Below are positions 1 through 64,000 of a DNA stretch of 64,000 bases, piece after piece. The translations under genes were made by a program, and so were the position numbers. The notes under the pieces are model-generated. The model saw only the letters and a list, made by a program, of their open reading frames with translations, was not told where the DNA came from and ran no database searches. Every line of letters starts with the position of its first letter. Within the stretch, counting starts at the first letter, position 1. This stretch comes from Acidobacteriota bacterium (GTDB lineage Bacteria > Acidobacteriota > Terriglobia > Acidiferrales > UBA7541), in NCBI GenBank assembly GCA_003224055.1, contig QHYE01000079.1, forward strand, positions 1-64,000, written 5' to 3'.

Positions 1-1
1 T

Positions 2-1063
2 GCAGGTACGGACCTGGTGCTCAACATCCACTTGCAGCCGTCCGGCAAGCCGCAGTGGATTCAACCCAGCCTGGGGCTGTATTTCACGGATCATCCCGCG
101 ACGCTGTACCCGATGCTGGTGCAACTGGAAATGGACCGGAAGATTGACATTCCAGCCGGCGCCAAAGATTTTATCGTGACGGATGAATTCACGGTGCCCG
201 CGGACGTGGAACTCCTGGCGATTTACCCGCATGCGCACTATCTCGGGAGAAATCTGCAGGCTTTTGCAACCTATCCGGATGGAACAAAGAAATCCTTGAT
301 CCACATCCCAGAGTGGAATCTGAACTGGCAGGCGGTCTACCGGTACGCCACGCCGGTGGAACTGCCGGCGAGGACAGTAGTTTCGATGCGGTATTCCTAT
401 GACAACACCGACCAGAATCCGCTCAACCCGAATGATCCGCCCAAGCGGGTGACCGCCGGCAACAGTTCGCGCGATGAAATGGCGCACCTGTGGCTGCAGG
501 TGCTGCCGCGCGCGGCGTCCAGCGAGGGCAATGATCCGCGCAGAGTTTTGCAGGAGGCGCTGGCGCGTCACAACGTGGAGAAAAATCCAGCGAACTTTGA
601 AGCGCACTACAATCTTGCCGCGATGCTGCAGGCACGCGGCGAATTGGCGGAGGCCATGAAGCATTACGGTCTGGCTTTGCGGCTGCGGCCGGAAGATGCC
701 ACGGCCAACAATGCTTTTGCAGCCGCGAACATGGCCGCAGGGCATCCGGAGGCAGCTATCAAGTATCTGGAGGCTGCGCTGCGGTCGCGGCCAGACTATT
801 TTGACGCGCACTACAACCTGGGGACGGCGCTGGCGATGCGGGAGGACTTCGAGGGAGCCGTAGAACATTTTCGCGCCGCCGTCCGGATCAATCCAGAGGA
901 CGCCAACGCGGAAGCAAACCTCGGAGGCGCGCTGGCGGAAACCGGGCATTGGAAGGAAGCGCGAACACATTTAGAACGAGCCCTGGCGATCGACCCCAAC
1001 AATACTCTGGCGCGTGAAAACCTCGAGCAGGTGAAGCGCGAAGCTCCTCGCGAAAACGAGTGA
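2..1063 (+). CDS. Copper type II monooxygenase-like C-terminal domain fused to TPRs (5' partial)
   Basis: The reading frame is open to the first base, so the start lies before the window; residues here are counted from the GTG at 17. Residues 1-160 resemble the C-terminal half of copper type II ascorbate-dependent monooxygenases (the PHM/DBM family). An HxH pair in PHAHYLG (H72, H74) and the methionine of SSRDEMAHLW (M155) fall where PHM has its CuM ligands. Residues from about 185 to 335 form tetratricopeptide repeats with a 34-residue period (AHYNLAAML, AHYNLGTALA, AEANLGGALA). In related proteins a cytochrome c-like domain often precedes this part, but it cannot be seen here. The substrate is unknown. 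A purely structural role for the beta-sandwich is possible, although the retained metal ligands argue against it. Confidence 0.75.
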   Translation, partial: AGTDLVLNIHLQPSGKPQWIQPSLGLYFTDHPATLYPMLVQLEMDRKIDIPAGAKDFIVTDEFTVPADVELLAIYPHAHYLGRNLQAFATYPDGTKKSLIHIPEWNLNWQAVYRYATPVELPARTVVSMRYSYDNTDQNPLNPNDPPKRVTAGNSSRDEMAHLWLQVLPRAASSEGNDPRRVLQEALARHNVEKNPANFEAHYNLAAMLQARGELAEAMKHYGLALRLRPEDATANNAFAAANMAAGHPEAAIKYLEAALRSRPDYFDAHYNLGTALAMREDFEGAVEHFRAAVRINPEDANAEANLGGALAETGHWKEARTHLERALAIDPNNTLARENLEQVKREAPRENE

Positions 1064-1092
1064 AGTCCCGCGCTTCGGCTTTTGCGGAAACC

Positions 1093-2418
1093 TCAAGCGA
1101 TGTGAAGTTTCTTCTGCATTTCTTCCAGTGAAATGCCCTTGGTTTCCGGATAGAAGAAAAGGACAACGAAGAATTGCAGCACCATCATCGCGGAGAAAAA
1201 CACAAACGGATAACCGCCGGAGGAAGCCGCCATCAGAGGAAAAGTCCAGGAGATCAGCGCATTCATGATCCAGTGGGAGAAACTCCCCAGACTCTGGCCC
1301 TTGGCCCTGACACGATTCGGAAAAACTTCGCTGATGTAGACCCAAATTACCGCGCCCTGTGAAAACGCAAAAAAGGCGATGTAACCGACCAGCATCCATA
1401 CCAACAGGTTTTCGTGGCGCCCCGTTAAGAAGATGGCCGCCACGCCCGCAAGGCAAAGAGCCGTGCCCACGGATCCGATGAGCAAGAGTTTCTTGCGCCC
1501 CACCTTGTCGATCACGGACATCGCGAGCATCGTGAAGAGCAAGTTTGTCGCCCCAATGGCCACGGCCTGGAGATCACCCGAGACTTTGCTGAAGCCGGCG
1601 TGCTCGAAGATGGCGTTCAAATAGTAGAGAATCGCATTGATCCCGGACAGTTGATTGAACATGCCGATGGAGATCGCCAGAAAAATCGGGACTCGGTATT
1701 TGGCAGTGAAGAGAGCATCGCTTGTGACGTGCTCGGCGTCAATGGATTCGACGATGTCCTTCAGCTCTTGTTCGTAATTCTCTTCACCGATCAGGCGCAG
1801 CACCTCGCGGGCTTCGTCGATTCTGCCTTTCTTCACCAGCCACCGGGGGCTCCGCGGAATTCCAAAAAGCATCAAAAAGAAAAAGGCGGCCGGCACGGCA
1901 GTTACTCCGAGCTTCCAGCGCCATTCCGCCGCGCCAAAACCCACGGTCCCGAGGACGTAGTTGGAGAAGTAGGCGAGGAGAATCCCAAACACGACATTGA
2001 ACTGAAACAATCCCACCAACCTTCCGCGCCACTTGGCCGGAGAGATTTCCGCGATGTACATCGGGCCGAGGACCGAAGATCCACCGATGGCCAGCCCGCC
2101 GATGAAGCGGAAAATCACGAGCGCAGTCCAGTTCCAAGCGAACGCACAACCCAGTGCGGAGACTACGTATAAAACAGCCATCCCGCGCAGGCTGTCGCGC
2201 CGGCCATACCGATCCCCTGGTATCCCCGCGAGCATGGAGCCAATCACAGTCCCCACCAGCGCGCTGGCTACCGTGAATCCTTCCCCGAGCGGGGAGAGAT
2301 GATAGAGGACTTTCAATGCTTGTGTCGCGCCGGCAATGACGGCGGTATCGAATCCGAATAACAAACCGCCCAACGCCGCGACCACCGTACTTTTCAATAG
2401 AGTGGAGTTCAGTTTCAT
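1093..2418 (-). CDS. Sugar porter family MFS transporter
   Basis: A 441-residue, twelve-helix transporter of the major facilitator sugar porter family (XylE/AraE/GLUT-like), predicted to import a monosaccharide with a proton across the inner membrane. Family motifs appear in order: GGLLFGFDTAVIAGA in helix 1, GDRYGRR in the helix 2-3 loop, PRSPRWLVKKGR before the central loop, QLSGINAILYY in helix 7, DKVGRKK in the helix 8-9 loop, and PETKGISLEEM at the C-terminus. The frame is open upstream to 2571, but the ATG at 2418 follows AGGTG and starts directly before helix 1, so the longer version is rejected. The gene is convergent with the preceding gene, which ends 29 bases away, and divergent from the receptor gene at 2787. 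The exact sugar cannot be read from the sequence. Confidence 0.93.
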   Translation of the reverse strand: MKLNSTLLKSTVVAALGGLLFGFDTAVIAGATQALKVLYHLSPLGEGFTVASALVGTVIGSMLAGIPGDRYGRRDSLRGMAVLYVVSALGCAFAWNWTALVIFRFIGGLAIGGSSVLGPMYIAEISPAKWRGRLVGLFQFNVVFGILLAYFSNYVLGTVGFGAAEWRWKLGVTAVPAAFFFLMLFGIPRSPRWLVKKGRIDEAREVLRLIGEENYEQELKDIVESIDAEHVTSDALFTAKYRVPIFLAISIGMFNQLSGINAILYYLNAIFEHAGFSKVSGDLQAVAIGATNLLFTMLAMSVIDKVGRKKLLLIGSVGTALCLAGVAAIFLTGRHENLLVWMLVGYIAFFAFSQGAVIWVYISEVFPNRVRAKGQSLGSFSHWIMNALISWTFPLMAASSGGYPFVFFSAMMVLQFFVVLFFYPETKGISLEEMQKKLHIA

Positions 2419-2786
2419 GGCACCTGCTTGGATGGCTAGCGTAGCGGGATTGTACAGAAGGCAGCCCGCAAATGCCCGAAATTTCGGCCTGTAATCTGCG
2501 GCCGCAAATGTCCCTCTTGTTCTTCGATCCTCTGCTTGCGAATCGAACTTCTCTGCCTGGTGAGGATCCAAGTAGACGGGTTAGAGTTGGCGCACGTCGT
2601 CGCTTCCAAGCATTTGGAGGGCTAGTGTTTTTCTATTATTGCGCCCATTCGCCACTACCGCTCTAATCCTCAAAACTCGCTCCTCCACCCCGGAGGGAGC
2701 AGTACAGCCGTGCCGGTGCTAAATGTTGCAGTAATGACGCGCATCTCGGGCGCGTCCCGTGTGTCCTACAAGGTGGAGGTAAAGTC
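2419..2786. other. Divergent intergenic region
   Basis: This 368-base gap separates the divergent sugar porter and receptor genes and must carry both promoters. I see no convincing ORF or clear -35/-10 pair. Two small hairpins lie near the receptor start: an imperfect one at 2679-2700 (GCTCCTCC against GGAGGGAGC), and a perfect 7-bp inverted repeat GACGCGC/GCGCGTC at 2736-2742 and 2750-2756. The second lies just upstream of the receptor ribosome-binding site at 2771-2780 and would be in the mRNA leader. Confidence 0.5.
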
Positions 2787-5700
2787 GTGCGAAGAGCTAT
2801 TCTTGCTTTCCTGTTGTGTGCCGCGCCGGCTGCGTTTGGCCAGAGCAATTATGCCGTGGTAACGGGCACGCTTACGGATCCGCAGCAAAGTCCAGTCGCG
2901 GGCTCGTCCGTACTGCTTACTGCGAAGGGAACGCGGGCCGAGCGCCGCGTCACCAGCAACACGCAAGGGATTTTCCAGATCACGGGTCTCTTGCCCGGCG
3001 ACTACGAACTCGTCGTCCAGGCCCAGGGATTCGCGGAGATTACGCGCTCGCTCCGGCTTGAAGTCGGCCAGCAGTTCGTCATTGATTTCACTTTGAGGCT
3101 CGCGACTTCCACGAGCAGCGTGCAAGTGGATGCCTCTGCCGCGGACGTTCTTCACATCGTGGATGCCAGCGTCGGAGAAGTGATCGAACCAGCCGCGGTC
3201 AGCAATCTTCCTCTGAACGGGCGCATGCTCATCGACCTCGTGCTCACGGTTCCGGGCGCGCATTTGAGCCACGGCGCACAAACCGGCGACATGAATCCTC
3301 TCTACTGGCGGCCGGGGCAGCATTCCGCGGTCAGCATCGGCGGCAACCGTCCGAACGCAAACTATTTTCTCCTCGACGGCACCACGAATACCGATCCTAC
3401 CTTCAACACGCTCAACCTGAGCCCTTCTCCCGATGCCGTGCAGGAATTCAAAGTGCAAACCGGCAGCTACTCCGCGGAAATGGGGGGCGCGGGCGGCGGC
3501 CAAATCAATATCGTTACACGTTCGGGCTCCAACGCGTTTCACGGCACGGCGTACGACTTTCTTCGCAATGGCGCCATGGATGCGTACACGTTTGGCGCGA
3601 TGGGTTCTTCAAAATTTCTGGTGCAGAACAATTTTGGCGGTTCCTTCGGCGGCCCCATCTTCCGCAACAAAACTTTCTTCTTCCTCAATTACGAGGGCTT
3701 CCGCCATTCGCAGGCCGATTCGATGACGGAAACTGTTCCCACGCCCGATGAAATCGCCGGCAATTTTCAGATGAGCGGCGTCACCATCTATAATCCGTAC
3801 AGCGTTGCTACGCCGGGCCAGCCCGCCAGCCCGACGAATCCTCGCGCTGCTTTCCCGAACAACACCATTCCTTCGCAAAACATCAACCTGGCCGCGCAGC
3901 TCTTCCTGCAAACCTATGTTCCGCAACCCAACATGGACATGGGCATGATGGCCTGCGGCGGCTCGATGATGGGGCAGCCGGGAGTCGTCGGCGCGGGCGT
4001 GGACTGCAACAACTATCTGGATGTCCGCAATGAACGTCACGTCATCGATCAGGGCACGGTCCGCATCGACCACATTTTTTCCAATAGCGACACGCTTTCC
4101 TCGCGCTACTCCCTCAGCTCCGAGCACGGCTTCATGCCGATCAACTTGCCCGGATTTGGCACCAGCCACGACGATTTCTCGCAGCAGGGAAGCCTGGCGC
4201 GGAACCGCATCATCACGCCGAACATGGTAAACATCGCGGCACTCACATTTTCCCGCCTGGCCATGAGCCATTTCACACAAAGCGCGTTCAGCAATGACAT
4301 CGTTTCGCGGCTTGGAATCCTGGGCGTCGGCTTCGGCGGGCCAGGCGCCTGGGGCGCGCCGTGGTTCAACGTTCAGGGTTTTTCCGGCATGGGCGACACG
4401 TACGCTGCCACTCCTATGCGAGCTTGGGACACGACTGTTGAAGCACGCGATTCGCTGAATTGGCAGCACGGCCGCCACAGTCTCAAGTTTGGCGGAAGTT
4501 TCCGCCGTTATATCTGGCCAATGTGGGGATTTTTCCAGAATCGCGGCTACTACCAGTTCACGAACGGCTACACTTCGCAGACGGGAACCAACGACGGCAC
4601 CGGCTCAGCGCTGGCCAGTTTTCTGCTTGGGCTTCCTGCGGTGAAGCAGCGCCAGGCGGGCATCCCACAAATGCAGCTTCGCGCCTGGTCAACCGACGCT
4701 TTTGTGCAAGACAGTTTTCAGATTACGCGCAACACCACGATCGAAATGGGCTTGCGGTATGAATACGCGGGTCCGTTGCACGACATCGCCTATACCAACA
4801 CCAATATCATCTTTGAGAACGGCATTCCCCGGATTTTTATCGGCGGGCAGAACGGCTTCCCCAGCGGCCTGATGTATTCCAACAAACACAATTTTGCTCC
4901 ACGCTTCGGGATCTCGCACCACTTCACCAACGTAGGCCTCGTTCTTCATGCCGCGTACGGCATTTTCTTTACACCCGTGGACCTCAACACTTGGTGCAAC
5001 CAGCGCCACAACGTTCCCTTTGTCTTTCCCGAAACGCAGCAGTTTGACAATTTCAACCCGCCCGCCTCTTTGCTCAACGCCGCAGCGGCGCAAACCTCGC
5101 TCAACTTCAACCCCGCGGCTCTCGGCACCACTACCGTCAGCTTTACGACGTTTGATCCGCACGCTCCCGCGCAGTACGTGCAACAGTGGAGCACTTCGAT
5201 TGAGAAGAGCCTCGGTCGCGAGACGACTTTCGAAGTCGGCTACCTCGGTTCGCGCGGCATCCACCTCCAGCGCGCGGACCTGATTAACAACGCGCCTCCG
5301 GGGCCCGGCGCCATCGGGCCTCGCCGTCCGTACAAATTCCTCGCCTTCGTTGACAATTCGGTGTTGCCCTCGGGCGTCACTGTTTCTCCCACGATGCCTG
5401 CGGGCTGCCACGCGGGCGCGATCTGCACACCGGTCAGCACTATCAACCTGCTCGCAAACTCCGCGCAAAGCTGGTACGACGGGGGTTACGTGAACGTCCG
5501 GCGCCGCTACGCGCACGGCCTCAGCTTGCTGGCCAACTACACTTTTGCCAAGAGCCTGAGCAACGCGCCGGACTTTCGTTCGCCGATGTTTGAATCTTCG
5601 ATCCCGCAGAATAACAGTGATCTTGCGGCCGAAAAAGGTCTGGCCTGCAACATCAAGCATCGTTTCGCCGCCAGTCTGGTCTACAGCATCCCCGGTTACG

Positions 5701-6185
5701 GCGATTCGGGTTTCGTGCGCGCGCTTTCGCACAACTGGATCCTCTCTTCCGTCTATCAAATCCAGACCGGCTTTCCACTGACCATCTCCGTCTTCGGCGA
5801 CACGGCGAACGCTGGTACCGTCCTCGGCGAGAATCCGATTCGCGCCAACATCACCGGGCAGCCCATTTTCGGCGCCGGCACGCACACGGCGGAGCACTGG
5901 TTCAATCCGGCTGCTTTTGCCGCGCCAACTGCGTTCACGTTTGGCAACGTCGGCCGCAACACGGTGGTCGGACCGGGAATGCAGACGCTGGATCTGGCGT
6001 TGGCGCGCGATTTCGGTCTCACGGAGCGCATGAAATTCCAGTTCCGCGCCGAGTTCTTCAACGCATTGAACAAAGTGAATCTCGGCATGCCTGACCGCTT
6101 TGTGAACACGCCGCAGTTCGGCACCATCACGGAAGCCGCGACGCCCGGCCGCGAAATTCAACTCAGCGCCCGTGTCTCGTTCTAA
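2787..6185 (+). CDS. Oar-like TonB-dependent receptor with carboxypeptidase-regulatory domain
   Basis: An 1132-residue outer-membrane protein. It has a signal peptide (residues 1-19, ending AAFGQ) and a CarboxypepD_reg/Cna-B-like domain at about 24-105 (GTLTDPQQSPVAGSSVLLT, GIFQITGLLPGDYELVVQA). A plug domain follows at about 125-240 (SNLPLNGR, GGNRPNANYFLLDG, EFKVQTGSYSAEMGG). The rest is a large beta-barrel ending in LSARVSF with a terminal aromatic residue, as expected for Bam-dependent insertion. This architecture is that of the Oar-like receptors that are greatly expanded in Acidobacteriota. The ligand is unknown; the family is often linked to uptake of polymers or oligosaccharides, which would fit the adjacent sugar porter, but that link is inference. 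The GTG start is supported by the strong ribosome-binding site AGGTGGAGGT at 2771-2780. Confidence 0.93.
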   Translation: MRRAILAFLLCAAPAAFGQSNYAVVTGTLTDPQQSPVAGSSVLLTAKGTRAERRVTSNTQGIFQITGLLPGDYELVVQAQGFAEITRSLRLEVGQQFVIDFTLRLATSTSSVQVDASAADVLHIVDASVGEVIEPAAVSNLPLNGRMLIDLVLTVPGAHLSHGAQTGDMNPLYWRPGQHSAVSIGGNRPNANYFLLDGTTNTDPTFNTLNLSPSPDAVQEFKVQTGSYSAEMGGAGGGQINIVTRSGSNAFHGTAYDFLRNGAMDAYTFGAMGSSKFLVQNNFGGSFGGPIFRNKTFFFLNYEGFRHSQADSMTETVPTPDEIAGNFQMSGVTIYNPYSVATPGQPASPTNPRAAFPNNTIPSQNINLAAQLFLQTYVPQPNMDMGMMACGGSMMGQPGVVGAGVDCNNYLDVRNERHVIDQGTVRIDHIFSNSDTLSSRYSLSSEHGFMPINLPGFGTSHDDFSQQGSLARNRIITPNMVNIAALTFSRLAMSHFTQSAFSNDIVSRLGILGVGFGGPGAWGAPWFNVQGFSGMGDTYAATPMRAWDTTVEARDSLNWQHGRHSLKFGGSFRRYIWPMWGFFQNRGYYQFTNGYTSQTGTNDGTGSALASFLLGLPAVKQRQAGIPQMQLRAWSTDAFVQDSFQITRNTTIEMGLRYEYAGPLHDIAYTNTNIIFENGIPRIFIGGQNGFPSGLMYSNKHNFAPRFGISHHFTNVGLVLHAAYGIFFTPVDLNTWCNQRHNVPFVFPETQQFDNFNPPASLLNAAAAQTSLNFNPAALGTTTVSFTTFDPHAPAQYVQQWSTSIEKSLGRETTFEVGYLGSRGIHLQRADLINNAPPGPGAIGPRRPYKFLAFVDNSVLPSGVTVSPTMPAGCHAGAICTPVSTINLLANSAQSWYDGGYVNVRRRYAHGLSLLANYTFAKSLSNAPDFRSPMFESSIPQNNSDLAAEKGLACNIKHRFAASLVYSIPGYGDSGFVRALSHNWILSSVYQIQTGFPLTISVFGDTANAGTVLGENPIRANITGQPIFGAGTHTAEHWFNPAAFAAPTAFTFGNVGRNTVVGPGMQTLDLALARDFGLTERMKFQFRAEFFNALNKVNLGMPDRFVNTPQFGTITEAATPGREIQLSARVSF

Positions 6186-6209
6186 ATGAAGTTTTGTGAT
6201 GGAATTAAG

Positions 6210-8804
6210 TTAGCTTAGCGTTGCTTGCAGCACTTCGCGAAGCAGTTCCTGTTTTTGCGGGGAGAGTTTTTTTTCTTGCGCCGTGAGATAAAAAACGTCG
6301 ATGGCTTTCTGGCCTTCGGTGTCAATCAGCGCGACCTCAATATTGCAACCCAGCCGTGCGAGCGCCGAGCCGATCTCGTACAGCAAGCCTGGATGATCCT
6401 GCGTGACGATTTCCATTAGGGTGCTGTGCGCGGATGACGAATCGTCAAAAGTAATGCGCGTTTCGACGGCCACCTTGGGCGTCCGCGCGCGGCTTGCCTT
6501 TTCCCGGCCCTTCAGGAGCGGCTCGAGCGCCGCTTTGCCGTTCACGACGTCCGCGAGACTCTTGCGGAATCTCTCGATTTCGCCGGGATTCAATTCCAGC
6601 GTGCGGTGCAAATCGGCGAAGTGAAACGTGTCCAGGACCACGCCAGCCGCGTTGGCAAACGCATCCGCCTTGATGATGTTCATGCCCCAGCCGGCAAGCA
6701 CGCCGGAAATCGTGGCGAAGAGCGCGGGTCGATCCGCCGTAAGCAGCGTGAGCGAGAACGCGTGGCGCGTCGCGATCAATTCGGTCTGCACTGGCTCCGC
6801 GCCCAGCTTCTGGTACAGCGCGAAGTGCGCGGCGATCTCCGCCGCCGAATGCATGGCCAGATACCTTCGCGGGAATCCTTCCAGGAACCGCTCGATCTCT
6901 TCGAGGGTTGCCTCGCCAGCAAGCGCCTTCACCCGCTCCAACATTGGAATTTCATCGGGTGCGTGCAGCCGGTCGCGATCCAGCGTCCGGCTGAAGTGGT
7001 TCGAAGTCGCCACAAAAAGCTGCCACAGCATTTCCGCTTTCCACGGCGTCAGCGCTTCCGGATTCACGGAATGAATGTCCGCGTAGGTCAGCAGGCACAA
7101 TCGTTCCAATCGCTCCTGCGTCCCCACGGACTCCGCAAAAACGGAAACGGTCGCCGGGTCAAAAATGTCCCGTCGCTGCATTGTGGCGGACATGTCCAGG
7201 TGGTGCTCGATGAGAAAATGCACCTCCGCCCCTTCCTCGGGAGAAAGTTTCAGACGCCGCGCCGCGCTATCCAGAGCCGCGAGGCTGCCGGTGATGTGAT
7301 TCTCCACCGGCATCCCTTTGCCCACGTCATGCAGCAAAAGCGACAGAATAAGCAGGTCGCGCCGATCGACGGTTTTCCAGAGCGGTGCGAAATGCGCCCC
7401 GCGCGCATCGGGCGGATCGGCAAGTTCCTGTAAGTGCTCGATGGTTCGGAGAGTGTGTTCGTCCACCGTATAGCGGTGATAAAAATCGCGCACGACCAGC
7501 GAATCGATCATCCCGAATTCCGGAAGGGTCTCCGTCAGGAGTCCAAGCCGCTGCATCGGGCGCAACGCCACTCCGGGAAAGTCCGAGCCGAGAATTTCGC
7601 GCAGCGTTGCCCAGGACATCTCCGTGTTGCGCGCCCGCAGTTCCGGATGCGTCAGGATGTATCCGATGCTGCGTTCCGCCTCGCGGCTCAGCGGAGTGCC
7701 CGTACGCGCGGCCTCGCCGAACAAGGAAAACGTGATGGCCCGGTCGGCAAGCGCAGGCGGGTCCAGCACTTCCAGCAAACCCTCACGCTCCATGCAGTAC
7801 TTGCCGTGATCCGCCTCCAGCTTGGCGGCGCGCGCCGCATGAAAGAGCCGCTGCCGCAGTGTCAGGGGAACGGGGGCTTTCTGCTCCAGGTACCGCAGCA
7901 GTTGCCGGTTTAGCGTTCGGGCGTGACGGAAGTACAACCTCATCCACTCCGACGGCGTTCTTGTGACACTGTCTCCTCTGCCCAGTGCGCGCTCCGCCGC
8001 GGCTGCCTGCAGTTCATAGGTAAGTGTGTTGTCGTTCCGCGCGTTTTTGTAATGCAGGAAACAGCGGATCGCGCTTAGAAAATCGACTGCCGCCGCGGAG
8101 AGCTCCTCCTCCGCCGCCGTGATTTTGCGGCTCTCTTTTTTCTCCTCCACAATCTGCCGCAGCCATACCGTCGCCTGATAATCACGCATCCCGCCCGGCG
8201 ACTCTTTTACATTTGGCTCAAGATGAAAAATCGTGTTGCCGTATCGCGTCAATCGTTCCTTGGTCAGACGGTGAAGCTCTGCCAGCAAAAACCCCCGCGC
8301 CTGTTTTTCCGAGGCCGGCAGCAGCTTGGTGTCCAGTTTGTCGTAGAGCGCGGCATCGCCCGCCAGGAATCGCCGATCCAGCAGCGCCAAGTGAAACTCC
8401 GCATTGTCTTCTTCAATGCGCTTGCACTCTTCCAGGGTCCGCCCCGCCGAGCTCACGCGGAATCCCAGGTCCCACAGCGTCCGTGAAAACTCCGCAATCA
8501 GCCGGCGCGATTCCTGTTCCGCTTTTTCGCTGCCAAAAAGGAAAAGGATGTCGAGATCCGAATAGGGGAACAGCATCTGCCGCCCGTACCCGCCAAGCGC
8601 GAGCAGGGCCAGCCCCTGCGGCGCGCTCTCATGGACGTGCAGCAATTCTCCGAAAACCCGCTGAACGTTCCGGTCCGCGAGCTCGCACAGCGCGCGCAGC
8701 GTTTCTCGCGCACTTGCACCGGCTTCAAATTGTTGCCGTATGCGTTGCCGTTCCGCTTCGGCTTGCGGGCTGAGCACGGACAAAGGGGTCGGGGGTCCTT
8801 GCAT
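6210..8804 (-). CDS. glnD: Bifunctional [protein-PII] uridylyltransferase / uridylyl-removing enzyme GlnD
   Basis: An 864-residue protein, the usual GlnD length. The nucleotidyltransferase domain has GGYGR (71-75) followed by PYSDLD with the metal aspartates D83 and D85. The PII-uridylyltransferase helical domain comes next, then an HD hydrolase domain with LLLHDVGKG near residue 480 that removes UMP. Two ACT domains at the C-terminus (FSLTLLTADRPALFATISG and the segment around VTQDHPGLLYEIGSALA) bind glutamine. It modifies PII on the T-loop tyrosine when glutamine is low. It is the last gene of a minus-strand unit after the ammonium channel and PII, 108 bases downstream of PII. All key residues are present, so both activities are expected. 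Confidence 0.96.
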   Translation of the reverse strand: MQGPPTPLSVLSPQAEAERQRIRQQFEAGASARETLRALCELADRNVQRVFGELLHVHESAPQGLALLALGGYGRQMLFPYSDLDILFLFGSEKAEQESRRLIAEFSRTLWDLGFRVSSAGRTLEECKRIEEDNAEFHLALLDRRFLAGDAALYDKLDTKLLPASEKQARGFLLAELHRLTKERLTRYGNTIFHLEPNVKESPGGMRDYQATVWLRQIVEEKKESRKITAAEEELSAAAVDFLSAIRCFLHYKNARNDNTLTYELQAAAAERALGRGDSVTRTPSEWMRLYFRHARTLNRQLLRYLEQKAPVPLTLRQRLFHAARAAKLEADHGKYCMEREGLLEVLDPPALADRAITFSLFGEAARTGTPLSREAERSIGYILTHPELRARNTEMSWATLREILGSDFPGVALRPMQRLGLLTETLPEFGMIDSLVVRDFYHRYTVDEHTLRTIEHLQELADPPDARGAHFAPLWKTVDRRDLLILSLLLHDVGKGMPVENHITGSLAALDSAARRLKLSPEEGAEVHFLIEHHLDMSATMQRRDIFDPATVSVFAESVGTQERLERLCLLTYADIHSVNPEALTPWKAEMLWQLFVATSNHFSRTLDRDRLHAPDEIPMLERVKALAGEATLEEIERFLEGFPRRYLAMHSAAEIAAHFALYQKLGAEPVQTELIATRHAFSLTLLTADRPALFATISGVLAGWGMNIIKADAFANAAGVVLDTFHFADLHRTLELNPGEIERFRKSLADVVNGKAALEPLLKGREKASRARTPKVAVETRITFDDSSSAHSTLMEIVTQDHPGLLYEIGSALARLGCNIEVALIDTEGQKAIDVFYLTAQEKKLSPQKQELLREVLQATLS

Positions 8805-8912
8805 GTTTTTAATGGGTGGGATGCCCGGATTGAAACCGGGGCGCGGCGGTCGTCATTTGGATCGCCCCGCAGTCACGAGCAAGCAGACCGCTCAGCGGCC
8901 CAAAGTGAAGAG

Positions 8913-9275
<363 letters not shown>

Positions 9276-9299
9276 CTAAAACTCTCTTGCCGGATTCCT

Positions 9300-10760
9300 C
9301 TAGGCCTCAAGGTTGTAGGCCTCTTCGCCGTGTTGCGTGACGTCCAGTCCTTGAATTTCGTGTTCTTCCGGTACCCGCACGCCGGTCAGCAAATCCACGA
9401 TCTTCAGCAGCACTATCGTTCCGACCAGCGCAAATCCCCAGGCAATCAGCACGCCCACGAGTTGATTGCCAATCTGTCCCCAGTGACCATCGAGCCCGCC
9501 CACCGCTTTGCCCGCGCCAAAAATCGGATTGATCGCCTGCTGCGCGAAAACTCCCGTAAGCAGCGCTCCAATCGTTCCGCCCGCGCCGTGCACGCCGAAG
9601 GCGTCGAGCGCGTCATCATACCCGAAGATGGCCTTCGCTTTCGTCACCATCCAATAGCAGAACGCCCCCGCAGCAAATCCAATCATCAGCGCCGGCATCG
9701 GCGCAACGAATCCAGCCGCTGGCGTAATCGCCACGAGTCCCGCCACCGCCCCGGAGATTGCGCCCAGCGCGCTCGCGCGCCCGTTCTTGATCCATTCCGC
9801 GGCGCTCCAACTCAGTGCCGCCGCGGCCGCAGCGAAGTGTGTTGCGACAAACGCGCTCGTCGCCAGAGCATTCGAAGCCAGCGCGCTCCCCGCGTTAAAC
9901 CCAAACCATCCGACCCACAACAGGCACGCGCCTATGAAACTGAGCACCAGGCTGTGCGGCGGCATGGGCTGTTTCGGGTACCCCGTCCGTTTTCCCAGAT
10001 AAATCGCGCACACCAGCGCTGAGACTCCGGAGGAAATGTGCACCACCGTGCCCCCCGCGAAATCCAGGGTGGGAAATTTTCCGCCGAGCGCCGCGTTCAG
10101 CAGCCCGCCCTTGCCCCACACCATGTGCGCCAGCGGCGCGTAGACGACTAGGAACCACAGCGTCAGGAACAACACCGTTCCGCTGAACTTCATGCGTTCC
10201 GCCGTCGCGCCGGTGATCAGCGCCGGTGTAATAATCGCGAACATCAACTGGTACACCATGAAGGTCATCTGCGGGATCGTCCCGGCGTAATCAGGGTTCG
10301 GCTCCGCGCCCACGCCGCGCAGAAACGCGTGTTCGAATCCTCCAATCACCGGCCCATTTCCGCCGAAACACAAGCTATACCCCACCAGCGCCCACATCAC
10401 CGTAATCAGAGCCGTCAGCGCAAAACTTTGCATCATGATCGCCAGCGTATTCTTCCGCCGCACCAGTCCGCCATAAAAGAGCGCCAGCCCCGGCCCCGTC
10501 ATCATCAGCACCAGTGCCGCGCTTACCAGCATCCAGGCGTTGTCCGCGGAGGACTGCGCCGCCGTCACGCGCTGGTCAAGCTGCGCCAGCTTTTCATTCA
10601 CGGCCTTCGAAACTTCGGGCATTGCAAGAGCCGCTGGAAGAGTTGTCGTGCAGAGCGTCCGGGCGGGGGTTTGTTGCGAGGATAGCGGAAGCGCAGCGAG
10701 CAGGAGGGCCGCGAGTACCAGAACAAAATGGAAACAGCACTTTCGCCCCATGCACTTCAT
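9300..10760 (-). CDS. amt: Ammonium transporter Amt
   Basis: A 486-residue inner-membrane ammonium channel. It begins with a cleavable signal-like helix (CFHFVLVLAALLLAALP), then a roughly 40-residue polar stretch with coiled-coil character, then eleven membrane helices. Family signatures are GPGLALFYGGLVRRKN, the pore histidine of APLAHMVWG, DFAGGTVVHISSG, and the second pore histidine in FGVHGAGGTIGALLTGVF. The frame is open to 10850, but the ATG at 10760 directly precedes the signal helix. It is the first gene of the amt-PII-glnD unit, so its flow is probably gated by the PII protein encoded next. A TATAAT-like box on the minus strand lies about 65 bases upstream; I found no convincing sigma-54 site. 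Confidence 0.95.
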   Translation of the reverse strand: MKCMGRKCCFHFVLVLAALLLAALPLSSQQTPARTLCTTTLPAALAMPEVSKAVNEKLAQLDQRVTAAQSSADNAWMLVSAALVLMMTGPGLALFYGGLVRRKNTLAIMMQSFALTALITVMWALVGYSLCFGGNGPVIGGFEHAFLRGVGAEPNPDYAGTIPQMTFMVYQLMFAIITPALITGATAERMKFSGTVLFLTLWFLVVYAPLAHMVWGKGGLLNAALGGKFPTLDFAGGTVVHISSGVSALVCAIYLGKRTGYPKQPMPPHSLVLSFIGACLLWVGWFGFNAGSALASNALATSAFVATHFAAAAAALSWSAAEWIKNGRASALGAISGAVAGLVAITPAAGFVAPMPALMIGFAAGAFCYWMVTKAKAIFGYDDALDAFGVHGAGGTIGALLTGVFAQQAINPIFGAGKAVGGLDGHWGQIGNQLVGVLIAWGFALVGTIVLLKIVDLLTGVRVPEEHEIQGLDVTQHGEEAYNLEA

Positions 10761-10823
10761 AGGTGTGTCCGCTCCGCTGGCTCTGGATTCAACTGCCGGG
10801 GACCCGCCACTTCGCCGCCCAGG

Positions 10824-10829
10824 ATTATA
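10824..10829 (-). promoter_or_regulatory. Possible -10 box for the amt-PII-glnD unit
   Basis: A perfect TATAAT on the minus strand 64 bases upstream of the amt start codon. The matching -35 region is weak (CTGTGA at the 17-base spacing), so a helper regulator would be expected if this is the real promoter. The position and exact -10 match are the only evidence. Confidence 0.35.
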
Positions 10830-10946
10830 CGCGTGGCAGCCATGCCTCACAGTTTGAAATATTCATCCCCTCTATTCGTTTTTCTGATGTGACTGTTCTT
10901 CCTGGCTCCTGGTATTTTTGAGTTTCCGGGGGACGGGAGTGTGGAC

Positions 10947-10975
10947 TTTGTGCATCTCCCCGGCCAGCGTATAAT
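10947..10975 (+). promoter_or_regulatory. Possible promoter for the STAS-domain gene
   Basis: A perfect TATAAT at 10970-10975 lies 57 bases upstream of the STAS gene. TTTGTG at 10947-10952 is a poor -35 candidate at 17-base spacing. It is back to back with the minus-strand TATAAT at 10824-10829, consistent with divergent transcription of the two units. Confidence 0.4.
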
Positions 10976-11032
10976 GCCGTGCGGCCACACGTTTGGCCTC
11001 ACCAGTAGTAGGTTCAGAACGGAAATTCAGAC

Positions 11033-11389
11033 ATGACGGAACGTCCCCCCATGGAAATTAACGTCCGCGAGTCCGCCGGAGTGTCCGTTCTTGAAGTCCA
11101 TGGCCGCCTCACCATCGGGGAGCCCAGCGACCAGCTCCACGCGGCTCTTCAATCCGTCGTCCAGAAGGGCGCGAAGAAAGTCGTCGTCATCCTGAATGGC
11201 ATTCCCCAGATTGACAGCTCCGGCATCTCGACGCTGGTGCGCATCTCGATTCAGCTCGCCCGAGAAGGCGGCGTGCTGCGCCTGGTCTGCGGCCCCGGCC
11301 GCGTCCGCGACGCCCTCACCGTCACCCGCCTCGTCGAAGCCATCCCCACGTTCGAATCCGAATCCGCCGCCCTCGCGAACTTCGCGTAG
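11033..11389 (+). CDS. STAS-domain anti-anti-sigma factor-like protein
   Basis: A 118-residue single-domain STAS protein of the SpoIIAA/RsbV type. The signature IDSSGISTLVRI holds the serine (S62 or S63) that is phosphorylated by a partner kinase in this family. The N-terminal strand VSVLEVHGRLT and the hydrophobic VVVILNG strand are typical. In characterised systems the unphosphorylated form captures an anti-sigma kinase and frees a sigma factor. No kinase (RsbW/SpoIIAB) or phosphatase gene lies next to it, so the partner must be elsewhere. A second in-frame ATG at 11051 is possible; neither start has a clear ribosome-binding site. Confidence 0.88.
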   Translation: MTERPPMEINVRESAGVSVLEVHGRLTIGEPSDQLHAALQSVVQKGAKKVVVILNGIPQIDSSGISTLVRISIQLAREGGVLRLVCGPGRVRDALTVTRLVEAIPTFESESAALANFA

Positions 11390-11465
11390 ACACACCCACT
11401 CGCCGCATCACGTTTTTCTATTAGTCGTCGGGATTAAACTTCGGAGGGAATCTTACTCGGAAGAG

Positions 11466-12053
11466 CTAGCCGCCCTTTTTCAATTCTGCCAGCACCAGCT
11501 TCGCCAATTCCTTCAGCGTTTCGAACACGCCGATTCCCTGAATCGCCACGCCCTCCAAGACCGGCTCGCCTTTTTTCTGGAGCTGCTTCGTCAGCTCCGG
11601 CACCGACATGGCGTTGGGCAAATCCCGCTTGTTCAACTGCAGCACGTACGGAATCGTCGCAAAATTCAGGTTGTGTTCTTTCAAATGTTCCTGCAGGTTT
11701 TCCATCGTTTCGAAATTCGCGTCCAGCCGCTCTTCCTGCGAATCCGCCACGAATGCCACGCCATCCGCGCCCTTCAAAATCAGCTTGCGGCTGGCTTCAT
11801 AGAACACCTGCCCGGGCACCGTGTATAGATGAAAGCGCGTCTTAAACCCGCGCACGGTTCCCAAATCCAGGGGCAGGAAGTCGAAGAACAGCGTCCGGTC
11901 GGTCTCCGTCGCCAGCGACACCATTTTCCCCTTCTGGTTTTGCCCCGTATGGTCATAAATCCACTGCAGGTTGGCGGTCTTTCCGCCCAGACCTGGACCG
12001 TAATACACGAGCTTGCAGTTTATTTCGCGCGCAGGAAAATTGATGAAAGGCAC
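11466..12053 (-). CDS. mglA: MglA-like small GTPase
   Basis: A 195-residue Ras/Arf-like GTPase of the bacterial MglA family. The P-loop is GPGLGGKT (19-26), preceded by the family opening [23 protein letters not shown] and [11 protein letters not shown] are the switch/Walker B region, and LQLNKRD is the guanine-specificity motif. MglA sets front-rear polarity in gliding Myxococcus and is conserved in many non-gliding bacteria, where its role is less clear. It usually acts with a roadblock-domain activator, MglB; none is encoded next to it here. The start is a GTG without a good ribosome-binding site, chosen because the family begins at this point. Confidence 0.92.
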
Positions 12054-12284
12054 GTTGTCGTCGACCCGAACTAGGCCACAAACTTATAGCACACGCGGTG
12101 CAGGCAGGCCAATCTCTCCCCCGTCTGTCTCCCGCTCGATACTCTCTCACACAGTTTCCGCGATATTCTCCAAAACTCCACGCCCTATTTCGTGCCTTGC
12201 CACCGGGAGGTAACGTTTCCTCACTTTCCGCCTGGCCGATGCCCCTCGTTGACGCGCGTTAACTCCTCTGCTAGCATGCGCTTC

Positions 12285-12923
12285 ATGGCAAAGGCTCATA
12301 AGCCGACTTCACGCTCCTCCGATCATTCCAAAGGCTCTACCCGCGGCTCAGCTAAGTCCCGTAAAAAGAAGAGTTTACCGCCACCGCCCCCCGCCCAACG
12401 CGGTGGAGTCGAATTGGTGGACCCGCGCGTCCAGGCCCAGCTCAAAGTCTACGATGAAGCCTTGGGCCTCTTTCATCAGCAAAAATTCGCCAAGGCCAAG
12501 CAGGAACTCGAAGAAGTCTTGAAAGGCCCCAGCAAAGAGCTCGCCGATCGCGCCCGCATGCACCTTAAGATCGCCGAGCAGCGCATGAAGCCTTCCGCGG
12601 AACAAAACCCCAGGACTGCCGAGGAGCATTACCAGCGCGGCGTCGGCATGATGAACATTGGCCGCTGGGACGACGCGCGCGAAAGTCTCTTGAAAGCCCG
12701 CAAAGCTGCGCCCAAGGCGGATCATATTCATTACGCTCTGGCGGCGCTGGATTGCCTCACCGGCGAAGCCGATTCCGCCATGGCCAATCTCAAGGTCGCC
12801 ATTCAGTTGCGAGCAGAGAATCGCTACCATGCGCGCAACGACGAGGATTTTGCTTTCCTCCAGGAAGACCCGCGCTTCACCGAACTTCTCTATCCAGAGA
12901 AAGACGGCATGGCCGGCCAGTAG
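12285..12923 (+). CDS. TPR-containing protein
   Basis: About 212 residues with a basic, Ser/Lys-rich N-terminus (KAHKPTSRSSDHSKGSTR, then KSRKKKSLPPPPPAQ) followed by tetratricopeptide-like helices (ALGLFHQQKFAKAKQELEEVL, EEHYQRGVGMMNIGRWDDARESLLKA, HIHYALAALDCLTGEADSAMANLKVAI). There is no signal peptide or membrane segment, so it is probably cytoplasmic and acts by protein binding. The frame extends upstream to 12192 and an alternative ATG lies at 12276; the start is uncertain because no ribosome-binding site stands out. It is divergent from mglA and precedes yvcK. The stop codon overlaps a 22-base palindrome. No specific function can be given. Confidence 0.75.
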   Translation: MAKAHKPTSRSSDHSKGSTRGSAKSRKKKSLPPPPPAQRGGVELVDPRVQAQLKVYDEALGLFHQQKFAKAKQELEEVLKGPSKELADRARMHLKIAEQRMKPSAEQNPRTAEEHYQRGVGMMNIGRWDDARESLLKARKAAPKADHIHYALAALDCLTGEADSAMANLKVAIQLRAENRYHARNDEDFAFLQEDPRFTELLYPEKDGMAGQ

Positions 12924-12943
12924 GACAGACTTCAGTCTGTCCT
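12922..12943. repeat. Perfect short palindrome (REP-like)
   Basis: AGGACAGACT, a 2-base spacer TC, then AGTCTGTCCT: a perfect 10-bp inverted repeat overlapping the stop codon of the TPR gene. It shares its outer part (TAGGACAG and CTGTCCT) with another intergenic palindrome at 54851-54875, which suggests a dispersed REP-like family. It has no T-tract, so a simple terminator is less likely. Confidence 0.6.
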
Positions 12944-13021
12944 CTCCGCTTATCCCTCTGCGTTCTCTGAGCGCAAATCTTTTCTGTACAATGATGTGTT
13001 GTCGATGCTGGCCATCCGAAC

Positions 13022-14059
13022 GTGAAAAAATCCTCGCCCAAACCGAAAGCTCCTCACCGCGGTTTCCGCATCGTCGCTCTCGGCGGCGGCACTGGGCTTT
13101 CAACACTTCTCCGCGGCCTCAAGGAACACGTAATCCGCCGCACCGATGAGCATGCCACACCCGAGCATCCCATCGCCGACCTTGCTGCGATCGTCACCGT
13201 CACCGATGACGGCGGCAGCTCCGGCCGCTTGCGCCGCGAGAATCGTATTCTCCCTCCCGGCGACATTCGAAATTGCATGGTCGCCCTTTCGAAAGACGAA
13301 GCCCTTCTAGGCCGGCTCTTTCAATACCGCTTCAACGCTGGCCGCGGTCTTGTGGGCCACAACTTCGGCAACCTTTTCCTCGCCGCGCTTACGCATGTCA
13401 CCGGCGACTTTACCGAGGCCATCCGCGTGAGCAGCAAAGTCCTGGCCATCCGTGGCCGCATTTTTCCTTCAACGCTTTCGAACGTCCATCTGGTCGGCAC
13501 GCTGGAGAACGGCCGCACCGTCCATGGCGAAACGCGCATCACCGCCAGCCGCGCGCCGATAAAGAGAATCAGACTCTCTCCGCGCCGCGTGCAGCCGCTT
13601 CCGCTGGTGATCGATGCCATCAAGCACGCCGACCTAATCCTCCTTGGCCCCGGCTCGCTGTACACCAGCATCTTGCCCAATCTCTTGATCCCGGAAATCG
13701 CCAATGCCATCGCCAAATCCAAAGCACCGCGCGTCTATATCGCCAATCTCATGACCCAGCCCGGCGAAACCTCCGGCTACGCCCTCGCGGATCATCTGCG
13801 CGCGATCCAAAAACACGTTGCGTATCGCGTGATCGATTGGGTCGTCGCCAACCGGCAGCTTGTTTCCCCCGATGTCGCTCGCCGTTATCGTGCGCAAGGC
13901 GCCGAGCCGGTGGTCATCGATCTCCCGGACCTCCAGAAGCTCGGCTTCCGCGTCATCCTCGATAACCTCCTCGAAGAACACGGCGTCCTCCGCCACAACA
14001 CCCGCCGCCTCTCCCGCCTCCTCCTCGAAGAATTCCTCCAGTTCTCTGTTCGAGCCTGA
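13022..14059 (+). CDS. yvcK: YvcK/CofD-family protein (gluconeogenesis factor type)
   Basis: A 345-residue member of the YvcK branch of the CofD family. The nucleotide-sugar-binding fold shows IVALGGGTGLSTLLRGLK near the N-terminus, then VTVTDDGGSSGRLR, GHNFGNLFLAALT, and LGPGSLYTSILPNLL. In Bacillus and mycobacteria YvcK binds UDP-GlcNAc-type sugars and links central carbon metabolism with cell-wall synthesis; it is not the coenzyme F420 transferase CofD. Neighbours usual in Firmicutes (rapZ, whiA) are absent. The start is a GTG at 13022, the only plausible one before the Rossmann-like first strand. Confidence 0.93.
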   Translation: MKKSSPKPKAPHRGFRIVALGGGTGLSTLLRGLKEHVIRRTDEHATPEHPIADLAAIVTVTDDGGSSGRLRRENRILPPGDIRNCMVALSKDEALLGRLFQYRFNAGRGLVGHNFGNLFLAALTHVTGDFTEAIRVSSKVLAIRGRIFPSTLSNVHLVGTLENGRTVHGETRITASRAPIKRIRLSPRRVQPLPLVIDAIKHADLILLGPGSLYTSILPNLLIPEIANAIAKSKAPRVYIANLMTQPGETSGYALADHLRAIQKHVAYRVIDWVVANRQLVSPDVARRYRAQGAEPVVIDLPDLQKLGFRVILDNLLEEHGVLRHNTRRLSRLLLEEFLQFSVRA

Positions 14060-14274
14060 CTTCGCGCCTTCGCTAGTCAGCCGTCGTTCTTCCTCCCAGC
14101 ACCGTCACCGACGCTTTCGAAGCGTGAACACACCGTCGCTCTTTGCGATTATCTTCGGCGTCAATCCCGAGATGCACCGTTGTTTTAGGTCCGTTGTCGG
14201 ATTCCTTCTGGCACGCGTTTCCACTTCCTGCTAACGTTTTCACCGGCTTCATCCGCCGCAATTCGGGAGAATTC

Positions 14275-14682
14275 ATGTCCACCTTCGGCCTCATCGAATA
14301 CAAAGACGCAAGCCCCGAAGTCCGCGCCGTCTACGACGACATCATGGCCACGCGTAAAACCGACTGGATCAACAATTTTTGGAAGGCCATCGCTCACGAT
14401 CCTGTGCTTCTCAAGCGCACTTGGGAAAGCATCAAGCAAATCATGGCGCCCGGCGCGCTCGATCCGCTCACCAAAGAACTCCTCTACATCGCCGTCAGCG
14501 TCACCAACAACTGCCACTACTGCATCGCGTCGCACACAGCTTCCGCCTTTGGCAAGGGCATGACCGACGCCATGTTCAAGGAACTTCAGGCCGTCATCGG
14601 CATGGCCAACGAAACCAACAAGCTCGTCACCGGCTATCAGGTCGAAATCGACGAGCGCTTCACGCCGCCCTTGCCCCGCTAG
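14275..14682 (+). CDS. Carboxymuconolactone decarboxylase / AhpD-like protein
   Basis: A 135-residue all-alpha protein of the CMD/AhpD family. It carries the redox motif CHYCIASH (C80, C83, H87), which in AhpD-like members acts in peroxide detoxification or disulfide exchange; the CxxCxxxH arrangement favours AhpD-like chemistry over lactone decarboxylation. The ATG at 14275 follows GGGAGA and is preferred to an upstream GTG at 14143. A second, unrelated-looking member with CAYCIDMH is encoded at 19930. The electron donor and substrate are unknown. Confidence 0.88.
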   Translation: MSTFGLIEYKDASPEVRAVYDDIMATRKTDWINNFWKAIAHDPVLLKRTWESIKQIMAPGALDPLTKELLYIAVSVTNNCHYCIASHTASAFGKGMTDAMFKELQAVIGMANETNKLVTGYQVEIDERFTPPLPR

Positions 14683-14845
14683 TCCATCGAACGCAATGTA
14701 CCCCTGTCCTAAGGGCCAGTGTTTCCATGGTAGTACGCGGGTACTATGGTTGGCCTCTCCGCCCAAGTCGAATATATAGATGTTCGCGCAGGATCCTGTC
14801 TGGACGCTGCGAACGGCAAAATCTTCCTTCGCAAGTGAGAACTTC

Positions 14846-17152
14846 ATGGCACCCATCGCCAAAGAAAACGATCTTCTGACCGCCACTCCGGAATCTGCTG
14901 CGCGTCCCTCGGCGAGCGCCCCAGTCCCCTCTGACAACGCCGTTAAGCAGCAGCCCGTTGCGCTCGAAGTCCCCGTTTCCGTGAACGGTGCTCGCACCGT
15001 CGAAGGCAGCGCCAAGCGCGAGCCTTTCTCCGAAGCCACAAAAACCGTCCTGATTTTCGGCAGCGGCGCTGTCATTCGCCTGGCCTCTTCCGTCGCTCCG
15101 GGCCAGTTGCTTTTTCTCACCAACGAAAAAACCAAGAAGGAAGTCGTCTGCCAGGTCGTCAAGTCCAAGAACTACCGCAACATCAGCGGCTACGTCGAGC
15201 TGGAATTCACCGAGTCCGTCGTCGGTTTCTGGGGCATGCGTTTCCCGGGCGATCGCATCGGCGCGCCCTCACAATCCTCTCTGACACCTTCTCCCGCGGT
15301 CGGTTCACCGATTGCCGGCGGCGTCCCAGTAGCGCCCCGCCCGGTTGCGCCTGTTCTTGTGCCCCCACCCGCAAATGGTGCACGCAAAATCGTTGAATCC
15401 GTGCCCGCAGTCCCTGCGGTCGTCGCAAGAGACGTAGAGCCGAGGCTCTCCGAATCCAAAATTGTCGCACCGCCGGCGTCCGTGATCGAAATCCCTGCGG
15501 CCCCGAAGCCGGAAGCGCCCGCTTCGCTCGTACCGGCCACGCCTGCTTCGCTCATGCCCGAGCTCCAGGTGGATGCCGTCCCCCTCAAGCCGGCCGGCCC
15601 CATTTCTTCGACATTCGATTTGCCACGCACACCCGAAGCGCACGCTTCCATCTTTGCGCCGTCCGCGCAAGCCTCCGCAGCTCCGCCGGTAGTGGATGTC
15701 AAGAGTTTGTCCGACGAGCCTGAGCCCAGTTTTGTCGAGCCTCCTCCTCCGGACCCACTGGCGCCCCTCGCCGCGGCCGGCCCGCAGACGGCAGAGCTCA
15801 AACAACAAACGGCGCGCTTGCAGGAACAGCTTTCGAGTTTGCTGTTTGCCGAGAAGACCGCGGAAAAGCACGCGTCCGCGCCGACTCCGCCGCCCGCACC
15901 CGTCGCTGCCGACAGAAAGCCGTACGATCCCTTCGCGGAGTTTTCGCAATTTGCGGCCAAGACGGAGCCCTCTCCCGCCCCTGTGAAGCGGGCGGAGCCT
16001 GCGAAAATCGTTTCGCCTCCGGTCTCTTCGATGCTCGACGACGAAGAATTGAAAATCCCCTCGTGGCTCGAGCCGCTGGCCCGCAATGCCGCTGTTCCTT
16101 CTTCGACCCAGGAACCGATCGAAAGAGAAACGGCCAAGCAGGCGGCGGAACAATCTGCTTTCGAAGAAATTGCCCCCGAGACTACGGCCGACTTGGAAGA
16201 CCGCCGCACCCCGGAATTGCAGGCCCCCAATTTCGGCAGTGAACTCAATTTCGAATTGACCGAGCCCTCCGTTGAAAGCAGCCCTCGCAAGTCCGGCAAA
16301 GGCCTCAAGTTCGCAGCCATTGCCGCTGGGGCTTTACTCCTGACGGGTGGCGGCGTGTGGTATTTCCGCCAGCAGTCCGGCGATGTTCAAGCGGGTGTCA
16401 CGGCCCCAAGCACGCCATCGCCTGCAGTTTCTGCTCCTGCGGAGACTCTGCCAACTCAAAACAGCTCCGTCATTCCGGCCAATCCTCCGGCCCAAGGTGT
16501 GCAATCCACTTCGTCCGCGCAGAACAATGCGCCGCTGCAAACTAATTCGAATTCGAATGCCTCGAAGGTCGAATCTACTCGCGCATCCCTCTCACGCGTC
16601 AGCGGCAAACAAGTTAATTCGAATTCAGCCGGTAGCGGGAACGTAATGACTTTGGCTGCCTCGGAGCCGGTTGCTGCTCAGCCCAAGAAGCCTTCCCTCG
16701 GCCAGGTTCGCCTCGCGACTCCGAAAGTGACCAAGCGCAGAAGCACCGCGAATGACGGTGAATCCGATGCGGGTCTCGCTTTCAGCGGCGACGAATCGGA
16801 TTCGAACGCAGGAGCGCTCGGCGCCGGACTGGCGGCCAACACCTCTCAACCTGTTGCGCCTGCGGCTGCGCTTCCCGTCGGCGGCGATGTAAAGCAGGCC
16901 AGATTGATTTCTTCGGTGCCTCCGTCTTATCCGGTTCTGGCCAAGAATCAGCACGTTGCGGGTGACGTGCGCGTCGACGCCCTCATTGATGCCTCCGGCC
17001 GCGTCACCACCATGAAGGTCGTTTCCGGGCCCACGCTGCTCCATCAAGCAGCCATGGATGCGCTGCGCCAGTGGAAATACCAGCCGGCAACTTTGAATGG
17101 CAATGCCGTGCCCATGCATCTCACGGTCACAATCCAGTTTCGCTTACAGTAA
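14846..17152 (+). CDS. PilZ-like / proline-rich / TonB C-terminal fusion protein
   Basis: About 768 residues in four parts. Residues from about 30 to 120 form a compact domain (VIRLASSVAPGQLLFLTNEK, CQVVKSKNYRNISGYVELEF, VGFWGMRFPGDR) that resembles PilZ domains widespread in acidobacteria but lacks a clear RxxxR c-di-GMP motif. A long Pro/Ala-rich, probably disordered region with a short coiled-coil (TAELKQQTARLQEQLSSLLF) follows. A single membrane helix lies near 487-507 (FAAIAAGALLLTGGGVWYF). After a Ser/Asn-rich linker comes a TonB C-terminal domain at about 685-768 (PPSYPVLAKNQHVAGDVRVD, MDALRQWKYQP). The predicted topology puts the PilZ-like domain in the cytoplasm and TonB in the periplasm. 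The ATG at 14846, after AAGTGAG, is preferred to 14780. No exbB/exbD lie nearby. Confidence 0.82.
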   Translation: MAPIAKENDLLTATPESAARPSASAPVPSDNAVKQQPVALEVPVSVNGARTVEGSAKREPFSEATKTVLIFGSGAVIRLASSVAPGQLLFLTNEKTKKEVVCQVVKSKNYRNISGYVELEFTESVVGFWGMRFPGDRIGAPSQSSLTPSPAVGSPIAGGVPVAPRPVAPVLVPPPANGARKIVESVPAVPAVVARDVEPRLSESKIVAPPASVIEIPAAPKPEAPASLVPATPASLMPELQVDAVPLKPAGPISSTFDLPRTPEAHASIFAPSAQASAAPPVVDVKSLSDEPEPSFVEPPPPDPLAPLAAAGPQTAELKQQTARLQEQLSSLLFAEKTAEKHASAPTPPPAPVAADRKPYDPFAEFSQFAAKTEPSPAPVKRAEPAKIVSPPVSSMLDDEELKIPSWLEPLARNAAVPSSTQEPIERETAKQAAEQSAFEEIAPETTADLEDRRTPELQAPNFGSELNFELTEPSVESSPRKSGKGLKFAAIAAGALLLTGGGVWYFRQQSGDVQAGVTAPSTPSPAVSAPAETLPTQNSSVIPANPPAQGVQSTSSAQNNAPLQTNSNSNASKVESTRASLSRVSGKQVNSNSAGSGNVMTLAASEPVAAQPKKPSLGQVRLATPKVTKRRSTANDGESDAGLAFSGDESDSNAGALGAGLAANTSQPVAPAAALPVGGDVKQARLISSVPPSYPVLAKNQHVAGDVRVDALIDASGRVTTMKVVSGPTLLHQAAMDALRQWKYQPATLNGNAVPMHLTVTIQFRLQ

Positions 17153-17169
17153 TCCCTTTCATGCTGAGA

Positions 17170-17200
17170 GCGCACACACCCGCACAAGGGGTGTGTGCGC
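17170..17200 (+). terminator. Perfect 12-bp stem-loop after the TonB-fusion gene
   Basis: GCGCACACACCC at 17170-17181 pairs fully with GGGTGTGTGCGC at 17189-17200 around a 7-base loop, 17 bases after the stop codon. The position fits transcription termination or mRNA 3'-end protection, but no T-tract follows, so a classic intrinsic terminator is not certain. Confidence 0.5.
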
Positions 17201-17276
17201 AATTCGAAGAGGCACCTTCTCTTGCAGGAGGCTGAAGAGGTTCGTATACTGGCGCCCCGGCCAATTGGCAGGTCTG

Positions 17277-17303
17277 GCGGTTGGGTAGACCGCTTTCTTT
17301 CAC
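17277..17303 (+). terminator. Weak intrinsic terminator candidate
   Basis: GCGGTT (17277-17282) pairs with GACCGC (17288-17293) using one G-T pair, and is followed by TTTCTTTC. The stem is only six pairs, so this is a weak call. Confidence 0.3.
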
Positions 17304-17505
17304 CTTTCTTGGCGTGACACGAGCATAGGCTGATTTAGCCGGAGAACTCAGGAGCGATTCCTCTCATTCGTTCGCAATCAGGTGCTTTGAGGTCAGGGCG
17401 GAGCGCGGTTCTCGTTACCGGCCTTGAGCGTGAGCGAGGAAGAGCTGCTTCCTGCTCTGTTTCCGTGAGCGGAGCCTGGTTGCAAGTTTCTAAGGAGAAT
17501 TTCGC

Positions 17506-18777
17506 ATGCCGCAAGCGCCCGTACCGGAAGAGATGAATGTCTATCAGAACGCGGAAGCGCGTTTTGAAGTCGCCGCTAACAAGCTGGGACTCGAGCAGGG
17601 CCTCTACCGGTACCTGAAATATCCGAGCAAGGAAATCACCCTCTACATCCCCATCGGAATGGACAACGGAACGCTGGAAGTATTCACCGGATATCGCGTT
17701 CTGCACTCCACCGTGCGCGGGCCCGGAAAGGGCGGCATCCGCTTTGCTCCCGACGTTTCGCTCGACGAAGTGCGTGCGCTGGCCACGTGGATGACGTGGA
17801 AGTGCGCGGTGGTGAATATTCCCTTCGGCGGCGCCAAAGGCGGAGTGATTTGCGACCCGCGCAAAATGTCGCGCGGAGAGCTGGAGCGTCTCACGCGGCG
17901 CTATACCGCGGAGCTGGCGAATTGGCTGGGGCCGGAGCGAGACGTGCCCGCTCCGGACGTCGGTACCAATGAACAAACCATGGCGTGGGTCATGGACACG
18001 TATTCCATGCACGTGGGTGAAGCCACCACCGCTGTCGTAACGGGGAAGCCTATCGAGTTGGGCGGCTCGGCAGGCCGGCGCGAGGCTACCGGGCGCGGCG
18101 TGATGATCTGCTGCGACAAAGCGCTGGCGAAATTGGGCATGAACAAGCAAGGCTGCCGTGTGGTAGTTCAAGGATTCGGCAACGTCGGTTCCCTTGCGGC
18201 GGAGCTGATGCAGAAAGCGGGCTACAAAATTGTCGGGCTCGCGGACATCGGCGGTGGGCTTTACAACGAAAACGGTTTCGACGTCCCGAAGGTTATCGAT
18301 TGGGTTTACACACAGAAAAAACCGCTGCAGGATTTTCCGGGTGGCGGAACAAAAATGTCCGCGCGGGATGTTTTGTTCCAACCTTGTGAGGTCGCCATCC
18401 CGGCGGCTATCGAAAATCAAATCACCGAGAAAAATGCGCATCAGGTGCAGGCAAGAATTCTCTGCGAAGGCGCCAACGGCCCCACCACCTGGCAGGCGGA
18501 CGCCATCATCGACGCAAAAGGCATTTTTACCGTTCCGGACATTCTCTGCAACGCCGGGGGCGTGACCGTCAGCTATTTCGAATGGGTGCAGGACCGCCAG
18601 GGCTTTTTCTGGCGCGAGAGCGAAGTGAACGAGCGCCTCCTCGATTACATGGAAAACGCTTTCGATGAAGTCGTGCGCTTTGCCGAGATGCACAAAGTGA
18701 ACAATCGCATTGCCGCGTACATGCTGGCGATTGACCGCGTCGCCAAGGCTCTGAAATTGCGTGGCATCTATGCTTAG
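17506..18777 (+). CDS. gdhA: Glutamate dehydrogenase (Glu/Leu/Phe/Val dehydrogenase family)
   Basis: A 423-residue enzyme of the amino acid dehydrogenase family, the usual size of hexameric glutamate dehydrogenases. It interconverts 2-oxoglutarate plus ammonium and glutamate with NAD(P)H. Conserved segments are [10 protein letters not shown] (71-80), [19 protein letters not shown] with the catalytic lysine K111, [16 protein letters not shown], and the Rossmann motif [12 protein letters not shown] near residue 222. [14 protein letters not shown], near the C-terminal end, is typical of GDH. The start follows a strong AAGGAGA. It belongs with the ammonium-handling theme of the window, although it is about 7 kb from the amt unit. 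Cofactor preference cannot be judged with certainty. Confidence 0.95.
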
Positions 18778-18995
18778 GACCGCTCCAATCCAGTTTTGGC
18801 TCGCGGACCGGGAAAGCCGGAAATGTTCCAAATTGCACTAGCTTCCAGAGCTAAGTTGTATTAGTTTCTCTTCCGTTCATGCTGGTTCACTGGGAACCGG
18901 CCTGAGTCATTCCGCAACTCCGCTGCGGGATGCGCAGGAATCAAGCCGAATTTGAGGGCTCGGTAAAATATGACGCGCCAGGAGGGAGTCCGCTT

Positions 18996-19805
18996 ATGAC
19001 TCCGGAATCGGTTCTGCCAGGCCACGCGAAGAACGAAAAGCAGCATCGCCGCGAGATTTGTATCGCGGGCCGCTGGATGTACGAACGCGGGCATATCGTC
19101 GCCTGTGAGGGAAACCTCTCCGTGCGGCTCGACGGAGACCGCATTCTCACGACTCCCACATGTATGAACAAGGGCGCGCTTTCTCCCGAAGATCTCGTGG
19201 TTACCGATCTGGACGGGCGGCAACTCTACGGGTATCGCAAATGTTCTTCGGAAATGGCCATGCATCTCTTGTTCTACCGCATGCGGCCCGATGTGAATGC
19301 TATTTGCCATGCGCACCCGCCCACCGCGACAGGATTTGCCGTGGCCGGACGCGCTCTGAACCAGGCGCTGCTTCCCGAGGTCATCGTCGGTCTCGGGCAG
19401 ATTCCGCTGGTGCAATACGCCACGCCGGGAACACCGGAATTGAGCGCGGCGCTCGAACCCTTCATCCCGCACTATGACGCCCTGCTGCTGGCGAACCACG
19501 GGGCCGTCACTTGCGGTCCGGATCTTCTCACCGCTTTTTTTCGAATGGAGACCATCGAGCACAGCGCGAAAATCACGCTCGCCGCGGAGATGGCCGGCGA
19601 ACCCATGCTGCTTTCCAGCCGCGAAGTCGCCAAGCTCATGGCCGCGCGCCCGCGCTATTTCGTCGCGCCCCCGCCGGGCGGCGGCGCCGAACTGCCCGTC
19701 ACCTGCGACAATGGCGAGACCGCGGACAGCGATGTTACGCTAACGCGGAGCGAACTTGACGCTTTGATTGATGAGGCCATTCGCAAAGATCGTGCGAGAC
19801 GCTAA
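18996..19805 (+). CDS. Class II aldolase/adducin family protein (fuculose-phosphate aldolase-like)
   Basis: A 269-residue class II aldolase. Glutamate E86 (in SSEMAMH) and histidines H105 and H107 (in CHAHPP) and H168 (in LANHGAV) have the same spacing as the catalytic Glu and zinc ligands of E. coli FucA (73/92/94/155). This argues for an active zinc-dependent aldolase that cleaves a sugar phosphate to dihydroxyacetone phosphate and an aldehyde. A C-terminal extension of about 60 residues after the core is unusual for FucA. The ATG at 18996 after AGGAGGGA is preferred to the upstream in-frame start at 18930. The substrate (fuculose-, rhamnulose-, ribulose- or methylthioribulose-phosphate) is not determinable here. 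Confidence 0.87.
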   Translation: MTPESVLPGHAKNEKQHRREICIAGRWMYERGHIVACEGNLSVRLDGDRILTTPTCMNKGALSPEDLVVTDLDGRQLYGYRKCSSEMAMHLLFYRMRPDVNAICHAHPPTATGFAVAGRALNQALLPEVIVGLGQIPLVQYATPGTPELSAALEPFIPHYDALLLANHGAVTCGPDLLTAFFRMETIEHSAKITLAAEMAGEPMLLSSREVAKLMAARPRYFVAPPPGGGAELPVTCDNGETADSDVTLTRSELDALIDEAIRKDRARR

Positions 19806-19929
19806 GCCGGCCTAATTTGTGTCCGCCGTTCCTTTTTTCTTGCTCGGAATAACTTTGCCGCACCCGTTTCATCTAATTGCAAGGAAAATCAGCCCTCGCT
19901 GAATTCTTCACACAGAATGGAGATCCCAG

Positions 19930-20403
19930 ATGCAACCCCGGATTGACTACCTGAAATTCGCTCCCGAAGCCCAACGAGCTATGTATGGGCTGGAAAAATA
20001 TCTTGCCGCGTGCGGCCTCGAACACAAGCTGCTCCACTTGTTGAAGTTGCGCGCTTCGCAAATCAACGGCTGCGCTTATTGCATTGACATGCATTCGAAA
20101 GACGCCCGCGCGCTCGGGGAGCCCGAACAACGCCTCTATGAGCTGGATGCCTGGCGCGAAACCCCTTTTTACACCGACCGGGAACGCGCCGCGCTGGCGT
20201 GGGTCGAATCCGTGACCCTCGTTTCCGAAACGCACGTCCCTGATGCCGTCTACGAAGAGGTGAAGCAACACTTCAGCGAAAAAGAGGTCGTGGACCTTAC
20301 CATTCTCGCGGCCACCATTAATATGTGGAACCGCTTGGCCATCTCGATGCGCTCCGTTCCCGGGCAGTATCAGCCTGCGAAATCCTCGACCGCTGCATCT
20401 TGA
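19930..20403 (+). CDS. Carboxymuconolactone decarboxylase / AhpD-like protein
   Basis: A 157-residue alkylhydroperoxidase-like protein. Redox motif CAYCIDMH (C48, C51, H55) lies after LLKLRASQINGC, a very common opening of AhpD-family proteins annotated as YciW/AhpD-like. The C-terminal half (TDRERAALAWVESVTL, VVDLTILAATINMWNRLAI) is characteristic of the family. Likely role: peroxide or disulfide chemistry in the cytoplasm. It stands alone between the class II aldolase and ruvA. Confidence 0.92.
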   Translation: MQPRIDYLKFAPEAQRAMYGLEKYLAACGLEHKLLHLLKLRASQINGCAYCIDMHSKDARALGEPEQRLYELDAWRETPFYTDRERAALAWVESVTLVSETHVPDAVYEEVKQHFSEKEVVDLTILAATINMWNRLAISMRSVPGQYQPAKSSTAAS

Positions 20404-20483
20404 GCGCCGCCGTTGGCTAGGTGGGTGCGCGATTCCCTGCTTCGCGTTGACGGGCGAAGGAAAAGCGGCAATACTGGCGAGCG

Positions 20484-21107
20484 ATGATTGGCCAGCTTCG
20501 CGGACGGCTCGCCGAAAAAAGACCGAACCAAGTGCTCGTGGACGTGGGCGGCGTCGGGTACCTCGTGCAGGTCCCGCTTTCGACGTACGCCGCGCTCGGC
20601 GAGCTGCACACCGAAGTCACTCTCTTGATCCATACCCATGTACGCGAAGATGCGCTGGCACTGTATGGTTTTGTGTCGGCGCGGGAAAAACATTTCTTTG
20701 AGATGCTCCTTTCCGCCTCCGGCGTGGGGCCGACGCTGGCGCTGAAGATTTTGAGCGGGATGAGCGTGGAAGAACTGGTGCCGGCGATTCGCGGGAGCGA
20801 TCTGGTGCGGCTGACGAAAATTCCCGGCGTCGGAAGAAAAACCGCTGAGCGCATGGTGGTGGAATTGAAGGACAGGCTGGAAGTTGTGGCGATAGAGGCC
20901 GAGAGACCGGCGGCCGCATCGCCTGCGGGCATCGAGGCGGATGTGATTTCCGCGCTGGTGAATCTGGGATACGACGTGCGTGCGGCGGAAGACACGGTGG
21001 GAGAAGCGAAGCGCACCGCAGGCACCGCGAATTTTGAAAAACTGCTGCGCGCGGCGCTGCAGTCATTGACTGCGCCGAAGGGACGAAGCGCAAGATCAGG
21101 ATCGTAG
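20484..21107 (+). CDS. ruvA: Holliday junction DNA helicase subunit RuvA
   Basis: A 207-residue RuvA of standard length. The N-terminal OB domain begins MIGQLRGRLAEKRPNQVLVD and includes GVGYLVQVPLSTYA. Two helix-hairpin-helix motifs are seen at SASGVGPTLALKILSG and LTKIPGVGRKTAERMVVELK. The flexible C-terminal domain III (ISALVNLGYDVRAAEDTV) contacts RuvB. RuvA tetramers bind four-way junctions and load RuvB for branch migration. ruvB follows after a short gap holding a palindrome, so the two are probably co-transcribed; ruvC is not adjacent. Confidence 0.97.
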   Translation: MIGQLRGRLAEKRPNQVLVDVGGVGYLVQVPLSTYAALGELHTEVTLLIHTHVREDALALYGFVSAREKHFFEMLLSASGVGPTLALKILSGMSVEELVPAIRGSDLVRLTKIPGVGRKTAERMVVELKDRLEVVAIEAERPAAASPAGIEADVISALVNLGYDVRAAEDTVGEAKRTAGTANFEKLLRAALQSLTAPKGRSARSGS

Positions 21108-21127
21108 GCAACGTCGAGGCTTTGTAG

Positions 21128-21147
21128 GGGCACGATCCATCGTGCCC
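21128..21147. repeat. Short palindrome between ruvA and ruvB
   Basis: GGGCACGAT, CC, ATCGTGCCC: a perfect 9-bp inverted repeat with a two-base centre, in the context TGTAGGGGCACGAT. It has the look of the small REP-like palindromes scattered through intergenic regions of acidobacterial and related genomes. It lies inside the ruvA-ruvB gap, 22 bases before the ruvB start. Confidence 0.55.
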
Positions 21148-21169
21148 ATCTGGCGTGCGACGGAGACCA

Positions 21170-22225
21170 ATGGCGGATGGAACAGCAAGACGGATGATGC
21201 AGCAGAGACAGCCGGAACGGATTGTGTCCGGGCAGGCGTATGACGAAGACGCGCGCATCGACGTGAGCGTGCGGCCGAAACGGCTGGAGGAGTACATCGG
21301 CCAAAAACGCGTCAAAGAGAATATCCAGATTGCCATCGATGCGGCACGGAGCCGCGGCGAAGCGCTGGACCACGTGCTGCTGTACGGGCCTCCCGGGCTG
21401 GGAAAAACGACGCTGGCGCAGATTATCGCCAACGAATTGAACGTGCCGATCAAGACTAGTGCGGGACCGCTGTTGGAGCGCAAAGGCGACTTGACCGCGA
21501 TATTGACCTCGCTCGAAAGCAAGGAAGTTTTTTTCATGGATGAAATTCACCGCTTGCAGCCCGCGGTGGAAGAAGTGCTGTATCCGGCGATGGAAGATTT
21601 TCGCGTGGACCTGATTATCGGGCAGGGGCCGGGGGCGCGGATTCATCCCTTCCAGTTGGGGCATTTCACGCTCATCGGAGCGACCACGCGCGCGGGATTG
21701 ATTACGGCGCCGCTGCGCTCGCGCTTCGGAATCGTGCACCGGCTGGATTTTTACGAGCCGGAAGACTTGCTGATTATCACGCATCGTTCGGCCAAGATAC
21801 TGAACATCCAGATGGACGAAGGCGGCGCGGAAGAAATTTCGCGCCGGTGCCGCGGGACGCCGCGCATCGCCAACCGGCTGCTGCGGCGCGCGCGGGATTT
21901 TGCGGAAGTGCGCGCCGCGGGACGCATCACCCGCGCGGTGGCGCAGGAAGCGCTCGCGATGCTGGGTGTGGACGAAAGCGGCCTGGACGAAGTGGACCGC
22001 AACCTGATGATCGCGCTGCTGGACAAATACGCGGGCGGGCCGGTGGGCCTGGGAACCCTGGCCGCGGCGCTCAGCGAGGAAGAAGACGCCATCGAAGAGA
22101 TGTACGAGCCGTATCTGATGCAGCTCGGGCTGATCGACCGCACCCCCCGCGGCCGCGTCGCCACCCCCCGCGCCTACGAATACTTCGGCCGCGACCTGCC
22201 CAGGCGCCAGCCCCGCTTGTTCTGA
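21170..22225 (+). CDS. ruvB: Holliday junction branch migration ATPase RuvB
   Basis: A 351-residue AAA+ ATPase. RPKRLEEYIGQKRVKENI opens the family core; Walker A is GPPGLGKTTLAQI, Walker B is FFMDEIHRL, sensor 1 is GATTRAGLI, and the arginine finger lies in APLRSRFGI. The C-terminal winged helix (YEPYLMQLGLIDRTPRGR) is complete. It drives branch migration of Holliday junctions with RuvA. An upstream GTG at 21155 is possible, but the ATG at 21170 fits the usual family start and follows GGAGA. Confidence 0.97.
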   Translation: MADGTARRMMQQRQPERIVSGQAYDEDARIDVSVRPKRLEEYIGQKRVKENIQIAIDAARSRGEALDHVLLYGPPGLGKTTLAQIIANELNVPIKTSAGPLLERKGDLTAILTSLESKEVFFMDEIHRLQPAVEEVLYPAMEDFRVDLIIGQGPGARIHPFQLGHFTLIGATTRAGLITAPLRSRFGIVHRLDFYEPEDLLIITHRSAKILNIQMDEGGAEEISRRCRGTPRIANRLLRRARDFAEVRAAGRITRAVAQEALAMLGVDESGLDEVDRNLMIALLDKYAGGPVGLGTLAAALSEEEDAIEEMYEPYLMQLGLIDRTPRGRVATPRAYEYFGRDLPRRQPRLF

Positions 22226-22394
22226 CGCCGTTCGCAATCAAGGGCAACCCGCCGCTTCGTGAAAGATGCCCGCCCCTCGTCTTGGGACCGAACCACGTCT
22301 CGAACCTATCCCCCTGTCCCGTCAATCATTTGTACGCAGTCATATATATACTAAGTATTAGTCTAAATATAATAGAGGGAGCAAGCTGGTAGTC

Positions 22395-22425
22395 GCAAAC
22401 TAGAATGCGCCGCAGACTAGTTTGC
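22395..22425. repeat. 9-bp inverted repeat downstream of the small membrane protein gene
   Basis: GCAAACTAG (22395-22403) and CTAGTTTGC (22417-22425) pair perfectly around 13 bases. It lies about 50 bases after the stop of the minus-strand gene at 22477-22887 and may act in 3'-end formation; there is no clear T-tract on either side. Confidence 0.4.
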
Positions 22426-22476
22426 ACCGCAAACCAAACCTGCCAGTGATCATGGACTGTGAACGCCGAGCTTGGG

Positions 22477-22887
22477 TCAGCTTCGGACGGGGGCCTGCAG
22501 CCACCTGACAACTCTGCGCCAGGGAGCAACTTCGCCGGTGCTCATGGGCGTTTGCAACCACACGACCAGTTTGTGCCGGGCGACAACCAAGCGGCCCGGA
22601 CCGTTTACTTGGGGTTCCGGCGCGCTGACAGGAGGAATTTCCGACGGTGTAAGCCAGTAGGGGCTCGCACCATTCAGAGTTCGCTCGGCGATGACGCTGG
22701 TCGACGGGCGCTCCGCGACCGGGCCACTCATCGAGAGTTTGAGCAGGGCCCCGAACTGCTCCTGGGAAGCGCGCATGGTTCGCAGGATTTTGCGGGCAAA
22801 CCAGATGCCGGCAGCTAAGAAGGCAAACTGGGCGAGGAGATTGCCCAGTGCATACCAGTTGCTTTGAATCCAAGTGTATTCGTTCAT
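22477..22887 (-). CDS. Small membrane protein, conserved acidobacterial type
   Basis: A 136-residue protein. The N-terminus has one membrane helix (WYALGNLLAQFAFLAAGIWF) followed by a basic amphipathic segment (ARKILRTMRASQEQFGALLK), so the remainder is probably cytoplasmic. The C-terminal half holds SPYWLTP, GPGRLVVARHKLVVWLQTPM and WRRVVRWLQAP, a Trp/Arg-rich tail. I recognise the pattern as a recurring uncharacterised acidobacterial protein but can give no function. AAGGTG lies at a good distance before the ATG. A frame on the same strand at 22400-22873 overlaps it and is rejected. The gene stands alone between ruvB and a DHFR-like gene. Confidence 0.7.
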   Translation of the reverse strand: MNEYTWIQSNWYALGNLLAQFAFLAAGIWFARKILRTMRASQEQFGALLKLSMSGPVAERPSTSVIAERTLNGASPYWLTPSEIPPVSAPEPQVNGPGRLVVARHKLVVWLQTPMSTGEVAPWRRVVRWLQAPVRS

Positions 22888-23035
22888 GGACGCACCTTGG
22901 ACTGGGGCAACTCCAACCTACAACTCGGCTCGAGGGGGGGAAACTGGTTGGAAGTCCAGAAAACGGACAGGTGGTTCCTTTGGCCGCACGGTCTATGCGG
23001 GGGTGGCAGAGACAGACGCGGTGCAGTGCGGCCTG

Positions 23036-23575
23036 TTATTTCTTCCTAGTTTTGGGCCGGATGCGAGTGTACTTGAGGGCGATCATGCCTTTCGAGAAGG
23101 TCTTGTTCTCGAGCAAAGAAAACTCACGCTGCGGAAAACCGGGCGGGAAAAGCGGAAGGCCTTCGCCGATGAGGACTGGAACGACGCCGATATAGAGCTC
23201 ATCGACGAGGTCCTCTTTGAGGAAGTCGCGCACGAGCTCGCCGCCGCCCATCAGCCAGATGTTTTTTCCGGGGCTCTTGCGCAGCTTCTCGACGAAAGTT
23301 TTCGGAGATTCGTTGACGAAAGTTAGGCCCCCGCGCTCGCCGGGCGGCTGGGAATGGGAGAAAACGTAGGACCTCAAACCCGAGTCGTTGTAGGAACCTC
23401 CGCCCATTTTGAGAGCGACATCGTACGTCTTGCGACCCATGAGCGCGGTATCAATGGTGGCGAAAAATGGACCCATCGAATAGTCCTTGGGCATGAAGAG
23501 AAAATCGACTGATCCATCGGCGCGGGCGATGTAACCGTCGAGGCTGATGCCGAGGCCCAGGACGACGTTGCGCAT
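23036..23575 (-). CDS. Dihydrofolate reductase-like (RibD C-terminal) protein
   Basis: About 179 residues with the RibD_C/DHFR-like fold. The start RNVVLGLGISLDGYIAR is the family hallmark, followed by TALMGRKTYDVALKMGG, and IWLMGGGELVRDFLKEDLVDEL with the NADPH-binding GGGE loop. PVLIGEGLPLF ends the conserved core. These proteins reduce small carbonyl or pteridine-like substrates with NADPH; the true substrate of this branch is unknown, and it is unlikely to be the housekeeping DHFR (FolA). In-frame starts at 23584 and 23701 exist; the chosen ATG immediately precedes the first strand. Confidence 0.88.
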   Translation of the reverse strand: MRNVVLGLGISLDGYIARADGSVDFLFMPKDYSMGPFFATIDTALMGRKTYDVALKMGGGSYNDSGLRSYVFSHSQPPGERGGLTFVNESPKTFVEKLRKSPGKNIWLMGGGELVRDFLKEDLVDELYIGVVPVLIGEGLPLFPPGFPQREFSLLENKTFSKGMIALKYTRIRPKTRKK

Positions 23576-23799
23576 GCGAGGCATTGTAAACAAGCTTTGG
23601 CGGAAAGGCGACAGGGTCAGCGGAATTGCGGCGGCACTCTGAAGTGCAACGGCCGAAACTTCGGGAGCGGAAAACGTATGGAGGAGCCAGACCACGCCCA
23701 TTTCCTCGAAATAAACGGACGATTGCGCGCGGGTTTTGATTTAGGCTAAGGTGCGTCTCGAGAAATTCGGGCTCTTAGAATCAATCGGAGGACCCTGCC

Positions 23800-25425
23800 A
23801 TGCGGAACGTAGTCGTTGCTATGGTCACTGCGATGTTGCTGGCCTGCGGGACTTATGGGCAAAAGACGGTGCCGACGGCACAGAACTGCGAGCGGCTGGC
23901 GCAACTTGAGTTGCCTGGAGCAAAGATCGGCTCGGCGCAGACGATTGCAGCCGGAGCATTTCCGCCGCCGCCGAACGCGACTCCCTGGATGGCGGGGAGC
24001 GCAGATTTTTACAAAACACTCGCGGCATTTTGCAGGGTGGTGGCGGAAGCGAAGCCCAGAGCCGACTCGTCCATCAAGATCGAAGTCTGGATGCCCGTCG
24101 AAGGATGGAACGAAAAGTTGCAGGGCCAGGGCAATGGAGGATTTGCCGGAGAGATTGGGTATTTTGGATTGGGGCTCATGCTGCAGAAGGGATATGCAAC
24201 GGTGGGCACGGACACGGGCCATTCGGCAGGCGGGACGGACGCGAGCTGGGCGCTGGGACATCCGGAGAAGGTGACGGACTATGGGTACCGCGGAATCCAT
24301 GAGATGACCCGGATTGCGAAAGCGGTGATCCAGGCGTTCTACGGAAAAAGTCCGCAACATTCTTATTTTGGCGGCTGTTCGAACGGCGGGCGGCAAGCGT
24401 TGATGGAGGCGCAGCGATTCCCGGAAGACTACGACGGCATCCTCGCGGGAGCGCCGGCAAATTTCTTTACGCACCTGCTGACCAAGGCGCTTGCGGATGC
24501 GCAGGCGACGACTCTCGACTCGGCCAGCTACATCCCTTCTAGCAAGCTGCCGGCGCTTGCGCGCGCGGTGAATGTGGCCTGCGACGCACAGGATGGAGTG
24601 GCGGACGGCATCCTGAATGAGCCCAACAAATGTCACTTCGACCCGGAAATTCTGCTGTGCAAGGACGGGGATTCGGACAGGTGCCTTACGGCGCCGCAGA
24701 TTACGGCGTTGAAGAAGCTGTATGCCGGGCCAATCGATGCGAAGGGCCACGAGATTTTTCCGGGCTACTTGCCGGGCGCGGAGGAGGCGCAAGGCGCTTG
24801 GGAACCGTGGATCACGGGTTCGGCGCCGGGCAAGAGCCTGCTGTTTGCCTTCGGCACGGGATATTTTTCCAACATGGTGTATGAGAAGGCGGACTGGAAT
24901 TATAAGGATGCGAAAATCGAGGAGGCCGTGAAGGCCGCCGATGAGAAGACGACGAAAATGCTGAACGCTACGGACCCGAACCTGGCGGCGTTCAAGGCCC
25001 GGGGCGGGAAGCTGATTCTTTATCACGGCTGGAACGATCCGGCGATTTCGGCGCTGAATACGATCAACTATTTCGAAAGTGTAGTGAGCAAGATGGGCGG
25101 GGCGGAGATGGACGCGTTCGCGCGGCTTTACATGGCGCCGGGAATGCTGCATTGCGGCGGCGGGCCGGGACCGGACTCCTTCGGGGAGAATGGCACGGCG
25201 GATGGAAGCGATGCGCAACACAATATGGGGCTGGCGCTGGAACAGTGGGTGGAAAAAGGAATTGCACCTTCCGCAATCATCGCGACGAAGAAGGCGGCGG
25301 GCGATTCCGGCAAGAGCGTGAAGATGACCCGGCCTTTGTGCCCGTACCCGCAAGTTGCGAAGTACAAGGGCAGCGGGGATTCGAACGATGCGAGCAATTT
25401 TGTGTGCTCGACGGAAAGTAAGTGA
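23800..25425 (+). CDS. Tannase/feruloyl esterase family alpha/beta hydrolase
   Basis: A 541-residue secreted esterase. A signal peptide (AMVTAMLLACGTYGQ) is followed by the tannase domain. The nucleophile serine S194 lies in FGGCSNGGRQALMEAQRFP; the acid and base regions are seen in LILYHGWNDPAISAL and near MLHCGGGPGPD. Cysteine pairs typical of the family are present (CERL, CRVV, CDAQDG, CHFD, CLTAP). The family hydrolyses gallate or feruloyl esters of plant phenolics, consistent with a soil habitat. A strong GGAGG precedes the ATG. The next gene, a GlcG-like secreted protein, is 89 bases away and may be co-expressed. Confidence 0.92.
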   Translation: MRNVVVAMVTAMLLACGTYGQKTVPTAQNCERLAQLELPGAKIGSAQTIAAGAFPPPPNATPWMAGSADFYKTLAAFCRVVAEAKPRADSSIKIEVWMPVEGWNEKLQGQGNGGFAGEIGYFGLGLMLQKGYATVGTDTGHSAGGTDASWALGHPEKVTDYGYRGIHEMTRIAKAVIQAFYGKSPQHSYFGGCSNGGRQALMEAQRFPEDYDGILAGAPANFFTHLLTKALADAQATTLDSASYIPSSKLPALARAVNVACDAQDGVADGILNEPNKCHFDPEILLCKDGDSDRCLTAPQITALKKLYAGPIDAKGHEIFPGYLPGAEEAQGAWEPWITGSAPGKSLLFAFGTGYFSNMVYEKADWNYKDAKIEEAVKAADEKTTKMLNATDPNLAAFKARGGKLILYHGWNDPAISALNTINYFESVVSKMGGAEMDAFARLYMAPGMLHCGGGPGPDSFGENGTADGSDAQHNMGLALEQWVEKGIAPSAIIATKKAAGDSGKSVKMTRPLCPYPQVAKYKGSGDSNDASNFVCSTESK

Positions 25426-25514
25426 GCGAAAGGAATTGCTTGGGAGTTTCGATGCGAACGAAGATGCATCGGGACGCGATTAGCATTAGAAGTTAAATCA
25501 GAGAAGGAGAGAAC

Positions 25515-26006
25515 ATGTCACAGAAAAGTTTGGCGAAGATGTTCGTTCTATTGCTCGCACTAATAGGCGCGCTTGGCAGCTCTGTCGCGCAAATGCCCAA
25601 TCCCTATGGATTGCCCATCAGCCTGGAAAATGCCAAAAAGGCAGCGGCACCGGCATTGGCCGAAGCCGCGAAAAACAATTGGAACATGGCGGTGGCCATT
25701 GTGGGCCCGGCGGGCAACCTCATTTACTACGAGAAAATGGACAGCACACAGCTCGGCAGCGCCGAGGTGTGCATTGATAAGGCGCGGACCGCGGCGCTTT
25801 TCAAGCGGCCGACGAAGGCGTTACAAGACGCGCTGGCGGCAGGCGGGGATGGACTGCGGGTTCTTGGGATTAGGGGAGTGACGCCCGTGGAGGGCGGGAT
25901 TCCGCTGGTCATGGACGGAAAAATTGTGGGAGCGATCGGCGTTAGTGGTGGTATGCCCACGCAAGATGGACAATGCGCGAAGGCGGGCGCGGAAACCGTG
26001 AAATAA
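25515..26006 (+). CDS. GlcG/HbpS family (DUF336) secreted protein
   Basis: A 163-residue protein with a signal peptide (FVLLLALIGALGSSVAQ) and a single GlcG/HbpS domain. Typical segments are SLENAKKAAAPALAEAAKNN, MAVAIVGPAGNLIYYEKMD, KARTAALFKRPTKA and GGIPLVMDGKIVGAIGVSGG. Some members bind haem extracellularly; others are encoded beside glycolate oxidase or other oxidoreductases with unknown role. The AGAAGGAGA ribosome-binding site is strong. It follows the tannase-like gene in the same orientation, so a shared role with phenolic ester breakdown is possible but unproven. Confidence 0.92.
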   Translation: MSQKSLAKMFVLLLALIGALGSSVAQMPNPYGLPISLENAKKAAAPALAEAAKNNWNMAVAIVGPAGNLIYYEKMDSTQLGSAEVCIDKARTAALFKRPTKALQDALAAGGDGLRVLGIRGVTPVEGGIPLVMDGKIVGAIGVSGGMPTQDGQCAKAGAETVK

Positions 26007-26025
26007 ACTCCGCAAAAGAGAGTGC

Positions 26026-26511
26026 ATGGTTGGAAAAAAGGTGTACATGTCGCTCGGATCCAACGTCGGCGACCGGGAGAAAAATTTGCGCGCGGCGATC
26101 GATGAATTGCCGCATGCAGGTGTTGCGGTGACAAGAGTGTCGTCGTTCTATGAGACCGAGCCAGTGGATTTGCGGGAGCAGCCGTGGTTTTTGAATTGTG
26201 TTGTGGAAGCGGAAACGCATTTTGATGCGGCCATGTTGTTGCGGGCTTTGCGCGAGATCGAAAAGAAGATGGGCAGCAGGAAATTAGTGTCCAAGGGGCC
26301 GCGGCTGATCGATATGGACATCCTGCTCTACGGCGCGGAGACGATTGACACGCCGGAATTACAGGTGCCGCATCCGCGAATGCTCTTGCGACGGTTTGTG
26401 CTCGTGCCGCTGGCGGAAATCGCGCCTTCGCTCCAGCACCCATCGTGGGTGAAAACAGCTTCCGAGCTGGCAGCAGGCACGACCGACCGGAGCGACGTGC
26501 GAAAACTTTGA
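26026..26511 (+). CDS. folK: 2-amino-4-hydroxy-6-hydroxymethyldihydropteridine pyrophosphokinase
   Basis: A 161-residue FolK. VYMSLGSNVGDREKNL is the N-terminal signature, EPWFLN-type pterin-binding segment is present as EQPWFLNCVV, and GPRLIDMDILLYG holds the magnesium-binding aspartates. PHPRMLLRRFVLVPLAEIAP completes the domain. It transfers pyrophosphate from ATP to the pterin in folate synthesis in the cytoplasm. The gene starts 20 bases after the GlcG-like gene. No other folate genes are nearby. Confidence 0.95.
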   Translation: MVGKKVYMSLGSNVGDREKNLRAAIDELPHAGVAVTRVSSFYETEPVDLREQPWFLNCVVEAETHFDAAMLLRALREIEKKMGSRKLVSKGPRLIDMDILLYGAETIDTPELQVPHPRMLLRRFVLVPLAEIAPSLQHPSWVKTASELAAGTTDRSDVRKL

Positions 26512-26681
26512 TACAAGACTTGGCCGGGCTTGGGCGGCCCGTTTCTCGGAGATTCCGGAAGCGGGCAAGTCGAAGATGAGCGGGATGTCGCTTCTTGTCC
26601 TGGCGATGTCCGGCTTTGTCGCTTTACCCGGAGGAGAAGAAGTGGGACGATGCAGGCACTCTCCTCCCGATGAGGCATGCC

Positions 26682-28304
26682 ATGAATCGATATTTACTCA
26701 CAGCCCTTTTGGTACTTGTTCCGCTGAGAGACACGGCGCCACAAGCAGACCTCGTCAACGTAAAACTTCGGGTTCTGCTGGTGGACAAAGACCTCAATCA
26801 GAAGCCTGTGCCGTTCTACGTTGTGGCCTTCCGCAATCAGTTAAAAGACGCGAGCTCGGCGGAACTGAAGACGGATCTCGATGGCAAGGCGGAGAAGCAA
26901 TTGGCGCCCGGTCGCTATTCAATTGCCACGCCCAAGCCAGTGGAGCTAGGCGGGAAGCGATATTCGTGGAGTCTGGAAGTGCAAATCAATGGTGCAGAGC
27001 AGCGCATCGATCTCACGAACGATAACGCCGGAATAGAAGACAACGCACCAATCCCTGCATCCTCAGGTGAGGGCAAGTCTTCGACTACTGCAGCGGGAGG
27101 AGATTTGTCCGCGCTCTTCGACAGACTGAAGAATTCTGTGGTCACGGTACGCTCTGAAGCGGGCGGCGGCTCGGGCTTTCTGGTGGATCCCGCAGGTCTG
27201 TTCGTGACCAACAATCATGTCGTGCAATCCTCGAACTACCTGGCTGTGCAATTTGACCAGAAGCGCAAGGTTCCGGCCCGGCTGATCACCTTCAACGCCG
27301 ATAAAGACGTCGCCGTGCTGTGGGTCGATCCAGCGGCGTTCCGCGAAGCGGTCGTGGCGCCACTTCTCCCGAACGAAGCCGCCTCAAAAGTCGTTGTGGG
27401 CCAGCGTGTTTTCACTATCGGCAATCCCCTGGGCCGCGAAAAAGTGCTGACCACCGGAGTGATCAGCAAAGTGGAAAAGGACGCCATCACCAGCGACATC
27501 AGCATCAACCCCGGCAATTCCGGCGGTCCGCTTTTTACATTAGACGGCCAGGTCGCAGGAATCACGACGGCACGATTGCGGAGTCTGGCCTCGATTGTGC
27601 CGATCGAAAATGTGCGGCTGTTGGTCGAACAGGCCCGCAAGGAGATCGTGGGGGCCAAGCCTCCGCAGCCGACAATGCTTCCCGTCGAACCAGTGGAGAT
27701 GTTTCCCGCCGACGCGCTACGTGCGATGTTGCAGCAGGAGAAGCTCGATACCAAGCCGTATTTCTTTGATGCCGGAGAATTTCAGGTGGCAATATACACT
27801 CCGCCTGTCAATTTTTTCTTGCGCCACGAGGATGAGATGGCGGCGGCCCGCAAAGCAGCGAAGCGCTCCGGTGCCGATTCATCGCAGGCGAAGCCCCCAG
27901 CGGGCGCGCTGGAAGACGCGCAAGACTACCGCCCAGTGCTCGTGGTGCGAGTTCGCCCGAAGTTTGGCACGCTCCTCAAGGTCCGTTTCAAGAATGGATT
28001 CGTGCGCATGCGGCTTGTTTGTGGCGGTAAGGAAGTGACGCCCGTCGAGCCGGGGCGTGGCGAGTATGAGCTTCTCAACATGCGCGGCAAAACGGTCGAC
28101 ACGACATTTCAGGGCCGCTACATCTACTTGCCGGATGCCGTCTCCCCAGCCTGTGGAGGCGTGGTACTGGAGATTTATTCCGAAAAAGATCCAAACACGC
28201 CCATCAGCAAACCGATTGACGCGGCCACCGTGGATCGGGTGTGGACCGATTTTGAAGCCTACCGGAAAGCGCAGTCCGCACTGACACCCTCAGGGAAGCC
28301 CTGA
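26682..28304 (+). CDS. Secreted trypsin-like serine protease (S1C/HtrA-like) with extra domains
   Basis: A 540-residue exported protein with a short signal peptide (YLLTALLVLVPL). Residues from about 25 to 110 look like a beta-sandwich carrying KLRVLLVDKDLNQKPV and LDGKAEKQLAPGRYSI. The protease domain has H179 (TNNHVV), D209 (ADKDVAVLW) and S280 (NPGNSGGPL), a complete catalytic triad of the S1C type. There is no PDZ domain; the C-terminal about 200 residues (VVRVRPKFGTLLKVRFKNGF, YIYLPDAVSPACGG) are unrecognised. It is probably periplasmic and involved in protein quality control or processing. The ATG at 26682 with GAGG upstream is preferred to 26595. The gene ends in a long bidirectional terminator. 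Confidence 0.85.
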   Translation: MNRYLLTALLVLVPLRDTAPQADLVNVKLRVLLVDKDLNQKPVPFYVVAFRNQLKDASSAELKTDLDGKAEKQLAPGRYSIATPKPVELGGKRYSWSLEVQINGAEQRIDLTNDNAGIEDNAPIPASSGEGKSSTTAAGGDLSALFDRLKNSVVTVRSEAGGGSGFLVDPAGLFVTNNHVVQSSNYLAVQFDQKRKVPARLITFNADKDVAVLWVDPAAFREAVVAPLLPNEAASKVVVGQRVFTIGNPLGREKVLTTGVISKVEKDAITSDISINPGNSGGPLFTLDGQVAGITTARLRSLASIVPIENVRLLVEQARKEIVGAKPPQPTMLPVEPVEMFPADALRAMLQQEKLDTKPYFFDAGEFQVAIYTPPVNFFLRHEDEMAAARKAAKRSGADSSQAKPPAGALEDAQDYRPVLVVRVRPKFGTLLKVRFKNGFVRMRLVCGGKEVTPVEPGRGEYELLNMRGKTVDTTFQGRYIYLPDAVSPACGGVVLEIYSEKDPNTPISKPIDAATVDRVWTDFEAYRKAQSALTPSGKP

Positions 28305-28379
28305 AGCAAATCGATAAACCTCATAAATCGAAAAGGAGTTCCGCGGCCATGCGAAACTCCTTTCGATTTGTAATTTGCT
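28305..28379. terminator. Bidirectional terminator between convergent genes
   Basis: AAATCGAAAAGGAGTT (28325-28340) pairs with AACTCCTTTCGATTT (28355-28369) with one bulged A, and an outer AGCAAAT/ATTTGCT pair (28305-28311, 28373-28379) extends it. It fills almost the whole gap between the protease gene and the convergent DUF6569 gene, so one hairpin can serve both strands. Confidence 0.75.
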
Positions 28380-29524
28380 CACGAAGTGCGGTGGAGCAGT
28401 AGCCGGTGGAGCGTCATGTGTTTGGGTTGGAGGGCGTCGAGCTCGATCTGGGCGAGCCGGCCTTCGTTGATTTCGCGCCAGCGATAGACGCCGGGTTCGG
28501 TTTCCTCGGTTTCGCGGCCGTTGAGGCGGCGGAGAAAAGTATTGGCGTTGTCGCGCGAAGCGACGGCGCGGTAGGTGGGACGGGCGAGGGCTTCGACGGC
28601 GTAACTGCGCAACAGTTTGTTCCAATAATGATCGAAGAGATCGCCGGAGGCGAAGATGTCGCTCCAGGCGACTTCACCTCCGTAGGCCACGACAACGCCG
28701 ACGACGCGCTCGTCCTTTAGGCCGGAAGTTGCGCGGGCAAAGCGCGCACGCACTTCTTCGACGAAGTCATCAATGGAAACGCCGACGGCGCGTGACTGAT
28801 AGATCTTTTCGTAGGCTTCCGTGCGGCCGTTGGTATCGATCGCGCCCTGGACGTCTTGCATGCTCATGCGAGCAGCAGGGGCGGCGGGAGCCGCTTTGGC
28901 GGTGGTGCCGCTGCGGACGGCGTCCCAGACCTCTTCCTGCTTCTGATCGACGGCGGCTCGTTCGCGGACGCTCGGGTGGACGATGGTTTTCGCGGCAGCG
29001 AATTGCGAGACGCCCGTCCAGCGGCCATGCTCGACGCAAAAAACGCTGAGAGGCAGCGGCGGTGCACCAGCAGGAATGATGCGGTCCTTGCCGATGACGC
29101 GATCCTGCTTGCCGCCGCTGACGAGTTCGCCAGCGAGAAGCAACAGGGGGCGCCTACTGCGGTTGATGAGGACGAGCTGGTTGACGGAGGCGCCGGTGTT
29201 GTTTTGCGGAACATAAACGGTACGGCCATCGCGTCCCCGAACCAGGCCTTCGGAGCCCTGCTCGCGGACAAGGACTTCGCCGGTGGCGAGGGCTTCTTCG
29301 AGGGTGAGGAACGGGCTGGTGTCCTGGCTGGTTGAACTGACGACGGGGAAGACGGAGATGTTTTGGTACGTGACAGGGTCGAGAAGACGCCACTCTCCTT
29401 CGGAGCGACCCGGGGGCGGAGGCGGTTGATGTGGTTCGAATGGTCCCCAGATAAAGGCCAAACCGCCGAGTGTGCTGATTCCCAAGAGACCGCCGACGAG
29501 CGCGGCAAAAATCGAGCGTTCCAT
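28379..29524 (-). CDS. DUF6569 (ARPP-1-like) family protein with membrane anchor
   Basis: About 381 residues. An N-terminal hydrophobic segment (IFAALVGGLLGISTLGGLAFIW) is followed by a Pro-rich linker (HQPPPPPGRSEGE), then the DUF6569/ARPP-1-type domain: YQNISVFPVVS, FLTLEEALATGEVLV, NRSRRPLLLLAGELVSGGKQDRV-like stretch, and PLSVFCVEHGRW. The C-terminal part carries VVGVVVAYGGEVAWSDIFAS. The family has no known biochemical activity. AGGAGG precedes the ATG at 29524; the longer frame to 29557 is rejected. It is probably in one transcription unit with the pseudo-receiver gene upstream, separated by a 134-base gap with a tandem repeat. Confidence 0.82.
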   Translation of the reverse strand: MERSIFAALVGGLLGISTLGGLAFIWGPFEPHQPPPPPGRSEGEWRLLDPVTYQNISVFPVVSSTSQDTSPFLTLEEALATGEVLVREQGSEGLVRGRDGRTVYVPQNNTGASVNQLVLINRSRRPLLLLAGELVSGGKQDRVIGKDRIIPAGAPPLPLSVFCVEHGRWTGVSQFAAAKTIVHPSVRERAAVDQKQEEVWDAVRSGTTAKAAPAAPAARMSMQDVQGAIDTNGRTEAYEKIYQSRAVGVSIDDFVEEVRARFARATSGLKDERVVGVVVAYGGEVAWSDIFASGDLFDHYWNKLLRSYAVEALARPTYRAVASRDNANTFLRRLNGRETEETEPGVYRWREINEGRLAQIELDALQPKHMTLHRLLLHRTS

Positions 29525-29611
29525 GAAATCCTCCTGTGCGCGTGCCGATGAGGACACGACTTGGAGGTAGAACGGGGAGGCGGGAGTTTCTTGCAGGCAA
29601 GCAGAGGCAGT

Positions 29612-29638
29612 GAAGTAAGGAAGTAACGAAGTAATGAA
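29612..29638. repeat. 8-bp tandem repeat
   Basis: Three units of GAAGTAA plus one variable base (G, C, T) and a partial fourth unit, between the DUF6569 gene and the pseudo-receiver gene. Runs of this kind are often degenerate filler; it could also vary in length between strains. Confidence 0.6.
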
Positions 29639-29658
29639 AGACTGTAAAAGCCGAGAGC

Positions 29659-30285
29659 TTAGCGGTTGGGGTCGCCGAGGTTGGTGCGAGGTTTGTTGCG
29701 CCGCGACTTCGATGCCTCGCCTTCCTGGCGTTCGTATTCGGCGATCTCTTCCTCGCTATAGGAAAAGGACTCGCGAGAGGCGAACATGGAATTGGAGCGA
29801 GCCGCTTGTTTCTTTTTCTTGCGCAGCGCGCCGAATTCGTGGCGGACCTGGCGGAGAGGAGCGTCAATCGCTTTCACCTCGACGAGGAGGTCGCTGACTT
29901 TTTCGAGGAAATCGTGCAGGTGATAGGGCCGAATCACATAAGGTAGGCGCGCGGCTTCGAGCTGGACGATGTACTGGCCTCCGCTCGCTTCAGGAACCAG
30001 AAAAAGAGCGCGGATCCGTCCGCCCTCCTCAGGGGAGACGGTGGCGAGTTCGCGCAGAGTGATGAAAGCTGGACCGTCGACGCCCGTCAGAGCGACATTG
30101 GCGATCACGAGAGACCATTCCCCGGTCTTAAGCTCCGCAAGGAGCATCTTGGTATCGGGGACAACGCGGACGCGCCAGCCTTCGGAGTCCAGAATCTGTT
30201 TGACCGCGCTGGCGCCCGGGGCGTCACTGTCAAGAACGAGCAGTCCTACCTGGCGGGGCTCGACGAGCGTGGGACTAGTACTCAC
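29659..30285 (-). CDS. Degenerate response-regulator receiver protein
   Basis: A 208-residue protein. Residues from about 12 to 135 follow the receiver-domain fold: LLVLDSD keeps the acidic pocket, but the phospho-acceptor position is Asn (LVIANVALTGVDG aligns with LVLLDVMMPGMDG). The switch lysine is Arg (YVIRPYHLHDFLEKV), and the Ser/Thr after strand 4 is lost. It therefore should not be phosphorylated in the normal way. The C-terminal about 70 residues are charged and basic (RKKKKQAARS, SKSRRNKPRT) with no recognised output domain. It may act as a constitutive or ligand-driven protein-protein switch. No histidine kinase is nearby. Confidence 0.75.
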   Translation of the reverse strand: MSTSPTLVEPRQVGLLVLDSDAPGASAVKQILDSEGWRVRVVPDTKMLLAELKTGEWSLVIANVALTGVDGPAFITLRELATVSPEEGGRIRALFLVPEASGGQYIVQLEAARLPYVIRPYHLHDFLEKVSDLLVEVKAIDAPLRQVRHEFGALRKKKKQAARSNSMFASRESFSYSEEEIAEYERQEGEASKSRRNKPRTNLGDPNR

Positions 30286-30400
30286 AATACCTAATTATAT
30301 CGTCAAGGCTGTTGTTTTGGCTAGGAATCAAGAGGCTGCGACGTATTGGGTAACTGGCCGACCGGGTGGCGGGTGCCAATGGTTCCCTCGTGCGACGGAA

Positions 30401-31783
30401 TTACTGGCCAACGGTAAGAGTTGTGCCGCTGAGATAGCGCAGCACGCTCGTGCCATCCCAGAAAACACGGAATGTGGCTGCGGCGGTGGCGGAGAGCATG
30501 CGGGTATAGAAGACCTGGAGTCCATCGCGAGACCATTCCGCAGAGCGACCCCACTGATCCGCGGGACAAAGAACCGTGCGACGCTTCGAATGCAGTTCGA
30601 AGAGGAAGAAACCTGCGGCCAGTCCCATAGCGTCTTTTGGGGAGCCAGCCGGAGCAGACACGTAATCAGCGGAAACCAGGAGCAAATCGGGATTTAGCGG
30701 ATGGACACGGATGGTGTCTGAGCTCAGGATCTGGAACGTGCTGCCATAAATCTCCAGCAGCGGCACGGTTTGCTGGGGTTTGTCTTCGCTGAGCCAATAG
30801 GCGTTTTGCATGTCGCTGGCGAGGACCGTATGGGTATCCAGCCATCCATGCAAAGAATTCACAGTCTGCGGAGAAAACACGGTGGCCGCTTCAGGCATAG
30901 CAGCCGGGGAGGACCAAACCTGCCAAGACTGATTTTGCGCCTTGAGAAAGGCGATTCGCGAGTCGTCAGAAGACCAGAAAGCTTGCCGAACCAGACCATG
31001 CACCAAATCCAGCGATTTTCCGGAGTCCGCATCGTAGAGAACGATGGTGCGGTCCGGAACAGCTTTCGAATCGGAGCGGGTATAGAGGAGTTTCTTGCCG
31101 TCATGGGATAAACACAGCTCGGAGCCGGCGGGGGCTACGATTTTCTTGACTCCGCCACGACTCAGCACGACACCGCCAGCCGGATTCAGATACGCGATGG
31201 CGGACGGAGGCTTAAATTTGGTGATGGTTGGCGGCGGAGGTTTCTTCTTGTCGGTGTCCTCTTCGGGGTCGAGTTGATTGTTGATCTTTGGGAAAAGCTC
31301 GGCGGCGATGCGGGCGCAGCCTTTCATCGAGCCCAGTTGGGTGTGATCGACGGAAACGCGAAACGTGTATTTTCCTGTGGATGGACCCGGAGGGGCGGTG
31401 GGATCAGAAACCACGTCGGTGCAGACTTCGCGCGCAAGATGGACGGAGACGGCCGCGCCGATGGCGGAGTCTTTGGCCTGGTAGGTCCAAGAATCGGCTG
31501 CGGGTTCCTGAGCTACTACGGCGGGCTCCAAAGGGATGGGCGGATAGTTCGGCCGGTCCAGACGCTCTGGGCCTTTCAGGCCGATGCGGAGGCTCCAATC
31601 GGGATTGTTGCCAAAAGCGAGGAGCAGGATGGGGTAGTGGGTGGATTGTGGAGCGGAAGGTCCCGCAGGCTGCTTCTTTGCTGGCTGGGCGGGCTTTGCT
31701 TGTCCATGAGTAACGCTGGGGACGGCGAAGACCAAGAACAGCGCTGCGGGCAGGGTAAACTTTGCTTTCTTGGCGATGCGCAC
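30401..31783 (-). CDS. Secreted beta-propeller protein with N-terminal COG3650-like domain
   Basis: A 460-residue exported protein with signal peptide (FTLPAALFLVFAVPSVTHGQ) and a Pro/Ala-rich linker. Residues from about 50 to 175 contain NNPDWSLRI, CTDVVSD and MKGCARI, a pattern that recalls the small periplasmic COG3650-like domain (WSxxI, CxDxxSD, GCA), including its two cysteines. From about 205 on, repeated strands such as SELCLSHDGKKLLYTR, AFWSSDDSRIAFLK and SAEWSRDGLQVFYTR form a TolB/WD40-like beta-propeller. It probably binds a protein or ligand in the periplasm. The GTG start follows CGGAGGA. The neighbouring minus-strand genes are the pseudo-receiver and DUF6569. Confidence 0.72.
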   Translation of the reverse strand: MRIAKKAKFTLPAALFLVFAVPSVTHGQAKPAQPAKKQPAGPSAPQSTHYPILLLAFGNNPDWSLRIGLKGPERLDRPNYPPIPLEPAVVAQEPAADSWTYQAKDSAIGAAVSVHLAREVCTDVVSDPTAPPGPSTGKYTFRVSVDHTQLGSMKGCARIAAELFPKINNQLDPEEDTDKKKPPPPTITKFKPPSAIAYLNPAGGVVLSRGGVKKIVAPAGSELCLSHDGKKLLYTRSDSKAVPDRTIVLYDADSGKSLDLVHGLVRQAFWSSDDSRIAFLKAQNQSWQVWSSPAAMPEAATVFSPQTVNSLHGWLDTHTVLASDMQNAYWLSEDKPQQTVPLLEIYGSTFQILSSDTIRVHPLNPDLLLVSADYVSAPAGSPKDAMGLAAGFFLFELHSKRRTVLCPADQWGRSAEWSRDGLQVFYTRMLSATAAATFRVFWDGTSVLRYLSGTTLTVGQ

Positions 31784-31911
31784 TGCGGTCCTCCGGGATT
31801 AGGAGGATAACCCCGGAAAGGAGTACGAGGCAATCGCTCGTGTGTGGGCGCGGAGACAGGTTGCCACCAGGGAGGGGCGGCAAAGCCAGATCCCGCGGAG
31901 GATGGACGTGC

Positions 31912-31964
31912 CGAACAAAAAGCGAAAAATAAAACTTGACATAGCGAACAAAAAGCGAAATACT
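31912..31964 (+). promoter_or_regulatory. Promoter with twin identical 16-bp operators (LexA-like)
   Basis: The 16-mer CGAACAAAAAGCGAAA occurs twice, at 31912-31927 and 31945-31960, exactly 33 bases apart. TTGACA (31936-31941) and AATACT (31959-31964) form a promoter with a 17-base spacer. One copy lies just upstream of the -35 box and the other fills the spacer, the usual place for a repressor. The pattern GAAC-N7-GAA resembles the alphaproteobacterial LexA box (GTTC-N7-GTTC on the other strand), so SOS control is possible. The next gene encodes a radical SAM protein. Confidence 0.65.
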
Positions 31965-31986
31965 GCGGCGTGCTTCGAGGTGGGCG

Positions 31987-33324
31987 ATGTCTCCAGTTCA
32001 TTCCTCATCGACGGTGGGTATTCGTATCCATCGGCGCCGCGTATCACCAACCTCAGTAAGACTCTTTCCTGAGTGCCCAAGTGATGTAAGCCCAATGAAA
32101 GTGGTCGGCGACCTTGCCCCGGTTGCGGACCAACATGGGAGCATGGCGGATCGCATGACGACGGATTGCCCTCCAGAGTCAGAGGTCACGAGCGGAGCTC
32201 AAAGCTCCAGCCAGGACCCGGTCCGAAACGCACCCCTGGTGCCACACGAGCGCGCTCACGCGCGACTGGTGGGCATTGCCCGCCTCGCAGCATGTTCTCC
32301 GCCGGCGGAGACGCGAAGAAAATCGCCGGAGAGGCCGGAGTATTTTGTTTTGCCGGTGCGGTCGGTCCTGAACAAGTGCGATTCGAATCGCGTGCCATTC
32401 GAATGGACGATCAATCCTTACAGGGGATGCGAATTTGCGTGCAAGTACTGCTACGCGCGGTATACGCACGAATACATGGAGCTGGATGGAGGGGCGTTCG
32501 AGAAGAAGATTTACGTGAAGAAGGATGCGGCGGCGCTGCTGGCGCAGGACGTGTCGCGCAAATATTCCTATTCGTCGGAAAAATCGGATGGCGAGAGGCC
32601 GGACCATATTGCGATCGGGACGGCGACAGATCCGTACCAGCCCGCGGAACGGGAGTATGGAGTGACGCGGGCGTGCCTGGAGGAACTGGCGAAACGCGAA
32701 GGGATGAGTATTTCGATCATCACGAAGTCGAATCAGATTGTGCGAGACATTGACGTGCTGAAGAAGATTGCGGTGCGGTCGTCGCTACAAATCGATATCA
32801 CGGTGACCACACTGCGTTCGAGGCTGGCGCGATTGCTGGAGCCGCGCGCACCGCAGCCGCGCCTGCGGTTGGCGGCGGTGAAGGAGTTGCGCGAGGCGGG
32901 ATTGCAGGTGGGAGTGTCGGCTTCGCCTCTATTGCCGGGGATTACGGATGGCGAAGGGGAACTCGAAGCAGTGGCGGCCGCTGCGAAAGAAGCGGGCGCG
33001 CAGTGGTTTTTCTCGGGAGTGCTGTTTCTGATGCCGTCTTCGGCGAAGCAGTTCTTGCCGTTTGTGCGGGAGAAGTTTCCGCGGCTGGCGAGGCAGTACG
33101 AGCAGTGGTACTCGAAAAACGGCTACGCGCCGGAAGACTACCGGCGCAAGGCTTCCGAGCGCGTGGGGCGGATACGCCGGAGGTATGGCTTTGAGTCGCG
33201 ACCGCGGGTCCCGGTCAATCAGAAACTTTCGTGTTCGCAGATGGCGTTGAGCTGGGATGCGGCGGCGGCGCCGCCATCCGGAGCGCCCACGATGGCCGGG
33301 CTGCGCTCGTGCGCGACAGGATAA
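31987..33324 (+). CDS. Radical SAM protein, PA0069/Rv2578c-like family
   Basis: A 445-residue radical SAM enzyme. The iron-sulfur motif is CEFACKYCYAR, within EWTINPYRGCEFACKYC, followed by HEYMELDGG and IAIGTATDPYQPAEREYG, which mark the SplB-like PA0069/Rv2578c family. The first about 105 residues (Ser/Arg-rich) do not match the usual N-terminus. The start at 31987 is chosen because GAGG stands six bases before it and the likely transcript starts near 31971; 32095 and 32143 remain possible. The C-terminal part includes RRKASERVGRIRRRYGF. The family is related to spore photoproduct lyase but its substrate is unknown. Control by twin operators suggests induction by a signal such as DNA damage, which is inference. 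Confidence 0.85.
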   Translation: MSPVHSSSTVGIRIHRRRVSPTSVRLFPECPSDVSPMKVVGDLAPVADQHGSMADRMTTDCPPESEVTSGAQSSSQDPVRNAPLVPHERAHARLVGIARLAACSPPAETRRKSPERPEYFVLPVRSVLNKCDSNRVPFEWTINPYRGCEFACKYCYARYTHEYMELDGGAFEKKIYVKKDAAALLAQDVSRKYSYSSEKSDGERPDHIAIGTATDPYQPAEREYGVTRACLEELAKREGMSISIITKSNQIVRDIDVLKKIAVRSSLQIDITVTTLRSRLARLLEPRAPQPRLRLAAVKELREAGLQVGVSASPLLPGITDGEGELEAVAAAAKEAGAQWFFSGVLFLMPSSAKQFLPFVREKFPRLARQYEQWYSKNGYAPEDYRRKASERVGRIRRRYGFESRPRVPVNQKLSCSQMALSWDAAAAPPSGAPTMAGLRSCATG

Positions 33325-33405
33325 AGCGAGAGAGGGAGCACAGTCAGGATTCATCGCGCAAAGATCGCGCGATGGAGAATAGCTTGGCTGTGCCACGAAA
33401 GCCCG

Positions 33406-34044
33406 CTAGGGAACGATGATACGGGATTCTTCGCGCTTGAGATCGGGAGCGACGGGGAATTGGCCGCGGAGGAATTCGATGAAGCGGCGCGAACGCGGGC
33501 GGCCGTTGGTGCGCAACAATCCCATGCGGTAGAGAAAAACGAGCAGATAGAAAATGTCCGAATCTTTGAAGTTCGCCGACGCGGCGCGCTCGGCCTGCTG
33601 TTTTTTGATTTCATTGAGAAGGGCAATCAGAGCAGCGTAGAGTTCGCGCGGGAGCGGAGCGACCGGTGGTTTTTCATAAATGATGCCGGAGCTGAGCGTC
33701 TTGTAAGTTTCGGCGAGAGCCTGGATGGCCGTGAGTACATCGGTATCCGCTGCGGCGGGCTGGACGGAGCAGAATTTGGCGATGGAGAAAGCCATGGCGG
33801 TCATCAACTGCTGATGCGTGTAGACGATGTCCTGCGGAATCTTCTCGTCCAACAATGGAGTGTCCGCAGGAATCTGGCGCCGGTGCTCGTTTTCGTAGCG
33901 ATGGGCGGCGATCAGATAAGGGCAGTCCGACGGGCAATCGATAGTGACTTCGCGCTCGGTGCCGCAGCAGACCGCGCAGATTTTTTCGCCTTTTGCGGTA
34001 CAAAATCGCGCGGCTTTGCGTTTTTCACAGATCGGACAAGACAC
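33406..34044 (-). CDS. Cys-rich zinc-ribbon-like protein
   Basis: About 212 residues. The N-terminus has nine cysteines in the first 41 residues (CPIC, C15, C23, CC at 26-27, C37, C41), starting VSCPICEKRKAARFC and ending DCPSDCPYL, consistent with two bound zinc ions. The rest is helical (HQQLMTAMAFSIAKFC, LYAALIALLNEIKKQQAER, FYLLVFLYRMGLLRTNGRPR) with no known catalytic motif. The GTG at 34044 follows AGGAGA at the right distance and opens directly on the first Cys pair; the ATG at 34104 is rejected. It may be a nucleic-acid- or protein-binding factor. It is followed in the same direction by no obvious partner. Confidence 0.75.
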   Translation of the reverse strand: MSCPICEKRKAARFCTAKGEKICAVCCGTEREVTIDCPSDCPYLIAAHRYENEHRRQIPADTPLLDEKIPQDIVYTHQQLMTAMAFSIAKFCSVQPAAADTDVLTAIQALAETYKTLSSGIIYEKPPVAPLPRELYAALIALLNEIKKQQAERAASANFKDSDIFYLLVFLYRMGLLRTNGRPRSRRFIEFLRGQFPVAPDLKREESRIIVP

Positions 34045-34134
34045 TGAATCTCCTATGGTTCCATGCGGTCGTTCAGCAGAATACGCCGCGACAGCGAAAA
34101 TCACAAAAATGCCTACAACCGGGAAGGGGAGTCG

Positions 34135-34329
34135 TCAAGATTCAGCAGGGGGTGCATCCGGCTTGGAGACAACTTGTCTCGGCTGGCCGCCTCTGCGCTT
34201 TTGCACGGCCTGGCGGAGAAGGTATTCGATCTGACCGTTGACGCTGCGCAGCTCGTCCTGCGCCCAGGCTTCGAGCTCGGCCCAGAGCGCAGGATCGATG
34301 CGCAGAAGAAAGGACTTTCGTTCCATCAT
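34135..34329 (-). CDS. Arc-like ribbon-helix-helix DNA-binding protein
   Basis: About 64 residues. [21 protein letters not shown] forms a beta strand and first helix, and [20 protein letters not shown] is the second helix, the standard ribbon-helix-helix fold seen in Arc-family regulators. The [11 protein letters not shown] segment is a family hallmark. It begins only about ten bases after the SPFH gene ends, so the two are co-transcribed. It probably autoregulates the pair by binding the palindromes at 35388-35405. The start could be 34329 or 34326; GCAGGG lies upstream. Confidence 0.85.
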
Positions 34330-34338
34330 CCCTGCCAA

Positions 34339-35355
34339 TCAGTTATACAGCGTGCCGGTGTTGATTACGGGGCGCACTTCGGCTTCGCCGCAAAGGACAA
34401 CCATGAGATTGCTGACCATGGAGGCTTTGCGCTCGTCGTCGAGAACGACAACGTGCTTTTCGGCGAGTTCCTTGAGCGCCATGTCCACCATGCTGACGGC
34501 GCCCTGAACAATTTTCTGGCGCGCGGCGATGACGGCTTCGGCTTGTTGCCGGCGGAGCATGGCCTGGGCAATTTCCGGCGCATAAGCCAGATGGGTCAAG
34601 CGTGCCTCGTCCACTACTACGCCGGCCTTGGCCAAACGCTCCTGCAGTTCGGCGCGCAGCGCCTGCGAGACTTCGCCGACATTGCTGCGAAGCGTGATTT
34701 CGTGCTCTTCGCCATAGTCGTACGAATAGAGGCTTGCCAGGTGTCGCAGCGCGGATTCGCTCTGCGTCGAGACGTAGTTTTCGTAGTTCTCCACGTCAAA
34801 GGTGGCTTGCGCGGTGTCCCCCACACGCCAAACGACAACGGCAGCGATTTCGATGGGGTTGCCGCGCTTATCGTTGACCTTCAATTTGTCGCCGTTGAGG
34901 GTGCGTGCCCGGAGAGAGATTTTGTTGCGGCCCAGAGACTTTCGTGAAGAGGATGCCGTGCCCGCTTTCATGCCGGCGAGTTTGCCTTGCATTTCTGCAG
35001 CTTGCGCCATGAGCCCCATCGGCCGAGGACCGTTGGTATAGAAAGGATTGCCCCAGTGGAATCCGCTGGTGCGAACAGTACCCTTGTAGTCTCCAAAGAG
35101 AACGAGAACGCGAGCTTCGTTCGGTTGCAGGGTGAAGAAACCGGATAGCATTACGCTGAGGATCGGCAGAAGCAAGAGGGAGGGGATAAGCAGTCCGAAA
35201 TGAGGCTGCCCGGTGGTTTCAACTCCGTCCTTGATGGCCAAGAGGATGAGAGCGACGTCGCCGATGAAAAGCACGATAAGGGTGGGGAGCATCACCCAGC
35301 CACTCGCAGCGGTGACTGCACGCTCATGGCTCGTTGTAGCTTGGTTGGTGTTCAT
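34339..35355 (-). CDS. SPFH/Band 7 domain membrane protein
   Basis: A 338-residue protein. Two N-terminal membrane helices ([19 protein letters not shown] and [20 protein letters not shown]) are followed by a stomatin/prohibitin-type SPFH domain: [31 protein letters not shown], and [27 protein letters not shown]. Then comes the helix-rich C-terminal segment with [35 protein letters not shown] proteins form large ring-like membrane assemblies and often guard proteases or organise microdomains. The ATG at 35355 follows AAGGAAG. It is paired with a ribbon-helix-helix gene, and the operator lies 26 bases upstream. Confidence 0.9.
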
Positions 35356-35380
35356 GGAAACTTCCTTTCGGCAGAAAAGC

Positions 35381-35413
35381 ACATCCAATATCGATATGAT
35401 ATCATTAGGATGT
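35381..35413 (-). promoter_or_regulatory. Overlapping palindromes upstream of the SPFH-RHH pair (putative operator)
   Basis: Two perfect 10-bp palindromes, ATATCGATAT (35388-35397) and ATGATATCAT (35396-35405), overlap by two bases, and are flanked by the inverted pair ACATCC/GGATGT at 35381-35386 and 35408-35413. The site lies 26 bases upstream of the SPFH start codon. Two half-helical-turn-spaced dyads are a typical target for dimers of a ribbon-helix-helix regulator such as the one encoded in the same unit; that link is inference. Confidence 0.6.
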
Positions 35414-35518
35414 CAGATGTCAAGAGCAAAAGGAAGTTTTGGGCCCGAATCCCTAATGCCAGTAAGGCCTTATAAATTAATAACTTCCATACATTCCGAA
35501 GATCTTGAAAAGTGTGGG

Positions 35519-35556
35519 GTCAAAAACTGAGACACCCCGGGAACTGCCGGGGTGTC
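35519..35556 (-). terminator. Rho-independent terminator after the SYLF gene
   Basis: On the minus strand a 10-bp perfect stem (GACACCCCGG against CCGGGGTGTC, six-base loop) at 35531-35556 is followed by TCAGTTTTTGA. It lies 33 bases after the stop codon of the SYLF gene. Confidence 0.8.
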
Positions 35557-35588
35557 TGGAGAAGGGCGAGGTGCGTGTGGTGATTACT

Positions 35589-36305
35589 TTACTTCAGGGA
35601 TTCGGGGTCCGAGAGATTCTTCGGAGACTTCTGGTTCAAGTAGGCAATCATTTTTTGAGCGGCGGGAGGAACGGCGACAGCACCCTTGAAAACAATGGAT
35701 TCCGCCTCGATCTTCTTGCCATAAATGCGCTCATTGGCGTCGTTGTCCGGGCGAACCGTTGAGCCTTCCAGCGAGAGGCCTGCAAAGAGGCCTCGGGCGC
35801 GGGAGTAGCTCAATACTTCGGCCCGCAAGGAGACATCGGTAGATGCATTGGCGGTGCGCCCCTTCGGGCCTGCCGCTGCCGACGCATCCGCGCCCAGCTT
35901 GACCTTGTTACTTAGGATGGCGCGAGCACCACGGGGATTCATGACCGGCAGGACGAAATCCGTGGCCTGACCGCCGAGCTGAAAGCCAATGCTGCCGCCT
36001 TCCAAAGCCATCATCGTGGGGGCGCTCCACGGTCCGGTGAAGTGCTCCCCGCTGCGGCAGGTCATGGCGCCGCGGCCATAGCTACCGCCGATCACAAAAG
36101 CGGCCTTGAGGACAGAGGGAAAGACAATGATGCATTCTGCTTTGTCAACCAGGTCCGGCGGAATATCGTCGGGGATGTCCATCACTTCCTTGATGACCGT
36201 CCCGCAATTTTCCAGCCGCTCGGTTTCCTTCTTGTCTTTCGCGGCGGAAAGCGGCAGGGCGACAAGGGCCAGGGCCATAAGACAAGACAGCATTTGCTTG
36301 ATCAC
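35589..36305 (-). CDS. SYLF domain (Ysc84-like) lipid-binding protein
   Basis: A 238-residue exported protein with signal peptide (MLSCLMALALVALPLSAA). The SYLF domain occupies most of the rest: PPDLVDKAECIIVFPSVLKAAF, GGSYGRGAMTCR, WSAPTMMALEGGSIGFQLGG, and LGADASAAAGPKGR, then SYSRARGLFAGLSLEG. In eukaryotes SYLF domains bind phosphoinositides and actin; bacterial members are abundant in acidobacteria but have no proven job beyond likely membrane lipid binding in the periplasm. It is transcribed alone and ends at a clear intrinsic terminator. Confidence 0.9.
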   Translation of the reverse strand: MIKQMLSCLMALALVALPLSAAKDKKETERLENCGTVIKEVMDIPDDIPPDLVDKAECIIVFPSVLKAAFVIGGSYGRGAMTCRSGEHFTGPWSAPTMMALEGGSIGFQLGGQATDFVLPVMNPRGARAILSNKVKLGADASAAAGPKGRTANASTDVSLRAEVLSYSRARGLFAGLSLEGSTVRPDNDANERIYGKKIEAESIVFKGAVAVPPAAQKMIAYLNQKSPKNLSDPESLK

Positions 36306-36491
36306 AATTCACCTCGACGTAGTTTTCTGAGCGTGAACATCATAGAGTGCCCGCGGGCTGGGTGCAACCTTGGGCTTGGGCTTGGAACTGGTTTGATGCG
36401 CGGGTGCGCTTCGCAAAGTAAGACGCGCGGAGGATGGAATACGTTGCCTTTCGACTATACTTTTCGTGGGCGATTTACGCGCGAGAAAACG

Positions 36492-38111
36492 ATGAAGATA
36501 GAAAAAATGAGACGGCGATGGGCGGCGGTCATCCTGGTAAGCGCGATGGTTGCGTTCACCAGCGGTATAGCGCAGCTGGGCGCGCAATCAAAAACGAAAG
36601 CGGATACCGCGCCGCGTGGAGCAAAGAAGAAGAGCGCCGCGTCGAAGAAGGCCATGGCGAAATTTGGAGCGCGGGCGGATGCTCTACTTGGCCCGGCGCC
36701 GGCGAGCAAAGGCGAGTGGGGGCTGTTGATCGCGGATGCGGAGAGCGGGGAGATACTGTACGAACAGAATGCGGACAAATATTTTGTGCCGGCGTCGAAT
36801 ATGAAGCTCTTCAGCACCGCGCTGGCACTGGCGAAACTCGGGCCGGATTTCCGGTTTCATACGACGCTGGAGACACAGGGAGCGATTTCGAGCGAAGGAG
36901 TACTGAGCGGAGATGTCGCGCTGGTGGGCCGGGGCGATCCGAATCTTTCGAACCGAAGATTTCCGTATCAGTCGAAGGAAGAGTTTGACGGGCCGCCAGA
37001 GAAGGTGCTGGCGGAGCTGGCCGACGCACTGGTGGCGAAGGGCGTGAAAGAAATCTCCGGAGATGTGATCGGAGACGACGGTTATTTTCCGCGCGAGCGC
37101 TATCCGAACGGCTGGGAAATCGATGACATGGTGTGGGAGTACGGGGCGGCGATCTCTTCGATCGTCGTGCATGACAACACCGTCACGCTGACGTTGACGC
37201 CGGGAGAGCTGGCAGGGAGTCCGGTGCACGCGGTGGTTAGCCCGGCGACGCCGGATTTTGCCGTCAAAAATGATGTAGTCACTTCCGCTGCGGAAGTGAA
37301 ATCGGATTTGACGCTGAAACGCGAGCCGGGGGCGAATCTGGTGGTTGTGAAAGGCACTTTGCCGGCGAAGAGCACACCGCGGAAGCTGGTTTTGGCGATT
37401 GAAGAACCGGCGCAGCATGCAGCGGCGACGCTGAAGCGATTGCTGGAGGAGCGGGGAGTAAAAGTAGGAGGGGCTGCGAGGGCGTGGCACGAGCAGGCGG
37501 AAGTTCCCGGGGATCCGACCGTTTTGGCGGAACACGTTTCGGTGCCGCTAGGAGATTCGGTGAAGCTGGTGAACAAGATCAGCCAGAACCTGCACACCGA
37601 GATGCTGCTTCGGACGGTGGCTCGTCAGAATGGAGTTTGGAGCACACCGGACGAGTTGATGAAGGTACCGGCGGAATTCTACACAGCGGCGGGAATTGCG
37701 CCAGGGGACGTGATTCAGACGGACGCATCGGGATTGTCGCGGCATGATCTTATAACGCCGCGCGCCGTCGTGGTGCTGCTGGGCTTTGCGCAAAAGCAGG
37801 CCTGGTTCGTGCCGTACTACGAGTCGCTGCCGGTGGCTGGAGTGGACGGCACGCTGGAAGACCGCATGAAGAACACGCCGGCGGCGGGACGAGTTCACGC
37901 AAAGACGGGATCGGTGGAGCACGTGCGGACGCTTTCGGGGTTTGCCGAGACGCTCAGCGGACGGCGTTTGATATTTTCTTTCTTGAGCAATAATCAGGGC
38001 GGGAAAGGCCACGAGGCCGCGGACGCGCTGACGGGGCTGTGCGTGGCGATGATCGAAGAATTTAACGTGACACCGAAGAAGCGCGATTCAAAACAAAAGC
38101 AGCCCCGCTGA
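36492..38111 (+). CDS. dacB: D-alanyl-D-alanine carboxypeptidase/endopeptidase (PBP4 type)
   Basis: A 539-residue class C penicillin-binding protein. The N-terminal signal anchor (WAAVILVSAMVAFTSGIAQ) is followed by the S13 peptidase domain. The active-site SxxK is in VPASNMKLFSTALAL, the SxN element in KISQNLHTEML, and the KTG triad in VHAKTGSVEHVRTL. A large insertion between SxxK and SxN (VALVGRGDPNLSNRRFP, EISGDVIGDDGYFP, MVWEYGAAISS) is typical of PBP4. It trims and cuts peptide cross-links in peptidoglycan in the periplasm. The upstream frame to 36042 lies antisense to the SYLF gene and is excluded; 36492 fits the signal sequence. Confidence 0.93.
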   Translation: MKIEKMRRRWAAVILVSAMVAFTSGIAQLGAQSKTKADTAPRGAKKKSAASKKAMAKFGARADALLGPAPASKGEWGLLIADAESGEILYEQNADKYFVPASNMKLFSTALALAKLGPDFRFHTTLETQGAISSEGVLSGDVALVGRGDPNLSNRRFPYQSKEEFDGPPEKVLAELADALVAKGVKEISGDVIGDDGYFPRERYPNGWEIDDMVWEYGAAISSIVVHDNTVTLTLTPGELAGSPVHAVVSPATPDFAVKNDVVTSAAEVKSDLTLKREPGANLVVVKGTLPAKSTPRKLVLAIEEPAQHAAATLKRLLEERGVKVGGAARAWHEQAEVPGDPTVLAEHVSVPLGDSVKLVNKISQNLHTEMLLRTVARQNGVWSTPDELMKVPAEFYTAAGIAPGDVIQTDASGLSRHDLITPRAVVVLLGFAQKQAWFVPYYESLPVAGVDGTLEDRMKNTPAAGRVHAKTGSVEHVRTLSGFAETLSGRRLIFSFLSNNQGGKGHEAADALTGLCVAMIEEFNVTPKKRDSKQKQPR

Positions 38112-38126
38112 ATCCGGGAACGCGGT

Positions 38127-38678
38127 ATGAACCAGGAAAAAATCGTGACGGTGTTCGGGAGTTCGCGACCGCGCGAAGGAGAACCCGATTATGAAGAGGC
38201 GCGCGTGCTGGGGCGAGCCCTGGCGAAACACGGTTTCGCTGTTTGCAGCGGAGGATACGGCGGCGTGATGGAAGCAGTTTCCCGCGGAGCGAAAGAGGCC
38301 GGAAGAAAAACGTACGGCGTGACAGCGGAATTTTTCACGGCTGCGAAGCTCAATTCGTGGATTGATACCGAAGTGCGCATGAAAACCTGGGATGAGAGAC
38401 TATTTGAATTGATCCGTCTCGCGGATGGATTTGTGGCCTGCAAGGGCGGGACGGGAACGCTGGTGGAACTTGCGGTGGTCTGGGAAATGCTCAACAAGTC
38501 GGTGATAACCGGGAAGCCGGTCGCGGTGCTCGGAGATTTTTGGCAGCCGGTGCTGGATCGCGTCCGGGAAGTGGAGCTGGGGCATCCTGCGCCGTGGGGC
38601 GAAGCAAATGGACGCCTGGTGCACGTGGCGGCCGGTCCGGGGGATGCCGCGAGCTACCTGCAAACTCGTTTGAAGTAA
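38127..38678 (+). CDS. LOG family protein (TIGR00725-like)
   Basis: A 183-residue Rossmann-like protein of the LOG/lysine decarboxylase-like family. VTVFGSSRPREGEPDYEEAR opens it, AVCSGGYGGVMEAVSRGAKE binds the nucleotide, and ACKGGTGTLVELAVVWEML corresponds to the PGGxGTxxE motif with the first proline replaced by a lysine. Many members hydrolyse nucleoside 5'-monophosphates to base and ribose phosphate (cytokinin-activating type); the changed motif makes the activity here less certain. It starts 15 bases after dacB and is followed by mutS2 after nine bases, so the three are probably one operon. Confidence 0.87.
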   Translation: MNQEKIVTVFGSSRPREGEPDYEEARVLGRALAKHGFAVCSGGYGGVMEAVSRGAKEAGRKTYGVTAEFFTAAKLNSWIDTEVRMKTWDERLFELIRLADGFVACKGGTGTLVELAVVWEMLNKSVITGKPVAVLGDFWQPVLDRVREVELGHPAPWGEANGRLVHVAAGPGDAASYLQTRLK

Positions 38679-38686
38679 TCCTAGCG

Positions 38687-41101
38687 ATGTCACGAACGGC
38701 ACAAGACGTTCTCGAATTCGACAAGCTGCGGGAATTGCTGCGGCTGCGGACGACGTGTGCGCCGGGGCGGCGCGCGGTGAGCGCGCTTGAGCCAAGGATG
38801 GATCGCGCTGCGCTGGAGTCGGCGTTTGCGTTGATCGGGGAAGCGCGAGAGTGGCTGCGAACAGGGCGCGAGCTCGGATTCGGGGCGCTGGCCGATCCGC
38901 AGGGCTGGCTCGAAGGCATCGAAGGAGCCGGAGCGGTGCTGGAGCCGGCGGAATTTCGGGATGCGGCGTCGCTGCTGGAGACAGCGGGATGGCTGCGACA
39001 GCAGTTTCGAGAGGAAGCGACGAAGTTTCCGTTGCTGGCGGAGCGTACCGCTTCTCTTGGTGATTTTCGAGACGTGCACACGGCGATCCGGCGGTGTGTG
39101 CTGCCGAACGGCGAACTCAGCGACGATGCGTCGGCAGCGCTGCGGCGAATTCGCGCAAGCATCACGCAGACGCGCGACTCGATTCAGAAAACATTGAAGC
39201 AGATTCTGCGCGCGCGAAATGCCGAATCTGGCGAAGACTACGTCACGCTGCGGAACGAACGTTTCGTGATTCCCGTGCGCGCCGAACAGCGACGCAGCGT
39301 GCAGGGCGTGGTCCACGGAGCAAGCGGCACGGGGCAAACTGTTTTCATGGAGCCGTTCGAAACGGTCGAACCGAACAACCAGCTCGTTCAGCTAGGCGAG
39401 GACGAGGCCGCGGAAATTGTGCGAATCCTGCGCGAGCTGACGGAGAAACTGCAAATGATTCGCGGGCCGCTGCTTGCGGCAGTGGAAACGATAGCGGAGC
39501 TCGACAGCGCTTTTGCGCGAGCGCGGTTCGCGCAAGAATTCGACGCGGCGATCCCGGAGTTCTCGGAGAGCAGCGAACTGCGGCTGGTGGACGCGCGGCA
39601 TCCGGTGCTTGAAGACAAACTGCGCAAAGAGAATCGCACCATCGTTCCCATAACGCTGTCGCTTGGTGGCGAAGAGCGCCTGCTGGTGATCAGCGGACCG
39701 AACACCGGGGGAAAAACGGTGGCGCTGAAAACAATGGGAATGGCGGCGCTGGCCGCGCAGTCCGGCATTCCGGTGGCGGCGCAGCGCGCAGTGTTGCCGC
39801 TGTTTGATCGCGTGCTTGTGGACATTGGCGACGAGCAATCAATCGCAGCGGATTTGTCCACGTTTTCCGCGCACATGCTGAACTTGAAAAGCATGCTCGA
39901 GGCAGCGACGCCGCAATCGCTCGTGCTGGTGGACGAAATGGGCACGGGAACGGCGCCGGAGGAAGGCGCCGCCTTGGCGGTAGCGCTGCTCGATGAATTT
40001 CGCGCGAAGAATTGCATTGTGCTGGCGACCACGCATCACGACCGGCTCAAGACCTACGCGTCGACGACGGCGGGCGTGGTGAACGCGGCGGTGGAATTCG
40101 ACGACGTGAATTTGCGGCCGACGTACCGGTTGATGGTCGGTGTGCCCGGGGGATCGAGCGGAATTGCCATTGCGCATCGGCTCGGGATTGCGAATGGAAT
40201 TATCGAGCGGGCGAGATCGCTGCTCACGCCGGAATCGCGGGAAGCCGCCGACCTGATCGCCTACTTGCACCGCAGCCGCGACGAGCTGGATCGTATGCAG
40301 AAGCAGATGGCCGCCGAGCGGCACGCGCTGGAAGAAGAACGCAAGAAGCTGCGAACGGAGTGGGTCGAGCGGCAGCAGAAACGCATCAAGGAACTGGAAG
40401 CACAATTCGCGGAAATGCAGAAACGCTTCGACGAAAACGTCGCGCGCGTCGTTGAGGCGGTGAAAGAACGCGAGTTGCGCGGGCAGATGGAGAAAACGGC
40501 TCGGCGGAAAATGCAGGATGTGCGTAGCGAAGCGCGCGATGAGCTGAACGCCGCGGTCGTGCAGACCATTTCCGATTCGCAAGCGGACCTCGGCGTGACG
40601 TCCTCTTCCTTGCAGGCCGTGACAGCGGAGCGGTTGCAGCCGGGCGCGCGAGTTCGCGTTCGCGGATTCAGCAAGCCGGTTGTGTTTCGCCGGCTCGATG
40701 GGTCGTCCGCGGAGATCGAAGCGGGGCCGCTGCGGATGAAAGTGGCGCTGGATGAAATCACGGGCGTGGAGGGGGATGCGGCTGTATCCAAATCCGGTGC
40801 GCTTGTGAGCACGCTACAAAGCGTGACGGTAACTGCCCGGCGCGACGAAGGCACTTCCACCGACGAGATCAACGTGATCGGCATGACCGTGGAAGAAGCT
40901 ACCGGACGACTGGATAAATTCCTGGATGACGCGGCGCTGGCAAACAGGTCTCAGGTGCGAATCATTCATGGACACGGGACCGGCGCCCTTCGCAAGGGGA
41001 TCGGGACGTTCCTCGCTTCGCATCCGCTGGTGGAGCGGCATTCGTTTGAGACGGAAGAGCGCGGGGGAAAAGCGATTACGATTGTGGAATTGCAGAAATG
41101 A
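38687..41101 (+). CDS. mutS2: Endonuclease MutS2
   Basis: An 804-residue MutS2. It lacks the MutS mismatch-recognition domain, beginning with the core helical region (DVLEFDKLRELLRLRTTC). The ATPase has Walker A GPNTGGKT (337-344) and Walker B LVLVDEMGTGTAPEEG, followed by TTHHDRLKTYA. A long coiled-coil (RDELDRMQKQMAAERHALEEE) leads to the KOW-like segment and the C-terminal Smr nuclease domain (VRIIHGHGTGALRKGIGTFL). MutS2 suppresses homologous recombination or rescues collided ribosomes, depending on the species. The start at 38687 fits the family; the frame upstream to 38540 overlaps the LOG gene and is rejected. Confidence 0.95.
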   Translation: MSRTAQDVLEFDKLRELLRLRTTCAPGRRAVSALEPRMDRAALESAFALIGEAREWLRTGRELGFGALADPQGWLEGIEGAGAVLEPAEFRDAASLLETAGWLRQQFREEATKFPLLAERTASLGDFRDVHTAIRRCVLPNGELSDDASAALRRIRASITQTRDSIQKTLKQILRARNAESGEDYVTLRNERFVIPVRAEQRRSVQGVVHGASGTGQTVFMEPFETVEPNNQLVQLGEDEAAEIVRILRELTEKLQMIRGPLLAAVETIAELDSAFARARFAQEFDAAIPEFSESSELRLVDARHPVLEDKLRKENRTIVPITLSLGGEERLLVISGPNTGGKTVALKTMGMAALAAQSGIPVAAQRAVLPLFDRVLVDIGDEQSIAADLSTFSAHMLNLKSMLEAATPQSLVLVDEMGTGTAPEEGAALAVALLDEFRAKNCIVLATTHHDRLKTYASTTAGVVNAAVEFDDVNLRPTYRLMVGVPGGSSGIAIAHRLGIANGIIERARSLLTPESREAADLIAYLHRSRDELDRMQKQMAAERHALEEERKKLRTEWVERQQKRIKELEAQFAEMQKRFDENVARVVEAVKERELRGQMEKTARRKMQDVRSEARDELNAAVVQTISDSQADLGVTSSSLQAVTAERLQPGARVRVRGFSKPVVFRRLDGSSAEIEAGPLRMKVALDEITGVEGDAAVSKSGALVSTLQSVTVTARRDEGTSTDEINVIGMTVEEATGRLDKFLDDAALANRSQVRIIHGHGTGALRKGIGTFLASHPLVERHSFETEERGGKAITIVELQK

Positions 41102-41244
41102 GGGAGTGGAAACTGGAAATCGGAATTGAAAAATGGCGAATTGGGAATTGAAGCTTGCGTGGTCGTCGCTTCAAGCAGGTGCGCGTCATTCTGGTTTGAT
41201 ATACTCGCCGCGTTTCGATGGCCAACTTATTACGAGGTGTCTCG

Positions 41245-42597
41245 ATGAGAGGTTTGCAGATGTCCATGCCGCTTGCAAAAGCAGCGAGTCGCACGACCCA
41301 GCTCGCGTTCTTTGCCGCCGCCGCGGTGGCGATGCTTCTGGGAATGTCGAGAACTACTCACGCGCAGGCGCCAAAGCGGACCATTGTTCGTGCAGGGCGC
41401 GTGCTCGATGTACGCACAGGGCAAATGCGCGCGAAACAGGCGATCGTGATCGAAGGCGAGAAGATCGCGCAGATCGTTGCAGCCAGCGAAGTGAAAGCGG
41501 CTGCCGGGGACACTACGATTGATCTTCCGGACGCCACGCTGCTTCCCGGCTTGATCGACGCACACACGCACCTGACATTTGAATTGAGTTCGCTTGGATA
41601 TCAGGGATTGGCGATCTCGACGGCGCGCGAAGCGCTGCACGGCGCGAGAAATGCTCGCATCACCCTCGAGGCGGGTTTTACAACGGTGCGAAACCTGGGC
41701 GCGAAGGATTACGCCGACATCGCGCTGCGCGATGCCATTAACGAGGGCGATGCCATCGGGCCCCGCATCCTTGCTTCCGGGCCGGCGCTCGGCATCACCG
41801 GCGGCCATTGCGATGAAAACCTTCTGCCATTCGCGTTTCACCGCGAGGCAGAGGGAGTGGCTGACGGCGTCGAGGCCGTGCAACACAAAGTTCGCGAGGT
41901 CATCAAGTATGGCGCGGACGTCATCAAGATCTGCGCTACGGGCGGCGTGCTTTCGAAAGGGGATGATCCCAACGCTTCGCAGTACACGCTCGAAGAGATG
42001 AAGGCGATTGTGGCGGATGCCCACCGGCTGGGCCGCCGCGTGGCCGCGCATGCACACGGCGCGGAGGGCGTGCGCTGGGCCTCGGAAGCGGGCGTGGATT
42101 CCGTCGAACACGGTCACCTGATGGATGATGCGTCGATCGCCACTCTGAAAAAAAATGGAACATATCTTGTGCCGACACTTTTTCTGACCGAATACATGCA
42201 GGCAAACCTGGACCGCAGCAACGTGCCGGAATTTTCAAAACAAAAGATGCGCGACGTTGCCGCTGCCGCGCAAATCAACGCAAAGAGAGCGATTTCTGCG
42301 GGCGTAAAAGTGGCGTTCGGCACGGACGCGGCGGTGTATCCGCACGGACTGAACGCGGGCGAGTTTCACGTTTACGTGAAGCTGGGCATGACCCCGCTGG
42401 CGGCGATTCAGACGGCCACGATCAACGCAGCGGACTTGCTCGGCTGGACAAAATCCGTTGGCACCGTTGAGGTGGGTAAGTGGGCGGACTTGATCGCTGT
42501 AGACGGCGATCCCACGAAAGACGTCACGACTCTAGAGCACGTGAAGTTTGTAATGAAGGGCGGCACAGTCTATAAGAACGATTACGTGAAGCGGTAA
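41245..42597 (+). CDS. Secreted metal-dependent amidohydrolase (imidazolonepropionase/prolidase-like)
   Basis: A 450-residue exported enzyme with a signal peptide ([22 protein letters not shown]). The amidohydrolase core has DAHTHL (metal histidines), [15 protein letters not shown] with the carboxylated lysine, [27 protein letters not shown] with further metal histidines, and FGTDAAV with the catalytic aspartate. It is close to the family of Xaa-Pro dipeptidases and related deacylases with an unknown natural substrate. The ATG at 41245 has GAGGTG six bases before it; the earlier ATG at 41218 lacks one. The preceding 140 bases contain degenerate repeated GGAATTGG-like stretches and no gene. 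Confidence 0.9.
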
Positions 42598-42607
42598 GGG
42601 TCACCGA

Positions 42608-44371
42608 ATGGCAGAAGCGGGATCATTTGCGGAGAAGGTGAAGCAGCAGGCGGACATTGTCCGCGTGGTGGGGGAATACGTCCGCTTGAAAAAGAGCGGG
42701 CAGAATTTCACAGGTCTGTGCCCGTTTCACGCGGAAAAGTCGCCGTCGTTTGCGGTGCATCCGACGAAGCAGATTTACCACTGCTTCGGCTGCGGCGTGG
42801 GCGGTGACGTATTCAAATTTGTGATGGAGATGGAGAAGTGCGCGTTCCCTGAGGCGATTCGAATCGTCGCGGAGAAGTGCGGGATTTCGATTCCGCGCCC
42901 CAAGGAGCGTACGCCGGAAGAGCAGAAAGAGAATCAGCAACGCATGGTGCTGGTGGAGATGCACCGCGAAGCGCAGACATTTTTTGTGAAGCAGCTGGAA
43001 GGAACGCTGGAGGGCAAGGCTGCGCGGGCATATTTGGAGGATCGCGGCCTGGATAAGGATGTGCTCGCACGGTTTGGAATTGGGTATGCGCCGAGCGGCG
43101 GCGACCTCCTCCTCCGGCACTTCAAATCGAAGTACGCGGAGAAACTTCTAGCCGAGTCCGGCCTGATCTCGCGCGACCAGAGCGGGCGGCTGTTTGACCG
43201 GTTCCGGCGGCGCATCACGTTTCCAATTTCGAATGAGTCCGGAAAAATCGTCGCGTTTGGGTGCCGCGCGCTCGGCGACGACCAGCCGAAGTATCTGAAT
43301 TCGCCGGAAACGCCAATCTATTCGAAGAGCAACGTGCTGTATCACATGGATCGCGCGAAAGAAGGAATTCGCCGGCAGGACTTTGCGATTCTGGTCGAAG
43401 GTTACATGGATGCGATTGCCGTGGCGCGCGCGGGAATCAGCAATGTAGTGGCGAGTTGCGGCACCAGTCTTGCAGAGCCGCAAATCAAATTGCTGGGCCG
43501 ATTCACACGGCGCGTCGTGGTGAATTACGACCCGGACGCCGCGGGACAGACGGCGACGGAGAGATCGCTCGTGTTGCTACTGGAGCAAGATTTTGAAGTG
43601 CGCGTGCTGGCGCTACCGCCGGTGGGCAATAAGAAAGCCGATCCGGATTTGTTTATCCACGAAAAAGGGGCGGAGGAGTATCTCAAGTTGCTCAAGGAAG
43701 CGCCGCCCTATGTGGATTATCTGATCGCGCGTGCGCGGCAGATGGATCTGACGACCGGCGAAGGAAAACTGCGCGCGGTAAATTTCCTTTTGCCTTACGT
43801 GCAGAAAATTCCCAACCGCATCCTGCGATCGGAATGGGCGACGCGAATCGCGCAGCAGCTTCGGTTGGATGAGCCGGTGCTGCGCGCGGCGTTGAGCAAG
43901 GCGGCCTCGGAACGCCGCAGCGAAATAAAGACGCAGCCGGAATTGGTCGGACGCGCGGCAAAGCCCGTGGAGCGCCGGCTGATTCGAATGCTGGCGGAGG
44001 CCGAAGGATTCCGGCACGAACTGGCGCAGCGTTTGCAAAATGCGCGTCTCTACCACGGCCTGGAAACGGAGAAGATTTTCGCGGCGCTGGTGATCGCCAG
44101 CCTCGCAGGCCAACCCTTGCAGGCGACGGAAGTGGCCGCGGTGCTGGAAGAGCGCGACCGCCGGCTGCTCTTCGAAATCCTCTTCGAAGAAACCAACGAG
44201 CCGACCTGGGAAGAGGCTCTGAGCTGTATCGAAGCGCTCCAGAACAGGCAGGCCGAAAGGGAACTCGCCGAAGTCCAACGAAGCATTGAGGCGAGTCCAT
44301 CCGCACCGGAGATGCGCGGATTGCTCGAGAAGAAGCAGGAACTCATGCGCCGGCTGGCCGCCGCCCGTTAA
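42608..44371 (+). CDS. dnaG: DNA primase DnaG
   Basis: A 587-residue primase. The CHC2 zinc finger is CPFHAEKSPSFAVHPTKQIYHCFGCG. The catalytic TOPRIM core includes VGYAPSG-type basic segment, FRRRITFPISNESGKIVAFG, ILVEGYMDAIAVARAG with the acidic residues, and VNYDPDAAGQTATERSL. A shorter C-terminal helicase-interaction region follows. It makes RNA primers for lagging-strand synthesis. The gene starts 11 bases after the amidohydrolase and is followed after a 392-base leader by rpoD; the usual third member of this macromolecular synthesis set, rpsU, is not adjacent. Confidence 0.96.
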   Translation: MAEAGSFAEKVKQQADIVRVVGEYVRLKKSGQNFTGLCPFHAEKSPSFAVHPTKQIYHCFGCGVGGDVFKFVMEMEKCAFPEAIRIVAEKCGISIPRPKERTPEEQKENQQRMVLVEMHREAQTFFVKQLEGTLEGKAARAYLEDRGLDKDVLARFGIGYAPSGGDLLLRHFKSKYAEKLLAESGLISRDQSGRLFDRFRRRITFPISNESGKIVAFGCRALGDDQPKYLNSPETPIYSKSNVLYHMDRAKEGIRRQDFAILVEGYMDAIAVARAGISNVVASCGTSLAEPQIKLLGRFTRRVVVNYDPDAAGQTATERSLVLLLEQDFEVRVLALPPVGNKKADPDLFIHEKGAEEYLKLLKEAPPYVDYLIARARQMDLTTGEGKLRAVNFLLPYVQKIPNRILRSEWATRIAQQLRLDEPVLRAALSKAASERRSEIKTQPELVGRAAKPVERRLIRMLAEAEGFRHELAQRLQNARLYHGLETEKIFAALVIASLAGQPLQATEVAAVLEERDRRLLFEILFEETNEPTWEEALSCIEALQNRQAERELAEVQRSIEASPSAPEMRGLLEKKQELMRRLAAAR

Positions 44372-44763
44372 AATAGCTCCAATCCGATATCCAGGCAGGC
44401 GACCTCCGCTCGTCTGGAATTTCCACAGGCTTCCACGAATTAAATCATTGACAGAATGGGACTTAGGCGTGTAGCGTAATAGGGTTTCGCGAGTAACGGT
44501 TTTGCCGTTAAGCGCATCTATATACATGTACTTAGCGGCAGTGGCCGAGCCTCACAGGTGCGGAGAGCGGGCAACGCACGGAGGCCAACGGCGGGCGAAC
44601 GGCGCGGCGCAGAGGGTTTCAAATCAAAAAGCGAACGATTTTCTTGGGGAGATTCCCCGTGGTTAGCGCCTGCGCGCCAGCCTGCCTGTATCTTTGCGAG
44701 TGAACATGGCTCCAATCACGTCCGGCGGCGCTTGGGATATCGGTCCGATTGCGGGAGGAATTT
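44372..44763. other. Leader region between dnaG and rpoD
   Basis: A 392-base gap without a supported gene. TTGACA at 44448-44453 with TAGCGT at 44472-44477 (18-base spacing) is a possible rpoD promoter, and TAACGG-TTTTG-CCGTTA near 44493 forms a 6-bp hairpin. The rest is GC-rich with repeated GGC/GGG runs. A long leader ahead of rpoD may carry regulation, but I recognise no known riboswitch. Confidence 0.45.
44448..44477 (+). promoter_or_regulatory. Possible rpoD promoter
   Basis: A perfect TTGACA with a poor -10 (TAGCGT) at 18-base spacing, about 290 bases upstream of the rpoD start. The exact -35 match and the long leader that follows are the evidence; the -10 is weak. Confidence 0.35.
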
Positions 44764-46506
<1,743 letters not shown>

Positions 46507-46612
46507 AGAAATTTGAGGTATTGCGGACGAGTGTCACCAATCCTTCTGAACCAGCACGACTCCCGCGACACGGCCGTTAGAGTGAATTCTTCCCACAGGT
46601 CGGGAGGATTCC

Positions 46613-46855
46613 TTACCTCAACTCTTCAACTAGTTTTTCCTTGGGGATGTTGTTCCAAAGGCTTACACGGGTGAGAATGTCGTTCAGGGTTCCCTTTGCC
46701 AGTACCGCGTGATCCGGCACAGTCAAGTTATGTTCTCCCAACGCGCTAATCTTGCGTACCCGAATATGACTGCCACGCTGTCGAATCACTTCGTATCCCA
46801 GGGAAGAAAGCAAACGAATGAGTGCACGACCGCTAACTTGTGGCAGCCGGGGCAT
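46613..46855 (-). CDS. hicA: HicA-type toxin (mRNA interferase)
   Basis: An 80-residue HicA with the dsRBD-like fold: VSGRALIRLLSSLGYEVIRQ, then RQRGSHIRVRK with the catalytic histidine, then LTVPDHAVLAKGTLNDILTRV. HicA toxins cleave mRNA and are neutralised by HicB. Its start overlaps the end of the preceding antitoxin gene by 23 bases, typical of translational coupling. Order here is hicB-hicA, the reverse of the classic order but common in this subtype. All core features are intact. Confidence 0.9.
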   Translation of the reverse strand: MPRLPQVSGRALIRLLSSLGYEVIRQRGSHIRVRKISALGEHNLTVPDHAVLAKGTLNDILTRVSLWNNIPKEKLVEELR

Positions 46856-47051
46856 GTGTTAGTTTTAATTCGGAGACGACGAGAACATCGATTTCAGAGG
46901 GTGGGAAATCGCCGTCAAAGTGGAGTGCGACGGCTTCCCGGATATTTTCATACAGCTCGTCCACCGTTTGGCCTTGCGTGAAAATATCCTGGCCAATGCC
47001 GCGGGCACACCAGGCTTCGCCGTCGTTGTAGACCTCAACCTTGACAAGCAT
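46833..47051 (-). CDS. hicB: HicB-like antitoxin (DUF1902 type)
   Basis: A 72-residue antitoxin with a partial RNase H-like fold: VKVEVYNDGEAWCARGIGQDI, then GQTVDELYENIREAVALHFDGD, the family signature. It is a short HicB without an obvious DNA-binding C-terminal domain. It overlaps hicA by 23 bases, so the two form a toxin-antitoxin pair. The ATG has no strong ribosome-binding site. Confidence 0.87.
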   Translation of the reverse strand: MLVKVEVYNDGEAWCARGIGQDIFTQGQTVDELYENIREAVALHFDGDFPPSEIDVLVVSELKLTHAPAATS

Positions 47052-47106
47052 GTTGTTATCTTAGCTCTTCGCTGCTAGTAAACCAATCATTTCGAAGGAA
47101 GGGCAG

Positions 47107-47322
47107 CTAGCTGGGGGGTTCAACCCAAGTGGAACATGTCAGCGGCTCTGGCACGGCTTGACCCTGCTCTCGCAGTCCGTCACGATGAAATGCCATCGCC
47201 TCGCGCATATTTCGCTCGACTTCTTCCCTTGTGCGGCCAGTAGAAACACATCCGTTGAGATCCGGGGAATAGGAGGAAGAGCCAGTTTGCGTTGGCTCGA
47301 TGACGATCAAGTATTTTTTCAT
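47107..47322 (-). CDS. Orphan HicB-like antitoxin
   Basis: A 71-residue HicB-family protein: KYLIVIEPTQTGSSSYSPDL, NGCVSTGRTREEVERNMREA and AFHRDGLREQGQAVPEP. The pattern is that of HicB antitoxins (SPDLNGC, REAMAFHxDGL). No HicA-like gene overlaps or follows it; the next gene downstream is the HicB of the complete pair. It may be a relic of a lost pair or a second, insulating antitoxin. GGGAAG lies before the ATG. Confidence 0.83.
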   Translation of the reverse strand: MKKYLIVIEPTQTGSSSYSPDLNGCVSTGRTREEVERNMREAMAFHRDGLREQGQAVPEPLTCSTWVEPPS

Positions 47323-47390
47323 TATTTACTTCCCGTCCCTCTCTCTCATTCTCCCTCAGATTAGCTCCGTCATTCCTGGACATGCATCTC

Positions 47391-47908
47391 TTACGTGGCT
47401 TCGGTGGAATCTTCCTCCGGCAGCCGGCCGAATCGCGCGAACATCCGAGCGAGCCAGACAACCATGAACACCAAGAAGCCAGCGAGGATGTACCACATCC
47501 GGGAAACATCGGGCCGGTGATCCGGATGCAGATTGGACTGAATCGCATAATCGAACGTGATGATCAAGAAGACCGCGCAGCCGAACCAGGCAAAATAGGA
47601 GTTCAAAAAGGCCATGGTCTCCGCCAGGTGTTCCGGCGCAAGCCAATACTGTTTATTCGGCCGGTTGATCAATTGCGGAGGCACGGAAGCAATGATCCGC
47701 GGAATCCCAAATCCCAGCACGGCTGCAAGTACACTCATGCCAGTGAAAAGTCCGAAGAAGGCTGATTTTGCCAGCCGTTCGGCACACCTCGCCCGTTGAA
47801 ATGCGAAGCCACTACATCCGGCATCTGTGCGTAGTAAGTGGAAAAATAAATCGCCGCGCCTACGGCGAGGACCGCGAAAACCAATTTAGGCAGCCTGGCA
47901 TCTTGCAT
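47391..47908 (-). pseudogene. DUF1648 domain membrane protein, interrupted by a frameshift
   Basis: The minus strand encodes [20 protein letters not shown] and, later, [19 protein letters not shown], the start of a DUF1648 protein, which then runs into a stop. One frame away it continues as [19 protein letters not shown] and the 115-residue open frame at 47391-47738 (ASVPPQLINRPNKQYWLAPE, SYFAWFGCAVFLIITFDYAI). Adding one A to the A-run complementary to 47766-47769 restores a single frame of about 172 residues with WQKSAFF, the family sequence. This is either a real single-base deletion or a sequencing/assembly error. Intact members are membrane proteins of unknown function, with related domains in SdpI-type immunity proteins. 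Confidence 0.8.
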
Positions 47909-48099
47909 GGGAGTTCTTCATTGGAGCGTAAGTCAGTGCGTAGAGCTGCACAAGGTTTCTGCGCTCGTCCGTGCCCCGGTAGTCACAGCCCTTGCCGACT
48001 CCCCGGGAACAACTCGGTGCAGATTGCGAAAGCGAACGAACTAGGCGCGCCCGGATTGTCTCCGTGCGTACTAGAATAGAGCGTGGGCTGTAGCAAACT

Positions 48100-49950
48100 A
48101 TGAAGACGAAGCGAAAAATTGCCGCGATCGTGCTGCTTGCGCTGCTGGGCGCAGTTGCCTATGGATTGTTCCGCACGGGGCAGCCGGCAAGCGCGCCCAC
48201 GATAAATACCGAGGCCGCGTATGGAGGTGCAGCACAGGGGCCAATTGTCGATCAAACGCCCCTCTTGACCGCACAGCGGTTGGCCCAGATGCCGACCACC
48301 GCAGAGGAACTGCCCTTTGCCCAGGAAGCGCTGAGGCTCGGGGACCACGATATGGACCTCGCCTTTGCAGCGGCCGTGCGTGACGCCCAGGAGCATCCAC
48401 CGGTATTAAGCGCCGAGGCCAAGGAGATAGAAGCACGGCTGCAGCAGTCGGAGAGAGCCGTCGAAGCGGACAGAGCCGAGATCGCGCGGCTCACCGCCGC
48501 CTACGAAAAAGCCGGCGCGGACAAGAAGGATGCCTTGGACGATCAGCTGGATGTCGCCAAAGCGCAGCAGGAGCTGGATCAGGACGAAGCCGACGACGCC
48601 AAGCAGGACCTGATCCGTGCCGGTGGCGATCCGAAGGGCCGAATCCAGTCGATGGTCGAAGAGCATGAAGCCACCTCGCATGTGGCGGACACCATGCACG
48701 TGTCGGTCGACAATTCTGTCGAAGCGCAGGGATTGATTCACCGGGTGCAGCGATGGTCTGCGCTTCGCCAGAAGCAGCTGCTCCTCTGGCACGCCAAGCA
48801 AGACGCAGAGTCCCTGGCGATGTCGCTGACGGCCCGGCACAATGCGCTGGAATCGCAGATCATCTCTGGTAAGGCCGACGCAGCACAGACGAACGCGCAA
48901 GCGACATCCAGTGCGGCTGCTGGCGGTTCCAGAAAACCTCCGAATCTGAACCGTGAAGAGTCGACCAATCTGGTGAAAGCCACCAAGCTGCGCGCTTCCG
49001 AGCAAAAAACGTTGGCGGGTTTTGGCAAACGGATCGACGATCAAAAACAACTGGCCGACGTGTATGCCAAATGGGCGGGGGTCCTTGCCGCCAAGCAGCG
49101 GTCGGTCATTCACCGGATGTTGATAGGTCTGGTCATTATTTTTGGGATTTTGCTCGTCGGAATTTTTTTTGATAGCTGGCTTGAACGGCTGCTCGGCAAA
49201 ACTTCCCTGGATCGCCGACAGGTCGAAACGATGCGCACGGTCACGCGCGTGGCCGTACAGATCTGCGCGGTGCTCTTCATTCTGCTGGTGATTTTCGGGC
49301 CTCCGAATCAGCTCGGAACGATTCTGGGCCTCGCCGGCGCGGGTTTGACGGTGGCACTGAAAGATTTCATCGTGGGCTTCCTCGGCTGGTTCGTGCTCAT
49401 GGGCAAGAACGGCATCCGCCTCGGCGATTGGGTGGAAATCAATGGAGTGACCGGCGAAGTGGTCGAGCTTGGGATGTTCCATACCGTTTTGCTCGAAACC
49501 GGCAACTGGACCGATTCGGGCCACCCGACGGGGCGGCGCGTGACATTTACGAACAGCTACGCGATCGAAGGTCACTACTTCAATTTCTCGACCTCCGGGC
49601 AATGGATGTGGGACGAATTGCAGGTAGTGCTTCCCACCGGGCAAGACCCGTATCCCGTCATTGATGCGATTCGGAAAAAGGTCGCCGAAGCAACCACCGA
49701 AACCGCGAAACAGGCTGAGCAGGAGTGGCAACACGCGGCGAGTTCGCGCCAGATGAGTGCGCTATCGGCTGCGCCTGCCATCAACGTAAAGCCGGTCATC
49801 GGCGGCGTTGAGATTGCCGTGCGCTACATCACGCGCGCGAACGAACGCTACCAGTTGCGCGCCAAGCTCTATCAGGCGGCTGTGGATCTTCTCGGCCCGA
49901 AGGCGGTTTCTCCGCCAGCGCCGCCGGCCCCCACTCCCTCTTGTGATTAG
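48100..49950 (+). CDS. MscS-family mechanosensitive channel with long periplasmic domain
   Basis: A 616-residue protein. A signal-anchor helix (AAIVLLALLGAVAYGLF) is followed by about 300 residues rich in coiled coil (LQQSERAVEADRAEIARLTA, QQELDQDEADDAKQDLI), then membrane helices at about 340-420 and the MscS pore/beta domain (LGLAGAGLTVALKDFIVGFL, IRLGDWVEINGVTGEVVELG, VTFTNSYAIEGHYFNFS). The C-terminal part contains IGGVEIAVRYITRANERYQL and a Pro-rich tail. It should open under membrane tension to release osmolytes. The long coiled region before the pore is of the MscK/MscM-like type, but no separate sensor domain can be named. Confidence 0.88.
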   Translation: MKTKRKIAAIVLLALLGAVAYGLFRTGQPASAPTINTEAAYGGAAQGPIVDQTPLLTAQRLAQMPTTAEELPFAQEALRLGDHDMDLAFAAAVRDAQEHPPVLSAEAKEIEARLQQSERAVEADRAEIARLTAAYEKAGADKKDALDDQLDVAKAQQELDQDEADDAKQDLIRAGGDPKGRIQSMVEEHEATSHVADTMHVSVDNSVEAQGLIHRVQRWSALRQKQLLLWHAKQDAESLAMSLTARHNALESQIISGKADAAQTNAQATSSAAAGGSRKPPNLNREESTNLVKATKLRASEQKTLAGFGKRIDDQKQLADVYAKWAGVLAAKQRSVIHRMLIGLVIIFGILLVGIFFDSWLERLLGKTSLDRRQVETMRTVTRVAVQICAVLFILLVIFGPPNQLGTILGLAGAGLTVALKDFIVGFLGWFVLMGKNGIRLGDWVEINGVTGEVVELGMFHTVLLETGNWTDSGHPTGRRVTFTNSYAIEGHYFNFSTSGQWMWDELQVVLPTGQDPYPVIDAIRKKVAEATTETAKQAEQEWQHAASSRQMSALSAAPAINVKPVIGGVEIAVRYITRANERYQLRAKLYQAAVDLLGPKAVSPPAPPAPTPSCD

Positions 49951-50047
49951 TCCAAATCTACCGGCAACCGTGCGTCACTGGGCACTGCCCCTCGCGCGCA
50001 CCTGTTCCGAGGTAAGCCCATGCATCGTCGGGGTCAGCCGCAACAGC

Positions 50048-51358
50048 TTACTGCATGAGCTGGCGTGCGCGAATCGCGGAGACAGTCGCTCCCGTATAGA
50101 GCAGCGCCAGCATCGCATATCCTGCGACCAGACCCGCGCCTTGAGCCACCCACCCCAGCGCAAAACTCATGAAAAGTTGGACCACCGTCGTCAGAATCGC
50201 CATCGCGGATTGTGTCCGGCCCATGAAATGCCGGGGCACGATGGTCATCAGCGAAGACTGCGCCACAACGCCGCCCAGCGCCCTGCAGAATCCAAACAGA
50301 ATCTGCATCACCACCGCGCCCACCAGAAACGCGACGAACGGCGTCGCCATGTGGCCCACTGCAAGCCCGGCGCATGCCGCAACATAAAGCGGCATCCGCA
50401 ACGTCTGCGGAAGCTGGCTGGCAATTAAGCCGCCACAAATCGCGCCGGTGGCCCAGCCTGCTTCCAGAAACCCAAGCCCGCGCGGCCCCGCGTGCAGGAT
50501 GTCGTTTGCCAACGCAACCAGAACTACGTTCGCGCTCACCACACCCGCCATCATGATGGAGTGCGTGATCCCCAGCACGAGCACCAGCGGCTGTTGCCTC
50601 AGATACGCGAAGCCCTCCTTCATGTCCGCGTAGACGGCCAGCGAAAGCCCCGCTTCCGCGACCTCCGGGTTTTCTCCCGTCTCCAGCGCCTCGGCGGTTG
50701 CCTCCGTCGCTTCATTGTATTCCCGCGCATATCTTTGACTTTCCCGCGGTGAGACGTACCCGCGGCGCACTTGATACAGGCAATAAGCCGACACGAAATA
50801 CGTTGCGCCATCGATCGCCAGGATTCCCGCGATGCCTGCTGTGTTGTAAAGGAAACCTACGAAAGCGCCCGCGATGAGCATGCCGCTCTGCACTCCCACG
50901 AGCACCGCTGCATTCGCGCCGGTAAACTGGCTCTTCGGAATCACTTCCTGCACCAGCGCGTTCACCGTCGCCCAGTACATTGCGGAACCGGTACCGGTGA
51001 TCAGCGTCATGGCATAAAGGTGCCAAAGCTCCAAATGCCCTCGCCACGCGATGTAAGCGGTGGCGAGGACGAAAACGCCGCGCGTGAGATCGAGCAGGAC
51101 GCCGAGGTAGCGCCGGTCGATGCGATCGATCAGCACGCCGCCGAGAAACGGCACAAAGAGTCCCGGCAAGGTCATCACAATCACTTGCCCGCTCACCTTC
51201 ACGGTCGAGTGCGTGGCCGCCAGGATGTACCAGCTCACGCCCGCGAAGTTCATTCCGCTGCCGAAGAGCGACACAAACATCGCCACAAAGAAATAGCGGA
51301 ACCCGCGCTGCGCCCAGATCAGCTGCCAATCCATGCGGTTTGTCACTGTGGTCGCCAT
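50048..51358 (-). CDS. MFS exporter (MFS_3/EntS-like)
   Basis: A 436-residue, twelve-helix major facilitator protein. The N-terminal half shows FRYFFVAMFVSLFGSGMNFAG, then VMTLPGLFVPFLGGVLIDRIDRR with the MFS loop motif, and ALVQEVIPKSQFTGANAAVL. A polar linker (SQRYAREYNEATEATAEALE) separates the halves; the C-terminal half has GLGFLEAGWATGAICGGLIA and FGFCRALGGVVAQSSLMTIVPRHFMG-type helices. This branch exports siderophores, drugs or peptides; the substrate cannot be told. It is convergent with the MscS gene and divergent from the DUF3052 gene. Confidence 0.9.
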   Translation of the reverse strand: MATTVTNRMDWQLIWAQRGFRYFFVAMFVSLFGSGMNFAGVSWYILAATHSTVKVSGQVIVMTLPGLFVPFLGGVLIDRIDRRYLGVLLDLTRGVFVLATAYIAWRGHLELWHLYAMTLITGTGSAMYWATVNALVQEVIPKSQFTGANAAVLVGVQSGMLIAGAFVGFLYNTAGIAGILAIDGATYFVSAYCLYQVRRGYVSPRESQRYAREYNEATEATAEALETGENPEVAEAGLSLAVYADMKEGFAYLRQQPLVLVLGITHSIMMAGVVSANVVLVALANDILHAGPRGLGFLEAGWATGAICGGLIASQLPQTLRMPLYVAACAGLAVGHMATPFVAFLVGAVVMQILFGFCRALGGVVAQSSLMTIVPRHFMGRTQSAMAILTTVVQLFMSFALGWVAQGAGLVAGYAMLALLYTGATVSAIRARQLMQ

Positions 51359-51451
51359 CGAACCTGATAGCTTACTATCGTAGGCCGCGGCGTTTCGACG
51401 AAGTCACTGCAGGCGTTTCGCGGCAAAAAACAGCGCGTAACGGGGGATGAG

Positions 51452-52060
51452 ATGGGGAAAGAGCTCAACTGCTCGGTGCGGTTCGGGAAGCAGCAATCAG
51501 AAGGGAAAGCGCTGCTCGAAACGAGCGAAATTCTGTTTCGCGGCGAGTTCCGGCTGAAGATTCCGTTCTCCACCATCACATCCGCGAAAGCCGTGGATGG
51601 CGAGCTCCGTTTGCAGACCGCGGATGGCCTTGCGATCTTCCGCCTTGGGGTGCCTGCCGAAAAATGGTGCGACAAGATTCTTCACCCCAAGTCGCGCATC
51701 GAAAAGCTCGGCGTGAAGCCCGGAGCGAAGGTTGCTCTTCTCGGCGAATTCGAAGCGGAATTTCTTCGCGAAGTAGGCAGTCTCACCAAGTCCGTGAGCA
51801 AAGGGAAGATTAATTCTGACGCCGAGTGCATCTTTTTCGCTGCGGATTCGAAAGGCGACCTCGGCAGTCTCTCCAAAACCTCAAAATCCATGCAGGGCGG
51901 CGCTGCCCTCTGGATCATTTATCCCAAAGGGCAAAAACACATCACGGAAAACGACGTCCTCGCCGCCGGCCGCAAGGCCGGCTTGAAAGACGTGAAAGTC
52001 GTCGGCTTTTCCCCGACTCACACCGCGTTGAAGTTCGTGATTCCTCTTGCAAGCCGCTAG
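51452..52060 (+). CDS. DUF3052 family protein
   Basis: A 202-residue protein. The N-terminal about 80 residues (FRGEFRLKIPFSTITSAKAVD, RLQTADGLAIFRLG) look like a small beta domain. The C-terminal part is DUF3052: LGVKPGAKVALLGEF, MQGGAALWIIYPKGQKHITE, AAGRKAGLKDVKVVGFSPTH, then TALKFVIPLASR. The DUF3052 fold resembles a SAM-binding Rossmann domain lacking catalytic features. No function is established. It lies between the MFS exporter and an ABC ATPase pair. Confidence 0.87.
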   Translation: MGKELNCSVRFGKQQSEGKALLETSEILFRGEFRLKIPFSTITSAKAVDGELRLQTADGLAIFRLGVPAEKWCDKILHPKSRIEKLGVKPGAKVALLGEFEAEFLREVGSLTKSVSKGKINSDAECIFFAADSKGDLGSLSKTSKSMQGGAALWIIYPKGQKHITENDVLAAGRKAGLKDVKVVGFSPTHTALKFVIPLASR

Positions 52061-52139
52061 TCGGCTCCGTTCCCCTCAAACTGAAACTCCGATCCAGTTT
52101 CGTATTTCGACTTTCCCATTTCCTGCTTATCATTGCCGC

Positions 52140-53105
52140 ATGAGCGATTTGCTCGAAACGCGCGGCCTCACCGTCGAACTGCCGACACCCAGCGGCTGGG
52201 TGCGGCCGGTCAACGATGTGTCGCTGCGCATCGCTGAGGGCGAATCCCTCGGGCTGGTTGGCGAATCTGGAAGCGGCAAGACGATGCTATCCCTGGCGCT
52301 GATGGGTTTGCTGCCGCCCGGCGCACGCGTCAGCGGCGAAGCCACCCTGGCGGCGGATGCCTCGCCCAGAAAATTAATGGCTCTGAGTGAGCGCGAATGG
52401 CGCGATGTTCGCGGCGGCGAGATTGCCATGATTTTCCAGGAGCCTATGACCTCGCTGAACCCAGTGATGCGCATCGGCGCTCAGATTGAAGAAGCCATCC
52501 GCGCGCATCAGCCCAAGCTTGCAGTCAGCGAAGTGAAACGCAAAGCGATCGATGCTTTGCGCCGCGCGGCAATCCCCGAACCCGAATCCCGCGCGCAGCA
52601 ATTTCCGCATCAGCTTTCCGGCGGCTTGCGGCAGCGCGCCATGATCGCCATGGCGCTGGCAGCCGGGCCGCGTGTCCTGATCGCTGACGAGCCCACCACC
52701 GCGCTCGACGTCACTGTTCAAAAACAAATTTTGCATTTACTCGATCGCCTTCGCCGTGAACTGAAGCTGGGCCTCCTCTTCATCACCCACGACCTCGGTG
52801 TGGTTGCGCAGGTCGCCGAGCGTGTGGCCGTCATGTACGCCGGACGTATCATCGAAGAAGGCCCCGCTCGAGATGTCCTCACGAAACCGAAACATCCCTA
52901 CACGCAAGGCCTGCTGAAAGCCTCGCCAACACTGAGACGCGGCGCGCTCACGCCGATCCCCGGGGTTGTTCCGCAGCTCACGGCTCTGCCACCGGGCTGC
53001 GCGTTCGAACCGCGTTGCGAACTTCGCCGCTCCGACTGTGTCACCGAAGTGCCTGCTCTCCGCGCGGCTGGCGAAAATCATAAGGCGCGCTGCGTGCTCG
53101 TCTGA
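52140..53105 (+). CDS. Oligopeptide/dipeptide-type ABC transporter ATPase (DppD-like)
   Basis: A 321-residue ABC ATPase of the OppD/DppD class. Walker A is GESGSGKT, the Q-loop is in [15 protein letters not shown], the signature is LSGGLRQR, and Walker B is [11 protein letters not shown], followed by [20 protein letters not shown]. The C-terminal oligopeptide-family tail has the cysteine cluster [15 protein letters not shown], which in OppD/DppD binds an iron-sulfur cluster or stabilises the tail. Its stop overlaps the start of the next ATPase gene (ATGA), so both are translationally coupled. No permease or binding-protein genes are adjacent. Confidence 0.92.
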
Positions 53106-53908
53106 TGGAAGCAATTCTCTCAGCGCGTGAACTCCGCAAGACCTACCGGCGAGGAGGCAGTGTCTTCTCTCAGGAATCAGATGGCGCGCGCTTCACTGCC
53201 GTCGATGGCGTAAGCTTCGAGGTCGCGCGTGGCGAAACATTCGCCATCGTTGGCGAAAGCGGTTGCGGCAAGACCACCCTCGCGCGGATGCTGCTTCGCC
53301 TCATCGAGCCCGACTCCGGGCAAATTTACTTTACCGGAGAAAACCTTTTGGCCGCCCGCAGCGAGGGATTGCGCGCATTGCGCCGTCAAATGCAGATGAT
53401 TTTCCAAGACCCTTTCGCATCATTGAATCCGCGTATGCGGGTTGGTGAGATCGTCGCCGAGCCCCTTGCGATTCATGAGCCCGGCCTCACCGCCCGGAAG
53501 CGCAAGAACACCGCCGTTCTGATGCTGGCGCGGGTCGGTCTCGGCGCCGACGCGCTCGATCGTTACCCGCATGAATTCTCCGGGGGGCAGCGGCAAAGGA
53601 TTGGTATCGCGCGAGCGCTGATTCTCCAGCCGAAATTGATCGTGGCGGACGAACCCGTCTCGGCTCTGGATGTCTCCGTGGGTGCACAGGTTCTTCTTCT
53701 GTTACAAGAACTGCAGCGCGAATTCTCGCTGACCTACATTTTCATTTCGCACAGCCTGCCCGTCGTCGCGCAAATCGCCACGCGCATCGCCGTCATGCGC
53801 GCCGGCCGATTCCTGGAAATCGGCGCAGCCGAAGTAGTTCTCCACCATCCCCGGCACGACTACACCCGCGACCTGCTCGCCGCCGTCCCGGAACTCCCGT
53901 GCGCCTGA
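53105..53908 (+). CDS. Oligopeptide/dipeptide-type ABC transporter ATPase (DppF-like)
   Basis: A 267-residue ABC ATPase of the OppF/DppF class. Walker [10 protein letters not shown]-loop [20 protein letters not shown], signature FSGGQRQR, Walker [13 protein letters not shown], and [17 protein letters not shown] are all present. It is somewhat shorter than typical DppF (about 330 residues) and lacks the C-terminal cysteine tail. It overlaps the upstream DppD-like gene by one base. The pair would power a heteromeric peptide or nickel-type importer whose permeases are encoded elsewhere. Confidence 0.92.
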
Positions 53909-54026
53909 ACGGCTCCATTCCGTATTTTTCTTTTCTTGCTTCGGACCTTTTAACTTTCAACTTTCGACTGTCAACTTCTTTTCCGGCGCGCTAGAATCCC
54001 CCCACTGAAATATTCCCCGATGCTCG

Positions 54027-54059
54027 TGCGTAGTGCCATCTAGATAGCAGTGCTACGCA
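54027..54059. repeat. Inverted repeat upstream of the Yip1 gene
   Basis: TGCGTAG (54027-54033) and CTACGCA (54053-54059) form a 7-bp stem around 19 bases, ending 23 bases before the Yip1 start codon. It follows TAGAAT (53991-53996), a possible -10 box, so it would lie in the 5' leader. Confidence 0.35.
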
Positions 54060-54082
54060 ACCTTGTGGTGGAGGAATCCTCG

Positions 54083-54829
54083 ATGGCTACAACAACTACA
54101 TCTCTGCCCGATCCCCAAGCTCCGCCGCCAGTGAGTGCGATGGCCCGGATCACGGGCGTGCTGTTCAGTCCGTCAAAGACGTTTGCCGACATTGCGCAGC
54201 GGCCAAGTTGGGTGGCCCCTTTTCTCTTGCTTATTGCTCTAAGTCTTGGGATCAGCGTTCTAATTGGGCAAAAGACAGACTGGCGCAGCTTTTTTGAACG
54301 TCAGATGAATCAGAATTCGCGCTTTGACAACATGTCGCAGGAGCAGAAGGACCGGATTCTGGAGAGCCAGGTTACCTGGGCGCCGAAGATATCCTTCATA
54401 TTCGGACCCGTGATAGTAGGCGTGAGTATTCTAGTGATGTCTCTAATCTACTGGGGTGCCTTTAATCTGTTCAAAGGGGCGGGACTGCGGTTCGGCCAAG
54501 GCTTTGCAATCACGGTCTATGCCTTCGTGCCGGCCCTGATCAGCAGTGTGCTGGCGATTATCATCCTGCTGATCAAGAAAAAGGGCGACGTCGATCCGGA
54601 ACATTTCTTGGCGAGCAGTCTCTCGGCGTATCTTCCCGATCCATCGCCGAAATGGCTTGATATGCTAGGACAATCCATCGAATTATTTTGGATTTGGACG
54701 CTTATCTTGATCGCGATTGGTTTTGCTTCGGCGAATCCCAAAAAAATCAAGCCTGGTTCGGCGTACGGCATCATCTTCGGGTTGTGGGCCATCTGGGTGC
54801 TCTGCAAGGTGGGCTGGGCAGCGCTCTAA
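54083..54829 (+). CDS. Yip1 family membrane protein
   Basis: A 248-residue inner-membrane protein with five predicted helices. The N-terminal MARITGVLFSPSKTFADIAQ segment is the Yip1-domain opening common in bacteria, followed by APFLLLIALSLGISVLIG. The helices include ISFIFGPVIVGVSILVMSLI, FAITVYAFVPALISSVLAII and LFWIWTLILIAIGFASANPK. Bacterial Yip1 proteins are uncharacterised; the eukaryotic relatives act at Golgi membranes. The ATG at 54083 follows GGAGGA; the start at 54050 is rejected. Confidence 0.85.
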   Translation: MATTTTSLPDPQAPPPVSAMARITGVLFSPSKTFADIAQRPSWVAPFLLLIALSLGISVLIGQKTDWRSFFERQMNQNSRFDNMSQEQKDRILESQVTWAPKISFIFGPVIVGVSILVMSLIYWGAFNLFKGAGLRFGQGFAITVYAFVPALISSVLAIIILLIKKKGDVDPEHFLASSLSAYLPDPSPKWLDMLGQSIELFWIWTLILIAIGFASANPKKIKPGSAYGIIFGLWAIWVLCKVGWAAL

Positions 54830-54851
54830 TCGCGTCCTGATACACTGAACT

Positions 54852-54875
54852 AGGACAGGCATTCCTGTCTGTCCT
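54852..54875. repeat. Short palindrome related to the one at 12922-12943
   Basis: AGGACAG (54852-54858) pairs with CTGTCCT (54869-54875), with an alternative inner stem GACAGG/CCTGTC (54854-54859, 54864-54869). The outer arms match those of the palindrome at 12922-12943, pointing to a dispersed REP-like family. It lies 22 bases before tgt. Confidence 0.55.
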
Positions 54876-54897
54876 TCTGTCGGGTGTTCAGGCGAAG

Positions 54898-56034
54898 ATG
54901 AATTTTTCTTTTGAAATCTCGAAGACCGGCCCGACCGGCGCCCGCCGTGGCCGCTTAACTACGCCACACGGCACCGTCGAAACTCCGTTCTTCATTCCTG
55001 TGGGCACCCAGGCCTCTGTCAAAGCGCTCACCCAGGAAGCCCTCGAAGACCTCGGCGCGGAAATCATCCTCGCCAATACCTATCATCTTTATTTGCGTCC
55101 CGGCCATGAACTCGTGCGCAAACTCGGCGGCTTGCATCAATTCATGTCCTGGCCGCGCACCATCCTTACCGATTCCGGCGGCTACCAGGTCTTCAGTCTC
55201 TCCGCGCTTCGAAAAATGACCGACGAAGGCGTGCGCTTCCGCTCGCATCTCGATGGTTCGGAGCATCTCCTTACCCCGGAGAAGGCCGTAGAGATTCAGC
55301 TCGCGCTCGGCTCGGATATCGCCATGGTCCTCGATGAATGTATCGAAACGCCCGCGCCTCGCGACCATGCCGAAGCCGCCGTCGCACGAACCACCGCGTG
55401 GGCTAGACGCGCTCGCAACTATTTTCAGGAATGCGCGCAACGCAACGGCGACCTGCCGCAATGGCAATTCGGAATTGTTCAAGGCGCAACTTTTCCCGAT
55501 TTGCGCCGGGAAAGCGCCCGTCAACTTCTCGACCTCGATTTTCCCGGCTATGCGGTCGGCGGACTCGCCGTCGGCGAGCCGCACGAGACGACCTGCGAAA
55601 TGGCCGCCGAAGTCACCGCACTCCTCCCCAAAGACCGTCCCCGCTATCTCATGGGCGTCGGCCGCCCCGAACAAATCGCCGACTACGTCGCGCGGGGCAT
55701 CGACATGATGGACTGCGTCCTCCCTACGCGAGCCGCGCGCCACGCCTGCCTCTACACCAGCGAAGGCCGCGTGCTCATCAAGAACGCGCGCTATGCGCAG
55801 GACCAGCGGCCCATCGATCCGAATTGCACCTGCAGCGCCTGCCGCCGCTACACGCGCGCCTATCTTCGTCATCTTTTTGCTGCCGGAGAACTCACCGCCG
55901 CGATCCTCGCCACCCACCACAATGTCCACTTTTACCTTGACATAATGCGTCAAATCCGCGAGGCTATCGAGTTTGGGAACCTAGCGAATTTCTCATCTGA
56001 GATGCACGCGCGCTATGCTGTAGGTCCGGCCTGA
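54898..56034 (+). CDS. tgt: Queuine tRNA-ribosyltransferase
   Basis: A 378-residue Tgt of standard length. TDSGGYQVFS (D92) and MDCVLPTRAARHA (D272, the nucleophile) mark the active site, with GGLAVGEPHE in the substrate pocket. The zinc site is CTCSACRRY (C310, C312, C315) plus the histidine at 341. The enzyme swaps guanine 34 for the queuine precursor preQ1 in tRNAs for Asn, Asp, His and Tyr. It is the first gene of the common tgt-yajC-secD-secF order. A hairpin with GGCGAG/CTCGCC arms lies in the gap that follows. Confidence 0.97.
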   Translation: MNFSFEISKTGPTGARRGRLTTPHGTVETPFFIPVGTQASVKALTQEALEDLGAEIILANTYHLYLRPGHELVRKLGGLHQFMSWPRTILTDSGGYQVFSLSALRKMTDEGVRFRSHLDGSEHLLTPEKAVEIQLALGSDIAMVLDECIETPAPRDHAEAAVARTTAWARRARNYFQECAQRNGDLPQWQFGIVQGATFPDLRRESARQLLDLDFPGYAVGGLAVGEPHETTCEMAAEVTALLPKDRPRYLMGVGRPEQIADYVARGIDMMDCVLPTRAARHACLYTSEGRVLIKNARYAQDQRPIDPNCTCSACRRYTRAYLRHLFAAGELTAAILATHHNVHFYLDIMRQIREAIEFGNLANFSSEMHARYAVGPA

Positions 56035-56223
56035 GAGCCGGTTCGAGGCGTAGCGCGGGCCGTCCGCGAGGCACCAAGAGAAGAGCATGAGTTGAAGTTG
56101 GCGAGCAGGCCACTCGCCTGCGCTTAGTTGTTCCTAATCTTCTCTAGGCCTGAAGCGCCGGGGAAACCAAGCAGTAAGTCGAATGATTTGGGCATCGAAA
56201 ACGAACGACAGGAAACTGGCTAG

Positions 56224-56538
56224 ATGATAATGGTATCGATGATTTTTCAGGCTTCGGGTGGCGGTTTCGGCGGTTTTCTGATTCCGCTGGGCCTCATGTT
56301 CGCCATCATGTATTTCCTGGTGATCATGCCCCAGCAGCGCCAGCGCAAGAAAATGCAGGCGATGCTCGCCGAGCTTAAGGCCGGCGACAAGATCATCACC
56401 AGCGGCGGCATCTACGGCACGATCAACGGTATCGACGGCGATTCCGTCATTTTGAAAATCTCCAGCGAACCGCAGGTTAAAATCCGCATTGCGCGTGCGG
56501 CGATTGCTCAGGTGGAGGCATCGGAAGATGCAAAATAA
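56224..56538 (+). CDS. yajC: Sec translocase accessory protein YajC
   Basis: A 104-residue protein with one N-terminal membrane helix (FLIPLGLMFAIMYFLVIMPQ) ending in the family motif PQQRQRKK, then a small cytoplasmic domain (ELKAGDKIITSGGIYGTING, AIAQVE). YajC associates with SecDF and the YidC insertase at the inner membrane. The start at 56224 is preceded by AGGAAA at some distance; 56239 is an alternative. secD begins 39 bases later. Confidence 0.95.
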   Translation: MIMVSMIFQASGGGFGGFLIPLGLMFAIMYFLVIMPQQRQRKKMQAMLAELKAGDKIITSGGIYGTINGIDGDSVILKISSEPQVKIRIARAAIAQVEASEDAK

Positions 56539-56577
56539 GCCCATCTCTCGCCCCGCTGCGCGACTTACTTTCTGACC

Positions 56578-58215
56578 ATGAACCCCAATCTGAAGTGGAG
56601 AGCGCTGTCCATCCTTTTAATCATTCTGTTCTGTGTCTATTACCTTGTCGGCTTGCCGGATTTTCCCAAATCGTTCGCGCAGGTGAAGGAAAATTTCGGC
56701 CATCAGATTAAGCTCGGCCTCGACCTGCAAGGGGGCACGCATCTGATTCTTCAGGTGCAGGTACAGGAAGCCATTGCCCAGGAAACGGACCAAATGGTCG
56801 ACCGTCTGACCACCGAGCTTCGCGCCAAGAATATTCACTACGACGAGGTACGCCGCGCCGACGATACTCACGTCCTCGTGCGCAACATCGATCCCGCGCA
56901 ACTCTCGCAATTCCGCGATTTGGTCAGCGCGCAATACGCCAACGTCTGGGATCTCACGCCCACTGCCGGCGACCCCTCCGGGTACACGCTGACTCTGCGC
57001 GCCGCAGCCATCGCGCAGATTAAAGACTCGACCATGACCCAGTCGCTCGAAACGATCGAGCGTCGCATCAACGCCCTCGGCCTCACCGAGCCGACCATCC
57101 AGCGTCGTGGCGGCCGCAATGACAACGAAATCCTCGTGCAGTTACCCGGCGAAGGCGATCCCACCCGCGCCAAAGCCGTTATTCAAGCCGGTGGCCAGTT
57201 GGAATTGAGACTAGTCGAAGATGTGCGAACTTACTCTTCTGAATCCGAGGCCTTGGCCGCTCATGGCGGGATCTTGCCTCCCGGCACCGAACTCGTCCCT
57301 GGCCGCTCCGAAACGAGAAATGCGTCAGGTATCCAGGACACTGGCGTGACCTGGTATGTGCTGAGCCGCGCGCCGGTCGTTACCGGACGCGACTTGCGCA
57401 GTGCGATCGAAACTCGCAACACCAACAATCCCGGCCAATTTCAGGTGAACTTCACCCTGTCGCCGGAAGCTGCCCGGCGTTTCGGCCCCTTCACCGAAAC
57501 AAACAAGGGCCGTCAAATGGCCATCGTCCTGGAACACCGCGTTTATTCCGCTCCCGTCATCAATGGCCGCATTGACGACTCCGGCCTGATCGAAGGCAAT
57601 TTCAGCCAGGAATCCGCCCACGATCTTGCCTTGGTTCTGCGCGCCGGCGCGCTTCCCGCATCCATCAAGTATCTCGAAGAGCGCACCGTCGGCCCATCGC
57701 TCGGGGCGGACTCCATCCGTCATGGCGTGCAGGCGTCCGTCCTTAGCCTTGTCGTCGTGATGCTCTTCATGCTTGTCTACTACCGTTTCTCCGGCGGAAA
57801 CGCCGTGCTCGCGTTGATCTTGAACTTGATCATCCTGCTCGCCGTGCTGGCGCTCTTCGGCGCCGTATTGACGCTGCCCGGCATCGCCGGTGTCATCCTC
57901 ACCATCGGCATGGGCGTGGACTCCAACGTCTTGGTGTTCGAACGTATCCGCGAAGAGTTGCGCAATGGCAAGTCTCCCGGCTCCGCTGTGGACGCTGGCT
58001 TTGACAAAGCCTTCGTGACCATTATTGACACACACGTGACAACGGTCGTCTCCGCGTTCTTCTTGTTCTTGTTCGGAACCGGCCCGATCCGCGGCTTTGC
58101 CATCACATTAACCATTGGTTTGATCGCCAACGTTTTCACCGCGATCTATGTTTCTAAGACGATTTTCCAGTACCACCTGGCGAAAATGGATCGCCAGGCG
58201 GAATTGAGCATTTAG
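56578..58215 (+). CDS. secD: Protein translocase subunit SecD
   Basis: A 545-residue RND-type protein. One N-terminal helix is followed by the large periplasmic P1 domain containing LGLDLQGGTHLILQV, and the conserved Asp/Arg-bearing transmembrane region of the family (GMGVDSNVLVFERIREEL) lies near the C-terminus. It pulls substrates out of the SecYEG channel using the proton gradient. It forms a complex with SecF and YajC. There is a 152-base gap before secF, longer than usual, with the small palindrome CTACC-TTA-GGTAG. Confidence 0.96.
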   Translation: MNPNLKWRALSILLIILFCVYYLVGLPDFPKSFAQVKENFGHQIKLGLDLQGGTHLILQVQVQEAIAQETDQMVDRLTTELRAKNIHYDEVRRADDTHVLVRNIDPAQLSQFRDLVSAQYANVWDLTPTAGDPSGYTLTLRAAAIAQIKDSTMTQSLETIERRINALGLTEPTIQRRGGRNDNEILVQLPGEGDPTRAKAVIQAGGQLELRLVEDVRTYSSESEALAAHGGILPPGTELVPGRSETRNASGIQDTGVTWYVLSRAPVVTGRDLRSAIETRNTNNPGQFQVNFTLSPEAARRFGPFTETNKGRQMAIVLEHRVYSAPVINGRIDDSGLIEGNFSQESAHDLALVLRAGALPASIKYLEERTVGPSLGADSIRHGVQASVLSLVVVMLFMLVYYRFSGGNAVLALILNLIILLAVLALFGAVLTLPGIAGVILTIGMGVDSNVLVFERIREELRNGKSPGSAVDAGFDKAFVTIIDTHVTTVVSAFFLFLFGTGPIRGFAITLTIGLIANVFTAIYVSKTIFQYHLAKMDRQAELSI

Positions 58216-58367
58216 GGTGTACTAGGACTCTTGGAGCGTGCGTTCCACTCCATTCAAAACGAGTGGGGAGTAGGTTCTCCGGCCGGTTTTCTCTACCTTA
58301 GGTAGACGGTTTCGCGTCGGGAACATTCCGCAACCCCCTGGAGTCTAAGGAAGGGAAGCAAATAGGC

Positions 58368-59621
58368 ATGATCGAGCTCTTCAAACAGCCCAACATCAAC
58401 TGGATGGGCAAGGCCAAGTATTTCTATGCCTTGAGCGGCATTCTTCTCCTCGCCGGGTGGACTTCGATTATCGTCAATGGCGGTCTTCGCTACGGGATTG
58501 ATTTCAAAGGCGGCACCAACGTGGATGTACGATTTGCCCAGCCCCCCAATGTGGACAAGCTCCGCAGCGGACTTGTCGCCCAAGGGTTAGGCAATACCGA
58601 AATTCAGAGCATCAGCGACATCTCCAATCCCAGTTCCAACGAAGTCCTCATCTTCGTCGAAGGCAAGACTCAGGATGACAGCGACCTGGATGCCAGCAGA
58701 GTGAAAGTGTTGAATGCCCTGAATGCCACCTACGGCGTCGCGAGTTCGAATAAGCCGGACTTCAATGCCGCCACTCCTTCGTCTCTCGCTGCCTTCCTCT
58801 CCGAAAAGGATCCGCTGTTTCTCTCCGTCAACGCCGGCGACCGTTACCAGCAGCTCGCTAAGAGAATTCTCGACTACCGCGACAAGGTTTCCAGTGGCGT
58901 TCTCACCAATTTCGATGATCTTTCGAAAGTCGGCAGCGTCACCCCTCCCGTCCTCACTGCCATCAAGAACAACTACGCGCTCGGACCCTTCGCCATTCGC
59001 AATGTCGAAATCGTCGGTCCAAAGGTTGGCGCCGAGCTCCGCAGCCAGGCGATTCTCGTTACCCTCTATGCTTTAGGCGGTATGCTGGTATATATTGCCT
59101 TCCGGTTCGAGTGGGTCTACGGGGCAGCGGCGGTCTTAGCCGTGTTTCACGACGTCTTGATCACGCTGGGGTTTTTCTCGCTGCTGCATTTCGAAATTTC
59201 TTTGACGGTCATCGCGGCCCTGCTCACATTAGTCGGATACTCTATGAACGATACGATCGTGATTTTCGACCGCATCCGCGAGAACAGCCGTTTGCTGCGC
59301 AAGGAACCGTTCGCCGATCTCGTGAATAAGTCCATTAATCAAACGCTCTCGCGAACCATCCTCACCAGCGGTTTGACTTTCCTCACCGTGCTCGTCCTGT
59401 TCCTGATGGGTGGCCAGGTCCTTCGTGCTTTCTCCTTTGCTCTGGTAGTGGGGATTGTGGTAGGAACGTACTCCAGTTTTGGTATCGCTGCGCCCCTCGT
59501 CGTTGCGTGGAATCATTGGCGCGGCCGTGGTCTTGCAGCAGGCACCGGACCCGCAGCCGGCAACAAAACCAGTGGAAGCGAAAACGTCTCCGGACGTCTG
59601 GCTCCCGCCGGTAGGAGGTAG
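58368..59621 (+). CDS. secF: Protein translocase subunit SecF
   Basis: A 417-residue SecF. The N-terminal segment has GIDFKGGTNVDVRF, and the membrane part has NVEIVGPKVGAELR and VGYSMNDTIVIFDRIREN, the family signatures. An insertion of about 80 residues in the periplasmic domain (GVASSNKPDFNAATPSSLAA to LDYRDKVSSGVLTNFDDLSK) makes it longer than E. coli SecF (323 residues). It pairs with SecD to complete export. AGGAAGGGAAG precedes the ATG. The TonB gene begins five bases after its stop. Confidence 0.95.
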   Translation: MIELFKQPNINWMGKAKYFYALSGILLLAGWTSIIVNGGLRYGIDFKGGTNVDVRFAQPPNVDKLRSGLVAQGLGNTEIQSISDISNPSSNEVLIFVEGKTQDDSDLDASRVKVLNALNATYGVASSNKPDFNAATPSSLAAFLSEKDPLFLSVNAGDRYQQLAKRILDYRDKVSSGVLTNFDDLSKVGSVTPPVLTAIKNNYALGPFAIRNVEIVGPKVGAELRSQAILVTLYALGGMLVYIAFRFEWVYGAAAVLAVFHDVLITLGFFSLLHFEISLTVIAALLTLVGYSMNDTIVIFDRIRENSRLLRKEPFADLVNKSINQTLSRTILTSGLTFLTVLVLFLMGGQVLRAFSFALVVGIVVGTYSSFGIAAPLVVAWNHWRGRGLAAGTGPAAGNKTSGSENVSGRLAPAGRR

Positions 59622-59626
59622 GATCC

Positions 59627-60367
59627 ATGTTTGAAGAAATGGTGGTCTCTAGTCCGAATCCGAAGAAGACCAACAAGCCTTGGACGGTCGTCATCTCGAT
59701 GTTGTTTCAGGTCGCGTTTCTTTCGATCCTGATTCTCATCCCGCTGATCTACACCGAGGCCCTTCCCAAGACCATGATGGCTACGATGCTCACCGCTCCG
59801 CCGCCACCCCCGCCGCCACCCCCGCCTCCGGCTCCCGCTCAAATCGTGCGCGTCAAGCCGCAGGCGCACTTGATGGACGCCGGCAAACTCGTGGCCCCGA
59901 AAGTCATTCCCAAGGATATCAAGATTATTAAGGAAGAGGCCGAGCCGGACATGAGCTCGGTCGGCATGCAAGGTGGCGTCCCCGGCGGAGTCGCCGGTGG
60001 TTCCATGGGCGGCGTGCTCGGCGGCGTCATTGGCGGCATGGGTGGAGCGCCGCCCCCGCCAAAACCGAAGCTGACCGGCCCGCTGAAGGTCGGCGGCAAC
60101 GTCCAGGCCGCGCGCATCTTGAACCGTGTCCAGCCCGTTTATCCGCCGCTCGCGCGCCAGACCCGCATTTCCGGCACGGTGCGCTTGCACGCCATCATTT
60201 CCAAGGACGGCTCGATTCAGCAGCTCGAAGTCCAGTCGGGCCATCCGCTGCTGCAGCAGAACGCGCTGGATGCCGTGCGCCAGTGGCGCTATCAACCGAC
60301 TCTTCTCAATGGCGAGCCGGTTGAAGTGGACACCACCATTGACGTGATTTTCTCTCTTAACCAGTAG
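59627..60367 (+). CDS. tonB: Energy transducer TonB
   Basis: A 246-residue TonB. A cytoplasmic N-terminus with a membrane helix (FQVAFLSILILIPLIYTEAL) is followed by a run of prolines (11 in a row) and a Gly-rich linker, then the TonB C-terminal domain (RILNRVQPVYPPLARQTRIS, QNALDAVRQWRYQPTLLNGE, PVEVDTTIDVIFSL). It carries the energy of ExbB-ExbD to outer-membrane receptors. It is five bases from secF, which suggests co-transcription with the Sec genes, and is followed by exbB. AGGAGGTAGG precedes its ATG. Confidence 0.95.
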   Translation: MFEEMVVSSPNPKKTNKPWTVVISMLFQVAFLSILILIPLIYTEALPKTMMATMLTAPPPPPPPPPPPAPAQIVRVKPQAHLMDAGKLVAPKVIPKDIKIIKEEAEPDMSSVGMQGGVPGGVAGGSMGGVLGGVIGGMGGAPPPPKPKLTGPLKVGGNVQAARILNRVQPVYPPLARQTRISGTVRLHAIISKDGSIQQLEVQSGHPLLQQNALDAVRQWRYQPTLLNGEPVEVDTTIDVIFSLNQ

Positions 60368-60490
60368 TACGGTCCGGCGTGCCGGTCGTGGGACAGGCGC
60401 GCCAGTCCGGGTAGCAAGATCGGCAAACACTCTTGGTGATCCCCCAGCTCTGGTCGGGGGGCCGCCACTTGAAAATTAAGGAGCAAACGA

Positions 60491-61210
60491 ATGGTAGCCA
60501 CCTTGTACGTATTTGCAGTATTTCTGCTGCAAGAGACCCCTACTTTTGACCTCCGCAGCATGTGGGCCTCGATGACTCTCTTGGTAAAACTTGTCGTCCT
60601 CATCTTGTTCGTTCTTTCCATCTATTCCTTCGGCGTGATGATTGACCGCGCCCTGATGTACAGCGCGGCGCGCAAGCAGTCGCGTGTCTTTGTGCAGCAG
60701 GTTGCCGGCGCCCTCAAGGACGGCAAACTCGACGAAGCTATCGCCATTGCCGAGCGCAACAAGAAGAGCCACATCGCGAAAGTCGTCGCCACCGGCCTCT
60801 CGGAGTTCCAGTCGGCCTCTCAGCAGGTTTCAGATTCCGACGTCATTGACGCGGCCAAGCGCGGTCTCGAGCGCTCCGTCGCCATCGTACATGCGGAAAT
60901 GAAGCGCGGCCTCTCCGCCCTCGCCACCATCGGTTCGACGGCCCCATTCGTCGGCCTTTTCGGAACGGTCGTCGGCATTTTGAACGCGTTTAAGGGCATC
61001 GCCGCCAACAAAGCCACTGGTCTCTCCGCCGTGGCCGGCGGTATTTCCGAAGCGCTGGTCACCACCGCCTTCGGTTTGCTGGTCGCCGTCCCCGCCGTCT
61101 GGGCTTACAACTATTTCACCAACAAAGTGGAAGCCTTCGACGTCGAGATGGATAACTCCTCGATGGAGCTCATCAACTACTTCATCCTGCGCCGTGGCGC
61201 GAAGAAGTAA
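60491..61210 (+). CDS. exbB: MotA/TolQ/ExbB proton channel protein
   Basis: A 239-residue ExbB/TolQ. The N-terminus has a membrane helix (LVKLVVLILFVLSIYSF), and the C-terminal half holds the family signature TIGSTAPFVGLFGTVVGILN and two further helices (ALVTTAFGLLVAVPAVWAYN). It forms a pentameric channel around ExbD helices and uses the proton gradient to drive TonB. It is preceded by a 123-base gap with short inverted repeats. ExbD genes follow directly. Confidence 0.95.
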   Translation: MVATLYVFAVFLLQETPTFDLRSMWASMTLLVKLVVLILFVLSIYSFGVMIDRALMYSAARKQSRVFVQQVAGALKDGKLDEAIAIAERNKKSHIAKVVATGLSEFQSASQQVSDSDVIDAAKRGLERSVAIVHAEMKRGLSALATIGSTAPFVGLFGTVVGILNAFKGIAANKATGLSAVAGGISEALVTTAFGLLVAVPAVWAYNYFTNKVEAFDVEMDNSSMELINYFILRRGAKK

Positions 61211-61216
61211 CCGGCC

Positions 61217-61666
61217 ATGGCCTACAAGCCACAAGTCGGCGCGCAAATGGCGTCTCCCAACGTCATTCCCATGGCCGACATTATGCTCGTGCTGCTGATC
61301 ATCTTCATGGTGGTCACGCCCATGTTGCAGAAGGGCGTTTCCGTGGATTTGGCCAATGTCAATAACCCGCATGACATGAAAGATGCCGACAAGGATGATG
61401 CCATCGTCGTCGCCGTCACCCGCGATGGTAAGATCTACCTCGGCAATACTCCGTTGACCAAGGAAGACATCACCAGCCAGGTGAAGGATCGCCTCTCCGC
61501 TCGTCTGGACAAGACCGTTTACGTCAAGAGCGATGCGCGCGCTAAATATGGCGACGTCGTTGCCGTCGTGGACGAGATTCGCTCGGCCGGTGTCGATCAG
61601 CTCGGTCTGCTCACCGAGAAGAACCAGAAGGAGAAATCAACTCCTCCTCCGCCCTCGGCGGATTGA
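61217..61666 (+). CDS. exbD: ExbD/TolR family protein (first of three)
   Basis: A 149-residue ExbD/TolR. The membrane helix MADIMLVLLIIFMVVTPML carries the conserved proton-carrying aspartate in the position of ExbD D25, but the preceding residues are MAD rather than the usual ID. The periplasmic domain holds IVVAVTRDGKIYLGNTPLTK and SDARAKYGDVVAVVDEIRSA. It begins six bases after exbB, so the two are coupled. It ends with a Pro/Ser tail. Confidence 0.92.
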   Translation: MAYKPQVGAQMASPNVIPMADIMLVLLIIFMVVTPMLQKGVSVDLANVNNPHDMKDADKDDAIVVAVTRDGKIYLGNTPLTKEDITSQVKDRLSARLDKTVYVKSDARAKYGDVVAVVDEIRSAGVDQLGLLTEKNQKEKSTPPPPSAD

Positions 61667-61713
61667 GGACCGTATTATTCTGTTGGTTCCGTTCGTTTGC
61701 TGATTTTTTACGG

Positions 61714-61741
61714 CCGCGCCGGATCCCACCCGGCGCGGTTT
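61714..61741 (+). terminator. Stem-loop between the first and second exbD
   Basis: CCGCGCCGG (61714-61722) pairs perfectly with CCGGCGCGG (61730-61738) around a seven-base loop, followed only by TTTCG. It may partly stop transcription or protect the exbB-exbD mRNA. The T-tract is short. Confidence 0.5.
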
Positions 61742-61787
61742 CGCGGCCTGCTGAATCGCTCTAGCGCAGGCCACTAGGAGACTCGCT

Positions 61788-62216
61788 ATGGGGATGGATG
61801 TTGGAGGAGAAAAGGGCGGTGCGATGGCAACGCCCAATGTGGTGCCGCTCATTGATATTCTGCTCGTGCTGATTATCATTTTCATGGTCATTACGCCGCT
61901 TACGCCCAAGGGCTTGGACACCCTCGTTCCTCAGCCCTCGCCGAACCAGCAGCAAAACGTCGAGCTCGAGAACAAGACTGTCGTCGTCCAGGTGGAGAAA
62001 AACGGCAAGCTCAAGATCAACAATGAAGACACTACCTGGGAAGGTCTCGGCCCCCGCATAGAACAAATCTTCAAGGAGCGCGCCGAGAAAATCGCTTTTG
62101 TCAAAGGCGACAACGATGTAATGTTCATGGAAGTCGCGCGCGCTATCGACATCATGCGCGGCGCGGGCATTGACAAAATCGGCTTGATCACTGCAAAACT
62201 CGAAGCCGGTCAGTAG
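61788..62216 (+). CDS. exbD: ExbD/TolR family protein (second of three)
   Basis: A 142-residue ExbD/TolR. NVVPLIDILLVLIIIFMVIT holds the conserved aspartate and helix. The periplasmic part (VVVQVEKNGKLKINNEDTTW, FVKGDNDVMFMEVARAIDIM) is complete. A GAG-rich leader precedes it. It differs clearly from the first paralogue in the linker, so it may mix with it in hetero-dimers or serve another TonB. Confidence 0.92.
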   Translation: MGMDVGGEKGGAMATPNVVPLIDILLVLIIIFMVITPLTPKGLDTLVPQPSPNQQQNVELENKTVVVQVEKNGKLKINNEDTTWEGLGPRIEQIFKERAEKIAFVKGDNDVMFMEVARAIDIMRGAGIDKIGLITAKLEAGQ

Positions 62217-62301
62217 ATTTTCGCACGTTCATGCCGGCGCAGGCCGGTGTGACGCCTGGTGATGTGAGAGTCCTCCTCGCGGGGCATTTGCTCCTGGACG
62301 C

Positions 62302-62318
62302 CGGCCGCTTTGCGGCCG
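62302..62318. repeat. Short hairpin between the second and third exbD
   Basis: CGGCCGC (62302-62308), TTT, GCGGCCG (62312-62318): a perfect 7-bp stem with a three-base loop, 18 bases before the third exbD. It is followed by CGTAAAACGAGGTG, the ribosome-binding area. It may tune translation of the third exbD. Confidence 0.5.
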
Positions 62319-62336
62319 CGTAAAACGAGGTGACTC

Positions 62337-62759
62337 ATGGGAATGATGGTTGGCGGTAAACGGGGTATCGTCTCGGAAATGAACGTGGTTCCGTTGATCG
62401 ATATTCTGCTGGTGCTCCTGGTGATCTTTATGATCATCCCGGTGTACTCCAAGGGTCTGGATGCAGTGATTCCGCAGCAGTCGACGGAGCCGCCCGAACA
62501 GACACCGATCGATTCTGGTGTAGTCGTTATTCAGGTTTTTGCGGACGGGGCGCTGCGCATCAACCAGGAACCGGTGGCTTGGGATGCTCTCGGCAGCCGG
62601 CTTGAGGAGGTTTTCAAGCAGCGCGCGTCGCGTATCGCTTTTATCCGCGGCGACGGCCCGGTCGAATTTGGTGTGGTGGCCAAAGTGATCGACGTCATGC
62701 ACACCTCGGGGATTGCGTCAGTCGGCCTGCTGACGCCGGATTTGGATAGGGGCCTCTGA
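62337..62759 (+). CDS. exbD: ExbD/TolR family protein (third of three)
   Basis: A 140-residue ExbD/TolR. NVVPLIDILLVLLVIFMIIP holds the conserved aspartate. The periplasmic part (VVVIQVFADGALRINQEPVA, FIRGDGPVEFGVVAKVIDVM) is complete. GAGGTG precedes the ATG at the right distance. Its family assignment is clear; its partner is not. Confidence 0.92.
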   Translation: MGMMVGGKRGIVSEMNVVPLIDILLVLLVIFMIIPVYSKGLDAVIPQQSTEPPEQTPIDSGVVVIQVFADGALRINQEPVAWDALGSRLEEVFKQRASRIAFIRGDGPVEFGVVAKVIDVMHTSGIASVGLLTPDLDRGL

Positions 62760-62840
62760 ACTGTTTCGAATTGCCCTTCGCAGGGTGGACGTGAATATCC
62801 TGGCGCTCCCCCGGTATTCTCGGGGTCACGCTCAGCAGGG

Positions 62841-63728
62841 ATGGATGCTTCGATGACTTATGCATCGTCGGTGACAGGTGCCACTTCAGCTCGGTCGGGT
62901 TTCTCCCGGATGGCTCGCCGGGCTTCCGCCTTCGCGGCGCTCTTTATTCTTGCCGCGGGTCTCTCCGGCTGCAACAAGCTGAAGGCCCGCGACCTCCTCA
63001 ATAAGGGTGTCGCTGAGTTCAAGGGCGGACAGTACGACAAGGCCATTGAGTACTTCAAACAGTCCAAAGATCTTGATCCCGGCCTGATGAACGCGCGCCT
63101 TTATCTGGCCACCGCTTACGCCAGCCAGTACATTCCCGGCGCGCCCTCCGAGCAGAACATCCGCCTCGGCACGCAAGCCGTAAACGAGTTCAAGGAAGTC
63201 CTGGAGCTCGATCCGAATAATTTGAGCGCCATTGACGGTATCGGCTCCATTATTTTCCAGATGGCGGGCACGCCCTACGATCCCAAGAAATTCGAGGAGT
63301 CGAAGTCCTACCATAAGAAACACATCGAGTTGAAGCCCAATGATCCGGAACCCTATTACTGGATCGGAGTCATCGATTGGACGCTCGCCTTCCGTGCCAA
63401 CGGCGAACTGCGCGCCGAATACAACAAGAACAACATCAAAAAGCAGTTGAAGGACACTGATCCGCTGCCGAACGCTCCTCGCGCGGAGTACGCCGCGAAA
63501 TACGGCTCGCTGGTGGATGAAGGCATCGCCGCCTTGCAAAAAGCCATCCAGCTCCGGCCCGATTACGACGACGCCATGGCCTACCTGAACCTCCTCTATC
63601 GCCGCAAGGCCGATATGGTGGAGTCCGCCGAAGAGCGCGCCAAGCTGCAAAAAGAAGCCGACGACTTGATCGACAGGGTTAAGGAGATCAAGCAGAAGCG
63701 CGCCGAGCAGGTCCAGCCGGGCTCCTGA
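62841..63728 (+). CDS. TPR lipoprotein
   Basis: A 295-residue exported protein. The signal peptide ends in LAAGLSGC, a lipobox, so the mature protein should be lipid-anchored at Cys. TPR-like helices follow (GVAEFKGGQYDKAIEYFKQS, AIDGIGSIIFQMAG, KSYHKKHIELKPNDPEPYYW, IAALQKAIQLRPDYDDAMAY). The C-terminus is charged and coiled (AEERAKLQKEADDLIDRVKE). Its position behind the Ton genes suggests a role at the envelope, but no specific one is known. In-frame starts at 62853 and 62910 are possible; the C-residue lipobox fits any of them. Confidence 0.85.
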   Translation: MDASMTYASSVTGATSARSGFSRMARRASAFAALFILAAGLSGCNKLKARDLLNKGVAEFKGGQYDKAIEYFKQSKDLDPGLMNARLYLATAYASQYIPGAPSEQNIRLGTQAVNEFKEVLELDPNNLSAIDGIGSIIFQMAGTPYDPKKFEESKSYHKKHIELKPNDPEPYYWIGVIDWTLAFRANGELRAEYNKNNIKKQLKDTDPLPNAPRAEYAAKYGSLVDEGIAALQKAIQLRPDYDDAMAYLNLLYRRKADMVESAEERAKLQKEADDLIDRVKEIKQKRAEQVQPGS

Positions 63729-63769
63729 CGCGCCATCGCAAATAGCCTTTAATCAATCGATTTACCTTA

Positions 63770-63799
63770 GGGCGTCCTTCCCGGGCGCCCTTTCTTTTT
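63770..63799 (+). terminator. Rho-independent terminator after the TPR lipoprotein gene
   Basis: GGGCGTCC (63770-63777) pairs with GGGCGCCC (63783-63790) using one G-T pair around a five-base loop, followed by TTTCTTTTT. It lies 41 bases after the stop codon. The group II intron begins two bases after the T-tract. Confidence 0.85.
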
Positions 63800-63800
63800 G

Positions 63801-64000
63801 GTGTGCCGAGCATGTTCGATCGCTTGGGGGTGAAAGTCCCCTACCCAACTTGATGGAGGTGAAGGGTTAGTGAAGCGCAAGGACGTCGTCGCGAGGCGAG
63901 GTCTGAAAGAAGCGTGGAGCAAACACGCGAGCCGATGGACAAGAACTGGATTGGAGGCCTACGGTGCCGGGCGAGCGAGCCAATGATCGCGAAGCCCACA
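63801..64000 (+). mobile_element. 5' part of a group II intron (probably class C), cut by the window end
   Basis: The sequence starts GTGTGCC, matching the GUGYG 5' end of group II introns, and continues with GGGGGTGAAAGTCCCCTACC, typical of domain I in bacterial introns. GAAGCGCAAGGACGTC, CGTGGAGCAAACACGCGAGC and GGCCTACGGTGCCGGGCGAG are further RNA-like, non-coding stretches with internal base pairing. It begins directly after a terminator hairpin and T-tract and in the same direction, which is the known insertion preference of class C introns. Only the first 200 bases are visible, so the reverse transcriptase gene and domains V-VI are not seen. No ORF is expected in this part. Confidence 0.72.

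Follow-up and report, generated by a model that had tools for sequence, protein, structure and literature searches.

The window, that is, the whole 64,000-nt stretch of DNA that was analysed, carries a gene for a radical-SAM protein whose upstream region contains a -35 element, a -10 element, a Shine-Dalgarno-like sequence and two exact plus-strand copies of the 16-mer CGAACAAAAAGCGAAA, which are the only two in the window (Table 1). A previous reading of this locus, made from the sequence only, had described identical 16-bp repeats 33 bases apart that flank TTGACA and fill the 17-base spacer before AATACT, and the exact coordinates confirmed this layout. The two copies are separated by 33 nt from start to start, corresponding to about three helical turns; copy 1 ends 8 bases upstream of the -35 element, and copy 2 takes up the -35/-10 spacer and runs two bases into the -10 element. 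When the window was scanned at up to 3 mismatches, 1.17 matches to the 16-mer were expected by chance and only the 2 exact copies were obtained. The next downstream ORF taken as a gene (33406-34104) is located on the strand opposite to the radical-SAM gene, which therefore appears to be a single-gene transcription unit.

Table 1. Features of the radical-SAM gene and its promoter region, in window coordinates.
Feature	Position	Strand	Basis and remarks
Operator 1 (predicted LexA/SOS), upstream of -35	31910..31927	-	Reads TTTCGCTTTTTGTTCGGC; 16-mer part 31912-31927
-35 element TTGACA	31936..31941	+	Sequence; TTGAC beside box 2 in nearly all two-box relatives
Operator 2 (predicted LexA/SOS), in -35/-10 spacer	31943..31960	-	Reads TTTCGCTTTTTGTTCGCT; 16-mer part 31945-31960
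-10 element AATACT, 17-base spacer	31959..31964	+	Sequence; AAATACT kept in most two-box relatives
Shine-Dalgarno-like GAGGTGGG	31977..31984	+	Sequence; GAGGTGGG/GAGGCGGG kept in most two-box relatives
Radical SAM protein, 445 aa, ATG 31987	31987..33324	+	CX3CX2C at C148/C152/C155; predicted SOS effector

The repeats had also been likened to a GAAC-N7-GAAC SOS box. The SOS-box part of this comparison stood, but the literal GAAC-N7-GAAC form was dropped after the real sites were aligned, the second half here being GAAA. Read on the minus strand, the motif is best described as TTCGC-N6-TTCGC, a direct repeat with a period of 11 and flexible outer bases, and its consensus is NTTCGCY-TTTT-NTTCGCC, in which a T-rich linker lies between the TTCGC half-sites. 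Position frequencies from 106 boxes placed TTCGC at positions 2-6 and 13-17, where the most conserved bases of the box are found, and a G before TTC occurred at position 1 in 5/106 boxes and at position 12 in 47/106.

The window belongs to a draft genome of 4.53 Mb in 136 contigs (96% complete), and genome-wide counts were obtained from it by pattern searches with mismatch limits, in which the rank of a site by mismatches does not equal its occupancy. Besides the promoter pair, one further exact copy of the 16-mer was found in the whole 4.53-Mb genome, at C48:62185-62200. The first genome search, using the 16-mer with up to 3 mismatches, gave 68 matches versus 88 for the reversed control, and thus no signal over noise. 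With the refined 18-mer NTTCGCYTTTTNTTCGCC at up to 1 mismatch, 10 genome sites were found versus 0 for the reversed pattern, which indicates that the motif is not spread randomly through the genome, although this count is partly circular because the refined pattern was written after those sites had been seen. For this reason, the independent support comes from what was counted in other genomes and at the promoters of orthologues. In 20 genomes of the same class, the refined motif summed to 102 sites versus 9 for the control, whereas most genomes of other classes in the phylum sample had 0-2 sites, similar to the control. Therefore, the refined motif seems to be mainly a feature of the class Terriglobia.

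The 10 refined sites precede lexA, recA (two boxes), a Ypol-dnaE2 operon, the radical-SAM gene (two boxes), and genes for a DinB_2-family protein, a DEAD/HRQ1-like helicase, RecQ and DnaB. The sequence-only reading had named lexA, recA and imuB/dnaE2-type genes as the places where further copies would be most telling, and the motif was indeed found at all of these. The lexA promoter of this genome reads TTGAC-GTTCGCTTTCTTTTCGCC-TAAAGT; the encoded LexA has HTH and Peptidase_S24 domains and is the one Peptidase_S24 match in the genome. The copy at C48:62185-62200 is embedded in TTGAC-TTTCGCTTTTTGTTCGCC-TATAGT, upstream of a gene for a Y-family polymerase (IMS domains), which is followed by one for a DnaE2-like alpha subunit.

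The other boxes are located as follows. The site at C29:70228-70245 (L048) was the sole mismatch-free match to the stricter consensus GTTCGCCTTTTGTTCGCC; it lies in the context TTGACA-[box]-TAGTAT and precedes the gene for a DinB_2-superfamily (metal-hydrolase-like) protein, which is a strong candidate SOS gene. At C111:37988-38016 (L056/L068), three TTCGC-like half-sites in an 11-bp register are positioned just before the gene for the DnaB replicative helicase. The boxes at C11:19986-20003 (L051) and C110:19656-19673 (L067) precede the genes for a DEAD helicase with an HRQ1-like winged helix and for RecQ, respectively, both of which are possible further SOS genes.

Conservation was then assessed at 80 named loci that encode a relative of the radical-SAM protein, 77 of which had enough upstream DNA; among named organisms, those closest by this protein are 'Acidobacteria bacterium isolate gp2' and Candidatus Acidiferrum MAGs. 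Using the refined motif, a box was found upstream of 77/77 orthologues and always in one orientation, which bore out the idea that the repeat recurs in the promoters of acidobacterial orthologues. The stricter motif, at up to 3 mismatches, was present in 74/77 of these promoters versus 0/80 gene-internal control stretches. Two boxes were carried by 29/77 promoters (the gp2/Acidiferrum group), with a spacing of 29-33 nt and box 2 between TTGAC and the -10 element, and one box by the other 48/77, mostly from more distant Terriglobia. In most of the more distant single-box promoters, and in the Terriglobales radical-SAM genes, the box immediately follows the -10 element instead of occupying the spacer. 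In the two-box relatives the copies diverge from each other and the half-sites are kept in both, and because the flanks vary freely, it is the operator rather than the promoter sequence that is conserved. Radical-SAM orthologues were found in 54/61 genomes of the family; the gene is not an obligatory regulon member, since the same-genus genomes G005 and G018 had no match. A MAG labelled Betaproteobacteria (L086, CAJCHZ010000004.1) also has the gene, 75% identical and with a double SOS box; this MAG is probably mislabelled acidobacterial DNA.

The same box was traced at the other genes across relatives. Among lexA genes whose products belong to the (S)xATVHKH recognition-helix class, 25/26 promoters had the box, which fills the TTGAC/TATACT spacer, and one lexA of this class (L203) had no box upstream. 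For the YPATVQDH LexA paralogues of other Terriglobia families (L189, L192, L206 and L207), a box was found upstream in 0/4. A box was located upstream of recA in 28/28 genomes and of the Ypol-dnaE2 operon in 9/9 cases with enough upstream DNA, and 18/20 of the canonical DinB paralogues among those listed had no box within 3 mismatches. In all recA boxes (28/28; L210-L237), the first half-site is TTTGC, not TTCGC, probably because this half-site doubles as the -35 element in TTTGCT-N17-TAtnnT, and recA may be more weakly repressed owing to the TTTGC half-site. Both the placement and the strand of the box vary between genes: it occupies the spacer in lexA and Ypol, covers the -35 element in recA, and follows the -10 element in the Terriglobales radical-SAM genes mentioned above.

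When lexA, recA and a translesion operon share a box that overlaps the core promoter, this is a hallmark of the SOS response (PMC8565304, PMC3323433). Such a box is shared here by lexA, recA and the translesion-polymerase operon, so a LexA operator is the best-supported reading, and the two repeats are very probably the LexA operators (SOS boxes) of Terriglobia-class acidobacteria, predicted to repress a radical-SAM gene that would be damage-inducible. Non-LexA damage regulators exist in other bacteria, DdrO and PafBC being such regulators, and the repeats might instead be operators of another damage- or stress-responsive repressor that has the same targets. We consider this improbable, given that the box is found on the lexA promoter itself in 25/26 cases, tracks one LexA HTH class and is absent from the YPATVQDH paralogues, that no Peptidase_S24 protein other than LexA was found in the genome, and that lexA, recA and dinB-dnaE2 constitute the classical LexA core.

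Less probable still is the view that the boxes act as a structural element of the DNA or of the promoter, such as an A-tract UP element or a curvature signal, and not a repressor site: the boxes are A-rich, adjoin the -35 element and lie about three helical turns apart, as such an element might, but their most conserved bases are the TTCGC half-sites, at 1.3-2.0 bits per position, their promoter position and strand differ between genes, and just 10 copies exist in 4.5 Mb. Hardly any weight attaches either to a functionless chance occurrence or a recent local duplication of 16 bp. That both copies are identical in the window would suit a duplication, yet the two copies in relatives differ and nevertheless keep their half-sites, and at least one box is present in 77/77 promoters; a chance or duplication origin was therefore rejected on the conservation across orthologue promoters.

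For the repeats as LexA operators, we infer binding by LexA, repression and induction by damage along the following lines. In the undamaged cell, LexA bound to the spacer (operator 2) and upstream of the -35 element (operator 1) would block RNA polymerase, and with the operators about three helical turns apart, two LexA dimers could line up on one helical face and repress more tightly. Once DNA is damaged, LexA would cleave itself under the stimulus of the RecA filament; this would free the radical-SAM gene to be co-expressed with lexA, recA and the operon for the Y-family polymerase and DnaE2. The radical-SAM gene is accordingly best described as a conserved and predicted part of the acidobacterial DNA-damage response.

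The radical-SAM product had been called PA0069-like in the sequence-only reading. Its relatedness to that family held, but membership did not: the protein scored 227 bits against the PA0069 family (NF033668, NCBIfam), below the curated cut-off of 360, and 237 bits against the Rv2578c family (NF038135, NCBIfam), below the curated cut-off of 430, and it therefore represents a branch of its own, though a related one. The protein was also modelled with AlphaFold2 (mean pLDDT 67.9, with a good core and the first ~110 residues disordered), and the model gave spore photoproduct lyase as its best fold match (Geobacillus SPL, PDB 4FHC/4FHG; Z 15.0, 254 aligned, rmsd 3.7, 10% identity), which is a tie with lipoyl synthase at Z 14.4, the SPL lead being under 1. 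The product is thus predicted to have a fold compatible with spore photoproduct lyase, but since lipoyl synthase falls within 1 Z unit of SPL, its function does not follow from the fold match alone. A sequence search of solved structures returned no relative of the protein. Across 32 homologues, no cysteine besides C148/C152/C155 was invariant and no counterpart of SPL C140/C141 was evident by conservation, which argues against SPL chemistry with a donor cysteine. As for the activity of the enzyme, we infer that its substrate is probably damaged nucleic acid. In mycobacteria, Rv2578c may be inducible by damage; a literature search on Rv2578c and PA0069 with DNA damage gave nothing useful.

SOS control of SplB-like genes as such is already known. 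SOS-controlled splB (COG1533) has been described in alpha- and beta-Proteobacteria (PMC3323433) and SOS-controlled SplB-like (COG1533) genes in Bacteroidetes (PMC8565304), and some SOS-linked operons contain SplB-like radical SAM genes (PMC3765255). The gene in the window resembles the SOS-regulated splB of Proteobacteria and Bacteroidetes in being an SplB-like radical-SAM gene under LexA control, here predicted, but it differs from them in phylum and operator and in a protein that lies outside PA0069/Rv2578c and is without an SPL-type invariant extra cysteine. What is new here is thus another phylum for an SOS-linked SplB-like gene and a new operator variant; a non-exhaustive full-text search of the literature found no description of an acidobacterial LexA box. 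For the class Terriglobia (Acidobacteriota), a group very abundant in soil, these data propose a LexA box and a core SOS regulon in terms concrete enough to be tested. Through its predicted regulation, an SplB-like radical-SAM enzyme that is uncharacterised is linked to DNA damage, which hints at the type of substrate for biochemists.

Compared with known LexA systems, the Terriglobia box combines features of two operator types. The alphaproteobacterial LexA operator is a GTTC-N7-GTTC direct repeat (PMC3323433, PMC8565304, PMC9578287), and the Terriglobia box is likewise a direct repeat with a period of 11, includes a perfect GTTC-N7-GTTC instance at C29:70228 (GTTCGCCTTTTGTTCGCC), and lies, as in Alphaproteobacteria, on lexA, recA and splB-like genes. 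The Methylobacterium lexA promoter carries a GAAC-N7-GAAC-N7-GAAC array, and the C111 DnaB gene here has overlapping triple half-sites too. Unlike the alphaproteobacterial box, the core here is TTCGC-N6-TTCGC with a T-tract between the half-sites, few sites retain the first G, and whereas the Methylobacterium LexA helix is SKSGIHRLI, that of the LexA here is SLATVHKHI and not alphaproteobacterial. The half-site letters GTTCG/CGAAC are similar to those of the Firmicutes/Actinobacteria CGAAC-N4-GTTCG palindrome, but the repeat is inverted there and direct here. The LexA here shares 41.8% identity with the Cytobacillus LexA (SSSTVHGHL helix) versus 34.1% with the alphaproteobacterial one found. 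The direct repeat, the SLATVHKHI helix and these identities together make the layout Alphaproteobacteria-like and the helix and half-site letters Firmicutes-like. A tentative proposal, to which we give somewhat less than even credence, is that the acidobacterial LexA independently evolved a direct-repeat operator, with a Firmicutes-like TVHxH helix and head-to-tail TTCG half-sites, and that its regulon has as a near-constant member a radical-SAM enzyme which lacks the SPL cysteine and would repair or process a DNA lesion of a kind not yet described. The Terriglobia box, set beside the direct repeats of Alphaproteobacteria and the palindromes of Firmicutes and Actinobacteria, is a case for asking how LexA dimers came to read direct, not inverted, repeats.
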